Of a stretch of DNA of 64,000 nt, positions 1-64,000 are shown in pieces. The stretch comes from Arsukibacterium sp. UBA5043 (GTDB lineage Bacteria > Pseudomonadota > Gammaproteobacteria > Enterobacterales > Alteromonadaceae). Position numbers and translations under genes: made by a program. The DNA is taken from contig DIBV01000006.1 in NCBI GenBank assembly GCA_002415085.1, positions 62,001 through 126,000 of the forward strand. Direction: 5' to 3'. The notes beneath the pieces were generated by a model. It had not been told where the DNA came from, did no database searches, and worked only from the letters and a program-made list of their open reading frames with translations. Each line of letters begins with the position of its first letter. The first letter of the stretch is position 1.

Positions 1-1
1 T

Positions 2-433
2 ACTTTTGATCCAGTAGAAGGCGCTGTTGATATTTCTGACCGCTTCACTATTACCAATACCCCGGAAACCACCGCTAACGTCGGTTTCAATTACGATATG
101 ATGACCGATTTCGGTGATGTTATTCTAACCGGTAACTATGCGTATCGCAGTGACTATGACCTGGTTGAGCTGGACAACTTGTTGTCGCAGGATGCCTATG
201 GCTTGTTGAACCTGGGTGTGACCTGGTTGAGTAAGAGCGGCCAGTGGCGCGTAGGATTGCATGGTAAAAACCTGACCGATGAGCAATATTTAATTGGTAA
301 CTATGCGTTTATCGCGCCAGATCCGGCTAACCCTGGTCAGTTTATTCCGGGTTTAGGTGGTGACAATACCTTAATCGGCTATTACGGTGCACCGCGTGAA
401 GTCAGTTTAACTGTGGCTTATCGTTTCTGGTAA
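2..433 (+). CDS. TonB-dependent receptor, C-terminal fragment
   Basis: The frame enters open at the left edge and ends at TAA 431-433, so only the last 143 codons or so are present. The residues alternate polar and hydrophobic as in outer-membrane beta-strands. A KNLTDEQY segment is typical of the last strands of TonB-dependent receptors, and the protein ends in aromatic residues (YRFW), the usual signal for outer-membrane insertion. Such receptors import large substrates across the outer membrane using TonB energy. The substrate cannot be told from this piece, because the plug domain and TonB box lie outside the window. I am sure of the family and not of the ligand. Confidence 0.85.
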   Translation, partial: TFDPVEGAVDISDRFTITNTPETTANVGFNYDMMTDFGDVILTGNYAYRSDYDLVELDNLLSQDAYGLLNLGVTWLSKSGQWRVGLHGKNLTDEQYLIGNYAFIAPDPANPGQFIPGLGGDNTLIGYYGAPREVSLTVAYRFW

Positions 434-447
434 GTTAAAAAACCTTG

Positions 448-471
448 CCGGGGCGCAAGCCCCGGTTCATT
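448..471 (+). terminator. Candidate terminator after the TonB-dependent receptor
   Basis: CCGGGGC and GCCCCGG form a 7-bp GC-rich stem with a GCAA tetraloop, 15 bases after the receptor stop. Only a short, interrupted T run (TTCATT) follows, so termination may be partial and crbR could receive read-through. Confidence 0.5.
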
Positions 472-503
472 ATAGTGAGCCCATGTGCTCAGAAGTAAAT
501 GTT

Positions 504-1157
504 ATGATAGCCATCATCGCCGATGATCATCCTTTATTCCGGGTTGCCTTAGCCCAGGCCTCCTCGGCTATTTTAGGCAGCGATGCCCTGTTATTACAGG
601 CCCAAACCATGGAGCAAGTCTGGCCGTTGTTGCGCCAGCACCCCGATACTCATTTTATCTTCCTCGATTTGAAAATGCCCGGCTCTGACGGTTTTACCGG
701 CCTAAGTGCGTTGCGTACTGAATATCCTGACGTGCCGGTAATTATGGTGTCGGCTGAAGAAGACCCGGTCATTATTAAACAAGCGCTGGCATTAGGTGCT
801 GCCGCTTATATTCCGAAGTCGGTACCACTGGAGTTGCTGTCGGATGCGGTTAGCGCCGTATTAAACGGCGACAGCTGGCTGCCGCCGGGCCTTGCGGACG
901 ATGTTAAAAATGCTAAGCCATTAATCGACAATGATTTTGCCGAGCGTCTGGAACAGCTAACTCCGCAGCAATTCAGAGTGTTAAAAATGATTGCTGACGG
1001 CTTACTGAATAAACAAATTGCTTATGAGATGAATGTGCAGGAAACCACTATTAAGCAGCATGTCTCGGCAATTTTGCGCAAGTTAAACGTTAATAATCGC
1101 ACTCTGGCGGGCATTATGTTTGAAAAGTTGCGCCTGCCTGAAAGCTATACCGGTTAG
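504..1157 (+). CDS. crbR: LuxR-family response regulator, CrbR/ErdR type
   Basis: This is a two-domain transcriptional regulator of 217 residues from the chosen start. Residues 1-120 form a receiver domain with an acidic pocket near the start (IADDHP), the phosphoacceptor aspartate at about residue 55 (FIFLDLKMPG) and a PKS lysine near 110. A LuxR/NarL helix-turn-helix occupies about 150-210 (LTPQQFRVLKMIADGLLNKQIA). It faces the large transporter-kinase gene tail to tail, 14 bases apart. This matches the CrbS/CrbR (MxtR/ErdR) pair, known in Vibrio and Pseudomonas to switch on acetate use. The ATG at 504 is preferred because it begins the receiver fold directly; an in-frame ATG at 483 would add seven residues. 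The pairing is an inference from adjacency and family. Confidence 0.8.
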   Translation: MIAIIADDHPLFRVALAQASSAILGSDALLLQAQTMEQVWPLLRQHPDTHFIFLDLKMPGSDGFTGLSALRTEYPDVPVIMVSAEEDPVIIKQALALGAAAYIPKSVPLELLSDAVSAVLNGDSWLPPGLADDVKNAKPLIDNDFAERLEQLTPQQFRVLKMIADGLLNKQIAYEMNVQETTIKQHVSAILRKLNVNNRTLAGIMFEKLRLPESYTG

Positions 1158-1171
1158 CTTGCATTTAGTCG

Positions 1172-4100
1172 TTAATTTCTTAGTAAGCGCTGAAATAAGC
1201 GTTTTAATGCTGCAGGCTTCAGCGGTTTCAGTAAAAAATAAAAACCACCATTTAATGCCTGTTCCCGTATGTGCTGATCATGATCCGCTGAGTGAATAAT
1301 GACTGGCGCATTCAGGGCAAAATGACTGGCAAGTTGTTCAGCAACAGCGACACCCGTGGCGGCGTTATCCAGATGATAATCAAACAGACATAAATCAGGT
1401 TTTAGGCCCTGCCGAATAGCGGCTAAGGCTTCGCCAGGCTGGCTGACCGCGGTAACCTGGCATTGCCAGCTGCGCAGCAGCGCACTAACCGCACTGAGTA
1501 AATGAGCTTCATTATCTAACAACAAGATTTTTTTACCTGCAAAACTGGCACTAATTTCACTGATTGCAGGCGGTAAGTGGGCCGAGCTGAGTGGCGTGGC
1601 TGCCCGTGGCAACGTTAAACTGAAGCAGCTGCCTTTGCCGGGTACGGAGTGCACACTAAGTGTATGACCTAAAATGGCACTGATCCTATGCGCTATGGCC
1701 AGACCCAAGCCCAGACCTTTCTGATCTGGCTGGCTACCTTGTTGAAACTCCTCAAATATGCGCTGCTGATCCGTTTTTGCAATGCCGACACCGGTATCAA
1801 TAATGTGGATTTTTAGCTGCTTGCCCGATCGTTTTACCCCCAGAATTATTTTTCCCTCTGTGGTGTACCGCACGGCATTTGCCAATAGATTTTGCAAAAC
1901 CCGCTTCACAAGTTTACGATCAGTTGTTACCCATAACGCGCTGCTATGAATGCTGAACTGCAACCCTTTTTCTGCAGCAAGCGCTGCCGCATCGCGACCG
2001 ATATCTTCCAGAAGCTGGCTTATCGCAACCGGTTGCAGGTTGGCTTTAATTACCCCCGAATCCAGCTTGGTTAAATCCAGAATAGCGGTCAGCAGCTCTT
2101 CTGCTGAATTAAGTGAATTAGTCAGGTTGGCACTGAGCTGGCGTAGTTCAGGGGTGGTACTTTGCTGACGAAGCAAGCCAGCGAACAGGGCCGCAGCGTT
2201 AAAAGGCTGCATCAGGTCATGACTGGCTGCAGCAAAGAAGCGGGTTTTAGCCGCAGTACTGGCTTCCAGTTGCTGCTGGGTTAGTTGTAACTGCTGATTT
2301 AGCGTTTGCAATTCAAAAGTGCGCTCACTGACCCGTTGTTCCAGTAAGGTATTACTTTGTTCCAGTTGTGTTTGCACCTCGACAAACGAGCTGATGTCGG
2401 TATAGGTGGTAACAAAGCCACCACCTGGCAGCGGGTCACCCTGCATCTCAAATACCCGGCCATCTTGTTGCTCGCGCTGAAATTTATAGCTGCTTCCCTG
2501 ACGTAAATAACTCAGTCGTTTACTTATCTCTGCTTCAATGTTTTCGCTGTCAATTAAGCCCCGCTGCAGGTTAAAACGAATGACCTCTGCTACTGGCTTG
2601 CCCACTTCAACCATGCCTGTCGGGTAGTTGAACATATCAATATAGCGCTGGTTCCAGGCGATGATCCGTAGGTCAGCATCGACGACACTGATGCCCTGGC
2701 TAATATTATCAATGGTTGACAGCAGCAGAGCCTGATTAAACTGAAACACCTGACTGGCTTCGTCAACAAAACGTTCTACCGTTTCCATCGGTAGCTGCGC
2801 ATGTTTGCCCGCCGCATCCATAATCAGCCGCATTGATGCACCGCCGACGACAGCAGCAAGGCTGCGCTCTGCAGCCTGAACCAGGTTAAGCGGAGCCAGC
2901 TGGTTTTGCGCAGGGTTGGGATCTTTTAAATGGCGCAGTAACAAACGTCGGGCTTCTTTTTCACCGGCAAAACGTTTTACCAGTAGGTAGCAATCCTGAA
3001 TGCTCAATTTCAGACTGCGGCGATTGTCACTACTTAGCTGGGTACGTAAAAAGCGGCCACTTTCCAGCCACTCACTTACCCGGGTGCTACTAAACCGGCT
3101 GACCAGTATTACCATCAGACAATTCACCGACAAACTGAGCAACACGCCTAAACTCAGCGGGTCTGCCTGCCAGCCAAATAATTGTTGTGGTGCCAGCCAT
3201 GACAAGCTAAAAGGTCCCTGGCTAAGCCAGGTAGAGCTCATCAGGCCTGCTCTGCTGATTTCTGGAAATAAGAGAATGTAGGCCCACACCACAGCGCCGC
3301 TAAGTACACCGGCAATCGCGCCCTGGCGGTTGACCTTGCGGGACAGCAAGCCAAGAATAAGCGCTGGTGCCAATTGCGCCACCAGAGCAAAGGCCATTAA
3401 ACCAAGCTGGGCCAGCCCGGTTTCGGTACCTATAAACCGATAATAAATAAAGCCCAGTGCCATTACGGTCAACATGGCCGAGCGGCGCAGCGTCGCAACT
3501 TTAACTCTGTTCTGCTGTTCCTTTTGCAGCTGAGTGCTGCGATAAATAAAGGGTGCCAGCAATTCGTTGGTGATCATAATTCCCAATACGACCGTGGCGA
3601 CTACTACCATACTGGTGGCGGCAGAAAACCCGCCCAGATAAGCAAGCAGGGCAATGTCGGTGCGATTTGCTGCCAAGGGCAACTGTAATACTACTACGTC
3701 AATATTGGCATCGCTGCCCAGCAACATCACGCCGGCCAGTGCCAGCGGCAACGTAAAGATACTCATCAGCAACAAGTAAAGCGGAAAAATCCAACGGGCG
3801 CTGCGCAGGTGGCTCAGCTTCTGGTTTTCAACAAAACTGACATGAAACTGACGCGGCAAGCATAAGGTGGCAAAAAAGCCAAGCAAGGCATGCAACCAGT
3901 AAGCATGCATCGGCAAAGCCTGCTGGCGCAGCTTACTGATCGCCGGGTCGACAGCCGCATTGTTAAAGATACTGGCAAAGCCGTCAAACATCCCAAAAAC
4001 CACAAAACAGCCAATGGCCAGCAGGGCCAGCAGCTTTATCAGTGATTCAAAGGCAATAGCGGTCATCAGCCCGGGGTTGGGCTGGTGCGCCCGGGCGCTT

Positions 4101-4657
4101 TTGCTGACAAACAGCAGCGCAAATACCGCCATCCACAGGCTGACATAAAAGCCGGTATCGGTATACCAGTGCTGGCCCACTTCTGCCTGTACCAGAGTAT
4201 TAATGCTGGTTGAGACGGCATGCAACTGCAGGGCGATATAAGGAATAACCGCCATTATCAGAATTAAAGTGATCAGAACTGCCAATGAGCGGGAATGGCC
4301 AAAGCGGGTGGCAATAAAATCCGCTACAGAGGTGATACGATAACGCCGGCAGGCAATAGCAATGCGGGCAATGAGTTTAAACCCAAACCAGAACAGAATA
4401 AATGAGCCGATGTAAGTAGGGGGGATCCACCAGCCATTGACGGCGGCCTGTGCTGTGACACCATAAAAAGCCCAGGAGGTACAATAAATAGACAGGGCAA
4501 AGCTGAATATCCATGGCGCCAGCGGATGCCGGGCTGTAATGCGTCTGCCAAAGCGGCCAACACTGAATAAAATCAGCAGGTAGATCAGCGAAATGGCGGC
4601 AATGGTGGCTAAGCCAATGCCGCTGCCATTTTCAATCATTTGTTGAGGAGACGTCAT
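1172..4657 (-). CDS. crbS: Hybrid sensor kinase with sodium:solute symporter domain, CrbS type
   Basis: A protein of about 1161 residues. Its first 500 or so form a many-helix SLC5/sodium:solute symporter domain. A PAS domain follows at about 630-740 (DADLRIIAWNQRY), then a HisKA domain with H-box ASHDLMQPFN, an HATPase domain (DTGVGIA, GLGLGLAIAHR) and a C-terminal receiver with phosphoacceptor Asp in LCLFDYHLD and a conserved KP lysine. This order is that of CrbS/MxtR, in which solute sensing or flux drives phosphotransfer to the LuxR partner (crbR, 504-1157). An upstream ATG at 4723 would overlap the hbdH stop; the ATG at 4657 has a GATGAG ribosome site and is preferred. The gene follows hbdH closely and is probably co-transcribed. 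The receiver acidic pocket reads DNE rather than DD or DE, which is a mild deviation. Confidence 0.85.
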   Translation of the reverse strand: MTSPQQMIENGSGIGLATIAAISLIYLLILFSVGRFGRRITARHPLAPWIFSFALSIYCTSWAFYGVTAQAAVNGWWIPPTYIGSFILFWFGFKLIARIAIACRRYRITSVADFIATRFGHSRSLAVLITLILIMAVIPYIALQLHAVSTSINTLVQAEVGQHWYTDTGFYVSLWMAVFALLFVSKSARAHQPNPGLMTAIAFESLIKLLALLAIGCFVVFGMFDGFASIFNNAAVDPAISKLRQQALPMHAYWLHALLGFFATLCLPRQFHVSFVENQKLSHLRSARWIFPLYLLLMSIFTLPLALAGVMLLGSDANIDVVVLQLPLAANRTDIALLAYLGGFSAATSMVVVATVVLGIMITNELLAPFIYRSTQLQKEQQNRVKVATLRRSAMLTVMALGFIYYRFIGTETGLAQLGLMAFALVAQLAPALILGLLSRKVNRQGAIAGVLSGAVVWAYILLFPEISRAGLMSSTWLSQGPFSLSWLAPQQLFGWQADPLSLGVLLSLSVNCLMVILVSRFSSTRVSEWLESGRFLRTQLSSDNRRSLKLSIQDCYLLVKRFAGEKEARRLLLRHLKDPNPAQNQLAPLNLVQAAERSLAAVVGGASMRLIMDAAGKHAQLPMETVERFVDEASQVFQFNQALLLSTIDNISQGISVVDADLRIIAWNQRYIDMFNYPTGMVEVGKPVAEVIRFNLQRGLIDSENIEAEISKRLSYLRQGSSYKFQREQQDGRVFEMQGDPLPGGGFVTTYTDISSFVEVQTQLEQSNTLLEQRVSERTFELQTLNQQLQLTQQQLEASTAAKTRFFAAASHDLMQPFNAAALFAGLLRQQSTTPELRQLSANLTNSLNSAEELLTAILDLTKLDSGVIKANLQPVAISQLLEDIGRDAAALAAEKGLQFSIHSSALWVTTDRKLVKRVLQNLLANAVRYTTEGKIILGVKRSGKQLKIHIIDTGVGIAKTDQQRIFEEFQQGSQPDQKGLGLGLAIAHRISAILGHTLSVHSVPGKGSCFSLTLPRAATPLSSAHLPPAISEISASFAGKKILLLDNEAHLLSAVSALLRSWQCQVTAVSQPGEALAAIRQGLKPDLCLFDYHLDNAATGVAVAEQLASHFALNAPVIIHSADHDQHIREQALNGGFYFLLKPLKPAALKRLFQRLLRN

Positions 4658-4700
4658 TAAATACTCATCAGCCGATTGTGCCTCAGTTCCCGTCGCAGTG

Positions 4701-5450
4701 CTAGCGGGCTGTCCAGCCACCATCGATGATTAGCGTCTGTGCGGTCATGTGGCGGGCACCGTCCTGACACAGAAACGCGGCCATTTCGGCTATTTCGCTA
4801 ACGTCGATAAAGGCTTTCTGTGGCATCGGGGCCAGCATAATCTGCTCGATCACCTGTTGCTCGGTCAGGTTATGTTCTTTCGCCTGGGCGGCAATTTGTT
4901 GCTCGACCAGCGGCGTTTTAACGTAAGCCGGGCAAATGGTATTAATCGTCACATTTTTGTCGGCATTCTCCAGCGCAACAACTTTACTAAACCCCAACAA
5001 GCCATGTTTGGCAGCAACATAAGCTGACTTAAACGGTGACGCTATCACCGCGTGAATGGAGCCAATATTAATGACCCGGCCAAAATTATTACTACGCATA
5101 TGGGGTAACATTGCCCGGGTGAGCATGGCGGGTCCGGTTAACATAACACTAAGTAACAGTGCCCATTTTTCCGGTGGAAAATCTTCCAGCCTTGCAACAT
5201 GCTGAATGCCGGCATTGTTAATCAGAACGTCGGCCGGAAATCGGCTGGCACAGTGTTCAATTGCCTGTTGATCAGTAACATCGAGTACACAGTAGTCTGC
5301 GTTAATGCCCTGCTGATTCAGCTCAGCGGTTTTTTGCTGCAACAGTGTTTCGTTTAAATCAGCTAACACTACCTGATAACCCGCTTTGCCAAAATGACTG
5401 GCAATAGCAAATCCAATGCCGCCGGTGCCACCGGTGATGACTGCACGCAT
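4701..5450 (-). CDS. hbdH: 3-hydroxybutyrate dehydrogenase (SDR family)
   Basis: A short-chain dehydrogenase of 249 residues that oxidises D-3-hydroxybutyrate to acetoacetate with NAD. The N terminus carries the nucleotide-binding TGGTGGIG motif. NNAG follows near residue 83, a catalytic serine sits in NIGSIHA, and a YxxxK pair in AYVAAKHG. The C-terminal half (VKTPLVEQQI, LAPMPQKAFID, DGARHMTAQTLIIDGGW) is characteristic of bacterial 3-hydroxybutyrate dehydrogenases within the large SDR family. Its stop lies 43 bases before the preferred crbS start, so the two probably form one unit. That fits a role in C2/C4 acid metabolism, since acetoacetate feeds acetyl-CoA. No polyhydroxybutyrate genes are in view. 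Confidence 0.87.
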   Translation of the reverse strand: MRAVITGGTGGIGFAIASHFGKAGYQVVLADLNETLLQQKTAELNQQGINADYCVLDVTDQQAIEHCASRFPADVLINNAGIQHVARLEDFPPEKWALLLSVMLTGPAMLTRAMLPHMRSNNFGRVINIGSIHAVIASPFKSAYVAAKHGLLGFSKVVALENADKNVTINTICPAYVKTPLVEQQIAAQAKEHNLTEQQVIEQIMLAPMPQKAFIDVSEIAEMAAFLCQDGARHMTAQTLIIDGGWTAR

Positions 5451-5650
5451 AAGGTTACTCCTGAATTAATTAATAGCTTATGCTAGGCAGCCATTACCCT
5501 ACTTACAACGGTACTTTAGTGCTATGAAAGCGATGAGTGTGATGAAACCAAAGCAGAACACTGCCGGCTTACCCCGCAGATTGTTGGTACAGCAAAAAAT
5601 GAGTCACGTTATTTATTGTTTTCCGCTGTGAATTGGCCGTATAGCCTTTG

Positions 5651-5693
5651 CTATCACAGGTTCAGACTTTGCGGTCAGCCGTTCCTGTGATAG
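5651..5693. repeat. 10-bp inverted repeat upstream of abgT
   Basis: CTATCACAGG (5651-5660) and CCTGTGATAG (5684-5693) are perfect inverted copies separated by 23 bases. The spacer can pair further through GAC and GTC. It could be a bipartite operator, or a stem-loop if transcription starts upstream. I do not recognise the motif. Confidence 0.45.
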
Positions 5694-5740
5694 ATTTGGC
5701 CGATAAATACTATAAAAAGTCAGCTTAAGGGGCCGCTCAG

Positions 5741-5767
5741 GCCTGATTAAGCCCGAATATATCAGGC
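5741..5767. repeat. 7-bp inverted repeat upstream of abgT
   Basis: GCCTGAT (5741-5747) and ATCAGGC (5761-5767) are inverted copies separated by 13 bases, about 105 bases before the abgT ATG. The half-site is unlike that of the 5651-5693 repeat. Function unknown. Confidence 0.3.
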
Positions 5768-5873
5768 TCTTGCGCTATTTTTCTGCTGGGAGCCTTAAAA
5801 TAACTAAAAAGCGATTAACTACTTCCAGATAATAAGCAATGTTATCTGTGCTTTGACCAAGAGGAATTCATTT

Positions 5874-7475
5874 ATGACAAACGCTGGTAAAACACCTGCC
5901 CCGGCAGCACCCAAGCGTGGCTGGTTTACCCGTTTTCTTGATACGGTAGAGTGGTTGGGGAATTTATTACCCCATCCGGTTACCTTATTTGCCTTATTTG
6001 CTGTACTGGTTGTTGTCGGCAGCGGTGTGGCCTCCTATTTTGATTTCAGTGCTATAGACCCGCGGCCTGAGGGCGCAGCAGGGCGTTCAGCCGATGGCAT
6101 TATCCGGGTAGTAAGTTTGTTCAGTGTTGAAGGCTTACAACGAATTATTGCCAATTTAGTGACGAATTTTACCGGTTTTCCGCCCCTTGGCGTGGTCTTG
6201 GTGGCATTACTGGGGGTTAGCATTGCAGAGCACTCTGGCCTTATCTCAGCCGCTATGCGTGGCCTGGTGATGAATGCCTCGCCACGAATGGTAACGGTTA
6301 CGGTTGTGTTTGCCGGTATTGTTTCAAATACAGCGTCAGAGCTCGGTTACGTAGTACTTATCCCGATGGCCGCGGTAATCTTTCACTCGCTGGGGCGCCA
6401 CCCGCTGGCCGGTTTAGCCGCCGCTTTTGCCGGGGTTTCCGGCGGTTACAGTGCTAATTTGTTTATTGGCACGGTAGACCCGTTGCTGGCTGGCTTTACT
6501 ACGTCAGCGGCCAACCTGATTGACCCGTCCTATGTTGTTGGCCCGGAAGCAAATTGGTACTTTATGATTGTCAGTACCTTTGTTATTGCCACGTTAGGCG
6601 CCATTGTCACCGAAAAAATTGTCGAACCCAAACTAGGTAAATACAATGCTAACGAGGCGTCGATTGACTTGGGCGCGCAACAGCTTGATAAACTCACTCC
6701 GCGGGAAAAATTAGGTTTAAAAGGTGCTGGCCTGGCTTTTTTACTGCTAGCTGTTTTATTAGCGTTAAGCATAGTGCCGGAATGGGGTATTTTACGTAAT
6801 CCTGAAACGGGTGGCGTACCGGATTCGCCTTTTTTGAAAGGGATTGTGGTCTTTATTTTTGTTACGTTCGCTATACCCGGTTTTGTATACGGCAAAATTG
6901 TTGGCACCATGAATACCGATCGTGATGTGATTAATGCGATGTCAAAAAGCATTGGCTCGATGGGCTTGTATATTGTGCTGGTGTTTTTTGCCGCGCAGTT
7001 TGTGGCCTTTTTTGGCTGGTCGAATATGGGGGCCATATTTGCGGTAAAAGGGGCCACTGCTCTGCAGGAGATGGGGCTAACCGGGCCACTGTTGTTTGTA
7101 TTTTTTATTGCCATGTGTGGTTTTGTCAACCTGATGCTGGGCTCGGCATCGGCACAATGGGCGATTACCGCACCCATCTTTGTTCCCATGTTGATGATCG
7201 TTGGTTACTCGCCAGAAGTGATCCAGGCAGCTTACCGGATTGGCGATTCGGTAACCAATGTGATTACGCCTATGATGAGTTACTTCGGTTTAATTCTGGC
7301 TGTGGCGGCCCGTTACAAAAAAGATATGGGACTGGGGACATTAATTGCCACCATGCTGCCGTATTCGATGGTGTTTTTTATCGGCTGGACCGTTTTGTTT
7401 ATTTTGTGGGTGTTTGTTGCCGGTTTTCCGGTAGGCCCGGGCGCGCCGACCTATTATGAGTTTAGTGCGGGTTAG
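5874..7475 (+). CDS. AbgT-family transporter
   Basis: A hydrophobic protein of 533 residues with about a dozen membrane segments, found in the inner membrane. The family is recognised from SANLFIGTVDPLLAGFT near residue 205 and the C-terminal GDSVTNVITPMMSYFGLILA region, both hallmarks of AbgT. AbgT proteins import p-aminobenzoyl-glutamate in E. coli, while the homologues MtrF and YdaH have been described as exporters of antimetabolites, so the direction and substrate here are open. An in-frame TTG at 5853 extends the frame, but the ATG at 5874 has a GAGGAATT ribosome site and is taken as the start. A strong terminator follows, so the gene is likely monocistronic. Confidence 0.87.
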   Translation: MTNAGKTPAPAAPKRGWFTRFLDTVEWLGNLLPHPVTLFALFAVLVVVGSGVASYFDFSAIDPRPEGAAGRSADGIIRVVSLFSVEGLQRIIANLVTNFTGFPPLGVVLVALLGVSIAEHSGLISAAMRGLVMNASPRMVTVTVVFAGIVSNTASELGYVVLIPMAAVIFHSLGRHPLAGLAAAFAGVSGGYSANLFIGTVDPLLAGFTTSAANLIDPSYVVGPEANWYFMIVSTFVIATLGAIVTEKIVEPKLGKYNANEASIDLGAQQLDKLTPREKLGLKGAGLAFLLLAVLLALSIVPEWGILRNPETGGVPDSPFLKGIVVFIFVTFAIPGFVYGKIVGTMNTDRDVINAMSKSIGSMGLYIVLVFFAAQFVAFFGWSNMGAIFAVKGATALQEMGLTGPLLFVFFIAMCGFVNLMLGSASAQWAITAPIFVPMLMIVGYSPEVIQAAYRIGDSVTNVITPMMSYFGLILAVAARYKKDMGLGTLIATMLPYSMVFFIGWTVLFILWVFVAGFPVGPGAPTYYEFSAG

Positions 7476-7488
7476 CGATAATCAAAAT

Positions 7489-7521
7489 TAAAAAACCGCT
7501 GATATCAGCGGTTTTTTATTT
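7489..7521 (+). terminator. Rho-independent terminator after abgT
   Basis: A perfect 9-bp stem (ACCGCTGAT / ATCAGCGGT) is flanked by an A run on the left and TTTTTTATTTT on the right, 14 bases after the abgT stop. The symmetric A and T runs could make it work in both directions. Confidence 0.88.
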
Positions 7522-7534
7522 TCCAACGTTGGCA
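7521..7534. promoter_or_regulatory. LacI-type operator candidate (NagR-like) before sapC-nagA-nagP
   Basis: The site TTCCAACGTTGGCA has a perfect CCAACGTTGG core (7523-7532) with the central CG usual for LacI-family operators. It agrees at 11 of 14 positions with TGACAACGTTGTCA, which I recall as close to the NagR motif of Shewanella-type bacteria. It lies about 175 bases before sapC. A related site sits upstream of nagB (16610-16623). The assignment is an inference. Confidence 0.4.
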
Positions 7535-7707
7535 ATGACCCGCTGAGCAGCAATAGCGACATTCAGCAGTTGATTCACAGGCCAACTTCACGCAAGATAA
7601 CGTCGGTACGCCAGTAAGGAAGACGGTGTCAGCAGGCCAGGCCGCTGAGATTAAAAAAACATCGCAATCTATTGGTATCTTAAAAATCCCATAACAATGA
7701 GTTATCT

Positions 7708-8418
7708 ATGGAACAGAATAAAGTAGTAGCGCTAAATAAAGAACAACATGCAAAAACCAAAATCAGCAATGTAAATGCATTAAGCCATATCGCTGATCAG
7801 CACATGCTGCCTGTCGTTGTCCAGGAGTTTGTGGTGGCGGGTGCTGAATTTCCGGTGGTATTTGTTAAAGATGAACAGAATGACAGCTTTCAGCCAGTGG
7901 TTTTATTAGGTCTGGCCTCAAATCAGAATCTGGTGATTCAGGATGGTAAATGGCAGGCACTTTATATGCCACGTGTAGCGCGTAATTACCCTCTGGTGCT
8001 GGTCCAGCCTGAAAAAGATAGTGATCGGTTAATCGTAGCAGTAGATGAATCCTCTGAGCGAGTGAATGAAACTGAAGGTTTTCCATTATTTAAAGATGAT
8101 GGCAGCGAAACCGATTATCTGACCGACCGCAAGAAACAAATGGGTGAGTTTGTTGATTTTAGCCGGATGACCCGCGGTTTCAGCCAAAAGTTAAAAAGCC
8201 TGGATCTGATTAAAGAGCAGGTATTAACCATCACGGTCGAAGGTGAGCCGCGCAATATTAACGGCATTCACATGATTGATGAGAAAAAGCTGAATGAGCT
8301 TAGTGATGACGTATTTCTTGAACTACGCAAGTTAGGCTTCCTAACGGCGATTTATGCACATTTGATGTCATTGCAACACACGCAGAAGCTGGTGCAAAAA
8401 CTGGTAAAGCCAGCTTAA
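7708..8418 (+). CDS. SapC family protein
   Basis: A soluble-looking protein of 236 residues with no signal peptide, matching the SapC family named after an S-layer secretion gene of Campylobacter fetus. Recognisable stretches are FPVVFVKDEQN, YMPRVARNYPLVLV, ESSERVNETEGFPLF and the DFSRMTRGFSQKLKSLDLIKE region. The molecular function of the family is not established. In Alteromonadales and Xanthomonadales these genes often sit beside TonB-dependent receptors and sugar-utilisation genes, and here the gene heads the nagA-nagP group. The window's receptor fragment is about 7 kb away and separated by other units. The family call is firm and the role is unknown. Confidence 0.8.
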   Translation: MEQNKVVALNKEQHAKTKISNVNALSHIADQHMLPVVVQEFVVAGAEFPVVFVKDEQNDSFQPVVLLGLASNQNLVIQDGKWQALYMPRVARNYPLVLVQPEKDSDRLIVAVDESSERVNETEGFPLFKDDGSETDYLTDRKKQMGEFVDFSRMTRGFSQKLKSLDLIKEQVLTITVEGEPRNINGIHMIDEKKLNELSDDVFLELRKLGFLTAIYAHLMSLQHTQKLVQKLVKPA

Positions 8419-8433
8419 TAGCCACCCGGCAAT

Positions 8434-8466
8434 TAAAAAAACGGCACCTGTATTGGTGCCGTTTTT
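8434..8466 (+). terminator. Terminator-like hairpin between sapC and nagA
   Basis: ACGGCACC and GGTGCCGT form an 8-bp stem with a six-base loop (8441-8462), preceded by seven A and followed by TTTTT. It has every mark of a Rho-independent terminator, yet the nagA ATG is only 15 bases away. No promoter fits between, so nagA must be read through it or from a start inside sapC. Confidence 0.85.
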
Positions 8467-8480
8467 GCAAGCGGAACAAC

Positions 8481-9653
8481 ATGATGAAATTCAATACTGA
8501 ACATAGCAGCAATACCGGTAGCCTGGCAGTTTCCTCGCTGTTTGATGGCACGCACTGGCACAGCAATGTCGAGCTGCACTGGCAACAGGGCAAGATTATT
8601 AACATCAGACCGGCTGCCGGTCCTGTGCTGACCGCGACCCTGGTACCGGGCTTTATTGATTTACAGGTAAATGGCGGTGGTGGTTTGTTATTTAACAGCG
8701 CGCCAACTGTAGCTACTTTACGGACCATAGTGCAGGCTCATAGTCGCTTTGGCAGCACTGCCATTCTGCCAACCATCATTACTGACAGTATCAGCGTAAT
8801 GCAGCAGGCTGCTGATGCTATTGCTCAGGCAATTGCCACGGCTGAGCCTGGTATTATTGGTGTGCACTTTGAAGGGCCACATTTAGCCGAGCCGAAAAAA
8901 GGCGTGCATCCTGCTAAGTTTATCCGCGAACTTAGCGCAGAAGAGTTTGCAATATATGGCCGTAATGATATCGGTATTAAACTGGTAACGGTGGCGCCCG
9001 AACATGTCAGTCCTGCCCAAATACGACAGTTGGTTGAGCTGAAAGTGATTGTCTGTCTGGGGCACTCTAATGCCGATGCAGCGACGGTGCAGGCAGCTTT
9101 GGCTGCCGGTGCCACTGGTTTTACCCATTTGTACAATGCCATGTCACCTCTAACTTCCCGCGAACCTGGCATGGTGGGCGTAGCCCTGGCCGATAGGAAT
9201 AGCTGGTGTGGGGTGATTTTTGATGGCCATCATATGCATCCGCTGGCCGCTAAAGTGGCGCTGGCCGCCAAGCCGGCCGGAAAATTATTGCTGGTTACCG
9301 ATGCCATGGCACCAGTGGGCACTACAGACACCGAGTTTGCTTTTTTTAGCGGCAAGGTGCGGCGCGAGGGCTCTAAACTTACCGACGACGCTGGTCGGCT
9401 GGCCGGTTCAGTACTCGATATGGCCAGCGCAGTGCGTTATGCGATTGACGCCCTGGCAGTGTTGCCTGACGAAGCATTACGCATGGCGTCGTTGTATCCG
9501 GCACAGGCATTGGCATGTGATGGTGCCCGTGGCCGTTTAGTTATAGGGCATCAGGCGGATATGGTATTGCTGGATAGGCATTATCAGGTACAACAAAGCT
9601 GGATTTCCGGGCAACTGGTGTTTGGTAGCGCTTTGCCAGTGAATAACAGCTGA
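8481..9653 (+). CDS. nagA: N-acetylglucosamine-6-phosphate deacetylase
   Basis: An amidohydrolase of 390 residues that removes acetate from GlcNAc-6-phosphate to give glucosamine-6-phosphate, the substrate of NagB. Motifs in order are PGFIDLQVNGGGG near residue 55, HFEGPH near 130, a metal-binding histidine in CLGHSNA near 195, THLYNAM near 215, FDGHHMH near 250 and the catalytic aspartate in VTDAMAP near 275. These are the usual metal and substrate residues of NagA. A tandem ATGATG leaves the start uncertain by one codon; a GCGGAAC element precedes it. It lies 48 bases before nagP and 62 bases after sapC, with a terminator-like hairpin in the latter gap. Confidence 0.93.
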   Translation: MMKFNTEHSSNTGSLAVSSLFDGTHWHSNVELHWQQGKIINIRPAAGPVLTATLVPGFIDLQVNGGGGLLFNSAPTVATLRTIVQAHSRFGSTAILPTIITDSISVMQQAADAIAQAIATAEPGIIGVHFEGPHLAEPKKGVHPAKFIRELSAEEFAIYGRNDIGIKLVTVAPEHVSPAQIRQLVELKVIVCLGHSNADAATVQAALAAGATGFTHLYNAMSPLTSREPGMVGVALADRNSWCGVIFDGHHMHPLAAKVALAAKPAGKLLLVTDAMAPVGTTDTEFAFFSGKVRREGSKLTDDAGRLAGSVLDMASAVRYAIDALAVLPDEALRMASLYPAQALACDGARGRLVIGHQADMVLLDRHYQVQQSWISGQLVFGSALPVNNS

Positions 9654-9701
9654 CTGCGCCGACGACAAGCTCAATAGCATTAACAGTAAAGGAATATATA
9701 A

Positions 9702-10997
9702 ATGACAGCAGCGCAGTCAAGACGCCACAGTAGCGTTATGCCAATGGTCATAGTGGCGATATTATTTTTTGTTTTAGGCTTTGCAACCTGGTTAAACGGG
9801 TCTTTGATGCCCTACCTGAAACAGATGCTTGATTTGACACCATTGCAGGCGTCGTTAATTTTATTTTCCTTTTATATCGCCGTGACCTTTACTGCTTTAC
9901 CTTCGGCCTGGCTTATCGGCAAGGTAGGTTATAAAAATGGTATGGCACTTGGCATGGCCATCATGATGCTGGCCGGTTTGCTTTACATTCCAGCAGCCCA
10001 GACGCAAACCTTTGCATTATTTTTGCTGGCGCAACTTGTGATTGGTGCCGGGCAAACGTTACTGCAAGCAGCGGTAAATCCTTACGTTGTGAAAATTGGT
10101 CCCCAGAGTACTGCTGCAGTGCGGATAAGCATTATGGGGATTTTAAATAAAACGGCCGGGGTAGCGGCGCCAGTGGTTTTCACCACCCTAATGGCCAGCA
10201 GTTTCGCCAGCAGTGCACCCAATATGTTGCTGAACCAGAGTCAGATCGATGTTATGGCCTCCGGTTTGGTACTGCCGTATCTTGGACTGGCAATATTTTT
10301 AGGCATACTGGCATTGGCAGTGAAGTTCTCGCCATTACCGGAACTTACCAAAGAAACATCCCATGGCACGGGTTTTGCGATGTTAAAGGCGGCGTTAGCC
10401 AAACCTTCACTAATGTTGGGTGTTATGGCGCTTTTTGTATATGTTGCGGTTGAGGTTATCGCTGGCGACACTATTGGCTTATTTGCGTTATCGCTGGGCG
10501 TTGAACGCTATACGGTGATGACGTCCTATACTATGGGCTGTATGGTGCTGGGGTATGTACTGGGTATTTTACTGATACCCCGGCTGTTATCACAGCAAAC
10601 GGCACTGGCTAGTTCAGCCGTGTTAGGCCTGATATTGACCATGGCAGTCGCGTTTGGGAATACTGAAACTTACTATATTGCTAATGCGCTGCTCGTACCT
10701 TTTGGTGGTTTTGCTTTACCCGATACCTTAATGTTTATCGCTTTATTGGGTCTGGCCAACGCTATTGTCTGGCCAGCAGTTTGGCCCCTGGCGTTATCAG
10801 GCCTTGGCCATCTGACGAGTATAGGGTCGGCCTTGTTAATTATGGGTATTGCCGGTGGTGCTTTCGGACCATTGTTTTGGGGCTTGTTGAGTGGCACGGG
10901 CCTTGGGCAACAGGGGGCATATCTGGTCATGCTGCCTTGTTACGCGCTTATTTTATTTTATGCGGTAAAAGGCCATAAATTGCGCAGCTGGCGTTGA
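9702..10997 (+). CDS. nagP: MFS N-acetylglucosamine permease, NagP type
   Basis: A 431-residue inner-membrane transporter of the major facilitator superfamily, in the FucP/GlcP sugar:proton symporter branch, with about twelve hydrophobic segments. Branch-specific stretches are FFVLGFATWLNGSLMPYLK at the N terminus, VIGAGQTLLQAAVNPYVV near residue 125 and ISIMGILNKTAGV near 145. Its place directly after nagA fits the Alteromonadales NagP that imports GlcNAc without phosphorylating it. A cytoplasmic kinase (NagK or NagX) would then be needed, and none is seen in this window. A clear AAGGAA ribosome site precedes the ATG. Confidence 0.85.
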   Translation: MTAAQSRRHSSVMPMVIVAILFFVLGFATWLNGSLMPYLKQMLDLTPLQASLILFSFYIAVTFTALPSAWLIGKVGYKNGMALGMAIMMLAGLLYIPAAQTQTFALFLLAQLVIGAGQTLLQAAVNPYVVKIGPQSTAAVRISIMGILNKTAGVAAPVVFTTLMASSFASSAPNMLLNQSQIDVMASGLVLPYLGLAIFLGILALAVKFSPLPELTKETSHGTGFAMLKAALAKPSLMLGVMALFVYVAVEVIAGDTIGLFALSLGVERYTVMTSYTMGCMVLGYVLGILLIPRLLSQQTALASSAVLGLILTMAVAFGNTETYYIANALLVPFGGFALPDTLMFIALLGLANAIVWPAVWPLALSGLGHLTSIGSALLIMGIAGGAFGPLFWGLLSGTGLGQQGAYLVMLPCYALILFYAVKGHKLRSWR

Positions 10998-11007
10998 TAA
11001 CTCCGTT

Positions 11008-11493
11008 TCAGGCTTTACTGAACTTCGCTTTTAACGCCCGCTCTACATGAACGGGCACAAAACTACTGATGTCGCCGCCATGCCGGCACACTTCTTTTAC
11101 CAACGTCGATGAGATAAAAGTATTCTTCTCTGACGGGGTCATAAATAAACTGTCCAGCTCCGGGTTTAGTTGCCGGTTCATACTGGCTAACTGAAACTCA
11201 TATTCATAATCAGCCACCGCCCGCACCCCACGCAGTAACACCTGGGCATGCTGCTCTTTTGCAAACTGTGCCAATAAGCCGGAAAAGCCAATCACCTTGA
11301 CGTTAGAGCAATTGGCAAATGCCTGCTCAGCCAGCTGCACCCTTTCATCCAGACTAAACAGGGGCTGCTTACTGGGGTTTGAGGCAACGCCAACCACCAC
11401 TGAATCAAACAGCCTGGCGGCACGGAGTACGAGATCACTGTGGCCATTGGTTAAGGGGTCGAAGGTACCTGGGTAGATGGCTTTTACTTTCAT
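11008..11493 (-). CDS. coaD: Phosphopantetheine adenylyltransferase
   Basis: A protein of 161 residues that transfers AMP from ATP to 4'-phosphopantetheine, the next-to-last step of coenzyme A synthesis. The nucleotidyltransferase motif [12 protein letters not shown] lies at residues 6-17, [19 protein letters not shown] at about 85-103, and the [12 protein letters not shown]-binding motif at about 125-135. The longer frame to 11538 adds 15 residues without homology; the ATG at 11493 puts [13 protein letters not shown] at the N terminus, as in the family. It ends 10 bases from the convergent nagP stop. Confidence 0.95.
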
Positions 11494-11570
11494 ATTAGGA
11501 TGCTTATGTTGTCGCCACCTGACACCACAAAAGCGCAAGCGACTAGAGTTTTAAGTCAGTTTGGCGTTAC

Positions 11571-11587
11571 TATAGCAAACTACTATA
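11571..11587. promoter_or_regulatory. Possible TetR-family self-operator
   Basis: The inverted half-sites TATAG and CTATA, separated by 7 bases, lie 26 bases before the TetR-family start. TetR-type regulators often repress themselves through a palindrome in this position. The half-sites are short and AT-rich, so this could be chance. Confidence 0.3.
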
Positions 11588-11612
11588 CCAATAAAGAAGC
11601 TTAGCTATTCAG

Positions 11613-12278
11613 ATGGAAAAAAAGCTCAGAACCAAAGATAAAATTCTGCAAGCCAGTATCGCATTGTTTAACGATGTGGGCGAGCGTCAGGTTACCACCA
11701 ACCATATTGCGGCCCATTTGGGGATCAGCCCGGGTAATTTGTATTACCATTTTCGTAATAAAGAAGACATTGTCCGGCAAATTTTTAAAGAGTATGCCAA
11801 ATTGCTGGATACCCGGATAAAACCGCCTTCGGCGCAAACCGAAGCGCTGGATGCCCTGGCCGAGTACCTCGATGTGGTGTTTGAACTGATGTGGCGCTTT
11901 CATTTTTTCTATGCCAATTTACCTGATATTCTGGCGCGCGACAGCGCATTGCAACAAGATTATGCCAGGGTGCAACAAGGGGTGCTGGAGCGGGTTATCT
12001 CAGTGTTAAAAGCCCTGAAAACTAAAGCAGTAATTGAAATTGCAGATGAAGATATTGCCGACTTTGCCCATAGCATTAAGCTGCTGGTTACCTTCTGGAT
12101 CAGCTATCTGAAAACGCAGGCACCGGATAAACCGATTAATCAGGCCAGCGTGTATCAGGGAGTGCTAAAAGTGCTATTGTTATTTAAACCTTATGCTACC
12201 GCTCAGGCATTGCCACGAATTACCAAATTGCAGCAACACTATGCCCAGTTAGCCCTAACAGAGCAGACCACTATCTAG
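11613..12278 (+). CDS. TetR/AcrR family transcriptional regulator
   Basis: A regulator of 221 residues. The N-terminal 60 form the TetR DNA-binding domain (KILQASIALFNDVG, then the helix-turn-helix TTNHIAAHLGISPGNLYYHF). The rest is helical and should bind an effector. The FFYANLPDILARD segment resembles a TetR subfamily widespread in marine gammaproteobacteria, whose ligands I do not know. It stands between coaD (divergent) and kbl-tdh (143 bases downstream, same strand). Its targets are unknown; the kbl-tdh operon is only a possibility from adjacency. No strong ribosome site is seen before the ATG. Confidence 0.85.
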   Translation: MEKKLRTKDKILQASIALFNDVGERQVTTNHIAAHLGISPGNLYYHFRNKEDIVRQIFKEYAKLLDTRIKPPSAQTEALDALAEYLDVVFELMWRFHFFYANLPDILARDSALQQDYARVQQGVLERVISVLKALKTKAVIEIADEDIADFAHSIKLLVTFWISYLKTQAPDKPINQASVYQGVLKVLLLFKPYATAQALPRITKLQQHYAQLALTEQTTI

Positions 12279-12345
12279 CAGCCGGCAACACTGTATCTGT
12301 TTATTTACAGCTGCTCAGCTGCCAGTTGCTACACTTAACCACTAA

Positions 12346-12362
12346 ACGCTGCATGGCAGCGT
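12346..12362. promoter_or_regulatory. Inverted repeat upstream of kbl-tdh
   Basis: ACGCTGC and GCAGCGT are perfect inverted 7-mers around a 3-base spacer, 60 bases before the kbl ATG. It may be a weak terminator for the TetR-family gene, though no T run follows, or an operator for kbl-tdh. Confidence 0.4.
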
Positions 12363-12421
12363 CTTAACCATTACAATGTGCATCTTTACATCGCTCAGAC
12401 CATCGCCAACCAGGAGGCCGC

Positions 12422-13618
12422 ATGCGCAACAGCGCTTTTCTGCAACACTTACAACACCAGATTGAAGACGTCACCGCTGAAGGATTATTTAAAGCTGAAC
12501 GGATTATTTCCTCGCAACAGCAAGCAGATGTCACGGTAGGCGGTTCGCAAGTGCTGAATTTCTGTGCCAATAATTACCTGGGCTTAGCCAATCATCCGGA
12601 TTTAATTAACGCGGCAAAACAGGGGCTGGACAGCCACGGTTTTGGCGTGGCGTCAGTACGTTTTATCTGTGGCACCCAGGATATTCATAAGACGCTGGAA
12701 GCCAAAATCAGTGCGTTTCTGGGTACAGAAGATACCATTTTGTACTCGTCTTGCTTTGATGCAAATGGCGGTTTATTTGAGACTATCTTAAGTGCTGAAG
12801 ATGCCGTTATTTCCGATGCGCTGAATCATGCGTCCATCATTGATGGCGTGCGGTTATGTAAGGCAAAACGCTATCGGTACGCCAATAATGATATGGCTGA
12901 TCTGGAAGCCCAGTTAAAGCAAGCCGATGCTGACGGCGCCCGCTTTAAACTGATTGCCACCGACGGCGTGTTTTCCATGGATGGCATTATTGCCAATTTG
13001 AACGCGGTATGTGACTTAGCCGATAAATACAACGCCATGGTGATGGTAGATGACAGCCATGCGGTAGGTTTTGTCGGTAAAAATGGCCGTGGCACCCATG
13101 AGTATTGTGATGTTTTAGAGCGGGTTGATATTATTACCGGTACGCTGGGCAAAGCTCTGGGCGGGGCATCTGGCGGTTATACCTCAGGTAAAAAAGAAGT
13201 GATCGCCTGGTTGCGTCAGCGCTCACGACCCTATTTATTTTCCAACTCATTAGCGCCTTCAATTGTTACCGCGTCGATTAAAGTATTAGAAATGCTGGCG
13301 TCGGGTGATGCGCTGCGTGCCAGATTGTGGGATAACGCAAATTATTTCCGTGCACAAATGAGTGCCGCAGGTTTTACTCTGGCCGGTAAAGACCATGCCA
13401 TTATTCCGGTCATGTTGGGGGATGCTAAAGTAGCCGCAGAAATGGCAAAACGCATGCTGGCAGAAGGTATTTATGTGGTGGGATTCTCGTTTCCGGTGGT
13501 GCCAAAAGGCCAGGCACGGATCCGAACTCAAATTTCAGCAGCACACAGTAAAGCACAACTGGACGAGGCAATTGCTGCCTTTATCCGGATTGGTAAAGAC
13601 ATGGGCGTGATCGCATAA
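12422..13618 (+). CDS. kbl: Glycine C-acetyltransferase (2-amino-3-ketobutyrate CoA ligase)
   Basis: A PLP enzyme of 398 residues that cleaves 2-amino-3-ketobutyrate with CoA into glycine and acetyl-CoA, completing threonine breakdown begun by Tdh. It shows [14 protein letters not shown] near residue 45, the [13 protein letters not shown] aspartate-histidine region near 205-215 and the PLP-binding lysine in [14 protein letters not shown] near 244. Length equals that of the E. coli enzyme. The ATG follows a strong AGGAGG ribosome site. tdh starts 14 bases after the stop, giving the usual kbl-tdh operon. Confidence 0.96.
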
Positions 13619-13632
13619 GGGCGGGGCGTAAA

Positions 13633-14658
13633 ATGAAAGCATTAGCAAAGTTAAAAGCAGAACCGGGTATTTGGCAAACTGAGGTAGCTAAACCAGAAGT
13701 TGGCCCGAATGACGTATTAATTAAAATTAAGAAAACCGCGATATGCGGTACCGACGTCCACATCTATAAATGGGATGAATGGGCGCAGAACACCATTCCG
13801 CATGGCATGGTCGTTGGCCATGAGTATGTGGGCGTGATTGAAGGGATGGGCTCAGAGGTACGTGGTTTTAAGATCGGTGACCGGGTATCGGGTGAAGGCC
13901 ATATCACCTGTGGCCATTGCCGTAATTGTCGCGCGGGCAGGGTACATTTATGTCGTAATACTACTGGTGTTGGTGTTAACCGTCCTGGCTCTTTTGCTGA
14001 ATATCTGGTGATCCCGGCATTTAACGCATTTAAACTGGCGGATAATATTCCGGATAATATTGCGGCTATTTTCGACCCGTTCGGTAACGCCGTTCACACC
14101 GCGTTGTCGTTTGATTTGGTAGGTGAAGATGTTCTGATAACCGGAGCTGGCCCTATTGGGATTATGGCCGCCGCGGTGGCGCGCCACGTAGGCGCACGCC
14201 ATGTGGTGATTACTGATGTGAATCAATACCGGCTCGATTTAGCGCTGAAAATGGGTGCTAGCCGGGCAGTTGATGTCAGTAAGGACAATTTAAAAGAGGT
14301 TATGAAGGAACTCGGCATGACCGAAGGGTTCGATGTTGGACTGGAGATGTCTGGTGTGCCGTCGGCGTTTCGCAGTATGCTCGATACTATGAACCATGGC
14401 GGCAAGATTGCTATGCTGGGTATTCCGCCGTCTGATATGGCAGTAGACTGGAATAAAGTAATCTTTAAAGGCCTGATGATTAAAGGCATTTATGGACGCG
14501 AGATGTTTGAAACCTGGTACAAAATGGCCAGTTTAATTCAATCCGGCCTCGATTTAACCCCAATGGTAACCCATGAAATGCCGATGGAGCGCTTTCAGGA
14601 AGGCTTTGACATTATGTGTTCCGGCCAGTCAGGTAAAGTTATATTGAATTGGTCGTAG
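13633..14658 (+). CDS. tdh: L-threonine 3-dehydrogenase
   Basis: A zinc-dependent dehydrogenase of 341 residues, the same length as E. coli Tdh. It oxidises L-threonine with NAD to 2-amino-3-ketobutyrate, the substrate of Kbl. The catalytic-zinc cysteine lies in ICGTDVHIY near residue 38, with GHEYVG near 64. The structural-zinc cysteines cluster in [15 protein letters not shown] near 93-107, and the NAD-binding glycines are in [12 protein letters not shown] near 175. It is the second gene of the kbl-tdh operon. Confidence 0.96.
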
Positions 14659-14672
14659 CGGATTAGTTAAAG

Positions 14673-14700
14673 ACAGCAGGCAACAAGAGTTTGCCTGTTA
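14673..14700. terminator. Hairpin between tdh and dusC
   Basis: ACAGCAGGCAA pairs imperfectly with TTGCCTGTT around a short loop in the 45-base gap between these convergent genes. The T run is poor on both strands. It is the only candidate terminator here. Confidence 0.45.
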
Positions 14701-14703
14701 AAC

Positions 14704-15651
14704 TTAAACTTCTGCTTTGGTAAGCGCTGAGTTTAACAAATTCAGAATATCAGCGCTTTTGCTGAGTAATCTTAATTGTTGAAATAAACCCGCGGCCTGC
14801 GGGTACTGCAGTTTTAAATAACTAAACCACTGCTTAACCCTGTTGGCATAGTATTTTCCTTTATCGCCGGTAATTTCGAACTCTGAATAATTCATTAGCA
14901 GTTGCAATACCTGCGGCCAGGGCATAACAGGCTGCTGTTGCTTAATGGTTTGCGCCAGGTTGGGCATGGCCAGGGCACCCCGACCGAGCATAATATCCTG
15001 GCAATTGCTCTGCTGCTGACACTGTACGGCATCAGCGGCAGACCATATCTCGCCATTGGCTATCAGTGGGATAGCAACATGCTGTTTTATTTTGGCAATC
15101 CAGGGCCAGTAAGCCGGTGGCCGGTAGCCGTCGCTTTTGGTGCGGGCATGCACAGCCAGACTGCTGGCGCCTGCAGCGCAAATAGCCTCGGCGTTTGCCA
15201 GCGTCAGGCTGGTATCATCATAACCGAGTCTAATTTTAGCGCTGACCGGATATTTGGCGGGCACGGCGTCACGTACTGTTTTAACGATTTGATATAACTG
15301 CTCTGTTTGTTTTAGCAGTACGGCACCACCACGGCTTTTATTGACCGCTTTTGCCGGGCAGCCGAAATTAAGGTCGACACCAGGTGAGCCCAGCTCAACC
15401 GCTCTTACTGCATTTTCTGCCAGCCAGTTGGGTTCTTGCCCCAGTAACTGTACCCGCACGGGTGTGCCGGAAACCGTTTTACCGCCTTGCGCTAACTCCG
15501 GGCAAATCCGCTGAAACACCCGTGCTGGCAAACATTGGTCAACCACCCGGATAAACTCGGTGACACATAAATCATAGCCGCCAATTTGGGTTAGCATTTC
15601 CCGCATCAGGTGATCTACCACACCTTCCATTGGCGCTAACACAATTTGCAT
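14704..15651 (-). CDS. dusC: tRNA-dihydrouridine(16) synthase
   Basis: A flavoenzyme of 315 residues that reduces uridine in the tRNA D-loop. The N-terminal APMEGVVDHLMREML binds FMN. The catalytic cysteine is in DLNFGCPAKAVNKSRGGAVLL near residue 98. The SAKIRLGYDD segment and the HARTKSDGYRPPAYW segment follow; the KSDGYRPPA form is characteristic of DusC rather than DusA or DusB. It runs convergent to tdh, and nagB lies 82 bases upstream on the same strand, so co-transcription with nagB is possible. Confidence 0.92.
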   Translation of the reverse strand: MQIVLAPMEGVVDHLMREMLTQIGGYDLCVTEFIRVVDQCLPARVFQRICPELAQGGKTVSGTPVRVQLLGQEPNWLAENAVRAVELGSPGVDLNFGCPAKAVNKSRGGAVLLKQTEQLYQIVKTVRDAVPAKYPVSAKIRLGYDDTSLTLANAEAICAAGASSLAVHARTKSDGYRPPAYWPWIAKIKQHVAIPLIANGEIWSAADAVQCQQQSNCQDIMLGRGALAMPNLAQTIKQQQPVMPWPQVLQLLMNYSEFEITGDKGKYYANRVKQWFSYLKLQYPQAAGLFQQLRLLSKSADILNLLNSALTKAEV

Positions 15652-15733
15652 AAACCCGTCCTACTAAAAGCTACAGCGGCGCTGGCGAAAGAATTGAAGG
15701 CGCTATTGTAGCCTTAACCAAACATATTGGATA

Positions 15734-16528
15734 TTACTGCTGCTTTAAACGTTTAAGCAGCGCCTGATTTTCCCGCTCGATATGACGATAAAATTCAATA
15801 TCCGCTAATTCAGATGCTGCTGCTTCATCCAGTACTATTGTTGCCTGCTGGTGTAATTGCAGTGCTGAAGCCGGGCATGCAGCAGCCAGCGGACCTTCTA
15901 TCATCGCTTTAACAGCGCTGGCTTTAGTGACGCCGGTAGCCAGTAGCACAATTTTTCTGGCGTCAAGGATAGTTCCTATCCCCATGGTGATGGACAGATG
16001 CGGCTGGTAGTCGCCAGTTTGAAAAAAACGGGCATTATCGGCAATAGTTGCAGCTGTCAAAGTTTTAATGCGGGTACGGGAACGCAGACCTGAGGATGGC
16101 TCATTAAAACCAATATGGCCATTTCGGCCTAAGCCCAAAAGCTGCAAATCGATGCCTCCGGCTGCGATAATTTGCTGCTCGTAGCGGGCGCATGCTGCTA
16201 CCGGATCTGCTGCCGCCCCATCGGGTATGGCGGTATTTTCTGGCAAAATATCAATATGATTAAATAAATGCTGCTGCATAAAGTAGCGGTAGCTTTGTGG
16301 ATGCTCACTATTTAACCCGAGATACTCGTCCAGATTGAACGTTTTTGCGCAAGCAAATGACACTTGCTGCTGCTGATTGGCAGCGATAAGCAAATGGTAT
16401 AGTGCTAAGGGGGTGGAACCCGTGGCTAAGCCCAGCACTGAATCCGGTTTAGCCGATAGCTGATCGATAAAAAGTGTTGCCCCATATTCTGCAACACAGT
16501 TTGCGGTGGGTAAAATCACAATGTGCAT
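15734..16528 (-). CDS. nagB: Glucosamine-6-phosphate deaminase (NagB-I type)
   Basis: A 264-residue enzyme that converts glucosamine-6-phosphate to fructose-6-phosphate and ammonia, the step after NagA. The [13 protein letters not shown] phosphate-binding loop lies near residue 35, FNLDEYLGL with the catalytic aspartate near 68, and [14 protein letters not shown] with the ring-opening histidine near 135-148. This is the classical NagB fold, whereas many Alteromonadales use the unrelated SIS-domain NagB-II. The gene stands about 5 kb from nagA-nagP on the other strand, with coaD, a TetR gene, kbl-tdh and dusC between. Two palindromes upstream are candidate operators. Confidence 0.93.
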
Positions 16529-16561
16529 CTGACCGCCCTGCTAAAAGTGACACGAAATGTT

Positions 16562-16578
16562 GAGTTACCAGGTAACTC
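16562..16578. promoter_or_regulatory. 17-bp perfect palindrome upstream of nagB
   Basis: GAGTTACC and GGTAACTC flank a single A, giving an 8-1-8 perfect palindrome 34 bases before the nagB start, where a repressor would block transcription or early elongation. The half-site resembles the GntR-type gluconate operator of enterics (TGTTACC/GGTAACA) but with odd spacing. The regulator is unknown. Confidence 0.5.
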
Positions 16579-16609
16579 CCTTACTAAAGGTAACAGACGT
16601 CACGCTCGG

Positions 16610-16623
16610 TGATAACGCTGTTA
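16610..16623. promoter_or_regulatory. LacI-type operator candidate (NagR-like) before nagB
   Basis: TGATAACGCTGTTA agrees at 11 of 14 positions with TGACAACGTTGTCA, the same reference as the site before sapC (7521-7534). It lies 82 bases upstream of the nagB start, just beyond the stop of the DUF2256 gene. Two similar sites at two nag units suggest one shared regulator. Confidence 0.4.
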
Positions 16624-16630
16624 TATGAGG

Positions 16631-16816
16631 TTATCCGCTTTTTTTATCAGTAGGCAGGACCGCTGGAGTAACTATGGGGCCTGATTTGCTGCGACGACAG
16701 CGTTCAGAGCAATAAATAACCTGTTGCCAGTTATACTGCCATTTTTTACGCCAGCTAAACGGACGCTGGCAGCCGGGGCAAATTTTACTTGGCAAAAAAA
16801 GCTTACGATGCACCAC
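16631..16816 (-). CDS. DUF2256 zinc-ribbon-like small protein
   Basis: A basic protein of 61 residues or fewer. Cys-X2-Cys ([16 protein letters not shown], near residue 12) and a second pair in YCSERCRR near 36 match DUF2256, a conserved small family with a probable treble-clef or zinc-ribbon fold and no assigned function. The start is a GTG (16816 or 16813) without a good ribosome site; it lies 19 bases after the HDOD gene, so translational coupling is likely. The family call is firm. Confidence 0.8.
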
Positions 16817-16835
16817 AGGTAGCGCTCAGATTGGG

Positions 16836-17711
16836 CTAGTTGAGACTGTATACGGTTTGAATATCCTGATGGTGCAAAATTTCAGCAAAATCTGGCAGGC
16901 TCAGGCTGTCAAGCTCCAGTACGTCCAGAATAGCACCGCTGTAATTTTGCCACTCGGGATCAACATTGATGCTATACAACAATCTACTTTCGCCACTGAA
17001 AAACTCAGCCAGCTTTAGCAGGGCGAATAATTGCTGTTCGTAGTCATTGTCTGATTGCAGAATAATCGCCGGGCTATGATGGTAGGCAATCACATTGCAC
17101 AATTCTGGCGTTAATCCCCAGGACTGAGCAATAAGAAATCCCAGGACTTCATGACATGTCTGAAAGTGCTGTTCTTCAATTTCGCTATGCCCCCGGCCTG
17201 CTTGCAGTCCTTGTTGCATCAAATTTGGGTAAAGCGGCGCTTGTCCACTAATCAGGGCAATACCGGCATTATGAAATAAGCCAAGACTATAGCAATCGTC
17301 CTGAGCTGCCTGGCTAAGGTTAAAGTGCTTCGCCAGCGCCATAGCAATAGTAGCGGTATGCAGGGCACTGCTCCATAACCGCTGATTAAAAGGATCTTGC
17401 CGGCCTTCAGCCAGGGTAAAGCGCAGTAAAATACTACGAACCAAGGCGACAACCCGGCTCAGACCTAGATATTTACAGGCATGTTCAATCGAGGTTATTT
17501 TCTGACGTAAGCCAAAAAATGCAGAGTTAACCACTTTTAACGTAAATCCGGCAATACCCACATCCAGATTAATTAACGCGGCTATCCGGCTAATACTAGG
17601 ATCGCTTTTCGCAAGCTGCTGCTGAATATGCTGCAAAATTTCAGGTCGTGGCGGAATCGTAAAACCGTTTAACGCCCGCTCAATTAAGGCCATATCAAGG
17701 GCTGTAGTCAT
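16836..17711 (-). CDS. HDOD domain protein
   Basis: A protein of 291 residues filled by one HDOD domain, a relative of HD phosphohydrolases found in signalling proteins. It shows the typical IPPRPEILQHI opening near residue 18, then GFTLKVVNSAFFGLRQKI near 55 and ACKYLGLSRVVALVRSILL near 80. SLGLFHNAGIALIS follows near 145, a degenerate HD-like position, and VIAYHHSP near 205. HDOD proteins usually lack nuclease or phosphodiesterase activity and act as protein-interaction modules in second-messenger and motility signalling. No partner domain is fused here. The DUF2256 gene follows closely. Confidence 0.85.
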   Translation of the reverse strand: MTTALDMALIERALNGFTIPPRPEILQHIQQQLAKSDPSISRIAALINLDVGIAGFTLKVVNSAFFGLRQKITSIEHACKYLGLSRVVALVRSILLRFTLAEGRQDPFNQRLWSSALHTATIAMALAKHFNLSQAAQDDCYSLGLFHNAGIALISGQAPLYPNLMQQGLQAGRGHSEIEEQHFQTCHEVLGFLIAQSWGLTPELCNVIAYHHSPAIILQSDNDYEQQLFALLKLAEFFSGESRLLYSINVDPEWQNYSGAILDVLELDSLSLPDFAEILHHQDIQTVYSLN

Positions 17712-17816
17712 TGCGGTGGCTCCGTCTGCTGGCCTGTTAGTTTACCGATATTCGATATAGTAAAAGAATAAAGTGAAAATGCAATCCGTGAAAACGGGGA
17801 GAACTCAGCTGTTTAT

Positions 17817-18293
17817 CTAAGAATCCAGATAAGGTCGTCCCACCATAAGCTGCTGGGCCAGTAAAAGTTCGCTTTGCTTATCTTTTAGCTGTAAATCATT
17901 AAACTGAACATCAAATTGGATAAGATCTTCATCGGGCAGGCTCAGCGCTACTAGCTTATCAGGAACCTGGTTAACCTGCCGATAGGCATTTATCGCAACC
18001 TGCGCTGCCTGTTCCATCAGGGTTAAAAACTGCCCCAGTGGATAGTGTTGAAAAATTTCAGCATCCAGGTGAGCCCAGCCCAGCAAATCGCCACTGATAC
18101 TACCATCAGCATGATCGGTAAATAGCATAGAAACCGCCGGGCAAGCCGGGTTTTCGCCAGCGGTAAACTGGGTAACATCCGCTTCACTAAATAACAGTAC
18201 GAAGCCAAAGCCAGGGCAGCCTTCTGCATCCATATCGTCGAACGAGGCATCGTATAAAAGAAATAAGCGATTATCTGACAGATTATCGGACAC
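17817..18293 (-). CDS. Hypothetical protein, acidic, conserved function unknown
   Basis: A protein of 158 residues that I do not recognise. The start is a GTG at 18293, chosen because a strong GGAGG lies four bases before it; the longer frame from ATG 18314 would run through that ribosome site. The protein is acidic, has no signal peptide or membrane segment, and contains a FDDMDAEGCPGFGFVLLFSEADV stretch near residue 20 and a C-terminal Gln/Leu-rich helix. It lies between the HDOD gene and the M48 protease gene, same strand, with gaps of about 100 bases on each side. No function is proposed. Confidence 0.7.
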   Translation of the reverse strand: MSDNLSDNRLFLLYDASFDDMDAEGCPGFGFVLLFSEADVTQFTAGENPACPAVSMLFTDHADGSISGDLLGWAHLDAEIFQHYPLGQFLTLMEQAAQVAINAYRQVNQVPDKLVALSLPDEDLIQFDVQFNDLQLKDKQSELLLAQQLMVGRPYLDS

Positions 18294-18394
18294 AGGGCCT
18301 CCAGATTTAAACAATAACCAGCTATTTTACCTTAGCTGGTCGCTGGGCTAAACCCCTAAAACAGATTTTTCTGAAAAGGCAAAAACGGCAACCT

Positions 18395-20272
18395 TTAGTC
18401 TGTTGCTGTACCGGGCTGCCAGGGCATTTCCAGTAATAAGGCAAGCGCGACCAACAAGGCCTGCTCATTATCCGTTTCCAGTTTATCTGCTGCTACCGCA
18501 GCCAGGATAGCCCGCCAGATCTGCTGCTTTAGCAGCGGCGCAGCACCCAGCAAGTCATTAAGATGGGTGGTTAATGTCGTCAATTGGCTGACAGGTCTTG
18601 GGGTATTTTCTGCAAGCCCCAGGCTTGTTAATCCTGCCAACCAGGCTTGCTGACATGACACCGGGTCGCCGGCAGCGTCCGCCACAGCAGCTAGCAGCGT
18701 TAAAACGGGGATTTGCACGGCAGTAAACTCTGTTTGTCTGGAACCTCTGATCTGCGGTTTGGGGGTAAAGTGACTGGCTACCGTATGTTCAATAAACTGA
18801 GTCACTATCCACTCTGGCAATGATAACTGCTGATCTGCAGCAATCAGGGCCTGGATAAGTTGCTCAAACTGAGCAAACTGCTGGTGGCTAAGCTGTTTTA
18901 ATGCCGGGATGGTGCGCTGCAATAATTGCACTTGCAACGGCAGGCGTAAGCGCTGTACCGCATCAATAAGCTGATCAACATGTTGCAGCAGTTCCAGTGA
19001 ACCTTGCTCTTTTATCAGTTTGATTTGTTCGGCTTCAACACCGGGGTTCTGAAGCAGCAAAGTGCAAACAATAGCCTGAGCCTGCAGCGGTTGGCGGCTA
19101 TGTTGGATTAATAATAAAGGTAAAGCCGCAACGGCCTGCATCATCTTTTGGTTATCTGGTTGAGCTTTTTCTGGCTCAGCCGTGTGGTCAGGGCGGGAGG
19201 TGTCAACCTCTGCAGCAGCATCAACCTGGCTTATCGGACTGGGAAATTTTCCATTCCATTGCGGTTCTAAGCGTTTTATCCGCTTAGCCAAAGGGGGATG
19301 TGTCGAAAAAATGCTGGCCCAGCGGGAGATCGCCTCGCCAAAAAATAAATGACTATTTTCATCGGCATTACGATTACTAATACGGGTGCCTGCACTGTGT
19401 GAACCAATCCGCTTTAATGCGCCAGCAATTCCCCTGGGGTTACGGCTGAATTGAACCGCTGAGGCATCGGCCAGATATTCGCGTTGCCTGCTTACGGCAG
19501 CTTTTATCAGGTTGCCAAAAAAAGAGCCCAAATAACCTATTACCACCAGGCCAAGCGCGATTGCCAGCAGGCCGCCACCATTTTTATTTTTTCTGCTACC
19601 GCTGCTTCGACCAATCCGCCTGCTGGATGTACTGCCGGAGCGCAGCATAAAGTAGCCTATATGCCCTAAAAACAAAATACCGTTTAAAATGGCTATCATC
19701 CGGATATTCATCCGCATATCACCATTTAAAATATGGCTGAACTCGTGTGCTATCACCCCTTGCAGCTCGTCACGATTTAGCTGCTCCACGCAACCACGGG
19801 TTACCCCGATTACGGCATCTGCCGGGCTGTAACCTGCAGCAAACGCGTTAATACCTTTCTCGGGTAATAAATACACCGGTGGTACCGGCACATTGGCGGC
19901 GATAGCCATTTCTTCAACGACATTTAACAGACGCCGTTCCAGCGGGTCACTACTGGCAGTATCAATCCGTTGGCCACCAAGGCTGGTTGCAACTACTTTA
20001 CCGCCGCCTTTAAGCTGTTGCCATTTTAACAGCACCGCAATACCGACAGCGATAATAACGCTGATGCTGGTAACCAATACTGCAGACCATGGCAGGTTTT
20101 GCGCTAACGTTGCCGGGTTGTCGATCCGTTGCAGGTCAACCAGACCAAGGCCCACTAATACCAGGGCGTTGGTTAGCAGTAGTAGCAACGCAACTGCAAG
20201 GGTAAATAGCGATATCAGGATCCGGGTGTTCCGTCTTGCTAAATCTTGTTGGCTGAAAAAGTCAGTGGCCAT
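18395..20272 (-). CDS. M48 family metalloprotease with C-terminal extension
   Basis: A membrane protein of 625 residues. Two transmembrane segments lie at about 17-43 and 62-82. The zinc-protease motif HEFSH is at 176-180, with more hydrophobic segments at about 195-212 and 235-255 and a downstream YLADASAVQF metal-ligand region near 270. This layout is that of the HtpX-like M48B peptidases, which cut misfolded membrane proteins. HtpX itself is about 290 residues; here some 290 more follow, Gln/Leu-rich and helical, with no recognised domain. lemA precedes it by six bases; LemA and M48 genes are a recurring pair. Confidence 0.87.
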   Translation of the reverse strand: MATDFFSQQDLARRNTRILISLFTLAVALLLLLTNALVLVGLGLVDLQRIDNPATLAQNLPWSAVLVTSISVIIAVGIAVLLKWQQLKGGGKVVATSLGGQRIDTASSDPLERRLLNVVEEMAIAANVPVPPVYLLPEKGINAFAAGYSPADAVIGVTRGCVEQLNRDELQGVIAHEFSHILNGDMRMNIRMIAILNGILFLGHIGYFMLRSGSTSSRRIGRSSGSRKNKNGGGLLAIALGLVVIGYLGSFFGNLIKAAVSRQREYLADASAVQFSRNPRGIAGALKRIGSHSAGTRISNRNADENSHLFFGEAISRWASIFSTHPPLAKRIKRLEPQWNGKFPSPISQVDAAAEVDTSRPDHTAEPEKAQPDNQKMMQAVAALPLLLIQHSRQPLQAQAIVCTLLLQNPGVEAEQIKLIKEQGSLELLQHVDQLIDAVQRLRLPLQVQLLQRTIPALKQLSHQQFAQFEQLIQALIAADQQLSLPEWIVTQFIEHTVASHFTPKPQIRGSRQTEFTAVQIPVLTLLAAVADAAGDPVSCQQAWLAGLTSLGLAENTPRPVSQLTTLTTHLNDLLGAAPLLKQQIWRAILAAVAADKLETDNEQALLVALALLLEMPWQPGTATD

Positions 20273-20278
20273 GCGTTA

Positions 20279-20869
20279 TCAGAAACTGACTTTTGGTGCA
20301 GCCTGAATTAACTTACTATCTTCAAACTCTAGCAGGGTAGCATCGGTAGCGTGGCCGAATGTGGCAGCAACCAGTACCGGCGGAAAGCTTTGTTTGTAAG
20401 TATTGTATTCAGTCACCGCATCGTTAAACGCCTGGCGGGCAAAGGCAACCCGGTTTTCGGTACTGGTAAGCTCTTCAGATAATTGCATCATATTTTGATT
20501 GGCCTTCAGATCCGGGTACGCTTCCATCACCATATTCAGTCGGCCCATTGCACTTTGCAACGCACCCTCTGCCCCTGCAAGCTGGCTGATAGCCCCTGCG
20601 TCGCCGGGATTATTGGCCGCTACTTTCAGCCCGGCCATCGCTGCATTGCGCGCACTTATCACCGCTTCCAGGGTTTCCCGTTCATGAGACATGTAGGCTT
20701 TGGCTGTTTCAACTAAATTGGGGATTAAATCATAGCGACGCTTTAACTGTACTTCTATTTGAGCAAAAGCGTTCTGAAAACGATTTTTTAGTTTAACAAG
20801 TTGATTAAAAATACTGATGACATAGAAAATAATGACGGCAAGAACGACAAGTAAAATAAGTAAATTCAT
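20279..20869 (-). CDS. lemA: LemA family protein
   Basis: A protein of 196 residues with one N-terminal transmembrane helix (LLILLVVLAVIIFYVISIF) and a long helical domain. The IEVQLKRRYDLIPNLVETAKAYMSHERETL stretch at about 35-65 and TENRVAFARQAFNDAVTEYNTYKQSFP near 135-160 are diagnostic of LemA. The family is exposed at the membrane and its biochemical role is unclear. The ATG at 20869 starts right at the membrane helix, so the six-residue upstream extension is discarded. The M48 gene follows by six bases, suggesting a protease with a partner or adaptor. Confidence 0.92.
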   Translation of the reverse strand: MNLLILLVVLAVIIFYVISIFNQLVKLKNRFQNAFAQIEVQLKRRYDLIPNLVETAKAYMSHERETLEAVISARNAAMAGLKVAANNPGDAGAISQLAGAEGALQSAMGRLNMVMEAYPDLKANQNMMQLSEELTSTENRVAFARQAFNDAVTEYNTYKQSFPPVLVAATFGHATDATLLEFEDSKLIQAAPKVSF

Positions 20870-21076
20870 GATGGATCCCAGACACAATATATTAATGCCA
20901 ACATTGTTAACAATAGTTTAATTGAATGTCCAGCCTTTCTTGCTAAGTAACGGCCAAAACGCTTAAAGCACAGAGGTTGCCTCTGAGACACTGGCTGCTA
21001 TTTGCTGATCAGTGCGTTATTATAACGCCACTATTTTTAGACCACTATGTTCATACCACTATGACCGGGAGCAGAA

Positions 21077-21403
21077 ATGACCGATTTTCACCATATATCC
21101 GTTGCAGATACCGCTGCCATGTTGTCACAGCAGAAGGTGATCATTGCTGATATTCGCGATGAGCAAAGTTTCGCCAATGGCCATATTTCAGGGGCCTACC
21201 ATTTGAATAACGGTAGTCTGAGCCAATTTATGCAACAGGTTGAATTTGACCAGCCAGTTATCGTCGTTTGCTACCATGGCAACTCCAGTCAGGGCGCTGC
21301 TCAATATCTGGCTCAGCAGGGTTTTGAAAAAGTGTACAGTATGGATGGAGGCTTTAGTCAATGGCAGCAGTCGCAGCCCTTTGAGCGCAGTAATGATGCA
21401 TAA
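21077..21403 (+). CDS. glpE: Thiosulfate sulfurtransferase GlpE (rhodanese)
   Basis: A single-domain rhodanese of 108 residues, exactly the length of E. coli GlpE. The active-site cysteine is Cys65 in [11 protein letters not shown], a typical six-residue loop; [16 protein letters not shown] near 25-40 is the other hallmark. It transfers sulfane sulfur from thiosulfate to small acceptors or thioredoxin. Its last codons overlap the start of glpG, as in the enteric glpEG arrangement, though no glpR or glpD is seen here. Confidence 0.93.
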
Positions 21404-22214
21404 ACTGGCTGAAATTAATAATCTGCCAGCAGCCTTATTGTTTACGGACTATTGCCAGAGTAAGGGGCTGCACGTGATCGCTGAGCCGGTAGGTAATGGC
21501 GCCATCCAGTTGTATTGTGACGAAGATTGCAAAGAGCAGGTAACGGATTTACTAAAAGAGTTTATTGCCGAGCCGGGTCATCCGCGTTATCAGGCGGCAG
21601 CATGGCAACGTAGTCAGCCTGTTACCCAAAGCGGGCAGCGCAACTTTTCCGTGCCTTGGCAAAAAGCGCTTAGCAACCCAGTCACCGTGCTGATTTTAGG
21701 GTTATGCTTGCTGGTCTACGCCTGGCTGCAGCTTGACTTCCGGGGCGCAACAGCCAGTTTGCAACTTACAGCGCCGGCGCAGCTTTGGCGTTGGTTTACC
21801 CCTGCATTATTACATTTCACAGCCACTCACCTGGTGTTTAATTTACTGTGGTGGCTGTTGCTGGCCGCAGCACTGGAACGCCAGTTCGGCAGCATCCGGT
21901 TACTTAATTTTACCGTGCTAACTGCCGTGATTTCTAACGCGGCCCAGTTTTTTCTGGTCGGCACTAATTTCGGCGGCTTGTCGGGTGTGGTGTATGCACT
22001 TTTTGGTTTTTGCTGGTTGAGTCAGAAACGTTATCCGATGTCGCGGCCACTGATCAGTGACGCCCTGGCAATTTTTATGGTGGTGTGGTTATTGCTCGGA
22101 TTTGCTGATGTGCTATGGATCAGCATGGCAAACTGGGCACATCTGGCAGGAATGCTGACTGGTTTAATTCTGGCGTTGCTGATTAAACCGCCGGGAGTGA
22201 CTCCTAAAAGGTGA
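21396..22214 (+). CDS. glpG: Rhomboid intramembrane serine protease GlpG
   Basis: A membrane protease of 272 residues with a cytoplasmic N-terminal domain (1-90) and six membrane segments. The catalytic serine is Ser196 in [12 protein letters not shown], paired with His249 in ANWAHLAG. His145 and Asn149 in [10 protein letters not shown] complete the oxyanion region. It cuts transmembrane helices of substrate proteins. The start is at one of the tandem ATGs at 21393/21396, inside the end of glpE; the longer frame to 21240 lies within glpE and is not used. It converges on a FliL-like gene with only 21 bases between stops. Confidence 0.94.
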
Positions 22215-22235
22215 GCTCAGATAACCGATGCCAGT

Positions 22236-22634
22236 TCACTGATAAAGATATTTGGTAAAGAGTAAGTCTTTGATGATCGTGTCACCGGTTTCTTTTTTCA
22301 GTACCTCCTGCAGTCGGGTCAAAATCGTCGTGCGGATCTCCTCTCTGCCGGTCAACGATTTCACTTTGTCTTCTGTTTGTTTGCTCAGAATGCCAATAAT
22401 GGTATCGAGAATAAGAGGTTCATGGTGCTCTATCGCGTTCAGAAAACGTTTGTCGGTGACCATTAACTCAACGGTCACTCTGACATAACCAAGGCTGCGG
22501 CGACTTTCTGATACGTAATTGGTAACGATATCCGGATCAAAGCCATAATAAACAAACTCTGCTTCCTGCTGCCGGGCACTCACTGGTGATTGCATTATGA
22601 GCAAAGCTGAAAGTACAAGAACGAGAAATTTCAT
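22236..22634 (-). CDS. FliL-family protein, non-flagellar locus
   Basis: A protein of 132 residues with an N-terminal signal peptide or anchor (MKFLVLVLSALLIMQSPVSA). The domain has the FliL pattern: YVRVTVELMVTDKRFLNAIEHHEPLILDTIIGILSKQ near 50-85, then VKSLTGREEIRTTILTRLQEVLKKETG near 90-115. FliL sits at the flagellar basal body and tunes the stator, but no flagellar gene is near. A FliL-like gene beside ubiC is, as far as I recall, frequent in Alteromonadales. It may be an envelope paralogue with another job. The family is fairly sure and the role is not. Confidence 0.78.
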   Translation of the reverse strand: MKFLVLVLSALLIMQSPVSARQQEAEFVYYGFDPDIVTNYVSESRRSLGYVRVTVELMVTDKRFLNAIEHHEPLILDTIIGILSKQTEDKVKSLTGREEIRTTILTRLQEVLKKETGDTIIKDLLFTKYLYQ

Positions 22635-22794
22635 GTTGCCCTACCTTGGGTTGTCTCAGGGAATTCTTTGTTAACCTTAGTGTTTTACTTAATGCTTTAC
22701 CAGTTTAATTAGCTGCCGCCCTAAGTTTTTTCAGCTGAAAAGGCTGGCCGAACTTGTTATCATTCGACCATATTATTGCAATCTGAGTATTTCA

Positions 22795-23316
22795 GTGACC
22801 AACCCCGCTATTTCATTAGCTACTGACTGGCAATTGGCCAGTACTGTCGTGTTACCGGCGGTGCTTAAAGAGTGGTTGCTAGAGCCAGCTTCTCTTACTG
22901 CTCGGTTAAAAAGTCGTGCCTGCGATTTTAAGCTGCAAGTGCTGCAGCAGCAAGAGCAGACGTTACCCGATTTTATCAAGCCGTTGTTGCCCGGTAATAA
23001 TCTTGCCCAATGTCGGGAAGTATTAATGTCATGTAACCGGCTGCCTTGTATCTATGCACAAAGCTGGCTGCCTTTGCCGACATTAGCTGCGCTGCAACCT
23101 TTGGCTCAACTGGGTGAAAAGCCCCTGGGAGAAGTCATTTTTCAGCAACCACATGTCAGACGCAGCGAAATAGAGGTGGCGAGGGTAAAGTTAACGCATC
23201 CTTTGACGGCAGCTGTTGCTTCAGGTGAGTACTGGGCCCGACGTTCTGTGTTTACCCTGGCGGGGCAGCCACTACTGGTCGCTGAAGTGTTTCTCGATGG
23301 TGTTTTGGCGTTATGA
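22795..23316 (+). CDS. ubiC: Chorismate--pyruvate lyase
   Basis: An enzyme of 173 residues that splits chorismate into 4-hydroxybenzoate and pyruvate, the first committed step of ubiquinone synthesis. Diagnostic stretches are WLLEPASLTARL near residue 23, the arginine region CREVLMSCNRLP near 72, ARRSVFTLAGQPLLVAEVFL near the C terminus, and the catalytic glutamate in VAEVF near residue 165. The start is GTG. Its end overlaps ubiA by four bases (ATGA), so the two are translationally coupled. Confidence 0.9.
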   Translation: MTNPAISLATDWQLASTVVLPAVLKEWLLEPASLTARLKSRACDFKLQVLQQQEQTLPDFIKPLLPGNNLAQCREVLMSCNRLPCIYAQSWLPLPTLAALQPLAQLGEKPLGEVIFQQPHVRRSEIEVARVKLTHPLTAAVASGEYWARRSVFTLAGQPLLVAEVFLDGVLAL

Positions 23317-24188
23317 ACTGGCAACTTAGCTGGCAGCGTTGGCCAGAATATCGACTATTAATGCGGCTGGAGAAACCAATAGGGATCTATTTGTTACTCT
23401 GGCCCACCTGGTGGGCGCTCTGGCTTGCTGCCCGGGGAGTACCGGATATTGGTCTGTTGTTGGTTTTCAGTGTTGGGGTAATACTGATGCGCTCCGCTGG
23501 CTGTGTAATAAATGATTATGCCGATCGTAACTTTGACGGCCAGGTAGAGCGCACGGCAATGCGCCCCCTGGCAAAGGGTAGCGTTAGTGCTACAGAGGCC
23601 TTGCAGTTATTTACGTTGCTGGTTGGGTTAAGTGCATGCTTATTATTTTGGTTAAACTGGCAGACGATGTTGTTGTCACTGGTGGCGGTAATACTGGCCG
23701 CTATTTATCCGTTTATGAAACGCTACACCCATTTTCCGCAAGTCGTGCTGGGAGCCGCTTTCAGCTGGGGCATGCCAATGGCGTTTATGGCCATTCAGTT
23801 GCAATTGCCAGCGCTGGTCTGGTATTTGTATCTGGCGAATTTATGTTGGACTGTGGCTTACGATACCTACTATGCCATGGTGGATAAACCGGACGATTTA
23901 AAAGCAGGGATAAAATCAACCGCGATATTGTTTGGTAAGCACGTGCTGGTAACCATTTTGCTGCTGCAACTTTTAACCTTGCTGCTACTGGGGTATGTTG
24001 GTGTACTGGCGCAACTTAGCATGGTGTACTATGCGGCGCTGGTATGTTGTAGCCTGGCGTTTATATATCAGTATCGGTTAGCCAGACAAAGCCGTGCCGG
24101 ATGCTTTCAGGCATTTTTGGATAATCATTATGTTGGATTGCTGGTTTTCAGTGGTATCGCCCTGCATTACTACATTACAGGCAGTTAA
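23313..24188 (+). CDS. ubiA: 4-hydroxybenzoate octaprenyltransferase
   Basis: An integral membrane prenyltransferase of 291 residues that attaches the octaprenyl tail to 4-hydroxybenzoate. Both aspartate-rich motifs are present: NDYADRNFDGQVERTAMRPLA near residue 68 and YDTYYAMVDKPDDLKAGIKS near 190. LLWPTWWALWLAA near the N terminus is also typical. Eight to nine hydrophobic segments are visible. It forms an operon with ubiC (four-base overlap) and probably with the DUF192 gene that starts 38 bases later. Confidence 0.95.
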   Translation: MNWQLSWQRWPEYRLLMRLEKPIGIYLLLWPTWWALWLAARGVPDIGLLLVFSVGVILMRSAGCVINDYADRNFDGQVERTAMRPLAKGSVSATEALQLFTLLVGLSACLLFWLNWQTMLLSLVAVILAAIYPFMKRYTHFPQVVLGAAFSWGMPMAFMAIQLQLPALVWYLYLANLCWTVAYDTYYAMVDKPDDLKAGIKSTAILFGKHVLVTILLLQLLTLLLLGYVGVLAQLSMVYYAALVCCSLAFIYQYRLARQSRAGCFQAFLDNHYVGLLVFSGIALHYYITGS

Positions 24189-24226
24189 TCGCGCATTTGC
24201 TTGCTAACTTATTTCAGGTATTTAAG

Positions 24227-24661
24227 ATGAAGAAACCCATTTTAGCTCTATTATTGTCGATGTTAGCTGTGAATGCCTGTGCCGAACCCCAGCAGATCCC
24301 GCAGGTGACTTTTCCAACAGCCAACATTCTGATTGCTGGCATGCAACGTCAGGTTCAGCTGGCTGATACTCCTGCGTTACGTGAGCGCGGGCTAATGTTT
24401 CAGCAATGTGCCGATAAAGGAATGTTGTTACTTTATCCTGAACCAAGGCTTATCAGCTTGTGGATGCGCAATACTGATTTAGCTCTGGATGTGGCGTTTA
24501 TTGACCCACAATGGCGAATTATGGCGATAAAGCAACTTCATCCACTTGATGAGACACCGGTATCCGCGCCGTCAGCAGCCCTGGCCGCCCTGGAAATGCC
24601 ACGAGGTTGGTTTGCTGAGCGCAATATTGAGGTCGGGCAAACGCTGACACTTATCCGCTAA
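24227..24661 (+). CDS. DUF192 family exported protein
   Basis: A protein of 144 residues from ATG 24227. A signal peptide at 1-20 or so (KKPILALLLSMLAVNACA) could be cut by signal peptidase I or, less likely, be lipidated at the Cys. DUF192 follows with RERGLMFQQCADKGMLLLYPEP near 58-80, the signature WMRNTDLALDVAFID near 85-100, and a C-terminal ALEMPRGWFAERNIEVGQTL. Proteins of this small family are exported; the function is unknown. The longer frame to 24197 is less likely because it would bury the signal peptide. It lies after ubiA and converges on the oxygenase gene. Confidence 0.85.
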   Translation: MKKPILALLLSMLAVNACAEPQQIPQVTFPTANILIAGMQRQVQLADTPALRERGLMFQQCADKGMLLLYPEPRLISLWMRNTDLALDVAFIDPQWRIMAIKQLHPLDETPVSAPSAALAALEMPRGWFAERNIEVGQTLTLIR

Positions 24662-24672
24662 ACGGCTTCAGC

Positions 24673-25326
24673 TTAGCGGCTGGGGTCAACCACACCGTTG
24701 ATACTATTATTATGGCGGAACCAGCCCGCAATACTATAACGGTCGTCGATCGCGGGTAGTACTTCATGAGCAAACCGTTCACTTTCAAATAGTACCAGGG
24801 TACCCGCTTGTGGCGTAATACGGGTCAGTATGGCGTCATCAGGGCCGTACAATACTAACTCACCGCCAACCCCGACATTATTTAAATAGCTTACCGTGGT
24901 CAGCACCCGATTAGAGCGGCCGCTGAAGGCGTCAACATGTTTTTGATAAAAGTCACCGTGCTGGTAGCGGGAAAAATGACATTCAAAATCAAATAAGCCC
25001 AGAAAAAACTGTCGGTTTAGCTGTACCTGTAATTGCTGCATTAAACGCAGGTAATCTTGCTGGCCGACACTTATGGCGTCAAACCAATGTGTTTTATCAC
25101 GGCGGATCTGCTGGTTAACAATGTAATCATTTGCCCGGCCGACACCGGCTGGCGTCAGATTGGCGTCAAAACGTGCTTCATCCAGTAATAACTGATTTAA
25201 GTTGCCAGGTAAAAACGCCGGCATGACGACCCAGCCATGTTGGTAAAACTGGCCCAGAATCTCTTCGTTATGAATAACGTTAATAGTCGGGTCTCTTTCA
25301 TCATAAGACACCATTGGATCTGGCAT
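24673..25326 (-). CDS. 2-oxoglutarate/Fe(II)-dependent dioxygenase
   Basis: A protein of 217 residues of the prolyl-hydroxylase-like (P4Hc) type. The iron-binding HxD is in YQKHVDAFSG near residue 125, the distal histidine in FAHEVLPA near 187 and the 2-oxoglutarate arginine in YSIAGWFR near 200. HFSRYQHGDFY near 115 is a family hallmark. Similar proteins hydroxylate prolines or ribosomal-protein side chains; no substrate can be named. The ATG at 25326 has a GGGGAG ribosome site; the frame to 25386 is upstream padding. An inverted CCGCTAA/TTAGCGG pair (24655-24679) covers both its stop and that of the convergent DUF192 gene. Confidence 0.85.
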   Translation of the reverse strand: MPDPMVSYDERDPTINVIHNEEILGQFYQHGWVVMPAFLPGNLNQLLLDEARFDANLTPAGVGRANDYIVNQQIRRDKTHWFDAISVGQQDYLRLMQQLQVQLNRQFFLGLFDFECHFSRYQHGDFYQKHVDAFSGRSNRVLTTVSYLNNVGVGGELVLYGPDDAILTRITPQAGTLVLFESERFAHEVLPAIDDRYSIAGWFRHNNSINGVVDPSR

Positions 25327-25501
25327 AGTAAACTCCCCGTGACACAGTGGTGCGTTGTAAGGGGTTGCTGGTCGCCTGTCTAACAAAAAAAACTTGTCTT
25401 CAGGATAAGTAATTCAGCTTAGCAAGATAATCACCATACTGAGCTAAAGCAAAGCTAACTGCGTAATGTCTGCTAAAGTTGAATAATACAAGGAGCACAA
25501 T

Positions 25502-26092
25502 ATGCAAAAGCTTTTCTGGCGCAAAGCCTTACTTACAGCAAGCTTGGCAACACTTGCGGGGTGCAGCCAGTCTATTTCTGATTACAAACAACTGACACCA
25601 GAGCTTGCACTTGACCAATTTTTTCTGGGCTCTGGCCGTGCATACGGGGTAATGCATAATTGGCGTGGCCAGCAAAGCGTCCGTTTTGTTGCCGATCTTT
25701 GTGGCGAATGGCAGCAGGAGCAGGGCGATTTATATGAAGTTTTTTATTTTAGCGATGGCCGGGTAGAGCAAAGGCATTGGCAGTTAACCCAAAGTGCTGA
25801 CGGCAGAATAACGGGCACTGCCGGCGACGTAGTAGGTGAAGCGACCGGCCAGCTGGCGGGCAATAGTTTATACTGGCAGTACGTGCTGCGGATCCCCTAT
25901 GACGGCGATACTCTGGATGTTACGGTGAAAGACTGGCTGCATCTGGTTGATGAAAAAAACCTGATAAACCGCACGACATTGCACAAATTTGGTTTTAAAG
26001 TAGCTGAGCTTACGTTATCGATTCAGCAACTTGATACAACGGCCGATTGCGCCGCGTTAAAGCAACAAGTTGCTGAAATTGCAGCAGGTTAG
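25502..26092 (+). CDS. DUF3833 family lipoprotein
   Basis: A protein of 196 residues with a lipoprotein signal peptide; the lipobox LAGC puts the lipidated Cys at residue 21. The rest follows DUF3833: ELALDQFFLGSGRAYGVMHNWRG near 35-57, a beta-rich middle (GRITGTAGDVVGEATGQLAGNSLYWQYVL) and DWLHLVDEKNLINRTTLHKFGFKVAEL near 145-170. The family is found in gammaproteobacterial envelopes and has no known activity. An AAGGAGC ribosome site precedes the ATG. Its stop overlaps that of the convergent DUF4136 gene. Confidence 0.85.
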   Translation: MQKLFWRKALLTASLATLAGCSQSISDYKQLTPELALDQFFLGSGRAYGVMHNWRGQQSVRFVADLCGEWQQEQGDLYEVFYFSDGRVEQRHWQLTQSADGRITGTAGDVVGEATGQLAGNSLYWQYVLRIPYDGDTLDVTVKDWLHLVDEKNLINRTTLHKFGFKVAELTLSIQQLDTTADCAALKQQVAEIAAG

Positions 26093-26685
26093 TTTTTCTG
26101 AGTAGGGAGATTTTCAAAAATCAAAGCAACAGTGCGGGCGGCTGCTTCGCGCGGTTGCTCCAAATCTTCTTGTTTTAACGTCCCTTCAGCAATGCCTTCC
26201 CACACTAATCGCCGTTCAGAGGCATCAACCAAATCAATATTTACCGTGCCTACCTTGTAATGAACTGTATTAACATCATTGCTGTAAACCGGGAAACCAG
26301 CATAAACAATACCACGACGATAGTGATAATAACCATAATGGTAACTGGTCGTCGGAACGCTGCGGGTTTCTGACCGATTTGCTACATTAGAATTAAAATT
26401 AACCAATAATTGCGGATCTGACTCCACGTAGCGAAATCCACGCGCAGTCAGTTCTGAGCGAATGGCATCTTTAAAATGCTGGGTGACCAGCGTGGTATAA
26501 CCAGCTCGGTCGGTTGCTAACTCCTCGACAAAGGAGAATGTTTGATACTGGTTAAAATTAATATCCGTGGCTTGGTCAGAGCGTACGGTAGGTTTACTAC
26601 TGCAAGCAGCTAATATAAGTGTCAGCACAGTAGCAGTTAAAAATTTACGGTTAAGCATTACGCTTGAAATTTTTTTTGTCATCAT
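26089..26685 (-). CDS. DUF4136 family lipoprotein
   Basis: A protein of 198 residues with a lipoprotein signal (LTLILAAC, lipidated Cys near residue 28) followed by DUF4136: DINFNQYQTFSF near 47, an Arg/Tyr-rich middle (TTSYHYGYYHYRRGIVYAGFP), and VNIDLVDASERRLVWEGIAEGTL near 150. Such proteins are periplasmic or outer-membrane lipoproteins of unknown function. The ATG at 26685 has an AGAGGA ribosome site seven bases upstream, so the GTG frame to 26703 is set aside. It shares stop-codon bases with the DUF3833 gene. Confidence 0.85.
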   Translation of the reverse strand: MMTKKISSVMLNRKFLTATVLTLILAACSSKPTVRSDQATDINFNQYQTFSFVEELATDRAGYTTLVTQHFKDAIRSELTARGFRYVESDPQLLVNFNSNVANRSETRSVPTTSYHYGYYHYRRGIVYAGFPVYSNDVNTVHYKVGTVNIDLVDASERRLVWEGIAEGTLKQEDLEQPREAAARTVALIFENLPTQKN

Positions 26686-26947
26686 TTGTTCCTCTGAGTA
26701 CACCTTGCAATCTAAGACACGCTGTTCGTTATTAAGTTGCGTTGAGTTTAGTATGGTTTTAGCGGGCTAAAGTAAGTAAACTTTTCAGTGCCGATGTTAA
26801 TTTGCCAATCCTGATATTTATTAAGGCATACGAAGTGTGATAAAAGGGTTGAGGACAAAATATACAATAGCGTTAGCTATCATTCTCAACTCATATTACA
26901 CTCTTTGATAACGTGCGGCAGGGATCTCGGCACAACATTGATAGTAT

Positions 26948-26967
26948 ACAGCCGGGGCGGCTGTTTA
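26948..26967 (+). terminator. Terminator-like hairpin just before the coiled-coil gene
   Basis: ACAGCC and GGCTGT form a 6-bp stem with a GGGGC loop, followed by TTTAATT, ending about 18 bases before the ATG at 26983. It is weaker than the other terminators here. The surrounding 297-base gap (26686-26982) shows no ORF or clear promoter that I can support. Confidence 0.4.
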
Positions 26968-26982
26968 ATTCGAGACCAGAAC

Positions 26983-28221
26983 ATGAATGCAGTGAAAAAA
27001 AATAATAATAACAACGAGCAACAGCTCGCAGCAGAATTGGAAAATCAAGCGCAGCAACAGCTTGCCGCTAGTCTGGCCGACTTCGGCAAGCAGCTGATGA
27101 ATGAACAGCAGCAGTTGTTGCAAGGCTATAGCGCCCAGATCCTGGCAAAATCTCAAAGCCAGTGGCAGCAACGGTTAATCGAACAGGAACAGGCTTACCA
27201 GAAACTGTTTAAAGACTGGCAGCAGACGAAACAACAACTCGATTTAGCGACGCCAGTTGCTACCGCTGATAATCAGGAATTGGCTGATTTGCAGCAGAAA
27301 TCAGCAGAAACAGCCAGGCAAATAGCAACGTTGGCTGCCGAACTGAAAAAAGCTCAGCAACATAATAGCTCGCTAAGTGAACGTGAAGTCGGTCTTGAAC
27401 AGCAGTTGGCTGAATTGACCAAAGAACTGGAGTTTGAGCAGCACAAAACCCGGCATGCTGAGCAAGCACTACAAACTGCACAGCAAAGCGCGGCCGATCC
27501 GGAAGAACTTGCCCAATTACATTCAGAACTTGAACAAGCCCGAGCTCAAGCTCATGAGAGCAAGCTGGCTTTACAGCAAATGAAAACCAGTTTACAGCAA
27601 CAGCAGCATGAGGCGCAGCATAACGAGCAACAACTGACCGAACTGACTGCAAGCTATCAGGCGTTGCAACAAACCGCCGCAGAACAAACGCAGGCACAGC
27701 AGGATAAATTACAGGCGCTGGCAATAAGTCAGCAGCAAGTACGTGATTTGGAGCAACAGCTGGCAGAACGCAACCAGCTACTTGATGAGCAGCAACAGCA
27801 GCATGATGAGTTAAAAGCGCAGCTTGCTGAACTACAAGCCCACAGCGAAGCACTGCAAAATCAGATTAATGAGTTTGAACAACATCGCAGCGAGCTGGCA
27901 GATAGTAGCGCTGAGCTTGGCTCAGAGTTGACGCGTTTACAGGCTGAGTTTGTCAATATCAACGAGCTGTTAACCCAAAGCCAAAGCCGAGGTAAGAAAC
28001 TGGAAAGTCAGTTAGACCATGCGGTAAACCGCCAGCAAGCGGCCGAGCAAAAGCAACAGTATGAAGCCGACCAAAGCCGTGAAATGATACGGCAACTCCG
28101 CTCACAGCTTGCTGAGCAGGACGAGATGAACCAGCAGCATACCAGCGAGCTGGAACAAAAGATTATGGAATACAAACTTAAGTTTGAGTATGCTCAAAAA
28201 CAACTGGCCGTATCGGGTTAA
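26983..28221 (+). CDS. Gln/Glu-rich coiled-coil protein, unknown function
   Basis: A protein of 412 residues from the ATG at 26983. Almost all of it (about residues 15-410) is Gln-, Glu-, Leu- and Ala-rich with few Gly and almost no Pro, as in a continuous coiled coil. A run of Asn (KKNNNNN) lies near the N terminus. There is no signal peptide, membrane segment or Walker motif, so it is not an SMC ATPase. The longer frame to 26905 adds residues encoded by the hairpin region and lacks support. DUF416 follows after 29 bases. It resembles filament-forming or scaffold proteins, but I propose no function. Confidence 0.7.
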   Translation: MNAVKKNNNNNEQQLAAELENQAQQQLAASLADFGKQLMNEQQQLLQGYSAQILAKSQSQWQQRLIEQEQAYQKLFKDWQQTKQQLDLATPVATADNQELADLQQKSAETARQIATLAAELKKAQQHNSSLSEREVGLEQQLAELTKELEFEQHKTRHAEQALQTAQQSAADPEELAQLHSELEQARAQAHESKLALQQMKTSLQQQQHEAQHNEQQLTELTASYQALQQTAAEQTQAQQDKLQALAISQQQVRDLEQQLAERNQLLDEQQQQHDELKAQLAELQAHSEALQNQINEFEQHRSELADSSAELGSELTRLQAEFVNINELLTQSQSRGKKLESQLDHAVNRQQAAEQKQQYEADQSREMIRQLRSQLAEQDEMNQQHTSELEQKIMEYKLKFEYAQKQLAVSG

Positions 28222-28250
28222 CGCCAGCCTTTAATCCGCTCAGGAGTGGT

Positions 28251-28856
28251 ATGAAACAAAAAGCAAATAACTTCCAGTTGATGCGTGATCTGGGGTTTTA
28301 TCAACAGGCTGCAATTGCAGCCTGTTTGCTTGAACGCATGTTACCGAATTATCAGTTGTTTAGCGAAGTGAGTGAGTTTGGCGATGCTGCTGCGCTCAGA
28401 CATATGCTGGATTTAAGCTGGGAGTGGTTAACGGTAAAAAAAGCTAAAATTAATTTTCCCCGGCTGGCAGAAGAACTTGAGCCATTGATCCCGGAAGTTA
28501 ATCATTTTCCAATGTTTGGCGTATATCCGGCAGTAGATTGTGCCACCGCGTTGGACGCTATGTTCAATGGTATCAGCCAGCAAGATAGCGGCGAATTTAT
28601 TAATGTAGCCAAAATATCTCAGGCTACCGTGGCACGCCTGATTGAGCATCAGGCTGAAGATGAAGATATCACCAGTGAGAATGAGCTAAAAAAGCATGTC
28701 CGGGACCATCCACTGATGGCCTATGAAATGGAATGCCTGGCCGAACTTATCGAGTTGGTCAGCCCGATGAAGCAGATAGAGCGTGAACAAATGCTGCAAT
28801 TAAAAGCCTGGGTACAGCAGCAGGGCCTGACCAATCTTGGGATGGAGTTAACCTAG
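28251..28856 (+). CDS. DUF416 family protein (YjaG-like)
   Basis: A soluble helical protein of 201 residues matching DUF416, the family of E. coli YjaG. The N-terminal FYQQAAIAACLLERMLPNYQLFSEVSEFGD segment at about 17-46 is diagnostic; FGVYPAVDCATALDAMF near 85-102 follows. The family has no known activity. An AGGAG ribosome site precedes the ATG. It is probably co-transcribed with the coiled-coil gene 29 bases upstream. Its TAG stop overlaps that of the convergent rsmD within a CTAG. Confidence 0.85.
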   Translation: MKQKANNFQLMRDLGFYQQAAIAACLLERMLPNYQLFSEVSEFGDAAALRHMLDLSWEWLTVKKAKINFPRLAEELEPLIPEVNHFPMFGVYPAVDCATALDAMFNGISQQDSGEFINVAKISQATVARLIEHQAEDEDITSENELKKHVRDHPLMAYEMECLAELIELVSPMKQIEREQMLQLKAWVQQQGLTNLGMELT

Positions 28857-29446
28857 GACGACGTTGTCCACAACCTGTAAGCCAGTTGCCCGGCAATTTT
28901 TTCTTTTAAGAGTTGCCAGGTGGCGGGAATTTCTGTCAGCGGTAACTCTTTTTCAGTTTCCAGATAAATCAAAGCATTGGCGCTTAGCCATCCACCTTGC
29001 TCCAACAGCTGACAACAAGGGATAGCCAGGTTTTGGCGAAAAGGGGGGTCAACCAATACTATCTGGTACTGGCGGCTTGCCGGCTGTGACAAATAACGTA
29101 AACAATCGTTGTTTATCACTTCAGCCTGGCTGGCATTTAAACTGGTTAGTAGCGTCTGCAGCCGTTTGGCCTGAGCTGAATCTTTTTCGACCAGGGTGGC
29201 AAAACCCGCATAGCGCGACAACGCTTCGAACGCAAGCGCACCAGAGCCGCTGAAGCAGTCAAGTACAATGCTGTCGCTGATATCGTGCATTAACCAGTTA
29301 AATAGTGTTTCTTTCACCCGGTCGGTGGTGGGGCGCAGGCCGGTAACGTCGGCGACAGGCAAACGGCGGCCCCGCCACTGACCGCTGATAATCCGGACAA
29401 AACCGGGCTGGCCGGTTTTACTTTTAGCGGTTTTAGCTTGTTTCAT
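28853..29446 (-). CDS. rsmD: 16S rRNA (guanine(966)-N2)-methyltransferase
   Basis: A methyltransferase of 197 residues that modifies G966 of 16S rRNA using S-adenosylmethionine. It shows IISGQWRGRRLPV near residue 19, GLRPTTDRVKETLFNWL near 36, the SAM-binding LDCFSGSGALAFEALSR near 60 and the catalytic DPPF in VLVDPPFRQ near 132. Length is typical. It is divergent from ftsY with 81 bases between, the usual rsmD/ftsY arrangement. Confidence 0.95.
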   Translation of the reverse strand: MKQAKTAKSKTGQPGFVRIISGQWRGRRLPVADVTGLRPTTDRVKETLFNWLMHDISDSIVLDCFSGSGALAFEALSRYAGFATLVEKDSAQAKRLQTLLTSLNASQAEVINNDCLRYLSQPASRQYQIVLVDPPFRQNLAIPCCQLLEQGGWLSANALIYLETEKELPLTEIPATWQLLKEKIAGQLAYRLWTTSS

Positions 29447-29527
29447 CGTTTCCGTTTTGCCTGCGAGTTAAAGGTGATAGTATTAGCAGTAATTTTATCC
29501 TGAATACTGCCTTCGACACAAAAGCTT

Positions 29528-30724
29528 ATGACAAAACAGAAAAATCTTTTCTCCTGGCTTGGCCTGGGTAAAAAAACAACACCATCTGAAACAGAGCCCA
29601 CACAGCAACCTGTTGAACCTACCCAGGATGCTGAGAGCTCTTCTGCGCAGATTACTACTGAGCCAGCGCCAGAACAAGCTGCAAAAGCACCGGCGCAGCC
29701 AGCTGAAGCGGCAACAGAAAAACATGCTCCCATCGCGTCTGAGAATAGCTTGATGCCGCCTGTTACCAGAAACGAAACGGTGTCGGAATCACCGGCAAAA
29801 AAAGCCGGTTTTTTTAGCCGGTTAAAGCAGGGCCTTGCTAAAACCAGTCAGAATCTTGGCGATGGTCTTGCCGGATTGTTCAGTGGCAAGAAAATTGATG
29901 ATGAGTTGTATGAAGAACTGGAAACCCAGTTGCTGATGGCTGATGTTGGCATGGACACTACTCAACAATTGATCGCGCAACTTACCCAGCATGCCAACCG
30001 CAAAGCGTTGAAAGATGCAGGCCTACTGTTTAATCAGTTGCAACTGGATATGGCAGCACTACTGACCAAAGTTGAACAACCTTTGGTGGCAAGTAATCCT
30101 GCGGGGCCCTTTGTTATTTTAATGGTGGGGGTCAATGGTGTGGGTAAAACCACAACCATTGGTAAAATGGCTCAGCAGTTCCGCCAGCAAGGTAAATCTG
30201 TAATTTTGGCTGCCGGTGATACTTTCCGCGCGGCGGCGGTAGAGCAACTGCAAGTCTGGGGTGAACGCAATTCGATTCCGGTAATAGCACAGCATACAGG
30301 AGCTGACAGCGCCTCAGTAATTTTTGATGCTTATCAGGCAGCAAAAGCTCGCAAGGTTGATATTTTAATTGCTGACACAGCGGGTCGCTTGCAAAACAAA
30401 GCCCATCTAATGGACGAGCTGAAAAAAATTGTCCGGGTACTGCAGAAAATTGATGGCGCCGCACCGCATGAAGTCATGCTGACACTCGATGCAGGTACTG
30501 GTCAGAATGCGTTGAGTCAAGCAAAGTTATTTAATGAAGCGGTGCCATTGACAGGGATCACTCTGACAAAACTGGATGGCACCGCCAAAGGTGGTGTTAT
30601 TTTTGCTATTGCTAACCAGTTTACGGTACCCATCCGGTACATTGGGGTAGGTGAAGCTATCGACGATTTACGCCAGTTCAACAGCCAGGATTTTATCAAA
30701 GCCTTATTTAGTAAGGAATACTAA
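29528..30724 (+). CDS. ftsY: Signal recognition particle receptor FtsY
   Basis: A GTPase of 398 residues that docks ribosome-SRP complexes at the membrane. An acidic, Pro/Gln/Ala-rich, low-complexity N-terminal region (about 1-90) is followed by the amphipathic helix KAGFFSRLKQGLAKTSQNLG near 90-110. The NG domain has P-loop GVNGVGKTTTIGKM near 203, DTAGRLQNKAHLM near 285 and TKLDGTAKGG near 345. It is first in an ftsY-ftsE-ftsX operon and only two bases from ftsE. Confidence 0.97.
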   Translation: MTKQKNLFSWLGLGKKTTPSETEPTQQPVEPTQDAESSSAQITTEPAPEQAAKAPAQPAEAATEKHAPIASENSLMPPVTRNETVSESPAKKAGFFSRLKQGLAKTSQNLGDGLAGLFSGKKIDDELYEELETQLLMADVGMDTTQQLIAQLTQHANRKALKDAGLLFNQLQLDMAALLTKVEQPLVASNPAGPFVILMVGVNGVGKTTTIGKMAQQFRQQGKSVILAAGDTFRAAAVEQLQVWGERNSIPVIAQHTGADSASVIFDAYQAAKARKVDILIADTAGRLQNKAHLMDELKKIVRVLQKIDGAAPHEVMLTLDAGTGQNALSQAKLFNEAVPLTGITLTKLDGTAKGGVIFAIANQFTVPIRYIGVGEAIDDLRQFNSQDFIKALFSKEY

Positions 30725-30726
30725 CC

Positions 30727-31410
30727 ATGTTGCAGTTTGATCAGGTCAGTAAAAGCTATCCGGGTGGTTTCGTGGCGCTGGACAGAATCAGCTTTCGGTT
30801 GGAAAAAGGTGAAATGGCTTTTTTGACCGGCCATTCTGGTGCGGGCAAAAGTACTTTGTTAAAGCTGATTAGCCTGATCGAGCGACCTAGTGCCGGCAGG
30901 GTGTTAATTAACGATATTGAGTTAAGCCGGATTAAACGCAGCCAGATCCCATATGTAAGACGTGACGTCGGGATTATTTTTCAGAACCACCGACTGTTAA
31001 TGAATCATACTGTTTTTGATAATGTCGCTTTACCTCTGGTGATAGAGGGATTCACCGGCAAGGAGATGGTAAAACGGGTTCATGCGGCACTGGATAAAGT
31101 GGGATTACTGGATAAAGTGCGCTGCTTACCCGCAACCTTATCAGGTGGTGAGCAACAACGGGTTGGCATTGCCAGGGCGGTGGTGAATAAGCCGCCATTA
31201 CTTCTGGCAGATGAGCCAACCGGTAACCTTGATCCGGATTTATCAAAAGACACCATGCGGGTATTTGAGGCGTTTAATCAGGTGGGCGTCTCGGTGTTAG
31301 TGGCTACGCATGACCTGGGGTTGGTAGCGCGGATGAAATATCGGACTCTGACGTTAAAACAAGGTCGAATGATCAACGATGGCTTGTTGCAATATCAGGA
31401 GCCAGTATGA
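30727..31410 (+). CDS. ftsE: Cell division ATP-binding protein FtsE
   Basis: An ABC ATPase of 227 residues that works with FtsX at the division ring to control peptidoglycan hydrolase activation. The Walker [10 protein letters not shown] is near residue 36, the signature LSGGEQQR near 139 and the Walker [13 protein letters not shown] near 158. Length is typical. ftsX overlaps its stop by four bases (ATGA). The regulated hydrolase activator EnvC is encoded on the other strand 3 kb downstream. Confidence 0.97.
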
Positions 31411-32387
31411 GTATCCTGTTTACCGGACGGGCAACCGGGGCGGCAGCAAAGAAAATCGGGTTACTGCGTCGTTTTATCATGTTCTGGCTTAATCATGCGC
31501 GTCAGGCAGTAGCGAGTCTGGGTGAATTATGGCGAACACCGTCTGCGTCCATTTTAACCATTGCTGTGCTGGGCGTTAGCTTAACGCTGCCTGCTACCTT
31601 GCACCTGCTGGTGAAGAATATGCAGCAAATTAGCAGCAGTTTCACGCAGGCAGCAGAAATAAGCCTGTATATTCGTGAACAAACGCCCGCTAATCAGGTG
31701 CAAAGTCTGGTTACTATATTACAAGCTGATCGTGATGTGGCGCAGGTGATTTTCGTTAGCAAACAACAAGCGATGGCTGAATTCCAGCAGATATCTGGTT
31801 TTGGCGCCGCACTGAATTATCTGGATAGCAATCCTTTGCCTGATCTTATCCGGGTATTACCTAAGAACACCGCCCCTCAGGCAGCAGAAACACTGCTCAA
31901 ACGATTGAGTGCTGAACGGGTGGTTGAATTTGCTAAGCTGGATATCGACTGGCTTACCCGGTTAAATGCGATTGTCAGCATGTTGCAACAAGCAGTAGCC
32001 ATTATTGCTTTGCTGTTGTTAAGCGCTGTGCTGCTGATTGTCGGTAATACTATCCGCTTGTCTATCATGAATAAAAAAGACGAAATTGAGGTGATGAAGC
32101 TGGTTGGAGCAACTGATGCCTTTATTCAGCGACCTTTTCTGTACACGGGGGTCTGGTTTGGTATTTTTGGTGGCTTGCTTGCATTTCTGGTAGTAGAACT
32201 GATGTTGTGGTGGCTCCAGAGTGCAATCAGCAATGTGACCGCGCTGTACCAAAGTGATTTTAGCCTGAAAGCGATGAGTTTCGTTGAGTTTCTTACTTTA
32301 CTGCTGATTGCAGTATTGCTGGGATTGGCGGGGTCTTATCTATCAGTGCGCCGGCATATCAGTGCCATTGAACCTACCGGTCCTTAA
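31407..32387 (+). CDS. ftsX: Cell division protein FtsX
   Basis: A membrane protein of 326 residues, the partner of FtsE. The first membrane segment is near residues 48-68 (SILTIAVLGVSLTLPATL). A periplasmic domain at about 70-190 follows, expected to contact EnvC, then three more segments near 197-220, 245-270 and 290-312. VRRHISAIEP at the C terminus is conserved. The FtsEX complex passes ATP-driven movement across the membrane to EnvC, which then activates amidases. Confidence 0.95.
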   Translation: MSILFTGRATGAAAKKIGLLRRFIMFWLNHARQAVASLGELWRTPSASILTIAVLGVSLTLPATLHLLVKNMQQISSSFTQAAEISLYIREQTPANQVQSLVTILQADRDVAQVIFVSKQQAMAEFQQISGFGAALNYLDSNPLPDLIRVLPKNTAPQAAETLLKRLSAERVVEFAKLDIDWLTRLNAIVSMLQQAVAIIALLLLSAVLLIVGNTIRLSIMNKKDEIEVMKLVGATDAFIQRPFLYTGVWFGIFGGLLAFLVVELMLWWLQSAISNVTALYQSDFSLKAMSFVEFLTLLLIAVLLGLAGSYLSVRRHISAIEPTGP

Positions 32388-32412
32388 TAACAATTAATTA
32401 TTAAAGTATAAT
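32384..32412 (+). promoter_or_regulatory. Candidate sigma-70 promoter of rpoH
   Basis: A perfect -10 hexamer TATAAT (32407-32412) is preceded at 17 bases by TTAATA (32384-32389), a 4-of-6 match to the -35 consensus. Transcription would start near 32419, which puts the CIRCE element inside the 5' leader, about 33 bases downstream of the start. Confidence 0.65.
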
Positions 32413-32451
32413 TTTTAGAATAACCAGATCTCAAAAACCTGCAAACGACAA

Positions 32452-32478
32452 TTAGCACTCTTGAGCAAAGAGTGCTAA
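32452..32478. promoter_or_regulatory. CIRCE element (HrcA operator) in the rpoH leader
   Basis: TTAGCACTC (32452-32460), nine bases, then GAGTGCTAA (32470-32478): this is the CIRCE consensus with no mismatch in either arm. CIRCE is the binding site of the heat-shock repressor HrcA, best known before groESL and dnaK operons. Here it ends 36 bases before the rpoH ATG. In RNA it would also form a 9-bp stem. hrcA itself is not in this window. Confidence 0.93.
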
Positions 32479-32514
32479 TATCGTTGTATTCGATTGAAAC
32501 AGGATTGGCAAAAC

Positions 32515-33375
32515 ATGACAACTAAAGCAGATAAAGCAGAATTTATGCCGCTTACCGTCGCAGCCAGTGGCAGTCTCGAGGCATATACTCACGCTGTTAG
32601 CACTATACCGATGTTAACTGCAGAGCAGGAACGCAATTTAGCTGAGCGTCTGCAGCAAGATGGTGATTTGACGGCCGCCCGCCAATTGATTATGTCGCAC
32701 CTGCGGTTTGTAGTACATATTGCCCGTAGCTATTCAGGTTATGGCTTACCTATTAGTGATTTGGTGCAAGAAGGGAATATAGGCCTGATGAAGGCAGTTA
32801 AGCGCTTTGATCCGACAGTAGGGGTGCGTCTGGTCTCTTTTGCGGTACACTGGATTAAAGCAGAAATACACGAGTATGTGCTGAAAAACTGGCGCATCGT
32901 TAAAATTGCTACGACTAAAGCGCAACGGAAATTGTTTTTCAATTTGCGCAAAGCAAAAAAACATTTGGGCTGGTTTAATCAGGATGAAGTGAAACACGTT
33001 GCGGAGTCACTCGGTGTGGCAGAACACGAAGTTCGGGAAATGGAATCCCGGATGAGTAACTACGATATGCCGTACGATGCGCCGGATGAAGACGATGATT
33101 CTGCCTTTACTGCACCGGTGTACTATTTACAGGATAAAGCGTCTGATTTAGCCATTCAGGTTGAAGACGAGCAATGGGACACTGCAGCAGCGGACAGGTT
33201 GCAGGCGGCGATGAGGACGTTAGACGACCGCAGTCAGGATATTGTGCGGGCTCGCTGGCTGGATAATAACAAACTCACCTTGCAAGAGCTGGCTGAGCGT
33301 TATCAGGTGTCGGCTGAGCGGGTACGCCAGCTTGAGAAAAATGCGATGAAGAAGTTGCACTCTGCGCTGAGTTGA
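32515..33375 (+). CDS. rpoH: RNA polymerase heat-shock sigma factor (sigma-32)
   Basis: A sigma factor of 286 residues that directs RNA polymerase to heat-shock promoters. Region 2 is clear ([40 protein letters not shown], about 55-95, then [24 protein letters not shown]). The RpoH box [13 protein letters not shown], specific to sigma-32, lies near 130-142, and the region 4 helix-turn-helix [21 protein letters not shown] near 250-270. The ATG at 32515 is preferred over TTG 32494 and has an AGGA about ten bases upstream. It follows ftsX with a promoter and a perfect CIRCE element between. Confidence 0.97.
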
Positions 33376-33416
33376 GACGTAAGACGTTAGCCTGGTAATG
33401 CTAACGGTACTGAAAT

Positions 33417-33445
33417 AAAAAACCTGCCGCGGCAGGTTTTTTATT
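33417..33445. terminator. Bidirectional terminator between rpoH and yibQ
   Basis: AACCTGCC and GGCAGGTT form an 8-bp stem around GC, flanked by an A run on the left and TTTTTTATTT on the right. It lies between convergent genes and should serve both. Confidence 0.88.
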
Positions 33446-33461
33446 TGGATACTTTAAGACA

Positions 33462-34235
33462 TTATTGTGGTGCAGAAATAGCAGGTGCGGTGAAACCAGC
33501 AGCCACGACATCATGCTCCAGCGGTAACAGTGCCGATATTCTAACCAGCTCAATGCCATGTTTATTAAGCAATGGCAGGTTTTTCTTCAAAAATTCATAA
33601 GTTTGTGGGTAGGGGTGGCCAATGGCGATGGCGACCTTATGGCGATGTGCTATCTGCAACAATTGCTGGAACTGGCGTTGTAACGCTGCCTCGGACAGAT
33701 CATTATCCAGAAAAACATGACGGCTTAAACTGGCAACGCCATACTGGCGGGCATACAAGCGCGCTTTACTCTGTGGCGTGGTAAGACTGTCCACAAAAAA
33801 CAGCTGGCGTTGTCGCAGGTATTCCATGGTCCAGGCCATTGGTTGATCCAGTTCGGTATACAAACTGCCCATATGATTATTTACGCCAATGGCATAGGGG
33901 ATATCTGCCAATGCCTGTTGCAAAGCGTCACGCACTTGCTGACGGTTCATATCGTGGGTGAGTGCCCCAGGACCCAGTCTTTTGCTGTTATTGGCTTCCA
34001 TCGGCATATGCAGCATCACATCTTTTTGCTGAGCAAAAGCAAGTTGTGCTGATTTAGGACCATAAGGCGTGTGAGGTAATACCGATAATGTCAGGGAGTA
34101 GGGTAAAGATACCATCTTTAAGTCGGCTTTCTGATAGCCGATGTCGTCAATGATAATGGCAATTCGCGGCTTTTCTGCCATTACTTCTGCACTGAACAGT
34201 GCAGTCAGTGCCAGCCCAAATAATGTTATACGCAC
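33462..34235 (-). CDS. yibQ: Divergent polysaccharide deacetylase family protein (YibQ-like)
   Basis: A protein of 257 residues with an N-terminal signal peptide (about 1-20, ending VMA). The domain is the divergent polysaccharide deacetylase type: AIIIDDIGYQ near residue 27, HMPMEA near 75, GVNNHMGSLY near 117, and IAIGHPYPQTYEFL near 205. Members are periplasmic with unproven activity. The start is GTG at 34235. The order gpmI-envC-yibQ is conserved with E. coli, though 107 bases separate it from envC here. Confidence 0.9.
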   Translation of the reverse strand: MRITLFGLALTALFSAEVMAEKPRIAIIIDDIGYQKADLKMVSLPYSLTLSVLPHTPYGPKSAQLAFAQQKDVMLHMPMEANNSKRLGPGALTHDMNRQQVRDALQQALADIPYAIGVNNHMGSLYTELDQPMAWTMEYLRQRQLFFVDSLTTPQSKARLYARQYGVASLSRHVFLDNDLSEAALQRQFQQLLQIAHRHKVAIAIGHPYPQTYEFLKKNLPLLNKHGIELVRISALLPLEHDVVAAGFTAPAISAPQ

Positions 34236-34342
34236 GCGGTTATTATTCCTGTTTGCCTATTCTGCCGCCGAAAAATAGTGGTCAGATCATCCTGCTTTTG
34301 CCCCATATATTGGCGTATGCTTACACTGGCGGCAAGACTTTT

Positions 34343-35506
34343 TTAACCCTTGTTTTTGCTTAGCCATGACAAGGGGTTAACTGCATCGCCTTTCTCTCTT
34401 ATCTCAAAATAGAGGCCTGCAGTAGCCTGGCCACCGCTCATACCCACCAACGCAATTGCTTCGCCGGCGATAATTTGTTCGCCAGGCTGCTTCAAAATAT
34501 TCTGGTTATGGCCATAAAGGCTCATAAAACCTGCGCCATGATCCAGAACAATAACCCAGCCATAGCCTTTTAACCAGTCAGCGTAAATGACTCTGCCATC
34601 CGCTATTGCCTGGACGGTCTTACCTTCCTGGCCCTGAATTAAAATACCGCGGGAGCGCATACCACCTTGTCGGTTCTCACCAAATCCTTGTAATAAATCA
34701 CCGTTAAGTGGCCAGCGCAACTTGCCTTTATTAGCCGTTAATCCCAGTAGCTCCAGACTTCGCTCTGCCAAAGCCCGAAGCTGGTCAATGGTGTTCTGTA
34801 AGCTGGTCTCGTTCTGACGCAGGTAGCTTAGCTGGCTTCCTTGCTCTTTTAGTAACTGCTGCAGTTGGTTGACCGCTTGTTGCTGTCCGGCTTTGACGGC
34901 AACTAACTGTTGTTGTTGCTGCTGCTGTTCGTTCCGGACAATGACTAACTGCTGTTGCTGTTCAGCCAGTTGCGTTTTTACCAGTTCCAGTTCCTGCACG
35001 GTTTTATTTATTTTTGCCAGCTGCTCTACTCTGGCTCTGTTGAAGTACTGATAATAAGTCAGAGCCCGCTCTAGTTTGCCTGCATCCTGCTGATTTAAAA
35101 GCATTCGGGTGTAGTCATGCTGACCTAAGCTGTATGCGCTCTTTAATTGTGCCGCCAGTTGCTTTTGTTGCTGTTGCAGTTCAATTTGAAGTTGCTGTTG
35201 CTGGGTGTTGAGCTCGCTACCCCGTTGTTCAAGGCGGCCCAGTTGTCGCTCGGTTTGCTGCAGTTGGTCTGATGCTTTAGCCAGTGCCCGATCGGACTGT
35301 TGTAGTTGTTGCTCCGCTTTAGTAAGTTGTTTTTGCTGTTGTTTTAGCTGGCGCTCGGTGGCCTTTATCTGTTGTTGAACCTGTTCAAGCTCTTGCTGCT
35401 GTTCAGCTTGCTGACGGCCTGTTGCCGGCATAGTGCATACTAAACAGCACAACAGCAGCAGCCGAAGTGGCTGCTGGCTTGCGGGGGAAGAAAAATGTAA
35501 ATTCAT
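34343..35506 (-). CDS. envC: Murein hydrolase activator EnvC
   Basis: A periplasmic protein of 387 residues. A signal peptide (about 1-31) is followed by a long Gln-rich coiled coil (about 32-245) and a C-terminal LytM/M23 domain (about 270-385). The metal ligands of active M23 peptidases are missing: the first motif reads RSRGILIQG instead of HxxxD, and the last is GLYFEIREKG where active enzymes have HxH. This matches EnvC, a non-enzymatic activator of amidases AmiA and AmiB at the septum under FtsEX control. It lies 11 bases after gpmI. Confidence 0.93.
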   Translation of the reverse strand: MNLHFSSPASQQPLRLLLLCCLVCTMPATGRQQAEQQQELEQVQQQIKATERQLKQQQKQLTKAEQQLQQSDRALAKASDQLQQTERQLGRLEQRGSELNTQQQQLQIELQQQQKQLAAQLKSAYSLGQHDYTRMLLNQQDAGKLERALTYYQYFNRARVEQLAKINKTVQELELVKTQLAEQQQQLVIVRNEQQQQQQQLVAVKAGQQQAVNQLQQLLKEQGSQLSYLRQNETSLQNTIDQLRALAERSLELLGLTANKGKLRWPLNGDLLQGFGENRQGGMRSRGILIQGQEGKTVQAIADGRVIYADWLKGYGWVIVLDHGAGFMSLYGHNQNILKQPGEQIIAGEAIALVGMSGGQATAGLYFEIREKGDAVNPLSWLSKNKG

Positions 35507-35517
35507 CAGATGCCAGA

Positions 35518-37068
35518 TTAGCGTTGCTTGAGTTTCAATAATACTTTACCGGTCATCTCTGCAGGTTGTGGCAGTCCCAGCAGTTGCAGCATAGTGGGGG
35601 CAATATCACTTAAGATACCCCCCTCGACCGTTGTAGCAGGGCGGCCTACATAAATCAGAGGAACGGGGCCACTGGTATGAGCCGTATGCGCCTGGCCTGA
35701 ATCAGGGTCTTGCATCATTTCAGCATTGCCGTGGTCTGCGGTAATTAAGCATTCACCGCCCACCTGCTGCAGCGCCTCCACCACCCGGCCAATACAATGG
35801 TCTACCGCTTCAACTGCTTTAATGGCGGCGGCCATCACTCCGGTATGCCCAACCATATCCCCATTGGGGTAATTACAGATAATGACATCAAATTTGCCAC
35901 TATGAATGGCGCCAACCAGTTTATCAGTAAGTTCAGCTGAGTTCATTTCAGGTTGCAGATCGTAGGTCGCGACCGAAGGTGACGGTATCAATATCCTGCT
36001 TTCACCAGTAAACTCCTGCTCGCGACCGCCACTGAAAAAAAATGTCACGTGCGCATATTTTTCAGTTTCAGAAATCCGTAGTTGAGTTTTATTATGTTTA
36101 GCCAGCCACTCTCCTAGTACGTTGTTCAATGGTTCTGGCGGATATGCGCAAGGAGCGTTAATGTCAGCAGCATATTCGGTAAGCATGACAAAACTACTGA
36201 GATCAGGCTGCTGTTCCCGCTGAAAACCATCGAAGTCGGGATCGGTAAAGGCACGGCTGAATTGCCGGGCCCTGTCCGCACGGAAATTCATAAATATTAA
36301 GGCGTCACCGTCAGCCATGTGCACTGGCTGGTTATTACTTGTCAGTATGGCACTGGCCTGAACAAACTCATCGTTCTCCTCCCGCTGATACGCGTCTTCT
36401 AGCGCGTTGACCGCACTAGTAGCTGTATATTTAGCCTTACCCTGAGTCAGTAAGTCATAGGCTTGTTGCACTCTGTCCCAGCGTTTATCCCGGTCCATTG
36501 CATAATAACGGCCGATGACAGAGGCAATCTGGCCACTGCCTGTGCTGGCAAAGTGTTGCTCAATTTTTTCTAATGAGGCTTTAGCACTGCGTGGCGGCGT
36601 ATCACGACCGTCTAAAAAAGCATGCAGATATATTGGGCCTGCACCTTGCTGTTCAGCGAGTTTAATCATTGCCAATATATGGTCTTGATGGCTGTGTACG
36701 CCGCCTTCTGACAGTAATCCCATGATGTGAAGCGCTTTATTGTTGGATTTTGCCGAATTAACTGCATCAACTAATACCGGATTCTGGAAAAAATCGCCAT
36801 CCGAAATCGCTTTGGTGATCCTGGTAAAATCCTGATACACCACCCGGCCTGAACCAAGATTAACATGGCCCACCTCTGAGTTGCCCATCTGGCCTTCAGG
36901 CAGGCCAACATCAATACCTGAACCGGAGATCAGGCTATGGGGATAGTCTTGCCACAACTTATCCATCACCGGCGTGTTGGCTTGAGCTATTGCATTATTA
37001 TCTGTTTGTTCGCGGTGTCCCCAACCATCAAGAATTAATAATACCAGGGGTGTGTTGGGGTGATTCAT
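35518..37068 (-). CDS. gpmI: 2,3-bisphosphoglycerate-independent phosphoglycerate mutase
   Basis: A metalloenzyme of 516 residues that interconverts 3- and 2-phosphoglycerate. The [11 protein letters not shown] metal site opens the protein. The nucleophilic serine is in [22 protein letters not shown] near residue 63, with [14 protein letters not shown] near 150, [13 protein letters not shown] near 400 and [10 protein letters not shown] near 443. Length is standard. It heads gpmI-envC and is divergent from yibN, with 163 bases between for promoters. Confidence 0.96.
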
Positions 37069-37231
37069 ACTGACTCCGGTTTGGTTTTAGCTGAACATTT
37101 AAGCAAGGCTAGTATCTTACCGCTTTTTCTAACTTTCTCCAGTCCGGATTGACCGTTTAAGGGCTGCTTTCTTAGAACAAAATCGTTATACTCGGGCCAC
37201 TTTAATTGGTTCAGAGTAAGATTATAACGCT

Positions 37232-37666
37232 ATGGCGCAGTTTATTGAGTTTGTAACGAATCACCCTTTGCTGAGTTTAGCCTGGGTTGTTATTTTTCTG
37301 ATAATCGTCGGCGGCTGGATAAAAGCACGATTTTCCGCAATCCGGCAGGTGTCACCTACTGAACTAACAATGCTGGTTAATCGCCAGGATGGGATAGTGG
37401 TGGATATTCGCGGCGAGGATGAATTTAAAAAAGGTCATATCACCGGTGCCCGGAATATAACAGCCAGTCAAATAAGTGAGCAAAAACTTCCCGGGCTTGA
37501 AAAACAAAAAGATGCTCCCATTATTGTGGTATGTCAGGCAGGAATGACTGCACCAAAAAGTGCTGCGGCGCTGTCAAAACAAGGTTTTACTAACGTCTCT
37601 GTATTGCAGGGCGGAATGGGAGCCTGGAGCAGCGCCAGTCTGCCGGTTGTTAAATTGAAGAGGTAA
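37232..37666 (+). CDS. yibN: Membrane-anchored rhodanese-like protein YibN
   Basis: A protein of 144 residues with one N-terminal membrane helix (about 13-28, LSLAWVVIFLIIVGGW) and a cytoplasmic rhodanese domain. VDIRGEDEFKKGHITGARNI near 55-75 and the active-site cysteine in VVCQAGMTAPKSA near 92 are typical. Its sulfur acceptor is unknown. It opens the yibN-grxC-secB-gpsA cluster seen across gammaproteobacteria; grxC starts two bases later. Confidence 0.92.
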   Translation: MAQFIEFVTNHPLLSLAWVVIFLIIVGGWIKARFSAIRQVSPTELTMLVNRQDGIVVDIRGEDEFKKGHITGARNITASQISEQKLPGLEKQKDAPIIVVCQAGMTAPKSAAALSKQGFTNVSVLQGGMGAWSSASLPVVKLKR

Positions 37667-37668
37667 AC

Positions 37669-37926
37669 ATGGCAGAAGTGATTATTTACACCAAGGCATA
37701 TTGCCCTTACTGTGTTCGCGCCAAGTCTTTACTTGATGAAAAACAAGTTGCTTATCACGAAGTAAAAATAGATGAGCAGCCCGAGCGTCGCGTCGAAATG
37801 ATTGAAAAGGCCGGCGGCCGCTCAACTGTGCCACAAATTTTTATCGGTACAACTCACATTGGTGGATGCGATGAAATGTTCGCGCTGCATGCAGCCGGCA
37901 AGCTCGAACCACTGTTAAACGCATAA
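37669..37926 (+). CDS. grxC: Glutaredoxin 3
   Basis: A dithiol glutaredoxin of 85 residues that reduces protein disulfides with glutathione. The active site CPYC is at residues 12-15. The cis-proline TVPQIFIGTTHIGGCDE (near 53-68) and the C-terminal glycine pair bind glutathione. It lies two bases after yibN and 19 before secB. Confidence 0.96.
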   Translation: MAEVIIYTKAYCPYCVRAKSLLDEKQVAYHEVKIDEQPERRVEMIEKAGGRSTVPQIFIGTTHIGGCDEMFALHAAGKLEPLLNA

Positions 37927-37945
37927 CTTAAACTAGGAATTATTC

Positions 37946-38440
37946 ATGGCCGAACAACAGGCAAATGGTGTTGCAAACGAGCAGCAGGCACAGGGTTTAC
38001 AATTTGCTATTCAGCGGATCTTTGTGAAAGATATTTCATTTGAAGCGCCTAACGCACCGGCGATTTTCCGCAAAGAATGGAAACCAGAAGTTAAGCTTGA
38101 TTTAGATACCCGTAGCGAGAAAGTAGAAGATGGTGTTTATCAGGTCATTTTGTCCCTGACCGTAACCACCATGGTGGGTGAAGAAACGGCTTTTCTGTGT
38201 GAAGTGCAACAAGCGGGTATTTTTTCTATCGGTGAGTTAGAAGAAGCTCAGCTGGCACATATGTTAGCAGCATTTTGCCCCAATATTTTATTTCCTTATG
38301 CCCGTGAAGCCGTATCAAGTCTGGTTAATCGCGGTACCTTCCCGCAGTTGAACCTGGCACCGGTGAATTTTGACGCGTTGTTTGCTCAATACCTGCAAAA
38401 GCGTCAAGCCGATGGCCAGGACGTTAAAGCTGACGCTTAA
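37946..38440 (+). CDS. secB: Protein-export chaperone SecB
   Basis: A tetrameric cytosolic chaperone of 164 residues that keeps precursors unfolded and hands them to Sec[21 protein letters not shown] near residues 27-46 and [29 protein letters not shown] near 118-146 are diagnostic. The acidic SecA-contact surface is present in the middle strands. gpsA begins four bases after the stop. Confidence 0.97.
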
Positions 38441-38444
38441 TTCG

Positions 38445-39452
38445 ATGGACAGTGCAGCTATTGCGGTGGTAGGGGCGGGCTCTTATGGCACCGCCCTCGC
38501 AATTTGTCTGGCCCGTAACGGTAATGCTATTACGTTATGGGGGCGCAACCATAATGATATCGAGCAGATGCAACTGCAACGCTGCAACCAGAAATATCTG
38601 CCGGGTATTGCGTTACCTGACAGTCTGACGGTCAGTGCCGATTTACAGGCAGTGGTGCAAAGTAGCCGCGATATCCTTGTTGTGGTACCCAGCCATGCGT
38701 TTGCTGATACCTTAAAACAGATAAAGCCTTTAATTCCAGCGAATGCCAGAGTGGCCTGGGCCACGAAGGGTCTGGAACCCGAGACAGGGCGTCTATTACA
38801 AGATGTAGCACGAGAAATTCTTGGCGAGCAGATTGCCCTAGCCGTGTTGTCAGGACCTACCTTTGCAAAAGAAATGGCCGCTGGCATGCCAACGGCGATT
38901 ACCTTGTCTTCTGTAGATCAGGATTTTATCAGCCGGTTGTCGGACTTATTGCACTGTGCTAAAAGTTTCCGGGTTTACACTAACCCTGATTTTATCGGCG
39001 TCCAACTTGGTGGTGCGGTTAAAAACGTTATTGCTATTGGTGCTGGTATGGCAGACGGAATTGGGTTTGGCGCCAATGCCAGGACAGCGCTTATTACTCG
39101 TGGATTGGCAGAAATGAGCCGGTTAGGATGTGCGCTGGGTGCAAAGAAAGATACCTTTATGGGAATGGCAGGGCTTGGTGACTTAGTGCTTACCTGCACT
39201 GACAATCAATCGCGAAACCGCCGCTTTGGTTTGTTGTTAGGCCAGGGGGAAACGGTAGAGGATGCGATGGCAGCAATAGGTCAGGTAGTGGAAGGCTATC
39301 GTAACGCTAAAGAGGTCTTTAATCTGGCACAGAGAGTCGGTATTGAAATGCCTATTTCGGAGCAGATTTATCAGGTGTTATACCAGAATAAAGACGTTAA
39401 GCTGGCGGCAGTAGATTTGCTGGGCCGGGAAAAGCGTGACGAAGTTAGCTAG
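38445..39452 (+). CDS. gpsA: Glycerol-3-phosphate dehydrogenase [NAD(P)+]
   Basis: An enzyme of 335 residues that reduces dihydroxyacetone phosphate to sn-glycerol-3-phosphate for phospholipid synthesis. The NAD motif [10 protein letters not shown] is at about residues 9-18. [17 protein letters not shown] lies near 135, the catalytic lysine region [17 protein letters not shown] near 190, and the GLGDLVLTC region near 245. The ATG at 38445 is used; the longer frame overlaps secB and adds 25 unrelated residues. Its stop overlaps that of the convergent GGDEF/EAL gene by eight bases. Confidence 0.96.
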
Positions 39453-41310
39453 CGGCTTTTTTTATTAGTTTACTTTCTTTTGCCAGCAATGCCGGTATTT
39501 CACTGGCCGGCACTGCTTTACTAAACAAATTCCCTTGTAATTTATCACAGCCCATCACGTGCAACAGATAGGCCTGCATTTCATTGTCGATGCCACTTGC
39601 GGTCACTTCTAGCTGCAGATAGCCAGCCAACCGGATTAAACTGGCGGTAATATTCCGTTGTTGTTCTTTCTGTTCCATCTGATGGATCAGGCTGCGGGCA
39701 ATTTTAACACCTTGCAGCGGCAACTGACGCAAAGAAGTCAGCGAAGAAATACCATCCCCAAAGTTATCCAGCACGATATGAAAGCCTGTATCACTCAATA
39801 CCTTCAGTCGCTGCTGCAGGTTTGCCACCTGTTGTTGAAATATCCGTTCGTCGAGCTCCAACGTGAAATGGCTGGCCTGTAGCTTACTTTCCAACAAAGC
39901 TTCACTGAGAAATTCAACAAAGTTAACCTGTTCAAAGTGTTGTACGGAAATATTCAGTGCGATTCGGCCACGAAGCTGATTTGTTTGCAGCCAGTGTTTT
40001 ACTTGCTGGCAACATTGGCGAAAAACCAACCGGTCTAACGCGACAATCATACCACTCTGTTCCGCCAGGGCCAGAAAGCTTTGCGGTTGCATGATCCCTC
40101 TTTTGGGATTATGCCAGCGAAGCAGTGCCTCATAACCAACCACCCGATTACTGCTGATACTTAGCTGAGGCTGGAAATACACGGTAAAGTCATCCTGATT
40201 CAGGCTTTTACTAAGTTCAGTTTGCAGCGTCAGGTATTCGGCAGCATGCTGCTGTAAGCGATTGTCGGCAAAATAAAACTGGCTGGTGCCACTTTTAGCA
40301 GCAATATGCACTGCGCGTTCTGCGCTGTGCATAAGTGCGCTTGCATCAGCGCCATCCTCTGGGAACCGACTGATACCAATACTGGCATATACCTGATGCT
40401 GATTCCGGGTAAAATTAAATTGGTTGATTTGGATCAGTATCTGGTAAGCCAGTTGGTTAAGTGGGAGTTCAACCGGCAAAGCGCACAGGTGCGGCGCAGC
40501 TAAAATGGCAAAGCTATCACTACTATAACGGCCCAGGGTAAACTGGGGGGCAATTGCCTGGCGCAAACCCTTCGCCGCTTCAGCTATCAAGCTGGCATTG
40601 CTTTGTCCGCTACCGGTAGGCTCAGAACCGAGTAACTGATTAAACTTTATTAGTAGTATTGCCGTTGTGGGGTGCTGGTTAGTGCAGCAGGCGATATTGG
40701 TGGCGAGCTGCTCTTCCAGCATAATCCGGTTAGGCAGACCGGTTAGGGGATCCCGGGTCAGATTGTTAAGCTGTTGCTGATCTGCTCTTTTTCGTTCCGT
40801 GATGTCTTGAGCCACGAGCAGATAGCGGGCCGCTGGCCACGCTGTATTGTTGCTTTGAGCAATGGTCAGGCTTACCGCAAGTAAATCGTTTCGTAACTGC
40901 CACCATACTTCTCCCTGCCAGCTGCGGTGTTGCTGCAATACCTGCTGAATATCCTGCCACGCTTTCTTTTTGGCGACCGGATCAAAATACATGCTGTTAC
41001 AGAGGTTTTGTCGTTCAGAGATATTTTCCAGCGCACTACTGGCGGCAAGTAACTGGCAGTCTTGATCTAGTACGGCTACAAAAGCACGGGTATCGTTTAG
41101 CAATTGGCGTATCACTTTTTGTTGCGCGTTTTGCCGTGATCGCAAATGCTGAACCCGCCATAAACCTGCAGCACCAGCAATAATAATGCCGCTAATAAAA
41201 CTTAACAACAGAAGAGGAATAGGGGTAGCTGAAAGTCCGTCAGCAATATTTGCCCGGACCGAGAAAGCCGGCAACAGGGCAAAAAAACACAGCCAACCAG
41301 ACAGTGGCAT
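39445..41310 (-). CDS. PAS-GGDEF-EAL protein with degenerate active sites
   Basis: A protein of 621 residues. An N-terminal signal or membrane segment and a second hydrophobic helix (about 33-50) precede a PAS domain (about 70-180), a GGDEF domain (about 190-350) and an EAL domain (about 360-610). The GGDEF signature reads SSDSF, so cyclase activity is unlikely. The EAL domain keeps YEALLRW, LNIS and LELDE. It has DN for the catalytic DD (LDNFGDG), KIARS for KIDRS and SGID for the EGVE loop, so phosphodiesterase activity is doubtful too. It may bind c-di-GMP or act by protein contact. The ATG at 41310 has an AAGGA site. Confidence 0.85.
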
Positions 41311-41479
41311 AGCAAATACGTCCTTGTAATCTCTAGAATACAACCTAAATATAGCTGGCATACGTGCTTTTAAGCAAATTATATGATGATATTTTCGCCA
41401 GCCTCAACTAATTAACGCCTTTTAATAAAGCAGCACAGCGTGTAAATTAGGCCCATTTGTTAAAGTGGTGCCGGAGATT

Positions 41480-41944
41480 ATGTTTCATATTGCATTGTTT
41501 GAACCTAAAATTGCACCTAATACAGGAAATATTATCCGTTTAGCAGCCAATACGGGGTGTCGGTTGCACATTATCGAACCAATGGGGTTTGATTTCGAGG
41601 AGAAAAAGCTGCGACGGGCCGGGCTCGATTATCATGATCTTGCCAATGTTTCGCGTTACGCTGATTATCAGGCGTTTGCGATAGCAATGACAGATAAGCG
41701 GATCCTGGCACTGACGACTAAGGGCAGCCAGCCATATCACAAGCAACGCTTTCTACCCGATGATGTGTTACTTTTTGGCTCAGAAACCGCAGGATTATCA
41801 GACGCTGTGCGCGACACTATCCCCGCTGAGCAAAGGATCCGCGTGCCAATGCACGCTGGGGCACGTAGTCTCAATTTGGCAAACACCGTGGCGATTGTTT
41901 GCTATGAAGCCTGGCGGCAACATGATTTTGCCGGAGGTGTTTAG
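41480..41944 (+). CDS. trmL: tRNA (cytidine(34)-2'-O)-methyltransferase
   Basis: A SPOUT-fold methyltransferase of 154 residues that methylates the wobble ribose of leucine tRNAs. It shows [22 protein letters not shown] near residues 6-27, the knot motifs [12 protein letters not shown] near 100 and [29 protein letters not shown] near 120-148. The ATG at 41480 follows a GGAG ribosome site; the frame from 41465 adds five residues. It stands alone, divergent from the GGDEF/EAL gene and convergent with the hydrolase gene. Confidence 0.94.
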
Positions 41945-41969
41945 CGTTCAACGGTTTGGTCAAAACTCG

Positions 41970-42962
41970 CTACAGCAAGCCCCCGAGAAACTGGTTAACG
42001 GCAGCAACGGCTTGCTGACGAATTGTGTCCTGCTCCATCCAGATCTCATGATGAGCGCCCGTTAATATTATTTTCTGCTTGTAAAGAGGGGCAGGTAAAC
42101 GATCAAACCAGTTATTTTGCGCTTGATTACTGACAATCTGATCTTCAGCTGCCTGAAGCAGTAATACCGGCAACATAAATTCCTGCGCCTTAGCTTGTAT
42201 GCTGGCCATTGCCCTGATTGCCTGAGTAAGCCAGGTCCAGCTAACACCACCCAACTGGCTATCGGGATCCTGTTGGTATAATTGGAGCAGCCATTGATAT
42301 CTGGTGTTGCTGTGAGTTAACAGATTTTCCGCAAACGGCTTTGCCAGATAGGAAGTTTGTCCCGGGAAATAGCGCTCATCTTGCCGTTTCAACTTTGCTC
42401 TTAGCCAGCCAATAACTGCAACGAGCCGTGTTGCCAGGGGCGATGGGATATGTCCGGCATGCAAACCAAACATAGGTGAGCCAAAAATTGTCGCGAGGAA
42501 CGGATGTGGATATTGTTGTAAATAGCAGCATGCAATTGCGGCGCCCATTGAATGAGCCAGCAGCACATGATGGCGATGCCCAGTCGGTTGAACGATGTCA
42601 GTGACAAACTGGTTAAAGTCACTGACATAGTCCTGAAAATCGGCGACGTATCCAAGATGAGGGTCGGGCTGCAGCCGGGCCGATCGTCCCTGGCCACGAT
42701 GATCAAGAATAAATACGCTATATCCTGCAGCAATAAATTCGTGCATTAATTCAATATACTTTACGGCCATTTCAACGCGGCCGGTGCTGAAAACTACGGC
42801 CTGCGACCGATTATCTGCCAGATAATAACTATAACTCAGACGGGTCTGGTCGCTGCTTATCAAATCGGCATGAACAAACCGCTGCCATAAAGGCTGTAGC
42901 TCGGATTGCCAGTATTGGCTTAATGTTTTTTCTGCCATGCTGGCTTTTATTGGCGGGATCAT
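41970..42962 (-). CDS. Alpha/beta hydrolase, lysophospholipase-like
   Basis: A protein of 330 residues from the ATG at 42962. The hydrolase fold has HRGQGRSARL near residue 82, the nucleophile elbow AHSMGAAIACCYL near 130, an acid region VLLLQAAEDQIVSNQA near 270 and the final histidine in TGAHHEIWME near 305. These match PldB-like lysophospholipases or monoacylglycerol lipases. It starts five bases after the cpxA stop on the same strand, so it may be in the cpxRA transcript and link lipid repair to envelope stress. Another in-frame ATG at 42938 is possible; neither has a good ribosome site. Confidence 0.85.
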   Translation of the reverse strand: MIPPIKASMAEKTLSQYWQSELQPLWQRFVHADLISSDQTRLSYSYYLADNRSQAVVFSTGRVEMAVKYIELMHEFIAAGYSVFILDHRGQGRSARLQPDPHLGYVADFQDYVSDFNQFVTDIVQPTGHRHHVLLAHSMGAAIACCYLQQYPHPFLATIFGSPMFGLHAGHIPSPLATRLVAVIGWLRAKLKRQDERYFPGQTSYLAKPFAENLLTHSNTRYQWLLQLYQQDPDSQLGGVSWTWLTQAIRAMASIQAKAQEFMLPVLLLQAAEDQIVSNQAQNNWFDRLPAPLYKQKIILTGAHHEIWMEQDTIRQQAVAAVNQFLGGLL

Positions 42963-42967
42963 ATTAG

Positions 42968-44347
42968 TTAATTGTGCTCTGTAGTTGCCGGCAGCGGCAA
43001 TTGTACCTGCAAACATAAACCCGGACTGCGGTTAAAGGCATTTACGGTACCGTTATGCTGATGAATAATTTTGGCAACAATCGCCAGTCCCAACCCTGTG
43101 CCACCTGTTTGCAGGGTGCGGCTGTTGCTCACCCGGTAAAATGGTTGAAATATAGCGGCCAGTTCAGATTCAGGCAGGCCCGGACCTTCGTCGCAAATCT
43201 GCAAGATAATTTGCTGTGACTGCGGCTGCAGGTGAATTCCAAGGTGAATAACGCTATGCCGCGGACCGTATTTAATCGCGTTACGTAATACATTCTCCAA
43301 TGCCCGGCTTAGCAACCGGCCATCGGCATTCAGCCATACGTGGTCAGGCGCATTTAGCTGTAACTGTTGCAGTTTGCTATCCGCCTCCACCTGGTTTAGC
43401 TCAATTAGTTCGGTCAACATTGCTGTTAAGTCACAAGAACCGATATCCAGCTGGTATTGGCCGGCATCAAGTCTGCTAAACGTCAGCAGCTCATCCAGCA
43501 TGGCATCAATCCGTTCCAGTTCCTGTTTTAATCTTGGCAGCTGATGCAGGTTCTGCTGCTGCTCAGCCAGCCCAAGTGCGAGTTGAGCCCGGGTCAGGGG
43601 AGAACGTAATTCATGTGATATGTCACGTAATAAACGTTGCTGGTTTTGCAGCAAATCACTTATCCGCTCGGCCATTGTATTAAAGCTGCGGCCAAGTTGC
43701 CCCAGTTCATCACGTCGTTTTGCCAGCTGGCTGACCCGGCTTTGTAGTTTTCCGGAAGCAAAAGCCAAGTTTTGCTGAAGCAACTCCCTAAGTGGTCTGG
43801 AGATAGACACCGCCAGAATAAAGCTGGCGGTGGCAGATACGGCCAGCAGCAATAATACCAGCAGCGGCTCAGATAACGCCCGCAAGCTCCACCATGGTTG
43901 AGGCGGCCGCTGTCTTTGCTGATATAGAGCAAGTTGCTGGCCTGCAATTTCGATAACAAAAGGACCAGCGATATAAACATTTTGATGACGTAATAAACGA
44001 GGCCGGTTTAGTTGAGACAGTTCCGTTAACCAATGGGGATCAAGACGAGCCGGCAATGCCTCCGGATTAAGCAATTGTTGATTAGCGCTATTAACCACCA
44101 ACCAACGGCTGCGTCTGTCCTGAGCCAGCTGATGCATCAGGCTGGCCCGGTCGATACTTCGGGCAAGCGGTGCCAGCTGGTGTTGCAGTTGCCGGTTGAG
44201 TGATGAGGGTAAGCGCCGAATGTCGGTAGGGTCACTCAGGCTGCGGGAAATGAGCAGGGTTAACACTACGGTTAGTAACAGCACCAACCAAAACCAGACA
44301 AAAATACGACCGGCCAGAGAGTTAATCGGGTTTAGCCAGCGCAGCAT
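42968..44347 (-). CDS. cpxA: Envelope-stress sensor histidine kinase CpxA
   Basis: An inner-membrane kinase of 459 residues. A first transmembrane helix (about 13-33) is followed by a periplasmic sensor domain (about 35-165) and a second helix (about 167-190). A HAMP domain is next, then HisKA with H-box RDISHELRSPLTRAQLALGL near 250-270 and an HATPase domain with NAIKYGP and GTGLGLAIV. The HAMP and H-box forms are those of CpxA. It senses misfolded envelope proteins and phosphorylates CpxR. It starts two bases after the cpxR stop. Confidence 0.9.
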   Translation of the reverse strand: MLRWLNPINSLAGRIFVWFWLVLLLTVVLTLLISRSLSDPTDIRRLPSSLNRQLQHQLAPLARSIDRASLMHQLAQDRRSRWLVVNSANQQLLNPEALPARLDPHWLTELSQLNRPRLLRHQNVYIAGPFVIEIAGQQLALYQQRQRPPQPWWSLRALSEPLLVLLLLAVSATASFILAVSISRPLRELLQQNLAFASGKLQSRVSQLAKRRDELGQLGRSFNTMAERISDLLQNQQRLLRDISHELRSPLTRAQLALGLAEQQQNLHQLPRLKQELERIDAMLDELLTFSRLDAGQYQLDIGSCDLTAMLTELIELNQVEADSKLQQLQLNAPDHVWLNADGRLLSRALENVLRNAIKYGPRHSVIHLGIHLQPQSQQIILQICDEGPGLPESELAAIFQPFYRVSNSRTLQTGGTGLGLAIVAKIIHQHNGTVNAFNRSPGLCLQVQLPLPATTEHN

Positions 44348-44349
44348 GC

Positions 44350-45045
44350 TCAGACGTGCCCGCGTAGGAACAAATAACCACTGCCGCGCAGGGTTTGAAT
44401 TTTCTCATCATTGGCAAACTGGCTGAGTTTTTTTCGGATATTACTAATATGCATGTCCAGGCTACGATCGTAAAGTTGCAGACGTCGTCCTAATACCTGT
44501 TGGCTCAGGGTTTCTTTATTAACCAGCTGACCGGCTTGACGCATCAGCATTTCCAGCAACTGAAATTCGGTGGCTGTCAGATTGACGCTGTGCTCCTGGC
44601 AGAACACCTGACGATTTTGCGGATTAAGTGTCACCTGATTAATGTTAAGCAACGGGTTTATCGGATTACTGTCATGGTGGGCAAGTTCTACTCTGCGTAA
44701 GATGGCTTTTACTCTGGCTTGCAGTTCCCGCGGATTGAAAGGCTTAGCCAGGTAGTCATCTGCGCCCAATTCCAGGCCAATGATCCGGTCAATGTCTTCG
44801 CCGCGGGCAGTTAGCATCAGTACCGGGCAATAGTTATCGCTGCGCAGTGCCTTTAACAAGCTCAGACCATCCAGAGAGGGGAGCATCACGTCCAGTAATA
44901 TCAGTTGATAATTGCCAGATTGTGCTTTCTTCAGACCACTGACACCATCGTGCACCATATCAAGCTGATACCCATCCAGCGCCAGATAATCGGCAACCAG
45001 CTGACACAACTCAATATCATCATCAATCATTAAGATAGCGGCCAT
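44350..45045 (-). CDS. cpxR: Envelope-stress response regulator CpxR
   Basis: An OmpR-family regulator of 231 residues. The receiver domain (1-115) has the acidic pair in IDDDIELCQL, phosphoacceptor Asp in LILLDVMLPSLDGL near 54 and the KPF lysine in YLAKPFNPRELQARV near 104. The winged-helix DNA-binding domain fills about 130-230 (LTATEFQLLEMLMRQAG). It is the first gene of cpxR-cpxA and is divergent from cpxP, with a CpxR box between. Confidence 0.92.
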   Translation of the reverse strand: MAAILMIDDDIELCQLVADYLALDGYQLDMVHDGVSGLKKAQSGNYQLILLDVMLPSLDGLSLLKALRSDNYCPVLMLTARGEDIDRIIGLELGADDYLAKPFNPRELQARVKAILRRVELAHHDSNPINPLLNINQVTLNPQNRQVFCQEHSVNLTATEFQLLEMLMRQAGQLVNKETLSQQVLGRRLQLYDRSLDMHISNIRKKLSQFANDEKIQTLRGSGYLFLRGHV

Positions 45046-45096
45046 ATCCTTTCCTTTTTGTTCAGTGTATTCCGTACGGCTTCTACTGCCAGCGTC

Positions 45097-45112
45097 TTTA
45101 CCGAACCTTTAC
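45097..45112 (-). promoter_or_regulatory. CpxR box between cpxR and cpxP
   Basis: On the minus strand, two GTAAA repeats are separated by six bases, which fits the E. coli CpxR site GTAAA-N(4-8)-GTAAA. It is 52 bases upstream of cpxR and 68 upstream of cpxP, so it could drive either or both, as for the E. coli cpxP-cpxRA pair. Confidence 0.75.
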
Positions 45113-45179
45113 CTGGGCTTTGCATTACTTTGCGTTTAAGCCGCTATGCTGTCAGGGTCATAAACACGGAGTATCAATA

Positions 45180-45653
45180 ATGAAAGCAACCACGTTAATC
45201 GTTATAGCAACCAGTCTGTTACTGGCAACCAGCCCTGTTACTGCAGGGCATCATAGCAAGCCTGAGCAGGCAGACAAGTCTTACAAGTCAGCACGCACTG
45301 GTTTTTCTTACCAGAAAATGCTGGCCAGTATTGAGCTTACCCCTGAGCAACAGCAACAACTGAAGCAGTTGATGAAAGAACATCGTACCGATAAACCGAA
45401 AAGACAGCGCGAAAACAGCGAACGTGACGAAATGCGTCAGCTACTACAAGCCGATTATTTTGATGAAGTGGCGGTGACTGCGTTACTGCAACAACACCAA
45501 CAGCAGCGTCTCGCGACCAGGGTAGCGCAGTTAAAATTGCGCCATCAAATCCAGCAATTACTTACACCGGAACAACGGCAGCAACTGGCCGAGAAGCAGC
45601 AACAACGCAAGCAAAACTGGCAGCAGAACCGGAAGATGCAGCAAGGACATTGA
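45180..45653 (+). CDS. cpxP: CpxP/Spy family periplasmic protein
   Basis: A protein of 157 residues with a signal peptide (about 1-22) and a helical, Gln/Lys/Arg-rich mature part. An LTPEQ-type repeat occurs twice (ELTPEQQQQLKQLMKEH near 52 and LLTPEQRQQLAEKQ near 122), the LTxxQ signature of CpxP and Spy. In E. coli CpxP inhibits CpxA and chaperones periplasmic proteins. The position divergent from cpxR, with a CpxR box between, supports CpxP rather than Spy. The ATG at 45180 has a GGAG ribosome site. Its stop is two bases from that of ntrC. Confidence 0.87.
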   Translation: MKATTLIVIATSLLLATSPVTAGHHSKPEQADKSYKSARTGFSYQKMLASIELTPEQQQQLKQLMKEHRTDKPKRQRENSERDEMRQLLQADYFDEVAVTALLQQHQQQRLATRVAQLKLRHQIQQLLTPEQRQQLAEKQQQRKQNWQQNRKMQQGH

Positions 45654-45667
45654 GGCTATTCAATGTC
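45645..45667. repeat. Inverted repeat spanning the cpxP and ntrC stops
   Basis: GGACATTGA and TCAATGTCC are perfect 9-base inverted copies with a six-base loop, and they contain the stop codons of both convergent genes. No T run follows on either strand. It may slow or end transcription from both sides. Confidence 0.5.
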
Positions 45668-47065
45668 CAGCTCTTTAAGCTTGCGCGTTAAGGTATTGCG
45701 ACCCCAGCCCAGGCAGCGGGCCGCTTCCTGCTTGTGACCCCGGGTAAAAGATAATGCCTGCTCCAGGACTATCCGTTCAAATGCCGGACTGGCTTCGGCC
45801 AGAATATTTTGCTCGCCGGCAGCTAGCTTATCTTCTACCCAGCTGGCCAGTTGGCTTTGCCAGTCACCTGTCGGTTGCTCCGTCAGTTTCTGGCTGGATT
45901 TCGCCGGCTGGGTCAGTTCTGGCGGTAAATCTGCCACTACAATATGCTTGCCGCTGGCCATTACTGTCAGCCAGCGGCAGCTGTTCTCCAGCTGACGCAC
46001 ATTGCCAGGCCAGTCGAGCTTACTTAGAAATTCCTCTGCTTCTTTTGTCAGTGTTTTTGCCTCAACATTCAGCTCTTTAGCAGCTTGCTGTAAAAAGTGC
46101 TGAGCTAGCTTGGCGATGTCTTGCTTGCGATCTTTCAGCGGTGGCAAATGGACTCTAATCACGTTAAGCCGATGAAATAGATCTTCCCGGAACTTACCCT
46201 CCTGGGCCAGTTGCTCAAGGTTCTGATGGGTTGCCGCGATAATACGGACATCAACACTTACTGCCTGATGACCCCCTACCCGGTAAAACTGACCATCGGC
46301 CAGTACCCGCAGCAGCCGGGTTTGCACATCCAGCGGCATATCACCAATTTCATCCAGAAATAAGGTACCGCCGTCGGCTTGCTCAAAGCGGCCTTTGCGC
46401 AAGTTATTGGCTCCGGTAAATGCTCCCTTTTCATGGCCAAACAGTTCAGATTCAATTAAGTCTTTTGGTATGGCGGCCATATTTAAGGCGATAAAAGGCT
46501 GTTCAGCCCGTGGGCTGTGTTTATGCAATGCCCGGGCAACCAGTTCTTTACCCGTACCCGACTGACCATTAATTAACACACTGATGCTGGATCGTGCCAA
46601 CCGACCGATGGCCCGGAACACCTCCTGCATAGCGGGTGCTTCGCCAATAATTTCTGGCGTAATGCTGACTGCCATGGGTTTTTGTTTTGCCAGCCTGCTA
46701 TGACTGTGCTGCAGCGCTCTGCTAATCAATGCCACTGCATCGTTAACATCAAAGGGTTTCGGTAAATACTCAAAAGCGCCACGCTTAAAGGCGTTCACGG
46801 CGCTATCCAGATCAGAATGGGCTGTCATAATGATAACCGGCAATTCAGGAGCAAGATCCTGCAGTCTGGCGAGCAGTGCCATACCATCGGTACCGGGCAT
46901 TCTGATATCGGATACCACCACGGCGGGTTGATCATATTCCAGACGCTGCAACATCAGGTCGGCTGATGCAAAGCTTTCACACTGTATGTCTGCACGAGCC
47001 AGTGCCTTTTCTAACACCCAACGTATTGAGTTGTCGTCGTCAATAATCCAGACGGTATCACTCAT
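45656..47065 (-). CDS. glnG: Nitrogen regulation response regulator NtrC
   Basis: A sigma-54 activator of 469 residues. The receiver domain has its phosphoacceptor Asp near residue 53 ([13 protein letters not shown]). The AAA+ domain has [15 protein letters not shown] near 165, the sigma-54 contact loop EKGAFTGA near 215 and [11 protein letters not shown] near 235. A C-terminal Fis-type helix-turn-helix ([18 protein letters not shown]) closes it. It turns on glnA and other nitrogen genes when phosphorylated by NtrB. The ATG at 47065 has a GGAGGA site; the longer frame overlaps ntrB. Tandem NtrC sites are visible before glnA. Confidence 0.96.
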
Positions 47066-47069
47066 CGCG

Positions 47070-48134
47070 TTATTCCTCCGTGTCTGATATAGGCAAATAT
47101 AAGGTGAATTCAGTTTGGCCAGGCCAGCTATCACAGTCGATCCAGCCGCCATGCTGATGGATAAGGGTTTGGGCAATAGATAAGCCTAATCCGGTGCCAC
47201 CGGCTTTGCCGCTTACCATCGGATAAAACAAGGTATCTTTAATTTCAGCGGGTATGCCGGGGCCGTTGTCGATTACTTTGATAAACGCGACCAGCTTATA
47301 GCGCTTTCCATTTAACGTGTGCTGATGCAAAATCCGGCTCTGCAGACAAATGGCGCCATTGGCAGATAACACTTGTTGCGCATTGCGAACGATGTTCAGT
47401 AATGCTTGTTCTATCAATTCAGGGTCAAAACAAAAGTCCGGAATACTGGGATCATAGTCGCGGCTAAAACGCACTTTGTCCGGATTATCCATTTGGGCAA
47501 GTTGTAATACCTGCTCTATTACCTGATGCAGATTGGCAATCAGCTTTTGCGGTGGACGATATGGGCCAAGCAAGCGGTCAACCAGGTTTCGTAGCCGATC
47601 GGCCTGAGCAATAATGAGCTGGGTATACTCTTTTTGTTCTTCATCAAGCGATTCTTCCAGCAATTGCGCCGCACCGCGCAGCCCGCCTAACGGATTTTTA
47701 ATCTCATGGGCCAAGCCTCGTATTAATTCCCGCGCGGCCAGATGCTGATGCTGCTGCAGACTCTCCATACTGATTTTCCGCTGTTGATCAACCTGACGCA
47801 GTTCAAGTAACAGGTGGTTGGCCGGTTGCTCACTGACGGTAAGCGAAATATCAAGCAGCAGATGGCGGCCATCAAGCAGTACTGCTTGCACGTCGCTGAC
47901 GCTAAAACCTTGTTTACTATTAAGAGCAGCCGTCAAATGGCCTGCCCTGATATCCAAATGCTGAAATAAACCTGGAAAATATTGGGCCGTAAGGCGTTTC
48001 TCACCCAAACCCATGACAGCACAGCATGCAGTATTAAAATAACGTAGCATCAAATCATGGTCGAGCAACACTATCGCTGTAGTGAGTTGTTCGGCCAGGG
48101 CCATAAAATCAGATTTTTCACTGTGGGTTGTCAC
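47070..48134 (-). CDS. glnL: Nitrogen regulation sensor kinase NtrB
   Basis: A cytosolic histidine kinase of up to 354 residues. A PAS domain lies at about 15-110, the H-box RGLAHEIKNPLGGLRGAAQLLEE near 137-160 and the ATPase domain has VIDNGPGIP and KAGGTGLGLSIAQTLIHQHGG near 300. The form is that of NtrB, whose kinase and phosphatase balance is set by PII. The start is GTG at 48134 (AGAGG site), with an internal ATG at 48104 as an alternative. The ntrC ATG is four bases after its stop. Confidence 0.94.
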   Translation of the reverse strand: MTTHSEKSDFMALAEQLTTAIVLLDHDLMLRYFNTACCAVMGLGEKRLTAQYFPGLFQHLDIRAGHLTAALNSKQGFSVSDVQAVLLDGRHLLLDISLTVSEQPANHLLLELRQVDQQRKISMESLQQHQHLAARELIRGLAHEIKNPLGGLRGAAQLLEESLDEEQKEYTQLIIAQADRLRNLVDRLLGPYRPPQKLIANLHQVIEQVLQLAQMDNPDKVRFSRDYDPSIPDFCFDPELIEQALLNIVRNAQQVLSANGAICLQSRILHQHTLNGKRYKLVAFIKVIDNGPGIPAEIKDTLFYPMVSGKAGGTGLGLSIAQTLIHQHGGWIDCDSWPGQTEFTLYLPISDTEE

Positions 48135-48215
48135 ACTGCCACCTCTGTTGCACCAATTTAGTGCAGGTGATTGGCAGTGTAATCGGTTTTTAGCCGAAAT
48201 ACAGCCTTGGCTGCC

Positions 48216-48731
48216 CTAATTGGGGTTAATTACCGACGCTCTGTGTAGATAGAAGGTTGTGACAGGACTTGTTGCAATAAGCTTGCCGCTTTGATCAAAT
48301 AGTTCCATTTGTAGTTTGTGTTCACCGCGGTCAATATCACGCAGGATAAAGGTGGCTTTATTCTGTGGCTCGCTCAGCGGGGTGCCATCGACAACCAGCC
48401 GGACTTGCAGTCCACGTTGAAACATCGGGGTGATCCGGCCAGATACATAAACTGAACCGGTATTATCGCGTACCGTGCCATTATTTTCCGGTTGAGTAAT
48501 TTCAATCTTAAAGGGTTCCACTTCAATCGGTTTTCGGGCAGGCAGGCTAGGGTCAACCGACTCCATAATATTGGGACGACTGGTTAAGTTAACTTCTTGT
48601 GCGCCAGGCTGTGGGCTATCAGAAAATATTAAAACGCCATTTGCATCTTTGGTGACAAAAATACGCTTTTCCTGCGCCTGTAATGGCAGCATGATTGTCA
48701 GTAAAGTTAATAACAACAGTAACTTATTCAT
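48216..48731 (-). CDS. DUF4124 domain periplasmic protein
   Basis: A protein of 171 residues with a signal peptide (about 1-19). A DUF4124 segment (KRIFVTKDANGVLIFSDSPQPGAQEVNL, about 22-50) is followed by a beta-rich domain with DNTGSVYVSGRITP near 90 and FILRDIDRGEHKLQMELFDQSG near 128, which looks immunoglobulin-like. The function is unknown. A DUF4124 gene between glnA and ntrB is a recurring arrangement in gammaproteobacteria, in my recollection, so it may share nitrogen control. Confidence 0.82.
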   Translation of the reverse strand: MNKLLLLLTLLTIMLPLQAQEKRIFVTKDANGVLIFSDSPQPGAQEVNLTSRPNIMESVDPSLPARKPIEVEPFKIEITQPENNGTVRDNTGSVYVSGRITPMFQRGLQVRLVVDGTPLSEPQNKATFILRDIDRGEHKLQMELFDQSGKLIATSPVTTFYLHRASVINPN

Positions 48732-48808
48732 GTGCTTGTCAAATCCATTGATATTGCATTCTAATTATTATTGCTACACTTTAGCGCGCTTTAAAAAAGA
48801 ATTCTACA

Positions 48809-48837
48809 AAAAAAGGCCCACCAAGGTGGGCCTTTTT
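48809..48837. terminator. Terminator after glnA
   Basis: AAAGGCCCACC and GGTGGGCCTTT form a strong stem around AA, with A and T runs on either side. It lies 15 bases after the glnA stop and separates glnA from the DUF4124-ntrB-ntrC unit. Confidence 0.9.
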
Positions 48838-48851
48838 CAGGGAAGCGTAAA

Positions 48852-50261
48852 TTAAACGCTGTAATACAGTTCAAACTCCAATGGATGCACAGCTACTGCT
48901 ACCCGACGTGATTCTGCACGTTTTATGGCAATATAGGCATCAATCATCGCATCGGACATTACGCCGCCTTTAGTAAAGATAGCGCGGTTTTTGTCCAGCT
49001 CGTCCATCGCCTCATCCAGCGTGGTACACACCTGTGGAATATTGGCGGCTTCTTCAGCAGGTAAGTCATATAAATCTTTATCCATGGCATCGCCAGGATG
49101 GATCTTATTCTGAATACCATCTAAGCCCGCCATTAACTGGGCAGTGAATGCCAGGTATGGATTCGCAGCCGGGTCTGGAAAACGGCATTCAATCCGGCGC
49201 GCTTTGGCACTTGGCACTAATGGAATACGTATTGACGCTGAGCGGTTTCGGGCTGAGTATGCCAGCATTACCGGTGCTTCAAAGTGGGGAACTAAGCGCT
49301 TGTACGAGTTAGTAGAAGGATTGGTAAAGGCATTAATTGCTTTAGCATGCTTAATAATGCCGCCAATATAGTACAACGCCAGTTCTGATAAACCAGCATA
49401 TTTATCACCGGCAAACAAATTCACACCATCTTTAGCCAGTGACTGGTGACAATGCATACCTGAACCATTGTCGCCAACCAGTGGTTTTGGCATAAAGGTT
49501 GCGGTTTTGCCGTACAGATGTGCCACGTTATGAATAACGTACTTCAGCTGTTGCACTTCGTCAGCTTTTTTAGTCAGGGTGTTAAAGCGGGTGGCAATTT
49601 CATTCTGGCCGGCGGTGGCGACTTCGTGGTGGTGGGCTTCAACAACTTGTCCCATTTCTTCCAGTACCATACACATAGCACTGCGGATGTCATGACCTGA
49701 GTCTACCGGCGGTAAAGGGAAGTAACCGCCTTTTACACCTGGCCGGTGGCCTTTATTGCCATCTTCATAAGCGGTGCCGGAGTTCCAGGCGGCTTCAGTA
49801 GAGTTAATTTTAAAGAATGAGCTGGCCATAGTGGTTTCAAAGCGAATATCGTCGAACATAAAAAATTCTGGTTCAGGACCAAACAGCACCGTATCAGCGA
49901 TACCGGTTGATTTTAAATATTCTTCAGCACGCTTGGCGATAGAGCGTGGGTCACGGTCATAGCCCTGCATGGTACTGGGTTCAATAACATCGCAGGTTAC
50001 GTTTAACGTTGTTTCTTCAAAAAACGGATCAAGTACTGCAGTGTTTGGATCTGGCATCAGAATCATGTCTGAATCATTGATGCCTTTCCAGCCGGTAATG
50101 GAAGAACCGTCAAACATTTTGCCGTCTTCAAACATGTCTTCAGTGACCTGACTTACCGGAATACTGACATGCTGCTCTTTACCCTTAGTATCGGTAAAAC
50201 GCAGATCTAAGAATTTAACGTCGTTTTCTTTAATTAGTTTTAATACTTCCGATGCAGACAT
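48852..50261 (-). CDS. glnA: Glutamine synthetase, type I
   Basis: An enzyme of 469 residues that makes glutamine from glutamate and ammonia with [16 protein letters not shown] lies near residue 50, the metal-binding [10 protein letters not shown] near 128, PVDSGHD near 190 and the [11 protein letters not shown] histidine region near 265. The adenylylation tyrosine is in [10 protein letters not shown] near 398, so ATase control is likely. The ATG at 50261 has a GGAGGA site; the frame to 50291 is upstream of it. A sigma-54 promoter and NtrC sites lie upstream. Confidence 0.97.
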
Positions 50262-50366
50262 GCATTCCTCCAATTGAACCGATTTGTACACTTAAATAGT
50301 GATTGCCCTATTAAATGCCAGATATATGCCAATATATAACCATGTTGATTTTATTGAGTATTTGGC

Positions 50367-50382
50367 GCCAGCCGCGTGCCAA
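50367..50382 (-). promoter_or_regulatory. Sigma-54 promoter of glnA
   Basis: On the minus strand TTGGCACGCGGCTGGC fits TGGCACG-N4-TTGC with one mismatch and keeps the GG-N10-GC spacing at -24/-12. The start would be near 50356, about 95 bases before the glnA ATG. Adjacent NtrC sites support it. Confidence 0.82.
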
Positions 50383-50393
50383 AATACTTTGGG

Positions 50394-50410
50394 TGCACCA
50401 TTGTGGTGCT
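50394..50410. promoter_or_regulatory. NtrC binding site 1 before glnA
   Basis: TGCACCA-TTG-TGGTGCT agrees with the NtrC consensus TGCACCA-N3-TGGTGCA in 13 of 14 positions. Its centre lies about 46 bases upstream of the predicted glnA start. Confidence 0.85.
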
Positions 50411-50414
50411 GCTT

Positions 50415-50431
50415 CGCCCGCTATTGGTGCG
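50415..50431. promoter_or_regulatory. NtrC binding site 2 before glnA (weaker)
   Basis: The second half TGGTGCG matches 6 of 7 consensus bases, the first half CGCCCGC only 3 of 7. Its centre is 21 bases, two helical turns, from site 1, the spacing expected for cooperative NtrC dimers. Confidence 0.6.
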
Positions 50432-50608
50432 TTGCCGTAACAGCAAAGTGTAGCTGAGATTTTGGCTCTGTTTAAAAAAAAACCGTCAATGAGCACAACG
50501 CCTTTTTCTTTCTGTGAAAAAAAAGAGTAGAATATGCGCCCTTTACTTTTGAAAAGCGTTTGCCTGGTGGTCATTATGGTCATCTAGTGCCACAGAGGAT
50601 ATTGATTC

Positions 50609-52447
50609 ATGAGCGTTACCGCGTCAACTTTAGATAAACTGCGTAATATTGCCATCATCGCGCACGTCGACCACGGCAAAACCACCCTGGTAGACAAACT
50701 GCTGCAACAATCAGGCACCTTTGATGCCCGTGCTAAGTTGCAGGAGCGGATGATGGACTCCAATGCTCAGGAGTCTGAGCGCGGTATAACCATCCTGGCG
50801 AAAAATACCTCGGTACGCTGGAACGGCTACCACATCAATATTCTTGATACCCCGGGTCACGCCGATTTTGGTGGTGAAGTAGAGCGGGTATTGTCAATGG
50901 CAGACTCTGTTTTACTATTGGTAGATGCGGTTGACGGCCCAATGCCGCAAACCCGCTTCGTTACCCAGAAAGCGTTCTCTCACGGTTTGAAACCAATCGT
51001 AGTGGTGAACAAAATTGACCGCCCGGGCGCCCGCCCTGATTGGGTTATCGACCAGGTATTTGACTTGTTCGACAACTTAGGTGCCACTGACGAGCAGTTA
51101 GACTTCCCCATTGTTTACGCTTCAGCGTTAAATGGCTGGGCAACCTTAGACTATAACGAACCTAAAACAGATATTACTGATTTGTTCGAGGCTATTGTTA
51201 AGCACGTGGCGCCGCCAGCTGTAGAATTAAATGGCGAAACCCAGTTACAGGTATCCCAGCTGGATTACTCCAGCTACCTGGGCATTATTGGTATTGGCCG
51301 GATCAAGCGTGGCACCCTTAAAGCGAACCAGCAGGTGACTATTGTTGGCGCCGATGGCAGCAAGCGTAACGGTAAAGTTGGCCAGGTGTTTGGTTATTTA
51401 GGTCTGGAGCGGGTAGAGACGCCAGAAGCCCAAGCCGGTGACATTGTCGCGTTCACTGGCCTTGGTGAGCTGAAAATATCTGACACCATTTGTAGCACAA
51501 CTAAAGTGCAGGCATTGCCTGCGCTGCAGGTGGATGAGCCTACTGTTACCATGACATTCCAGGTAAACACTTCTCCGTTCGCCGGTAAAGAAGGTAAGTT
51601 CGTTACCTCACGTCAGATTTTAGAACGCTTAACCCATGAGCTTAAACACAACGTGGCGCTGCGGGTTGAAGAGACCGAAGACGGTGACAAGTTTAAAGTG
51701 TCGGGTCGTGGTGAGTTACACTTAGGCGTATTAATTGAGAACATGCGGCGCGAAGGTTTCGAATTAGCGGTTTCACGCCCTGAAGTTATTATGAAAATAG
51801 TAGACGGCGCTAAAATGGAACCGATGGAAAACGTCACCATCGACTGCGAAGAGCAGAACCAGGGCGCCATCATGGAGCGGATGGGGGAGCGTAAAGCTGA
51901 CTTAACCAACATGCAGCCAGACGGTAAAGGCCGGATCCGGATGGATTTCAACATGCCAAGCCGTGGTTTAATTGGTTTCCGTACCGAGTTTATGACCATC
52001 ACCTCAGGCACCGGCCTGATGTACCATACCTTTGACCACTATGGCCCGCATAAAGGCGGTAACATTGGTCAGCGTATGAATGGCGTGATGATCTCTAATG
52101 CCGTCGGTAAAGCCGCTGGTTACGCAATTTTCTCCTTGCAGGAACGCGGTAAAATGTTTATCGGTCACGCAGAAGAAGTGTACGAAGGTCAGGTTATCGG
52201 TATTCACAGCCGTAGCAATGACTTAACAGTTAACTGCTTAAAAGGTAAGCAGTTAACTAACGTACGTGCCTCAGGTACTGACGAAGCGATTAACCTGGTT
52301 CCACCAGTGCGTTACACCCTGGAGCAGGCACTGGAGTTTATTGACGACGACGAACTGGTAGAAGTAACACCTAAATCTATCCGGATCCGTAAGCGTCATT
52401 TAACTGAAAACGATCGCAAGCGCGCCAGCCGCGGCCCTGCTGCGTAA
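50609..52447 (+). CDS. typA: Ribosome-associated GTPase TypA/BipA
   Basis: A translational GTPase of 612 residues needed for ribosome assembly at low temperature and for stress responses. The P-loop [18 protein letters not shown] is at about residues 15-32, [10 protein letters not shown] near 55, the DTPGHADF motif near 78, and [12 protein letters not shown] near 130. EF-G-like domains follow, then the BipA-specific C-terminal region with [20 protein letters not shown] near 475. AGAGGA precedes the ATG. It is divergent from glnA, as in enterics, and the 347-base gap between them holds the nitrogen-control sites. Confidence 0.97.
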
Positions 52448-52460
52448 GTGCTCTGTGCGT

Positions 52461-52495
52461 AATAATAAAGCCAGCATAATGCTGGCTTTATTATT
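52461..52495. terminator. Terminator after typA
   Basis: A 17-base arm (52461-52477) and its exact inverted copy (52479-52495) form a long hairpin with core GCCAGC/GCTGGC and A/T-rich ends. It lies 13 bases after the typA stop. Confidence 0.9.
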
Positions 52496-52581
52496 TCTGA
52501 TAGCGCTGACCAAAGGTCTGTACTGGTCTGCCCTTGATTTTTCGCGTATTCTTTCGTTTATCAGGGTGTTAAGGAGCTGCT

Positions 52582-53448
52582 ATGGATAAACCACAATTGC
52601 TGCGGTATTTGCGTCAGGCTAAGGATTTCGTTGCAGCTTACTTCCAGCGCTGCCAGCAGGACCAAATTACGATTGTTGGTGGTTATCTGGCGTATATTTC
52701 ATTGTTATCGCTGGTCCCGCTTATTACAGTAATGTTTTCAATGCTGGGAATGTTTCCCATGTTTTCTGAAATGCGCAGCCGCCTGGAGGAACTTATTTTT
52801 GCTAATGTTATTCCTACCCGTGGTGAAGAAATTCAAAGCTACGTTAATGAGTTTATCAGTAATACTGGCGGTATGACGGCCGTTGGTATTCTGGCGCTGA
52901 TTGTCGTGGCGCTGCTACTTATTTATAATATCGACAAAACGTTAAATAAAATCTGGCGGGTAAAACAGCGGCCAAGGCCCATTATTTCGTTCTCTATTTA
53001 CTGGATGATCTTAACCCTGGGTCCGGTACTTATCGGTACTTCTATTGCTGTCACGTCATATCTGGCTACGTTTAGCCGCTACGCAGACGATTATACTCCT
53101 GGTATTTCCAGTTTTATTTTGTGGCTTATTCCGTACGCAATGTCGCTTTTAGCTTTTTTTATCCTGTATCTGGTGGTGCCTAATATTAAAGTACAGGTTC
53201 GCCATGCCCTCTGGGGCGCCTTGTTAGCGACGGTGTTATTTGAATTTTTTAAACGAGGTTTTGCGTTATATGTCAGTGAGTTTCCGGCTTATCAGGCAAT
53301 TTATGGGGCGTTAGCACTCGTGCCCATTCTGTTTATCTGGGTATATTTGTCCTGGCTGGTGGTGCTGCTTGGAGCTGAGCTTACCGCTTTACTTCAGCAA
53401 CGTGCTGAGCTGGAGGAAGCAGAAGCAAGCGGAGCGTCGCAGGCATGA
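52582..53448 (+). CDS. yihY: YihY/BrkB family inner-membrane protein
   Basis: A membrane protein of 288 residues with about six hydrophobic segments. The family is recognised by [21 protein letters not shown] near residues 33-53, [24 protein letters not shown] near 110-133, and [48 protein letters not shown] near 215-262. Its function is not settled, despite old labels as ribonuclease BN or virulence factor BrkB. AAGGAG precedes the ATG. dtd overlaps its stop by four bases, matching the E. coli yihY-dtd-yiiD order. Confidence 0.93.
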
Positions 53449-53882
53449 AAGCGCTTATTCAGCGGGTGAGCCAGGCATCAGTCTCGGTAGCGGGTGAGCA
53501 AATCAGCGCTATCGGGCCGGGTATGTTATTACTGTTGGCCGTTGAGGCTACTGATAATGAGATGTCACTGAAAAAGCTGGTACATAAAGTGGCGCATTAC
53601 CGGCTGTTTAGTGACAGCAACGGTAAAATGAATTTAAATGTGCAGCAAGCCGGTGGTGCGGTATTAGTGGTATCGCAGTTTACCCTTGCAGCAGATACCC
53701 AAAGCGGTTTGCGGCCCAGTTTTACCCCCGCAGCGGCGCCTGCTATTGCTGAACAGTTTTACCTACAATTTATTCAACAATTAGCCGAACATGAAATAGC
53801 CGTACAAACGGGCCGTTTTGCCGCGGATATGCAGGTTAGCCTGATAAATGATGGCCCGGTTACGTTTATGTTAAGCAGTTAA
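53445..53882 (+). CDS. dtd: D-aminoacyl-tRNA deacylase
   Basis: An enzyme of 145 residues that frees tRNA from wrongly attached D-amino acids and glycine. [15 protein letters not shown] opens the protein, the [17 protein letters not shown] motif lies at about 77-93, and the cross-subunit Gly-Pro motif is in [10 protein letters not shown] near 135. It overlaps yihY by an ATGA and is followed 30 bases later by yiiD. Confidence 0.95.
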
Positions 53883-53912
53883 CGACACTATCTGACTGAT
53901 AATGAGCACTTT

Positions 53913-54842
53913 ATGGCACTCCCTACCGATTGGCAATTAACCAGCCCGATAACACCAGAGCATTGGCAGGCCTATTATGACCTGCGCTGGCAGGTACTGC
54001 GATCGCCCTGGCAACAGCCGCGAGGCTCCGAACAGGATGAGTTAGAGTTGCAAGCCCATCATTTAATGTTAACCGACAATAAGGGGATGGTGCAGGCTGT
54101 AGGCAGATTACATCGGCTGGATGATAAAACCGGACAAATCCGGTACATGGCTGTGGCCGATACCACCCGTGGTAAAGGTGCGGGCAGCCTGATATTAAAT
54201 GCGCTGGAGCAGCAGGCTGTGGTGCTTGGATTTCAGCTAATGCAATTAAATGCCAGAGAGCAGGCGGTTAGTTTTTATCAGAAATTCGGTTACCAGCCGG
54301 TAGGGCAGGCTGAGCCGCTATTTGGTATCAACCATGTTCGCATGACCAAAGCGCTATGCCTTGCAGGCACTGCAGCCGATTATCTGCAATGGCAACGGCA
54401 ACTGTCAGACACCTGGCAACAGACCATTCCCCTTAGCCAGTATATGCAGCTTAAGATCAGTAGTTTTGATGGTTACCGCTTAAACTGCAGTGCACCGCTG
54501 GCACCTAATATCAATTTACATCAAACCATGTTCGCCGGCAGTATTTACACCCTGGCCACCTTGACAGGCTGGGGGATGCTTTACCTGCAACTGCAAGCGC
54601 TGGGATTGCAGGGTGTGCAAGTGCTGGCGCATGCTGAAATCCGCTATCGACGACCCGTGACAAGTGCGCCAGAAGCACGCTGCGAATTGCTCCATTGCCA
54701 GGGTGACTTAACGCCACTGGCTAGAGGTAAAAAAGTCCGGCAGCGCATCAGAGTGGGGATTTATTGCCAGCAGCAAAATTGCGCTGAATTTATCGGCGAT
54801 TACGTCGTCCTGCCTGATTTGTCTCCGGAAAATCAAACATAA
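53913..54842 (+). CDS. yiiD: Bifunctional GNAT acetyltransferase / thioesterase (YiiD/FabY-like)
   Basis: A protein of 309 residues with two domains. An N-terminal GNAT domain (about 1-150) shows IRYMAVADTTRGKGAGSLILNALEQQA near 75-100 for acetyl-CoA binding. A C-terminal hot-dog domain (about 160-305) has PNINLHQTMFAGSIYTLATLTGWGML near 195-222. This fusion and its place after yihY-dtd match E. coli YiiD, which has been linked to fatty-acid initiation under the name FabY. I am sure of the family, less so of the reaction. Confidence 0.87.
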   Translation: MALPTDWQLTSPITPEHWQAYYDLRWQVLRSPWQQPRGSEQDELELQAHHLMLTDNKGMVQAVGRLHRLDDKTGQIRYMAVADTTRGKGAGSLILNALEQQAVVLGFQLMQLNAREQAVSFYQKFGYQPVGQAEPLFGINHVRMTKALCLAGTAADYLQWQRQLSDTWQQTIPLSQYMQLKISSFDGYRLNCSAPLAPNINLHQTMFAGSIYTLATLTGWGMLYLQLQALGLQGVQVLAHAEIRYRRPVTSAPEARCELLHCQGDLTPLARGKKVRQRIRVGIYCQQQNCAEFIGDYVVLPDLSPENQT

Positions 54843-54946
54843 GGTACCATCGTCAGTATTTATAAAGCATTTATCAAAACTTGGTAAAGCAGCTTTAGCC
54901 GCTCAGGCAGATAATATCTCTCAAGCAACGCAGGTTTGAGGTGGGT

Positions 54947-55567
54947 ATGAAAAATAAGTGGCTGTGGGTTTCTTCTATTAGCACGGTCATTGGCATAATG
55001 GCCGGTGGTGTTTATCTGTTTTTTGCCGAACATTCGTTGTTATTAAATGATAAGGATCTGACGCTGTCCGCGTTTTGGTCAACCTTTATGTTATGGGCGT
55101 TTGTGCTGATGTTTGTGGTAGCGCTATGTTGCAATGTGCTGGCATTTGTCGAGCTTGACGACGAACATCGCCTTGCCGGGGTTAACCAGCGCTTGCGGGA
55201 AATGTTAGCCGGCGGTGATCGTCAGCAACAGTTCCTGCATGACGCACAACGTCTGTTGAGTCGGCAGGGCAACTGGTTTAACAATGACAAAGTGGCTGCT
55301 GATTTCCAGTTATTGCATGCTCAGCGTGACACCCTGGTTTATGTGCAGCATAGTTGCGTACCGGTAGACATTGCTCAGGTAAGAACCATGTTTCAGCAAA
55401 TGCTGGCAGTTGATATTGCTGATGGGATAGTGGTCAGTAGTGGCGGTTTTTCCAATCAGGCGTGGATTTTTGCCCAGGAAGCGAATATCCGATTACTGGA
55501 TAACAAAAGTTTAAGAAAACAGCAAAAACGCGCAAAAATCCAGCAAGTACCACTAATTCAGAGCTGA
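54947..55567 (+). CDS. Membrane-anchored protein with degenerate Mrr-like nuclease domain
   Basis: A protein of 206 residues. Two transmembrane helices lie at about 5-25 and 44-66, then a cytoplasmic domain of 140 residues. VYVQHSCVPVDIAQVRTMFQQML followed by DGIVVSSGGFSNQAWIFAQEANIRLLDNKSL parallels the C-terminal core of Mrr-type restriction endonucleases. Their catalytic QxK, seen as QAK in Mrr, reads QHS here, and no upstream catalytic Asp is evident, so it should not cut DNA. It stands alone after yiiD. The fold assignment is an inference from pattern. A GAGGTG site precedes the ATG. Confidence 0.7.
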   Translation: MKNKWLWVSSISTVIGIMAGGVYLFFAEHSLLLNDKDLTLSAFWSTFMLWAFVLMFVVALCCNVLAFVELDDEHRLAGVNQRLREMLAGGDRQQQFLHDAQRLLSRQGNWFNNDKVAADFQLLHAQRDTLVYVQHSCVPVDIAQVRTMFQQMLAVDIADGIVVSSGGFSNQAWIFAQEANIRLLDNKSLRKQQKRAKIQQVPLIQS

Positions 55568-55663
55568 TATCAAAGTTTCATTAGGATTTTCATCAACAAA
55601 AAAGCGATATTCAGCGCTGAAAGGAATCAAAATAATAAACACGGACTGCTTCACTTCCTGCAT

Positions 55664-55688
55664 AGCTGGCTTCGGCCAGCTTTTTTAT
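55664..55688 (+). terminator. Terminator after the Mrr-like gene
   Basis: AGCTGGC and GCCAGCT form a 7-bp stem with a TTCG tetraloop and a run of six T. It lies about 100 bases after the gene's stop; the space between holds no ORF. A small RNA ending here cannot be excluded, but no promoter is clear. Confidence 0.85.
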
Positions 55689-55735
55689 TAGCGGTTATTC
55701 CACTAAGCAGTTCGCCACCTAAGCTGTGAGTACTT

Positions 55736-57763
55736 TCAACTGATTTTAAACCGGGTAGCAGCAGATTGAAGTTGCGTCGATAATCTGGCGACATCGGCAC
55801 TATGCACTAAGGTCCGTTCAGCTTTACTGGCGCTGCTGTTAGCCAATTGCACCATTTGCTGCATATTGTCACTAATAGCAGAGCCTAAGTTTAGCTGGCT
55901 GGCACTCGCATCGCTAACCGCATTACTTATTTGCCGGGTTTGCGCTATTGCGTGATTAACCGCTTCAAGCGCGGTGGCCAGTTGCGCAGTGGTGGCAACA
56001 CATTGTTCCGCTTCTGTCTTACCGGTAAGTATTGATGCAACCGCCTGCTCACTTTGTTGCTGTAAACTGTTAATCATCATGCGTATTTCGTTGGTCGCCT
56101 GCTGAGTGCGTCCGGCAAGTGATCTTACTTCATCGGCTACCACGGCAAAACCGCGGCCCTGCTCTCCGGCCCTTGCCGCCTCAATCGCTGCATTTAATGC
56201 CAGCAGATTGGTTTGTTCAGCAATAGCGCTAATGGTAGTCAGTATTCCACCAATATTAGTAGACTGATCATTAACCTTGTTCATCACATCGCTGGTGCCG
56301 GACAACTGACCAGCCAGGCCGGTAATCAATTGTTTGTTTTTGTCAGACACTTTCTGAATGTGCTGGCTTTGCTCCAGTGCCAGACGCATGGCTTCACCAG
56401 CCTGCCGGGCCTGAACTGCTACGGTTTGAGTGTTATCAGCCAACTCGTCTGTTATAGAGTTAACACGACTGATCTGTTGCTGCTGCTGTTGCAAGGACTG
56501 ACTGATTTCCTGCACTTCATTACTTGACTGACTGGCATTGCTGGTTAACTCAGTCGCATTCTGCTGAATATTTGTGATCAAACTACGCAGCGCTGCAATC
56601 AGGCTGTTTACCTTAGCCGACAACGCACCAAATTCATCTTGCTGCACGATGGTCAGTTCGCGGGTTAAATCTCCGGTCGCAATATTACCCAGCATATGAT
56701 TAATACTCGCCAGCGGTTTTAACATGGCGTTAATGGTCAGATAAGCGGCTGCCACGGCCAGCAGTACCAACACTATCATCATTACCAGGGTACGGTTGCT
56801 GCCTGAGCTTAAGGCGGTTGATACTTGCCGCTGCAACTGGGTAAATCGCTGATCTGCCAGCGAGACGACCTGGTCCAGTGATACTATGGCTTGTGCCACC
56901 TGTTGCTCTGAGGAGTTTAGCTGACGGCGAGCATTTTGCTGTTGTGCCAGCTGTTGTTGTTTCATGCTAAGTAAGCTGCGATCACTTTGTAGTTGCTCAG
57001 ACAGAGCACTAAATTGCTGCAAGAACTGCGGCCACAGACCTTCCGTTTCGATTCCACTGATTTGCCGGTCCAGATAATCAATATTGACCTGAATGTCGCT
57101 AAGGGTAAAACCAATATTTTGCTGGTTACGGTCCAGCACTGTTAAATCAGCATAGCCTGCCATTTCGCGTACGGTATTGAGCAAGCCAAGGATCTGGCCG
57201 TCAATTCTTGCTGCATTGCCACTTATCTGTTCCATTACCTCATCATCCAGCCCCAGATCGGCGTCGGCTAAATCAAGCAAGCTGGCGCCGGCATCATCAA
57301 TAGCCGTTTCCAGTAAGCTTAGTTCTGTCTCAACCGCCTGTGCGGCTGTAAGGCTTTTATGCCTGGCATTAAACATGCCTTCTACGGCGGCACTATATTG
57401 ATTAAAGTGGCCAAGAGCAGCCTGCAGTGGCTGTTGTAATGCAGCGTCCTCAGTGGTGAGTTGATTAAAATCAGTGATCAACGAGATAAACTGTTGCCGG
57501 CTGACAGCAAACTGCTGCTGATAATTGTCTATTTCAGTTTGCTGCTCAGCGGTGAAGCCCAAAGCCGATAATTTTGCCAGCTTGAGTAACTGGATCTGGG
57601 CCAGATTGCTTTGTTGCTGGGCAGGTACTGCCAGTTGATTGACATCATTAGTATAACGGGTAACCGTATTAAAGCTGAACAGAGCTGAAATGCTGGCTAG
57701 TAGCAATAGCGCTGAAATAAAGCCGAAGCCTAAAATAACTTTATGGGCAACTTTTAACGTCAT
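55736..57763 (-). CDS. Methyl-accepting chemotaxis protein
   Basis: A chemoreceptor of 675 residues. A first transmembrane helix (about 8-30) is followed by a large helical, Gln-rich periplasmic sensor domain (about 31-315) and a second helix (about 317-340). A HAMP domain ([19 protein letters not shown]) comes next, then a cytoplasmic signalling hairpin with the conserved tip [35 protein letters not shown] near 515-550. It signals through CheW and CheA. The ligand is unknown. It stands alone, without che genes in the window. Confidence 0.93.
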
Positions 57764-57887
57764 GGCATCCGTCCAGCTGGTCGCTGTTTTTCACAATGAT
57801 AATGAGAAAATCAGGAGATGTTAAAAAACAACAAGGTAGCAAACAAACTGAAACTGGTCTAGCCGGAAATTATAATGATATTGACTT

Positions 57888-57920
57888 AAAAAAACAAAGG
57901 CGCACCAGATTGGTGCGCCT
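57888..57920 (-). terminator. Terminator of the hut operon
   Basis: AGGCGCACCA and TGGTGCGCCT form a 10-bp stem (57898-57920) around GAT. On the minus strand it is followed by TTGTTTTTTT. It lies about 27 bases after the hutH stop and closes hutC-hutU-hutH. Confidence 0.9.
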
Positions 57921-57947
57921 GTAAAAACGGCAGTGGAACGGTTTAAG

Positions 57948-59483
57948 TTAAAAACTACTAAGCAACGCGCCAGGAATGAATTGATTAAGCGCTGCGCTAC
58001 GGATCAGGCTGGCACTTTTTTCTATATCCGGCCCAAAATAACGATCTTGCTGATAAAAGCTGACTTCGGCCCGCAACAGAGCTTTGGCACTTTCCAGTAC
58101 AGCCGTAGATTTCAACGGAGCCCTGAAATCCAGTCCTTGCGCCGCAGCCAGATACTCCACCGCCAGCACGCCGGTGGTATTCTCGCTCATATCTGCCAGC
58201 CGTCTTGCGGCAAAGGTTGCCATCGACACATGATCTTCCTGATTTGCAGAAGTGGGTAAGCTGTCAACCGATGCCGGGTGAGCAAGGCTTTTGTTCTCAG
58301 AAGCAAGCGCTGCCGCAGTAACCTGAGCGATCATAAAGCCACTGTTTACACCGCCGTTAGGAACCAGAAAAGCGGGTAGCTTACTTAAACTGGCATCAAT
58401 TAACAGTGCCATTCTCCGCTCCGACAGCGCGCCTATTTCGGCTATGGCCAATGCCAGATTATCGGCGGCCATGGCGACCGGTTCAGCATGAAAATTCCCA
58501 CCCGAAAGAATATCGCCTTCGTCGGCAAATACCAGCGGGTTATCGGTTACGCCATTGGCCTCAATTTGCAATACTTCTGCGGCCTGGCGGATCTGAGTCA
58601 GGCAGGCCCCCATCACCTGTGGCTGACAGCGCAAGCTGTAAGGATCCTGTACTTTTTCACAATCTTTATGAGATGCCCCCACCTCTGAACCAGTAGCCAG
58701 TAAGTGCCGGTAAATAGCCGCGGCATCAATCTGTCCATGCTGACCACGGGCTGCATGAATTCTGGCATCAAAAGGCGCGCGACTACCAAGTGCCGCCTCG
58801 ACACTCATTGCGCCAATGACTGCACCGGCAGCAAATAAATTTTCGGCCCGGAATAAGCCTTCCAGTGCCAGTGCGGTAGACGCCTGGGTGCCGTTTAACA
58901 GCGCCAGTCCTTCTTTTGCCGCCAGGGTTAGAGGCGCCATACCCACAAGCGCCAAACCTTCTGTTGCATCATATATTTGACCACGGAAGCTGACCTCGCC
59001 CTCGCCAATTAATGGCAACACCATATGGGCTAACGGCGCTAAGTCACCTGAAGCACCAACTGAACCTTTAATCGGAATACATGGATAAAGCCCGGCGTTA
59101 ACCAGTGCTATTAATGCGTTAATCACTGTCAGGCGGATACCGGAAAAACCACGGGCCAGCGCATTAATTTTCAGGACCAGCATCAAGCGTACGGTGCTGT
59201 CATCCATAAAGTCACCAAAACCGGCGGCGTGCGACAATACGATAGAGCGCTGCAGCAGTTCCAGCTCTTCATTTTTAATCCGGGTATTAGCCAGCAGGCC
59301 AAAACCGGTATTGATGCCATACACAACTTTATTCTGTTTAATCACATCAGCAACGCAGGCTGCCGACTTTTCAATGGCCGGTATTGCTGAGTTATCCAGA
59401 GCCAGTTGTACCGGCCCTTGTTGTACCTGTCGTAACTGGGCAAGTGTTAACTTGCCTGGCACTAAATTCAATGTAAAACTCAT
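57948..59483 (-). CDS. hutH: Histidine ammonia-lyase
   Basis: An enzyme of 511 residues that deaminates histidine to urocanate, the first step of histidine use. The self-forming MIO cofactor comes from Ala144-Ser145-Gly146 in [26 protein letters not shown] near residue 55 holds the conserved tyrosine, and [15 protein letters not shown] near 310 is also typical. It is last in hutC-hutU-hutH and begins four bases after hutU. Confidence 0.97.
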
Positions 59484-59487
59484 CTTG

Positions 59488-61161
59488 TTACTCCGTCACC
59501 ATGGGTAGATCTAAGGCTTGTTCCTTAGCGCAGTTAACTGCAATGTCGTATCCGGCATCGGCATGGCGCATCACGCCTGTGCCGGGATCATTCCACAGCA
59601 CGCGGCCAATGCGGGCTGCTGCCTGCTCGGTGCCGTCAGCGACGATTACCACGCCGCTGTGTTGGCTGTAACCCATGCCAACACCGCCACCATGGTGCAG
59701 TGATACCCAGGTGGCGCCGCCAGCGGTATTAAGCATCGCATTCAATAGCGGCCAATCTGATACCGCATCAGAGCCATCCAGCATTGCTTCGGTTTCGCGG
59801 TTGGGGCTGGCAACTGAACCGGAGTCGAGATGATCACGGCCTATCACAATCGGCGCCTTTAACTCGCCGGTTTTAACCATGTCATTAAACGCCAGTGCAA
59901 GCCGTGCCCGATCTTTTAACCCAATCCAGCAGATGCGGGCAGGTAAGCCCTGAAACTGAATACGCTCCCGCGCCATGTCCAGCCAGTTATGCAGATGGGG
60001 ATCGTCCGGGATCAGCTCTTTCACTTTAGCATCGGTTTTGTAGATGTCTTCGGTATCTCCTGACAATGCTACCCAGCGAAATGGCCCGATCCCCTGACAA
60101 AACAAAGGCCGGATGTAAGCTGGCACAAAGCCCGGAAAGTCAAAGGCATTCGCCACACCTTCATCTTGGGCCATCTGGCGGATATTGTTACCGTAATCTG
60201 TCGCAACTGCACCGCGTTGTTGCAGTGTCAGAATTGCCTGAACCTGCACCGCCATTGACTTTTTAGCGGCCTTTACTACCCCGGCTTCATCGAGTTGTCG
60301 TTGTTCAGCGGCGTGTTGCATGCTCCAGCCTTGTGGCAGATAGCCGTTCAGTGGATCATGCGCTGAGGTTTGATCTGTCACCACGTCGGGGGTGACATTG
60401 CGAGTAACCAGTTCTGCATAAATATCAGCGGCATTGGCCAGTAAACCAATAGAGGTTGGTTTGCCTTCAGTTTTTGCCTGCTCCAATATGGCTAAGGCAT
60501 CATCCAGCGAATAAGCTTTTTTATCCAGATAGCCGGTTTTCAGCCGAAAATCGATGCGGCTCTCGTCAACTTCGCAAGCAATCATGTGAAAACCGGCCAT
60601 GGTGGCAGCCAATGGCTGTGCGCCACCCATGCCACCAAGGCCGCCGGTTAAAATCCATTTGCCATTCGCTGTGCCAGCAAAGTGTTGTCTGGCCATAGCA
60701 ACAAAGGTTTCGTAAGTGCCCTGGACAATGCCCTGAGTACCGATATAAATCCAGGACCCCGCTGTCATCTGGCCGTACATCATCAGGCCTTTGCGATCCA
60801 GCTCATTAAAATGTTGCCAGTTTGCCCATGCGGGTACCAGATTCGAGTTGGCGATCAGTACCCGGGGGGCGTCTGGGTGAGTAGGAAATACGCCGACCGG
60901 TTTACCACTTTGCACCAGCAAAGTCTGGTTGTCTTCCAGCCGGTTCAGTACCTCAACGATTTTGTCGAAACACTGCCAGTTGCGCGCTGCACGGCCGATG
61001 CCACCGTATACCACCAGCGCTTGCGGGTGCTCGGCCACTTCCGGATCCAGATTGTTCATTAACATCCGCTTGGCGGCTTCGGTTTGCCAGCTTTTAGCCG
61101 TAATTGTAGCACCGCGATCAGCGCGAACTACCCGGCTGTGGTCGATACGTGAGTCAGTCAT
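59488..61161 (-). CDS. hutU: Urocanate hydratase
   Basis: An enzyme of 557 residues that hydrates urocanate to imidazolone propionate with a tightly bound NAD. It shows [16 protein letters not shown] near 48-65, the NAD-binding [22 protein letters not shown] near 168-190, and [18 protein letters not shown] near 405 around the active-site region. The C-terminal [19 protein letters not shown] is diagnostic. Its ATG overlaps the hutC stop by one base, and hutH follows closely. Confidence 0.97.
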
Positions 61162-61883
61162 CAGATACGCTCTCTGTTGTTCGGTAGTGAAAAATTCAGA
61201 TGGCCGCCTAAGCGATAACGGCTACCCGGTGAAGTTAAATATGCCAGGCTGACTGCGCCTTCCCGGCTGAAAGTACGACGGGTCAGACGTAAGCAGGGTT
61301 CGGCTTTTTTCAGCATTAAATGTTTACAGGTAAAATCGTCCGGCCAGATAGCCTCAACGGTATGTTCCGCTTCGGTAAGTGGGGCAATCAGGCTTAAATA
61401 CTGATGTGGCGTCTGGTGGCTGAAATCCTGCGAAATATAAGCGGGTACCTGCAACGGATTGACATATCGTGCTTCGAGCTGCAATGGTAGGTTGTTTTCA
61501 AGATGCACTATTAATGAGAAAAATACCGGATTATTGCGCTGCAACCCCAGGGCACTGGCAATAATGGTCGGGCACGGTAACTCTGTAAGTTGAAGTAATC
61601 TTGCACTGTAAGCGTGGCCACGGGCCTGTACCTCATCGGCGATATTACGGATTTCCAGCAAGGATGACTGCGACTTTAGTGCCGCGACAAAACTACCAAC
61701 ACCCTGTGTCCGGTATAAAATGCCTTGCTCAGTCAGCTCCTGCAGCGCTCTGCGTGCCGTCATCCGGCTAACACTAAACTGCTCGGCCAGTTCGTTTTCT
61801 GATGGCACCCGGCTATGCTCCGGCCAGGCACCAATCTCAATCTGGCTGAGCATAAACTCTTTTATTTCAGCAAACTTGGCCAT
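61161..61883 (-). CDS. hutC: Histidine utilisation repressor HutC (GntR family)
   Basis: A regulator of 240 residues. A GntR-type winged helix-turn-helix (about 1-75; [27 protein letters not shown]) is joined to a UbiC-like effector domain (about 90-235), with [19 protein letters not shown] near 135-155 and [29 protein letters not shown] near the end. It binds urocanate, which releases it from hut promoters. The ATG at 61883 has a GGAG site; the frame to 61970 runs through the operator and is rejected. A matching palindrome lies 76 bases upstream. Confidence 0.94.
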
Positions 61884-61958
61884 TGCCACTCCATCATCAC
61901 AAAAAAAGCACAACAATATTAAAAATGCCCCGGCTACATAAAAAATACTGCAATTTGG

Positions 61959-61970
61959 TTGTATATACAA
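61959..61970. promoter_or_regulatory. HutC operator between hutC and hutI
   Basis: TTGTATATACAA is a perfect 12-bp palindrome that fits the HutC motif (TGTATATACA core) of gammaproteobacteria. It lies 76 bases before hutC and 46 before hutI, placed to control both divergent units and to let HutC repress itself. Confidence 0.82.
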
Positions 61971-62015
61971 GCTGGTGGTGTAAAATTATTTAGTGATTGT
62001 CGACAGGAGAGCCCT

Positions 62016-63236
62016 ATGCAGCAGTTTGATGCCATCTGGATTAACGCCAATATCGCTACCATGGCGGGTAACGGCAAACCTTACGGCACCATTGAAAATG
62101 GTGTTCTGGCCATAAAAGACGGCTTGATTGCTTTTATTGGTAGCCGTAACGAGTTGCCTGAATTTGATGCAATGGCAACGCCCTTACACGATGCGCAGGG
62201 TCAATGGCTGTTACCCGGCTTTATTGATTGTCATACCCACCTGATTTATGCCGGTAATCGCGCCAATGAATTTGAAATGCGCTTAAATGGTGACAGTTAT
62301 CAAAAAATTGCAGCCGCGGGTGGCGGTATTAACGCTACCGTTACTGCTACCCGTGCGGTCAGCCATGAACACTTGTTTGGCCTGGCGAAAGACCGGCTGA
62401 ATACCCTGCTGGCTCAGGGAGTGACCACGGTAGAAATAAAGTCGGGTTATGGTCTCGATTTAGCCACTGAACAAAAAATACTGGAAGTCGCCGCGGAACT
62501 GGATAAGCACCACCCCGCAACATTAATCAAAACGTTTTTGGGGGCTCATGCGCTGCCAGCTGAATTTGTCGGTAACCCAGACGGTTATATTGACGAAGTA
62601 TGTCAGATGCTGCCAAAGCTGCTTGCCAAAAAGCTGGTAGATGCCGTTGATGTGTTCTGTGAAGGAGTAGGCTTTAGTGTCAGCCAATGCCGCAAAGTCT
62701 TTGCCACCGCCCAGGCATTGGGATTACCGGTAAAAGCGCATGCTGAACAGTTGTCAAATCTTGGTGGCAGCAGTTTGGTTGCAGAGTTTAGCGGCTTGTC
62801 GGCTGACCATGTTGAGTTTTTAGATGAAGCTGGCGTGGCAAAGATGGCAGCAGCAGGCACGGTGGCGGTGTTGCTGCCCGGCGCTTATTATTTCCTGCGG
62901 GAAACCCAGCTACCTCCTGTCAGTCTGTTGCGGCAATATCAGGTACCAATGGCAGTTGCCACTGATTTAAATCCAGGTACATCGCCATTGTGCTCATTAC
63001 CGTTAATGTTAAACATGGCTTGCACTTTATTCCGCTTAACTCCTGAAGAGGCCTTACTGGGAGTAACCCGACACGCTGCAGCGGCATTAGGGCTGCACGA
63101 TCGGGGCATATTAGCCAGCGGCATGCGGGCAGACTTTGGCTGTTTTAATATCAGCCAGCCAGCCGAGCTCTGTTATCAATTTGGCGTTAATCAGCTTAAG
63201 CAACTGATCGTTAACGGTAAGCCAGTTAAGCTCTGA
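62016..63236 (+). CDS. hutI: Imidazolonepropionase
   Basis: An amidohydrolase of 406 residues that opens imidazolone propionate to N-formimino-glutamate. The metal-binding [22 protein letters not shown] is at about residues 62-83, [12 protein letters not shown] near 240 and [16 protein letters not shown] near 315. The ATG at 62016 has an AGGAGAG site; the upstream TTG frame to 61959 starts inside the operator. It is divergent from hutC-hutU-hutH. No formiminoglutamase (hutG) or hutF gene is in the window, so the last step must be encoded elsewhere. Confidence 0.96.
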
Positions 63237-63317
63237 GCCATATGGCTTTACAAGCAGTAAATTTGGGGTAAGCTGTCAATAAAACCCAACTTAGCAGTAA
63301 CAAGGTGTGGTAGCGCC

Positions 63318-64000
63318 ATGGTAATTGGATTCAACCGTTTTTCAGCTCTTGGGCTGGTCAGCGTCAGCGGGCCGGCGATGGCGAGTCAGGTTGAACCGAC
63401 GTTGCCCGTTACAGTACTTTTACTGCTGCTGGTGCTGTTACTGCTGTTCGCATTTATTTATATTGTTGCGTTAAAATTCCGGCTTAGACGAGCATTAAAA
63501 CCCAAGGCCGATTTAGCGGGCTTTTATTCTTTACACGATGACATCAGTGGTTTTCCCAACAAATATGCGTTGCAACGTAAGCTGGATGCTATTCTGAAAA
63601 GCTCGCCAGATCAGCAGTTTGCGCTGATCCTGCTTAAAGTAGAAGAGTTTGACCAGATAAACCAGCTGCTCGGCCATAGCAACAGCAATTTAATTCTGGC
63701 CCAGATAGCTCAGCGAATTAACGATAACCTTGCCAGCGAAAGCAAAATTCTGACTTATGAATATCGCCAGCAGCAACCGGTTCGGGTATGTCACCTGGGC
63801 AGTGTTGACTTTGCTATCTGGCTGGATATCGGTAACCAGAGCGCCCGGGCCGAATTTTTAGCTAAGCAACTGCAGAAATCAGTGCCCCAGCCTATGCTGG
63901 TTCATGGCTGTGCCATCGAATACCGGTTAGGAGTTGGTATTTCACTTTACCCTGATCATAGTACTCAGTTTAATGAATTACTGGAACGGGCCTATCTGGC
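63318..64000 (+). CDS. Degenerate GGDEF-domain protein, partial
   Basis: The frame is open from the ATG at 63318 to the right edge, giving 227 residues of a longer protein. A signal peptide or first helix (about 1-23, ending AMA) and a membrane segment (about 31-52) precede a GGDEF-type domain from about 70. FPNKYALQRKLDAIL parallels the usual LPNR start of GGDEF domains, and the signature position reads GSVDF, so cyclase activity is unlikely. An EAL domain may follow outside the window. It resembles the layout of the degenerate GGDEF/EAL protein at 39445-41310. Confidence 0.75.
   Translation, partial: MVIGFNRFSALGLVSVSGPAMASQVEPTLPVTVLLLLLVLLLLFAFIYIVALKFRLRRALKPKADLAGFYSLHDDISGFPNKYALQRKLDAILKSSPDQQFALILLKVEEFDQINQLLGHSNSNLILAQIAQRINDNLASESKILTYEYRQQQPVRVCHLGSVDFAIWLDIGNQSARAEFLAKQLQKSVPQPMLVHGCAIEYRLGVGISLYPDHSTQFNELLERAYL

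Follow-up and report, generated by a model that had tools for sequence, protein, structure and literature searches.

At this locus, the operator of one heat shock regulator precedes the gene of another. HrcA and sigma-32 are commonly described as alternative heat-shock circuits. In the 64,000-nucleotide stretch of Arsukibacterium sp. UBA5043 DNA analysed here (the window), the sigma-32 gene rpoH (forward strand, 32515..33375; TIGR02392 score 413.4 bits, cut-off 323.1) is located downstream of ftsX (forward strand, 31407..32387; TIGR00439, 357.3 bits) in the local gene order ftsY-ftsE-ftsX-rpoH. The rpoH leader contains TTAGCACTC-TTGAGCAAA-GAGTGCTAA at 32452-32478, a CIRCE element with 0 mismatches, as originally predicted. 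Its left arm occupies 32452-32460, the N9 spacer 32461-32469 and the right arm 32470-32478 (no strand assigned), and its end lies 36 nt before the rpoH ATG (32515). A Shine-Dalgarno-like AGGA (forward strand, 32501..32504) is read directly from the sequence 10 nt 5' of this ATG. Just 3' of rpoH, a GC-rich stem-loop preceding a run of T residues (33420-33445) was recognized by eye as a likely intrinsic terminator.

The arms agree at every base with the operator TTAGCACTC-N9-GAGTGCTAA of the HrcA/CIRCE regulon. Elsewhere in the window, no site matches with three or fewer mismatches; 0.01 matches are expected from 100 dinucleotide shuffles. When the search was extended to all 18 contigs of the genome (3.88 Mb, 99.96% complete), the rpoH CIRCE remained the only site with up to two mismatches. 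One match with three mismatches (C1:213090) is located inside an open frame, which we take to encode an EAL-type protein, and the groESL and hrcA stretches of the same genome contain no CIRCE-like site with fewer than five mismatches. Operators deviating at more than two or three positions escape these scans, so that "only target" means only CIRCE-like target throughout.

The genome encodes a single HrcA on the same contig as the window (C8:335065), between grpE and an opposite-strand gene, which from its position is presumably nadK. The protein matches PF01628 (E 3.9e-37), exceeds the NCBIfam equivalog cut-off of TIGR00331 (238.7 versus 197.2 bits) and matches the solved HrcA structure 1stz (E 2.9e-19). 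A separate Pfam model, that for the DNA-binding domain of HrcA, gives 16.6 bits, below its cut-off of 21. Residues 1-75, including the helix-turn-helix, share on average 50% identity with the HrcA proteins from four non-family genomes, which are 64% identical among themselves; after residue 110 the two values are 21% and 43%. Judged by these identities, the DNA-reading part of HrcA is kept better than the remainder. Since HrcA of this lineage is divergent and its DNA-binding model falls below the cut-off, sensing or binding may differ from that of other HrcA proteins. In genus g18 (G018, G064, G098 and G127), HrcA has diverged strongly (PF01628 E-values of 1e-7 to 5e-9); the CIRCE at rpoH is perfect in this genus and stands directly 3' of a TTGC..-type promoter-like stretch. 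The expected absence of HrcA from enterics agrees with the E. coli control, in which hrcA was not found.

Of 147 genomes from the GTDB family of the window's organism, 25 from nine genera have hrcA above the cut-off. All 25 carry a CIRCE at rpoH, perfect in 24 and with one mismatch in G035, and none has a further CIRCE outside the rpoH locus at up to two mismatches. A second, adjacent CIRCE at rpoH is found in four of them (G113, G035, G049 and, with three mismatches, G138). Of the 122 genomes without detected hrcA, only G110 has an rpoH CIRCE. Its assembly also lacks grpE, so that hrcA is probably located in an assembly gap. G136 (88% complete, no hrcA) has no rpoH above the cut-off and was therefore not counted as informative, and the remaining 120 show no rpoH CIRCE at up to two mismatches. 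No CIRCE was found at up to three mismatches in any of the 40 hrcA-less rpoH leaders examined. A weak hrcA match in G039 (20.6 bits, below cut-off) was not counted as hrcA. Operator and repressor appear and vanish jointly in this family (25/25 with hrcA, 1/122 without). CIRCE-like sites away from rpoH (up to two mismatches) occur in six of the 122 hrcA-less genomes (G122, G123, G002, G142, G021 and G044); three of these sites lie in a common coding-like stretch, and that of G044 resembles an rRNA leader by eye. They were put down to chance or hairpins. The site in G123 (L017, G123:C18:290622), located away from rpoH in a genome without detectable hrcA, matches CIRCE perfectly, and its spacer is nearly self-complementary.

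The joint loss can be followed within genus g50, in which G113 and G138 have both hrcA and CIRCE. In G050 and G085, nadK is located directly beside grpE, hrcA is gone and the CIRCE is decayed, while the surrounding TGAACTT and TCAATA are kept; these two genomes represent a natural hrcA knockout. nadK adjoins grpE in nine of 13 hrcA-less genomes for which the grpE stretch was examined, and in the other four no nadK was found within the stretch. A GrpE tree of 23 genomes, with seven of 20 inner branches well supported, requires four changes of hrcA presence, three of them forced by well-supported branches. Where the site is present, it is strongly conserved: 17 of 18 arm positions are invariant among the best copies from each of 26 genomes, with a free spacer. 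All 18 arm bases are perfect in the six genomes of the genus sampled, while flanks and spacer changed. Both arms and the N9 spacing were thus found conserved in the leader alignment that had been proposed as a check.

groESL is a usual member of the HrcA/CIRCE regulon, although not part of the operator definition. In the family it is not a member: none of 29 groESL leaders (those of the 25 hrcA-bearing genomes and of G110, G050, G085 and G123) contains a CIRCE, the best match within 350 nt having at least seven mismatches. Instead, 28 of the 29 genomes have a sigma-32-like promoter scoring at least 10 of 13 within 150 nt before groESL, compared to 6% of shuffled leaders; that of the window's genome is CTTGGAT-N14-CCCCAT. 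Because groESL lacks CIRCE and has a sigma-32-like promoter, HrcA should reach the chaperones only via sigma-32, and in the window's family it most likely acts on the heat response through sigma-32 only. Sigma-32-like sites (at least 10 of 13) also precede hrcA in six of ten leaders, including that of the window's genome (shuffles 6.5%), so that sigma-32 may make its own repressor.

It is likely, as judged from sequence, gene content, conservation, joint loss with hrcA and the lack of other CIRCE sites, that the palindrome serves HrcA as a functional operator, at which HrcA, made competent by GroE, would block rpoH as the only CIRCE target of the family, the chaperones being reached via sigma-32. 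Binding, repression and feedback are all predicted on these grounds.

Of 377 genomes from the class, taken here as Gammaproteobacteria in the GTDB sense with the betas included, 278 carry hrcA (the window's genome, G000, and two other family members included). In a hand-picked set of 60 hrcA-bearing genomes with few contigs, nearly one per family, CIRCE was found at up to two mismatches in 58. Among the matches listed, 69 sites from 32 genomes were assigned, and all 69 stand before groESL, rpoH or hrcA (L141 about 0.5 kb before hrcA). These 32 HrcA-bearing genomes outside the family, among the matches listed, have a groESL CIRCE in 32 and an rpoH CIRCE in 29 cases; G167, G340 and G412 lack the latter among the sites fetched, with one further G412 site outside the 69. 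At named rpoH loci, CIRCE was found at up to two mismatches in 31 of the best 80 of at least 592, including Nitrosomonas communis, Dyella flagellata, Alcanivorax and Pandoraea, while the Enterobacterales, Vibrio and Pseudomonas loci among the best 80 have none. The original prediction had given groESL or dnaK as the normal location of CIRCE. A CIRCE before rpoH is not unusual, for most HrcA-bearing genomes of the class that were read have one; since the rpoH CIRCE is common outside the family, the missing groESL CIRCE is the departure. In Luteimonas, Xanthomonas and another member of the Lysobacteraceae (L207, L211 and L217), the rpoH operator carries, fully or partially, the symmetric variant TTAGCAGTC-N9-GACTGCTAA, and the same variant is found, fully or partially, at rpoH in G364, G725 and G809 (L311-L313), hinting at a shifted HrcA specificity.

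In the available parts of the open-licence literature, only one report places a CIRCE at rpoH: Geobacter sulfurreducens has a perfect CIRCE at -51 from rpoH as well as hrcA and sigma-32 in its genome (PMC545781, 2004). According to the same portions of that report, groESL and hrcA-grpE-dnaK-dnaJ of G. sulfurreducens also carry CIRCE, whereas here rpoH is the sole member (PMC545781).

Many of the rpoH operators outside the family are combined with a putative promoter. Sites were scored for a sigma-E-type promoter (GGAACTT, 15-17 bp, TCnAA; threshold 10 of 12). A GGAACTT-like -35 element (AAC kept, at least five of seven) starts exactly 16 nt before CIRCE at 18 of 29 class and 15 of 31 named rpoH sites, and 17 nt before it at one more class and four more named sites. 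At groESL, the distance of 16 or 17 nt occurs at 0 of 32 sites, and 15 nt at one. In the 16-nt register, the -10 element begins with TC, the two final bases of the left arm. At least 10 of 12 positions are matched at 19 of 29 class rpoH, 22 of 31 named rpoH, 0 of 32 groESL and 0 of 7 hrcA sites (the hrcA-side CIRCE L141 was excluded from this scoring), while shuffling of flanks and spacer gave a mean of 0.03-0.3 sites. As the operator supplies TC in every set, the -35 element is the informative part; a correctly placed AAC is found at 21 of 29 class rpoH versus 2 of 32 groESL sites (Fisher p 1.1e-7). The third spacer base is A at 23 of 29 class rpoH versus 4 of 32 groESL sites (18 of 31 for the named and 5 of 29 for the family sites). 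A strict composite pattern, allowing two mismatches, was found at 30 places in 27 of 396 phylum genomes, the reversed pattern at none. The 30 places comprise 21 rpoH loci (18 in the right orientation, three reversed), seven groESL loci (all with two mismatches, four reversed), L304 and the unassigned L290; the ten places with 0-1 mismatch are nine rpoH loci in the right orientation and L304. The latter (G201:C8, position 1501) is a mismatch-free sigma-E-type/CIRCE composite before a clpB-like gene (named by eye).

Within the family, rpoE was found in 12 of 12 genomes searched, including the window's own (TIGR02939, over cut-off), and 12 of 29 rpoH sites reach at least 10 of 12 for the sigma-E-type promoter. 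Of the 13 leaders from the genera g1, g42 and g45, nine carry the -35 element at a distance of 10 nt upstream of CIRCE and, within the spacer, TCAAA (TCGAA in one); the nine genomes, out of 12 besides the window's own, score 10-12 of 12. Three leaders of g50 and g35 are in nearly the class register, and none of the ten leaders of g18, g36, g22 and g49 has a sigma-E-type promoter at 10 of 12. By a similar scoring, a sigma-E-like site was also found in 12 of 40 hrcA-less leaders, compared to 1.1 in shuffles. Judged by these matches, rpoH of the window's relatives and of other members of the class seems to receive input from a sigma-E-type promoter.

Transcription of rpoH by sigma-E is described for E. 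coli rpoH P3 in the consulted part of PMC8103513, and the fam/rpoH gene of Bordetella bronchiseptica is transcribed by SigE in vitro according to the main text of PMC3490749, in which neither HrcA nor CIRCE is mentioned. The predicted sigma-E-type input to rpoH in the window's relatives resembles these two cases as presented in those portions (PMC8103513, PMC3490749). The arrangement differs in that the -10 element lies inside CIRCE in many HrcA-bearing genomes, and in that the window's own promoter is eroded. A sigma-E promoter overlapping CIRCE was not seen in the available parts of the open-licence literature, and both this nested arrangement at rpoH and the rpoH-only HrcA regulon look new. 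Neither was found in the open-licence literature, a scope outside which Permina and Gelfand 2003 falls; that work, said to deal with beta, gamma and epsilon regulons, may already list rpoH sites.

We lean slightly towards a composite reading for many HrcA-bearing gamma- and betaproteobacteria. With the -10 element placed inside CIRCE, HrcA would cap the rise of sigma-32 upon envelope stress. HrcA of the family would have shed its chaperone targets to become a dedicated rpoH governor in a loop of GroE, HrcA, rpoH, sigma-32 and groESL. Inside the family, the element would have changed its register (the -10 moving out of the left arm into the spacer), the operator would have been duplicated in tandem, or it would have disappeared along with hrcA.

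In the window's species itself, the promoter of rpoH is less clear. A candidate for an eroded sigma-E-type promoter is interleaved with CIRCE (forward strand, 32442..32470) and would consist of a -35 relic CAAACGA (32442-32448), 16 bp and a -10 relic GCAAAG (32465-32470). It matches 7 of 12 positions, so that the window copy stays below the threshold for a sigma-E-type promoter, and G126, the closest relative sampled, keeps even less of it. A consensus-like sigma-70 promoter had been predicted instead, and the sequence TTAATA-17-TATAAT is indeed present (forward strand, 32384..32412; 10 of 12). The same 1 kb contains four promoter-like sites versus 2.0 in shuffles, which makes this candidate weak, and its TATAAT is absent from the aligned G126 leader; the predicted sequence thus exists, but it is not conserved. 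A -10-like hexamer, TAGAAT (forward strand, 32416..32421), is present in four of six aligned genomes of the genus, with TAGATT and TATAAA in the other two. Further downstream, 5' of CIRCE, AGATCTnAAA (32426-32435) is partly kept in g1, g42 and g45; it matches none of the promoter classes tried. No conserved rpoH promoter could be assigned in the window's species from the leader alignment of the genus.

This situation would fit a CIRCE that is a relic, left behind with HrcA still encoded and the control of rpoH lost since the promoter moved: the overlapping sigma-E-type promoter is eroded in both G000 and G126, no conserved promoter is assignable, and the C-terminal part of HrcA diverges fast. 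Against it, the perfect arms in all six genus genomes have persisted despite the changed flanks and spacer, the site has decayed in just those two g50 genomes that lack hrcA, and residues 1-75 of HrcA are still about 50% identical to those of the outgroups. We regard a relic as unlikely.

Alternatively, the palindrome could exert its effect chiefly in the RNA, either through a leader hairpin that changes the stability or translation of the rpoH mRNA or within an RNA thermometer; we consider this quite unlikely. CIRCE stabilises mRNA in other bacteria, and the predicted fold of the window's leader RNA is better than that of its shuffles (z -3.42) and includes a 12-bp stem spanning CIRCE. However, only one arm base ever changes among the best copies of 26 genomes, no compensatory change is found and the spacer is free, as expected for a DNA operator; the near-invariant arms, the free spacer and the loss together with hrcA point to DNA rather than RNA as the level of action. 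CIRCE also tracks hrcA across genomes. The accessibility of the start site computed at 25, 37 and 45 °C is alike in 26 CIRCE-bearing and 40 hrcA-less leaders (p 0.2-0.7; start codons picked by script; a comparison without a known thermometer as positive control), and no Rfam family was matched at gathering score in 31000-34500. An RNA thermometer was rejected on account of the missing accessibility difference, Rfam match and covariation, and the predicted effect of the stem on mRNA stability or translation gains no support from covariation either. Furthermore, the sigma-E-type register of the relatives would start the transcript in or after the right arm, so that most of the stem would be outside the RNA. 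Control of rpoH in E. coli by an RNA thermometer and proteolysis is alike in that it sets the sigma-32 level upon heat; it acts on translation and stability and without HrcA, whereas here a transcriptional layer is predicted. A chance palindrome or an intrinsic-terminator-like hairpin, for which a terminator scan flagging the stem on the minus strand and the CIRCE-like sites found at other loci in six of 122 hrcA-less genomes (one perfect, in G123) might be invoked, has a negligible probability given the low expectation per window even at three mismatches and the rpoH site in every hrcA-bearing genome of the family.

The reading of the palindrome as a working HrcA operator implies the following circuit. 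At normal temperature, GroE would keep HrcA competent, and HrcA bound to 32452-32478 would block transcription of rpoH. Heat or misfolded protein would occupy GroE or disable HrcA, and rpoH would be derepressed. Sigma-32 would then raise groESL, perhaps also hrcA-grpE, until GroE and HrcA are restored and rpoH is switched off again. In related genera, the operator would also cover the -10 element of the sigma-E-type promoter, by which HrcA would gate the signal that reaches rpoH from envelope stress. Campylobacter jejuni HrcA is heat-sensitive, and its binding is stimulated by GroE, as stated in the part of PMC8533110 consulted. With the classical HrcA/CIRCE control of groESL and dnaK, the circuit shares the operator, the repressor family (TIGR00331) and the expected chaperone feedback; the classical targets are chaperone operons, whereas the target here would be a sigma factor. 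The stacking of HrcA on sigma-32 put forward by the original prediction stands as a genome-based inference: hrcA is present, the palindrome is conserved and both co-occur in the sample of 147 genomes.

HrcA and sigma-32 appear to be arranged in series here, with sigma-32 as the sole HrcA output. If this holds true, it poses the question of whether the sigma-32 level is set by chaperonin availability. If the nested sigma-E-type promoter holds true as well, one stretch of DNA would integrate envelope and cytoplasmic folding stress.
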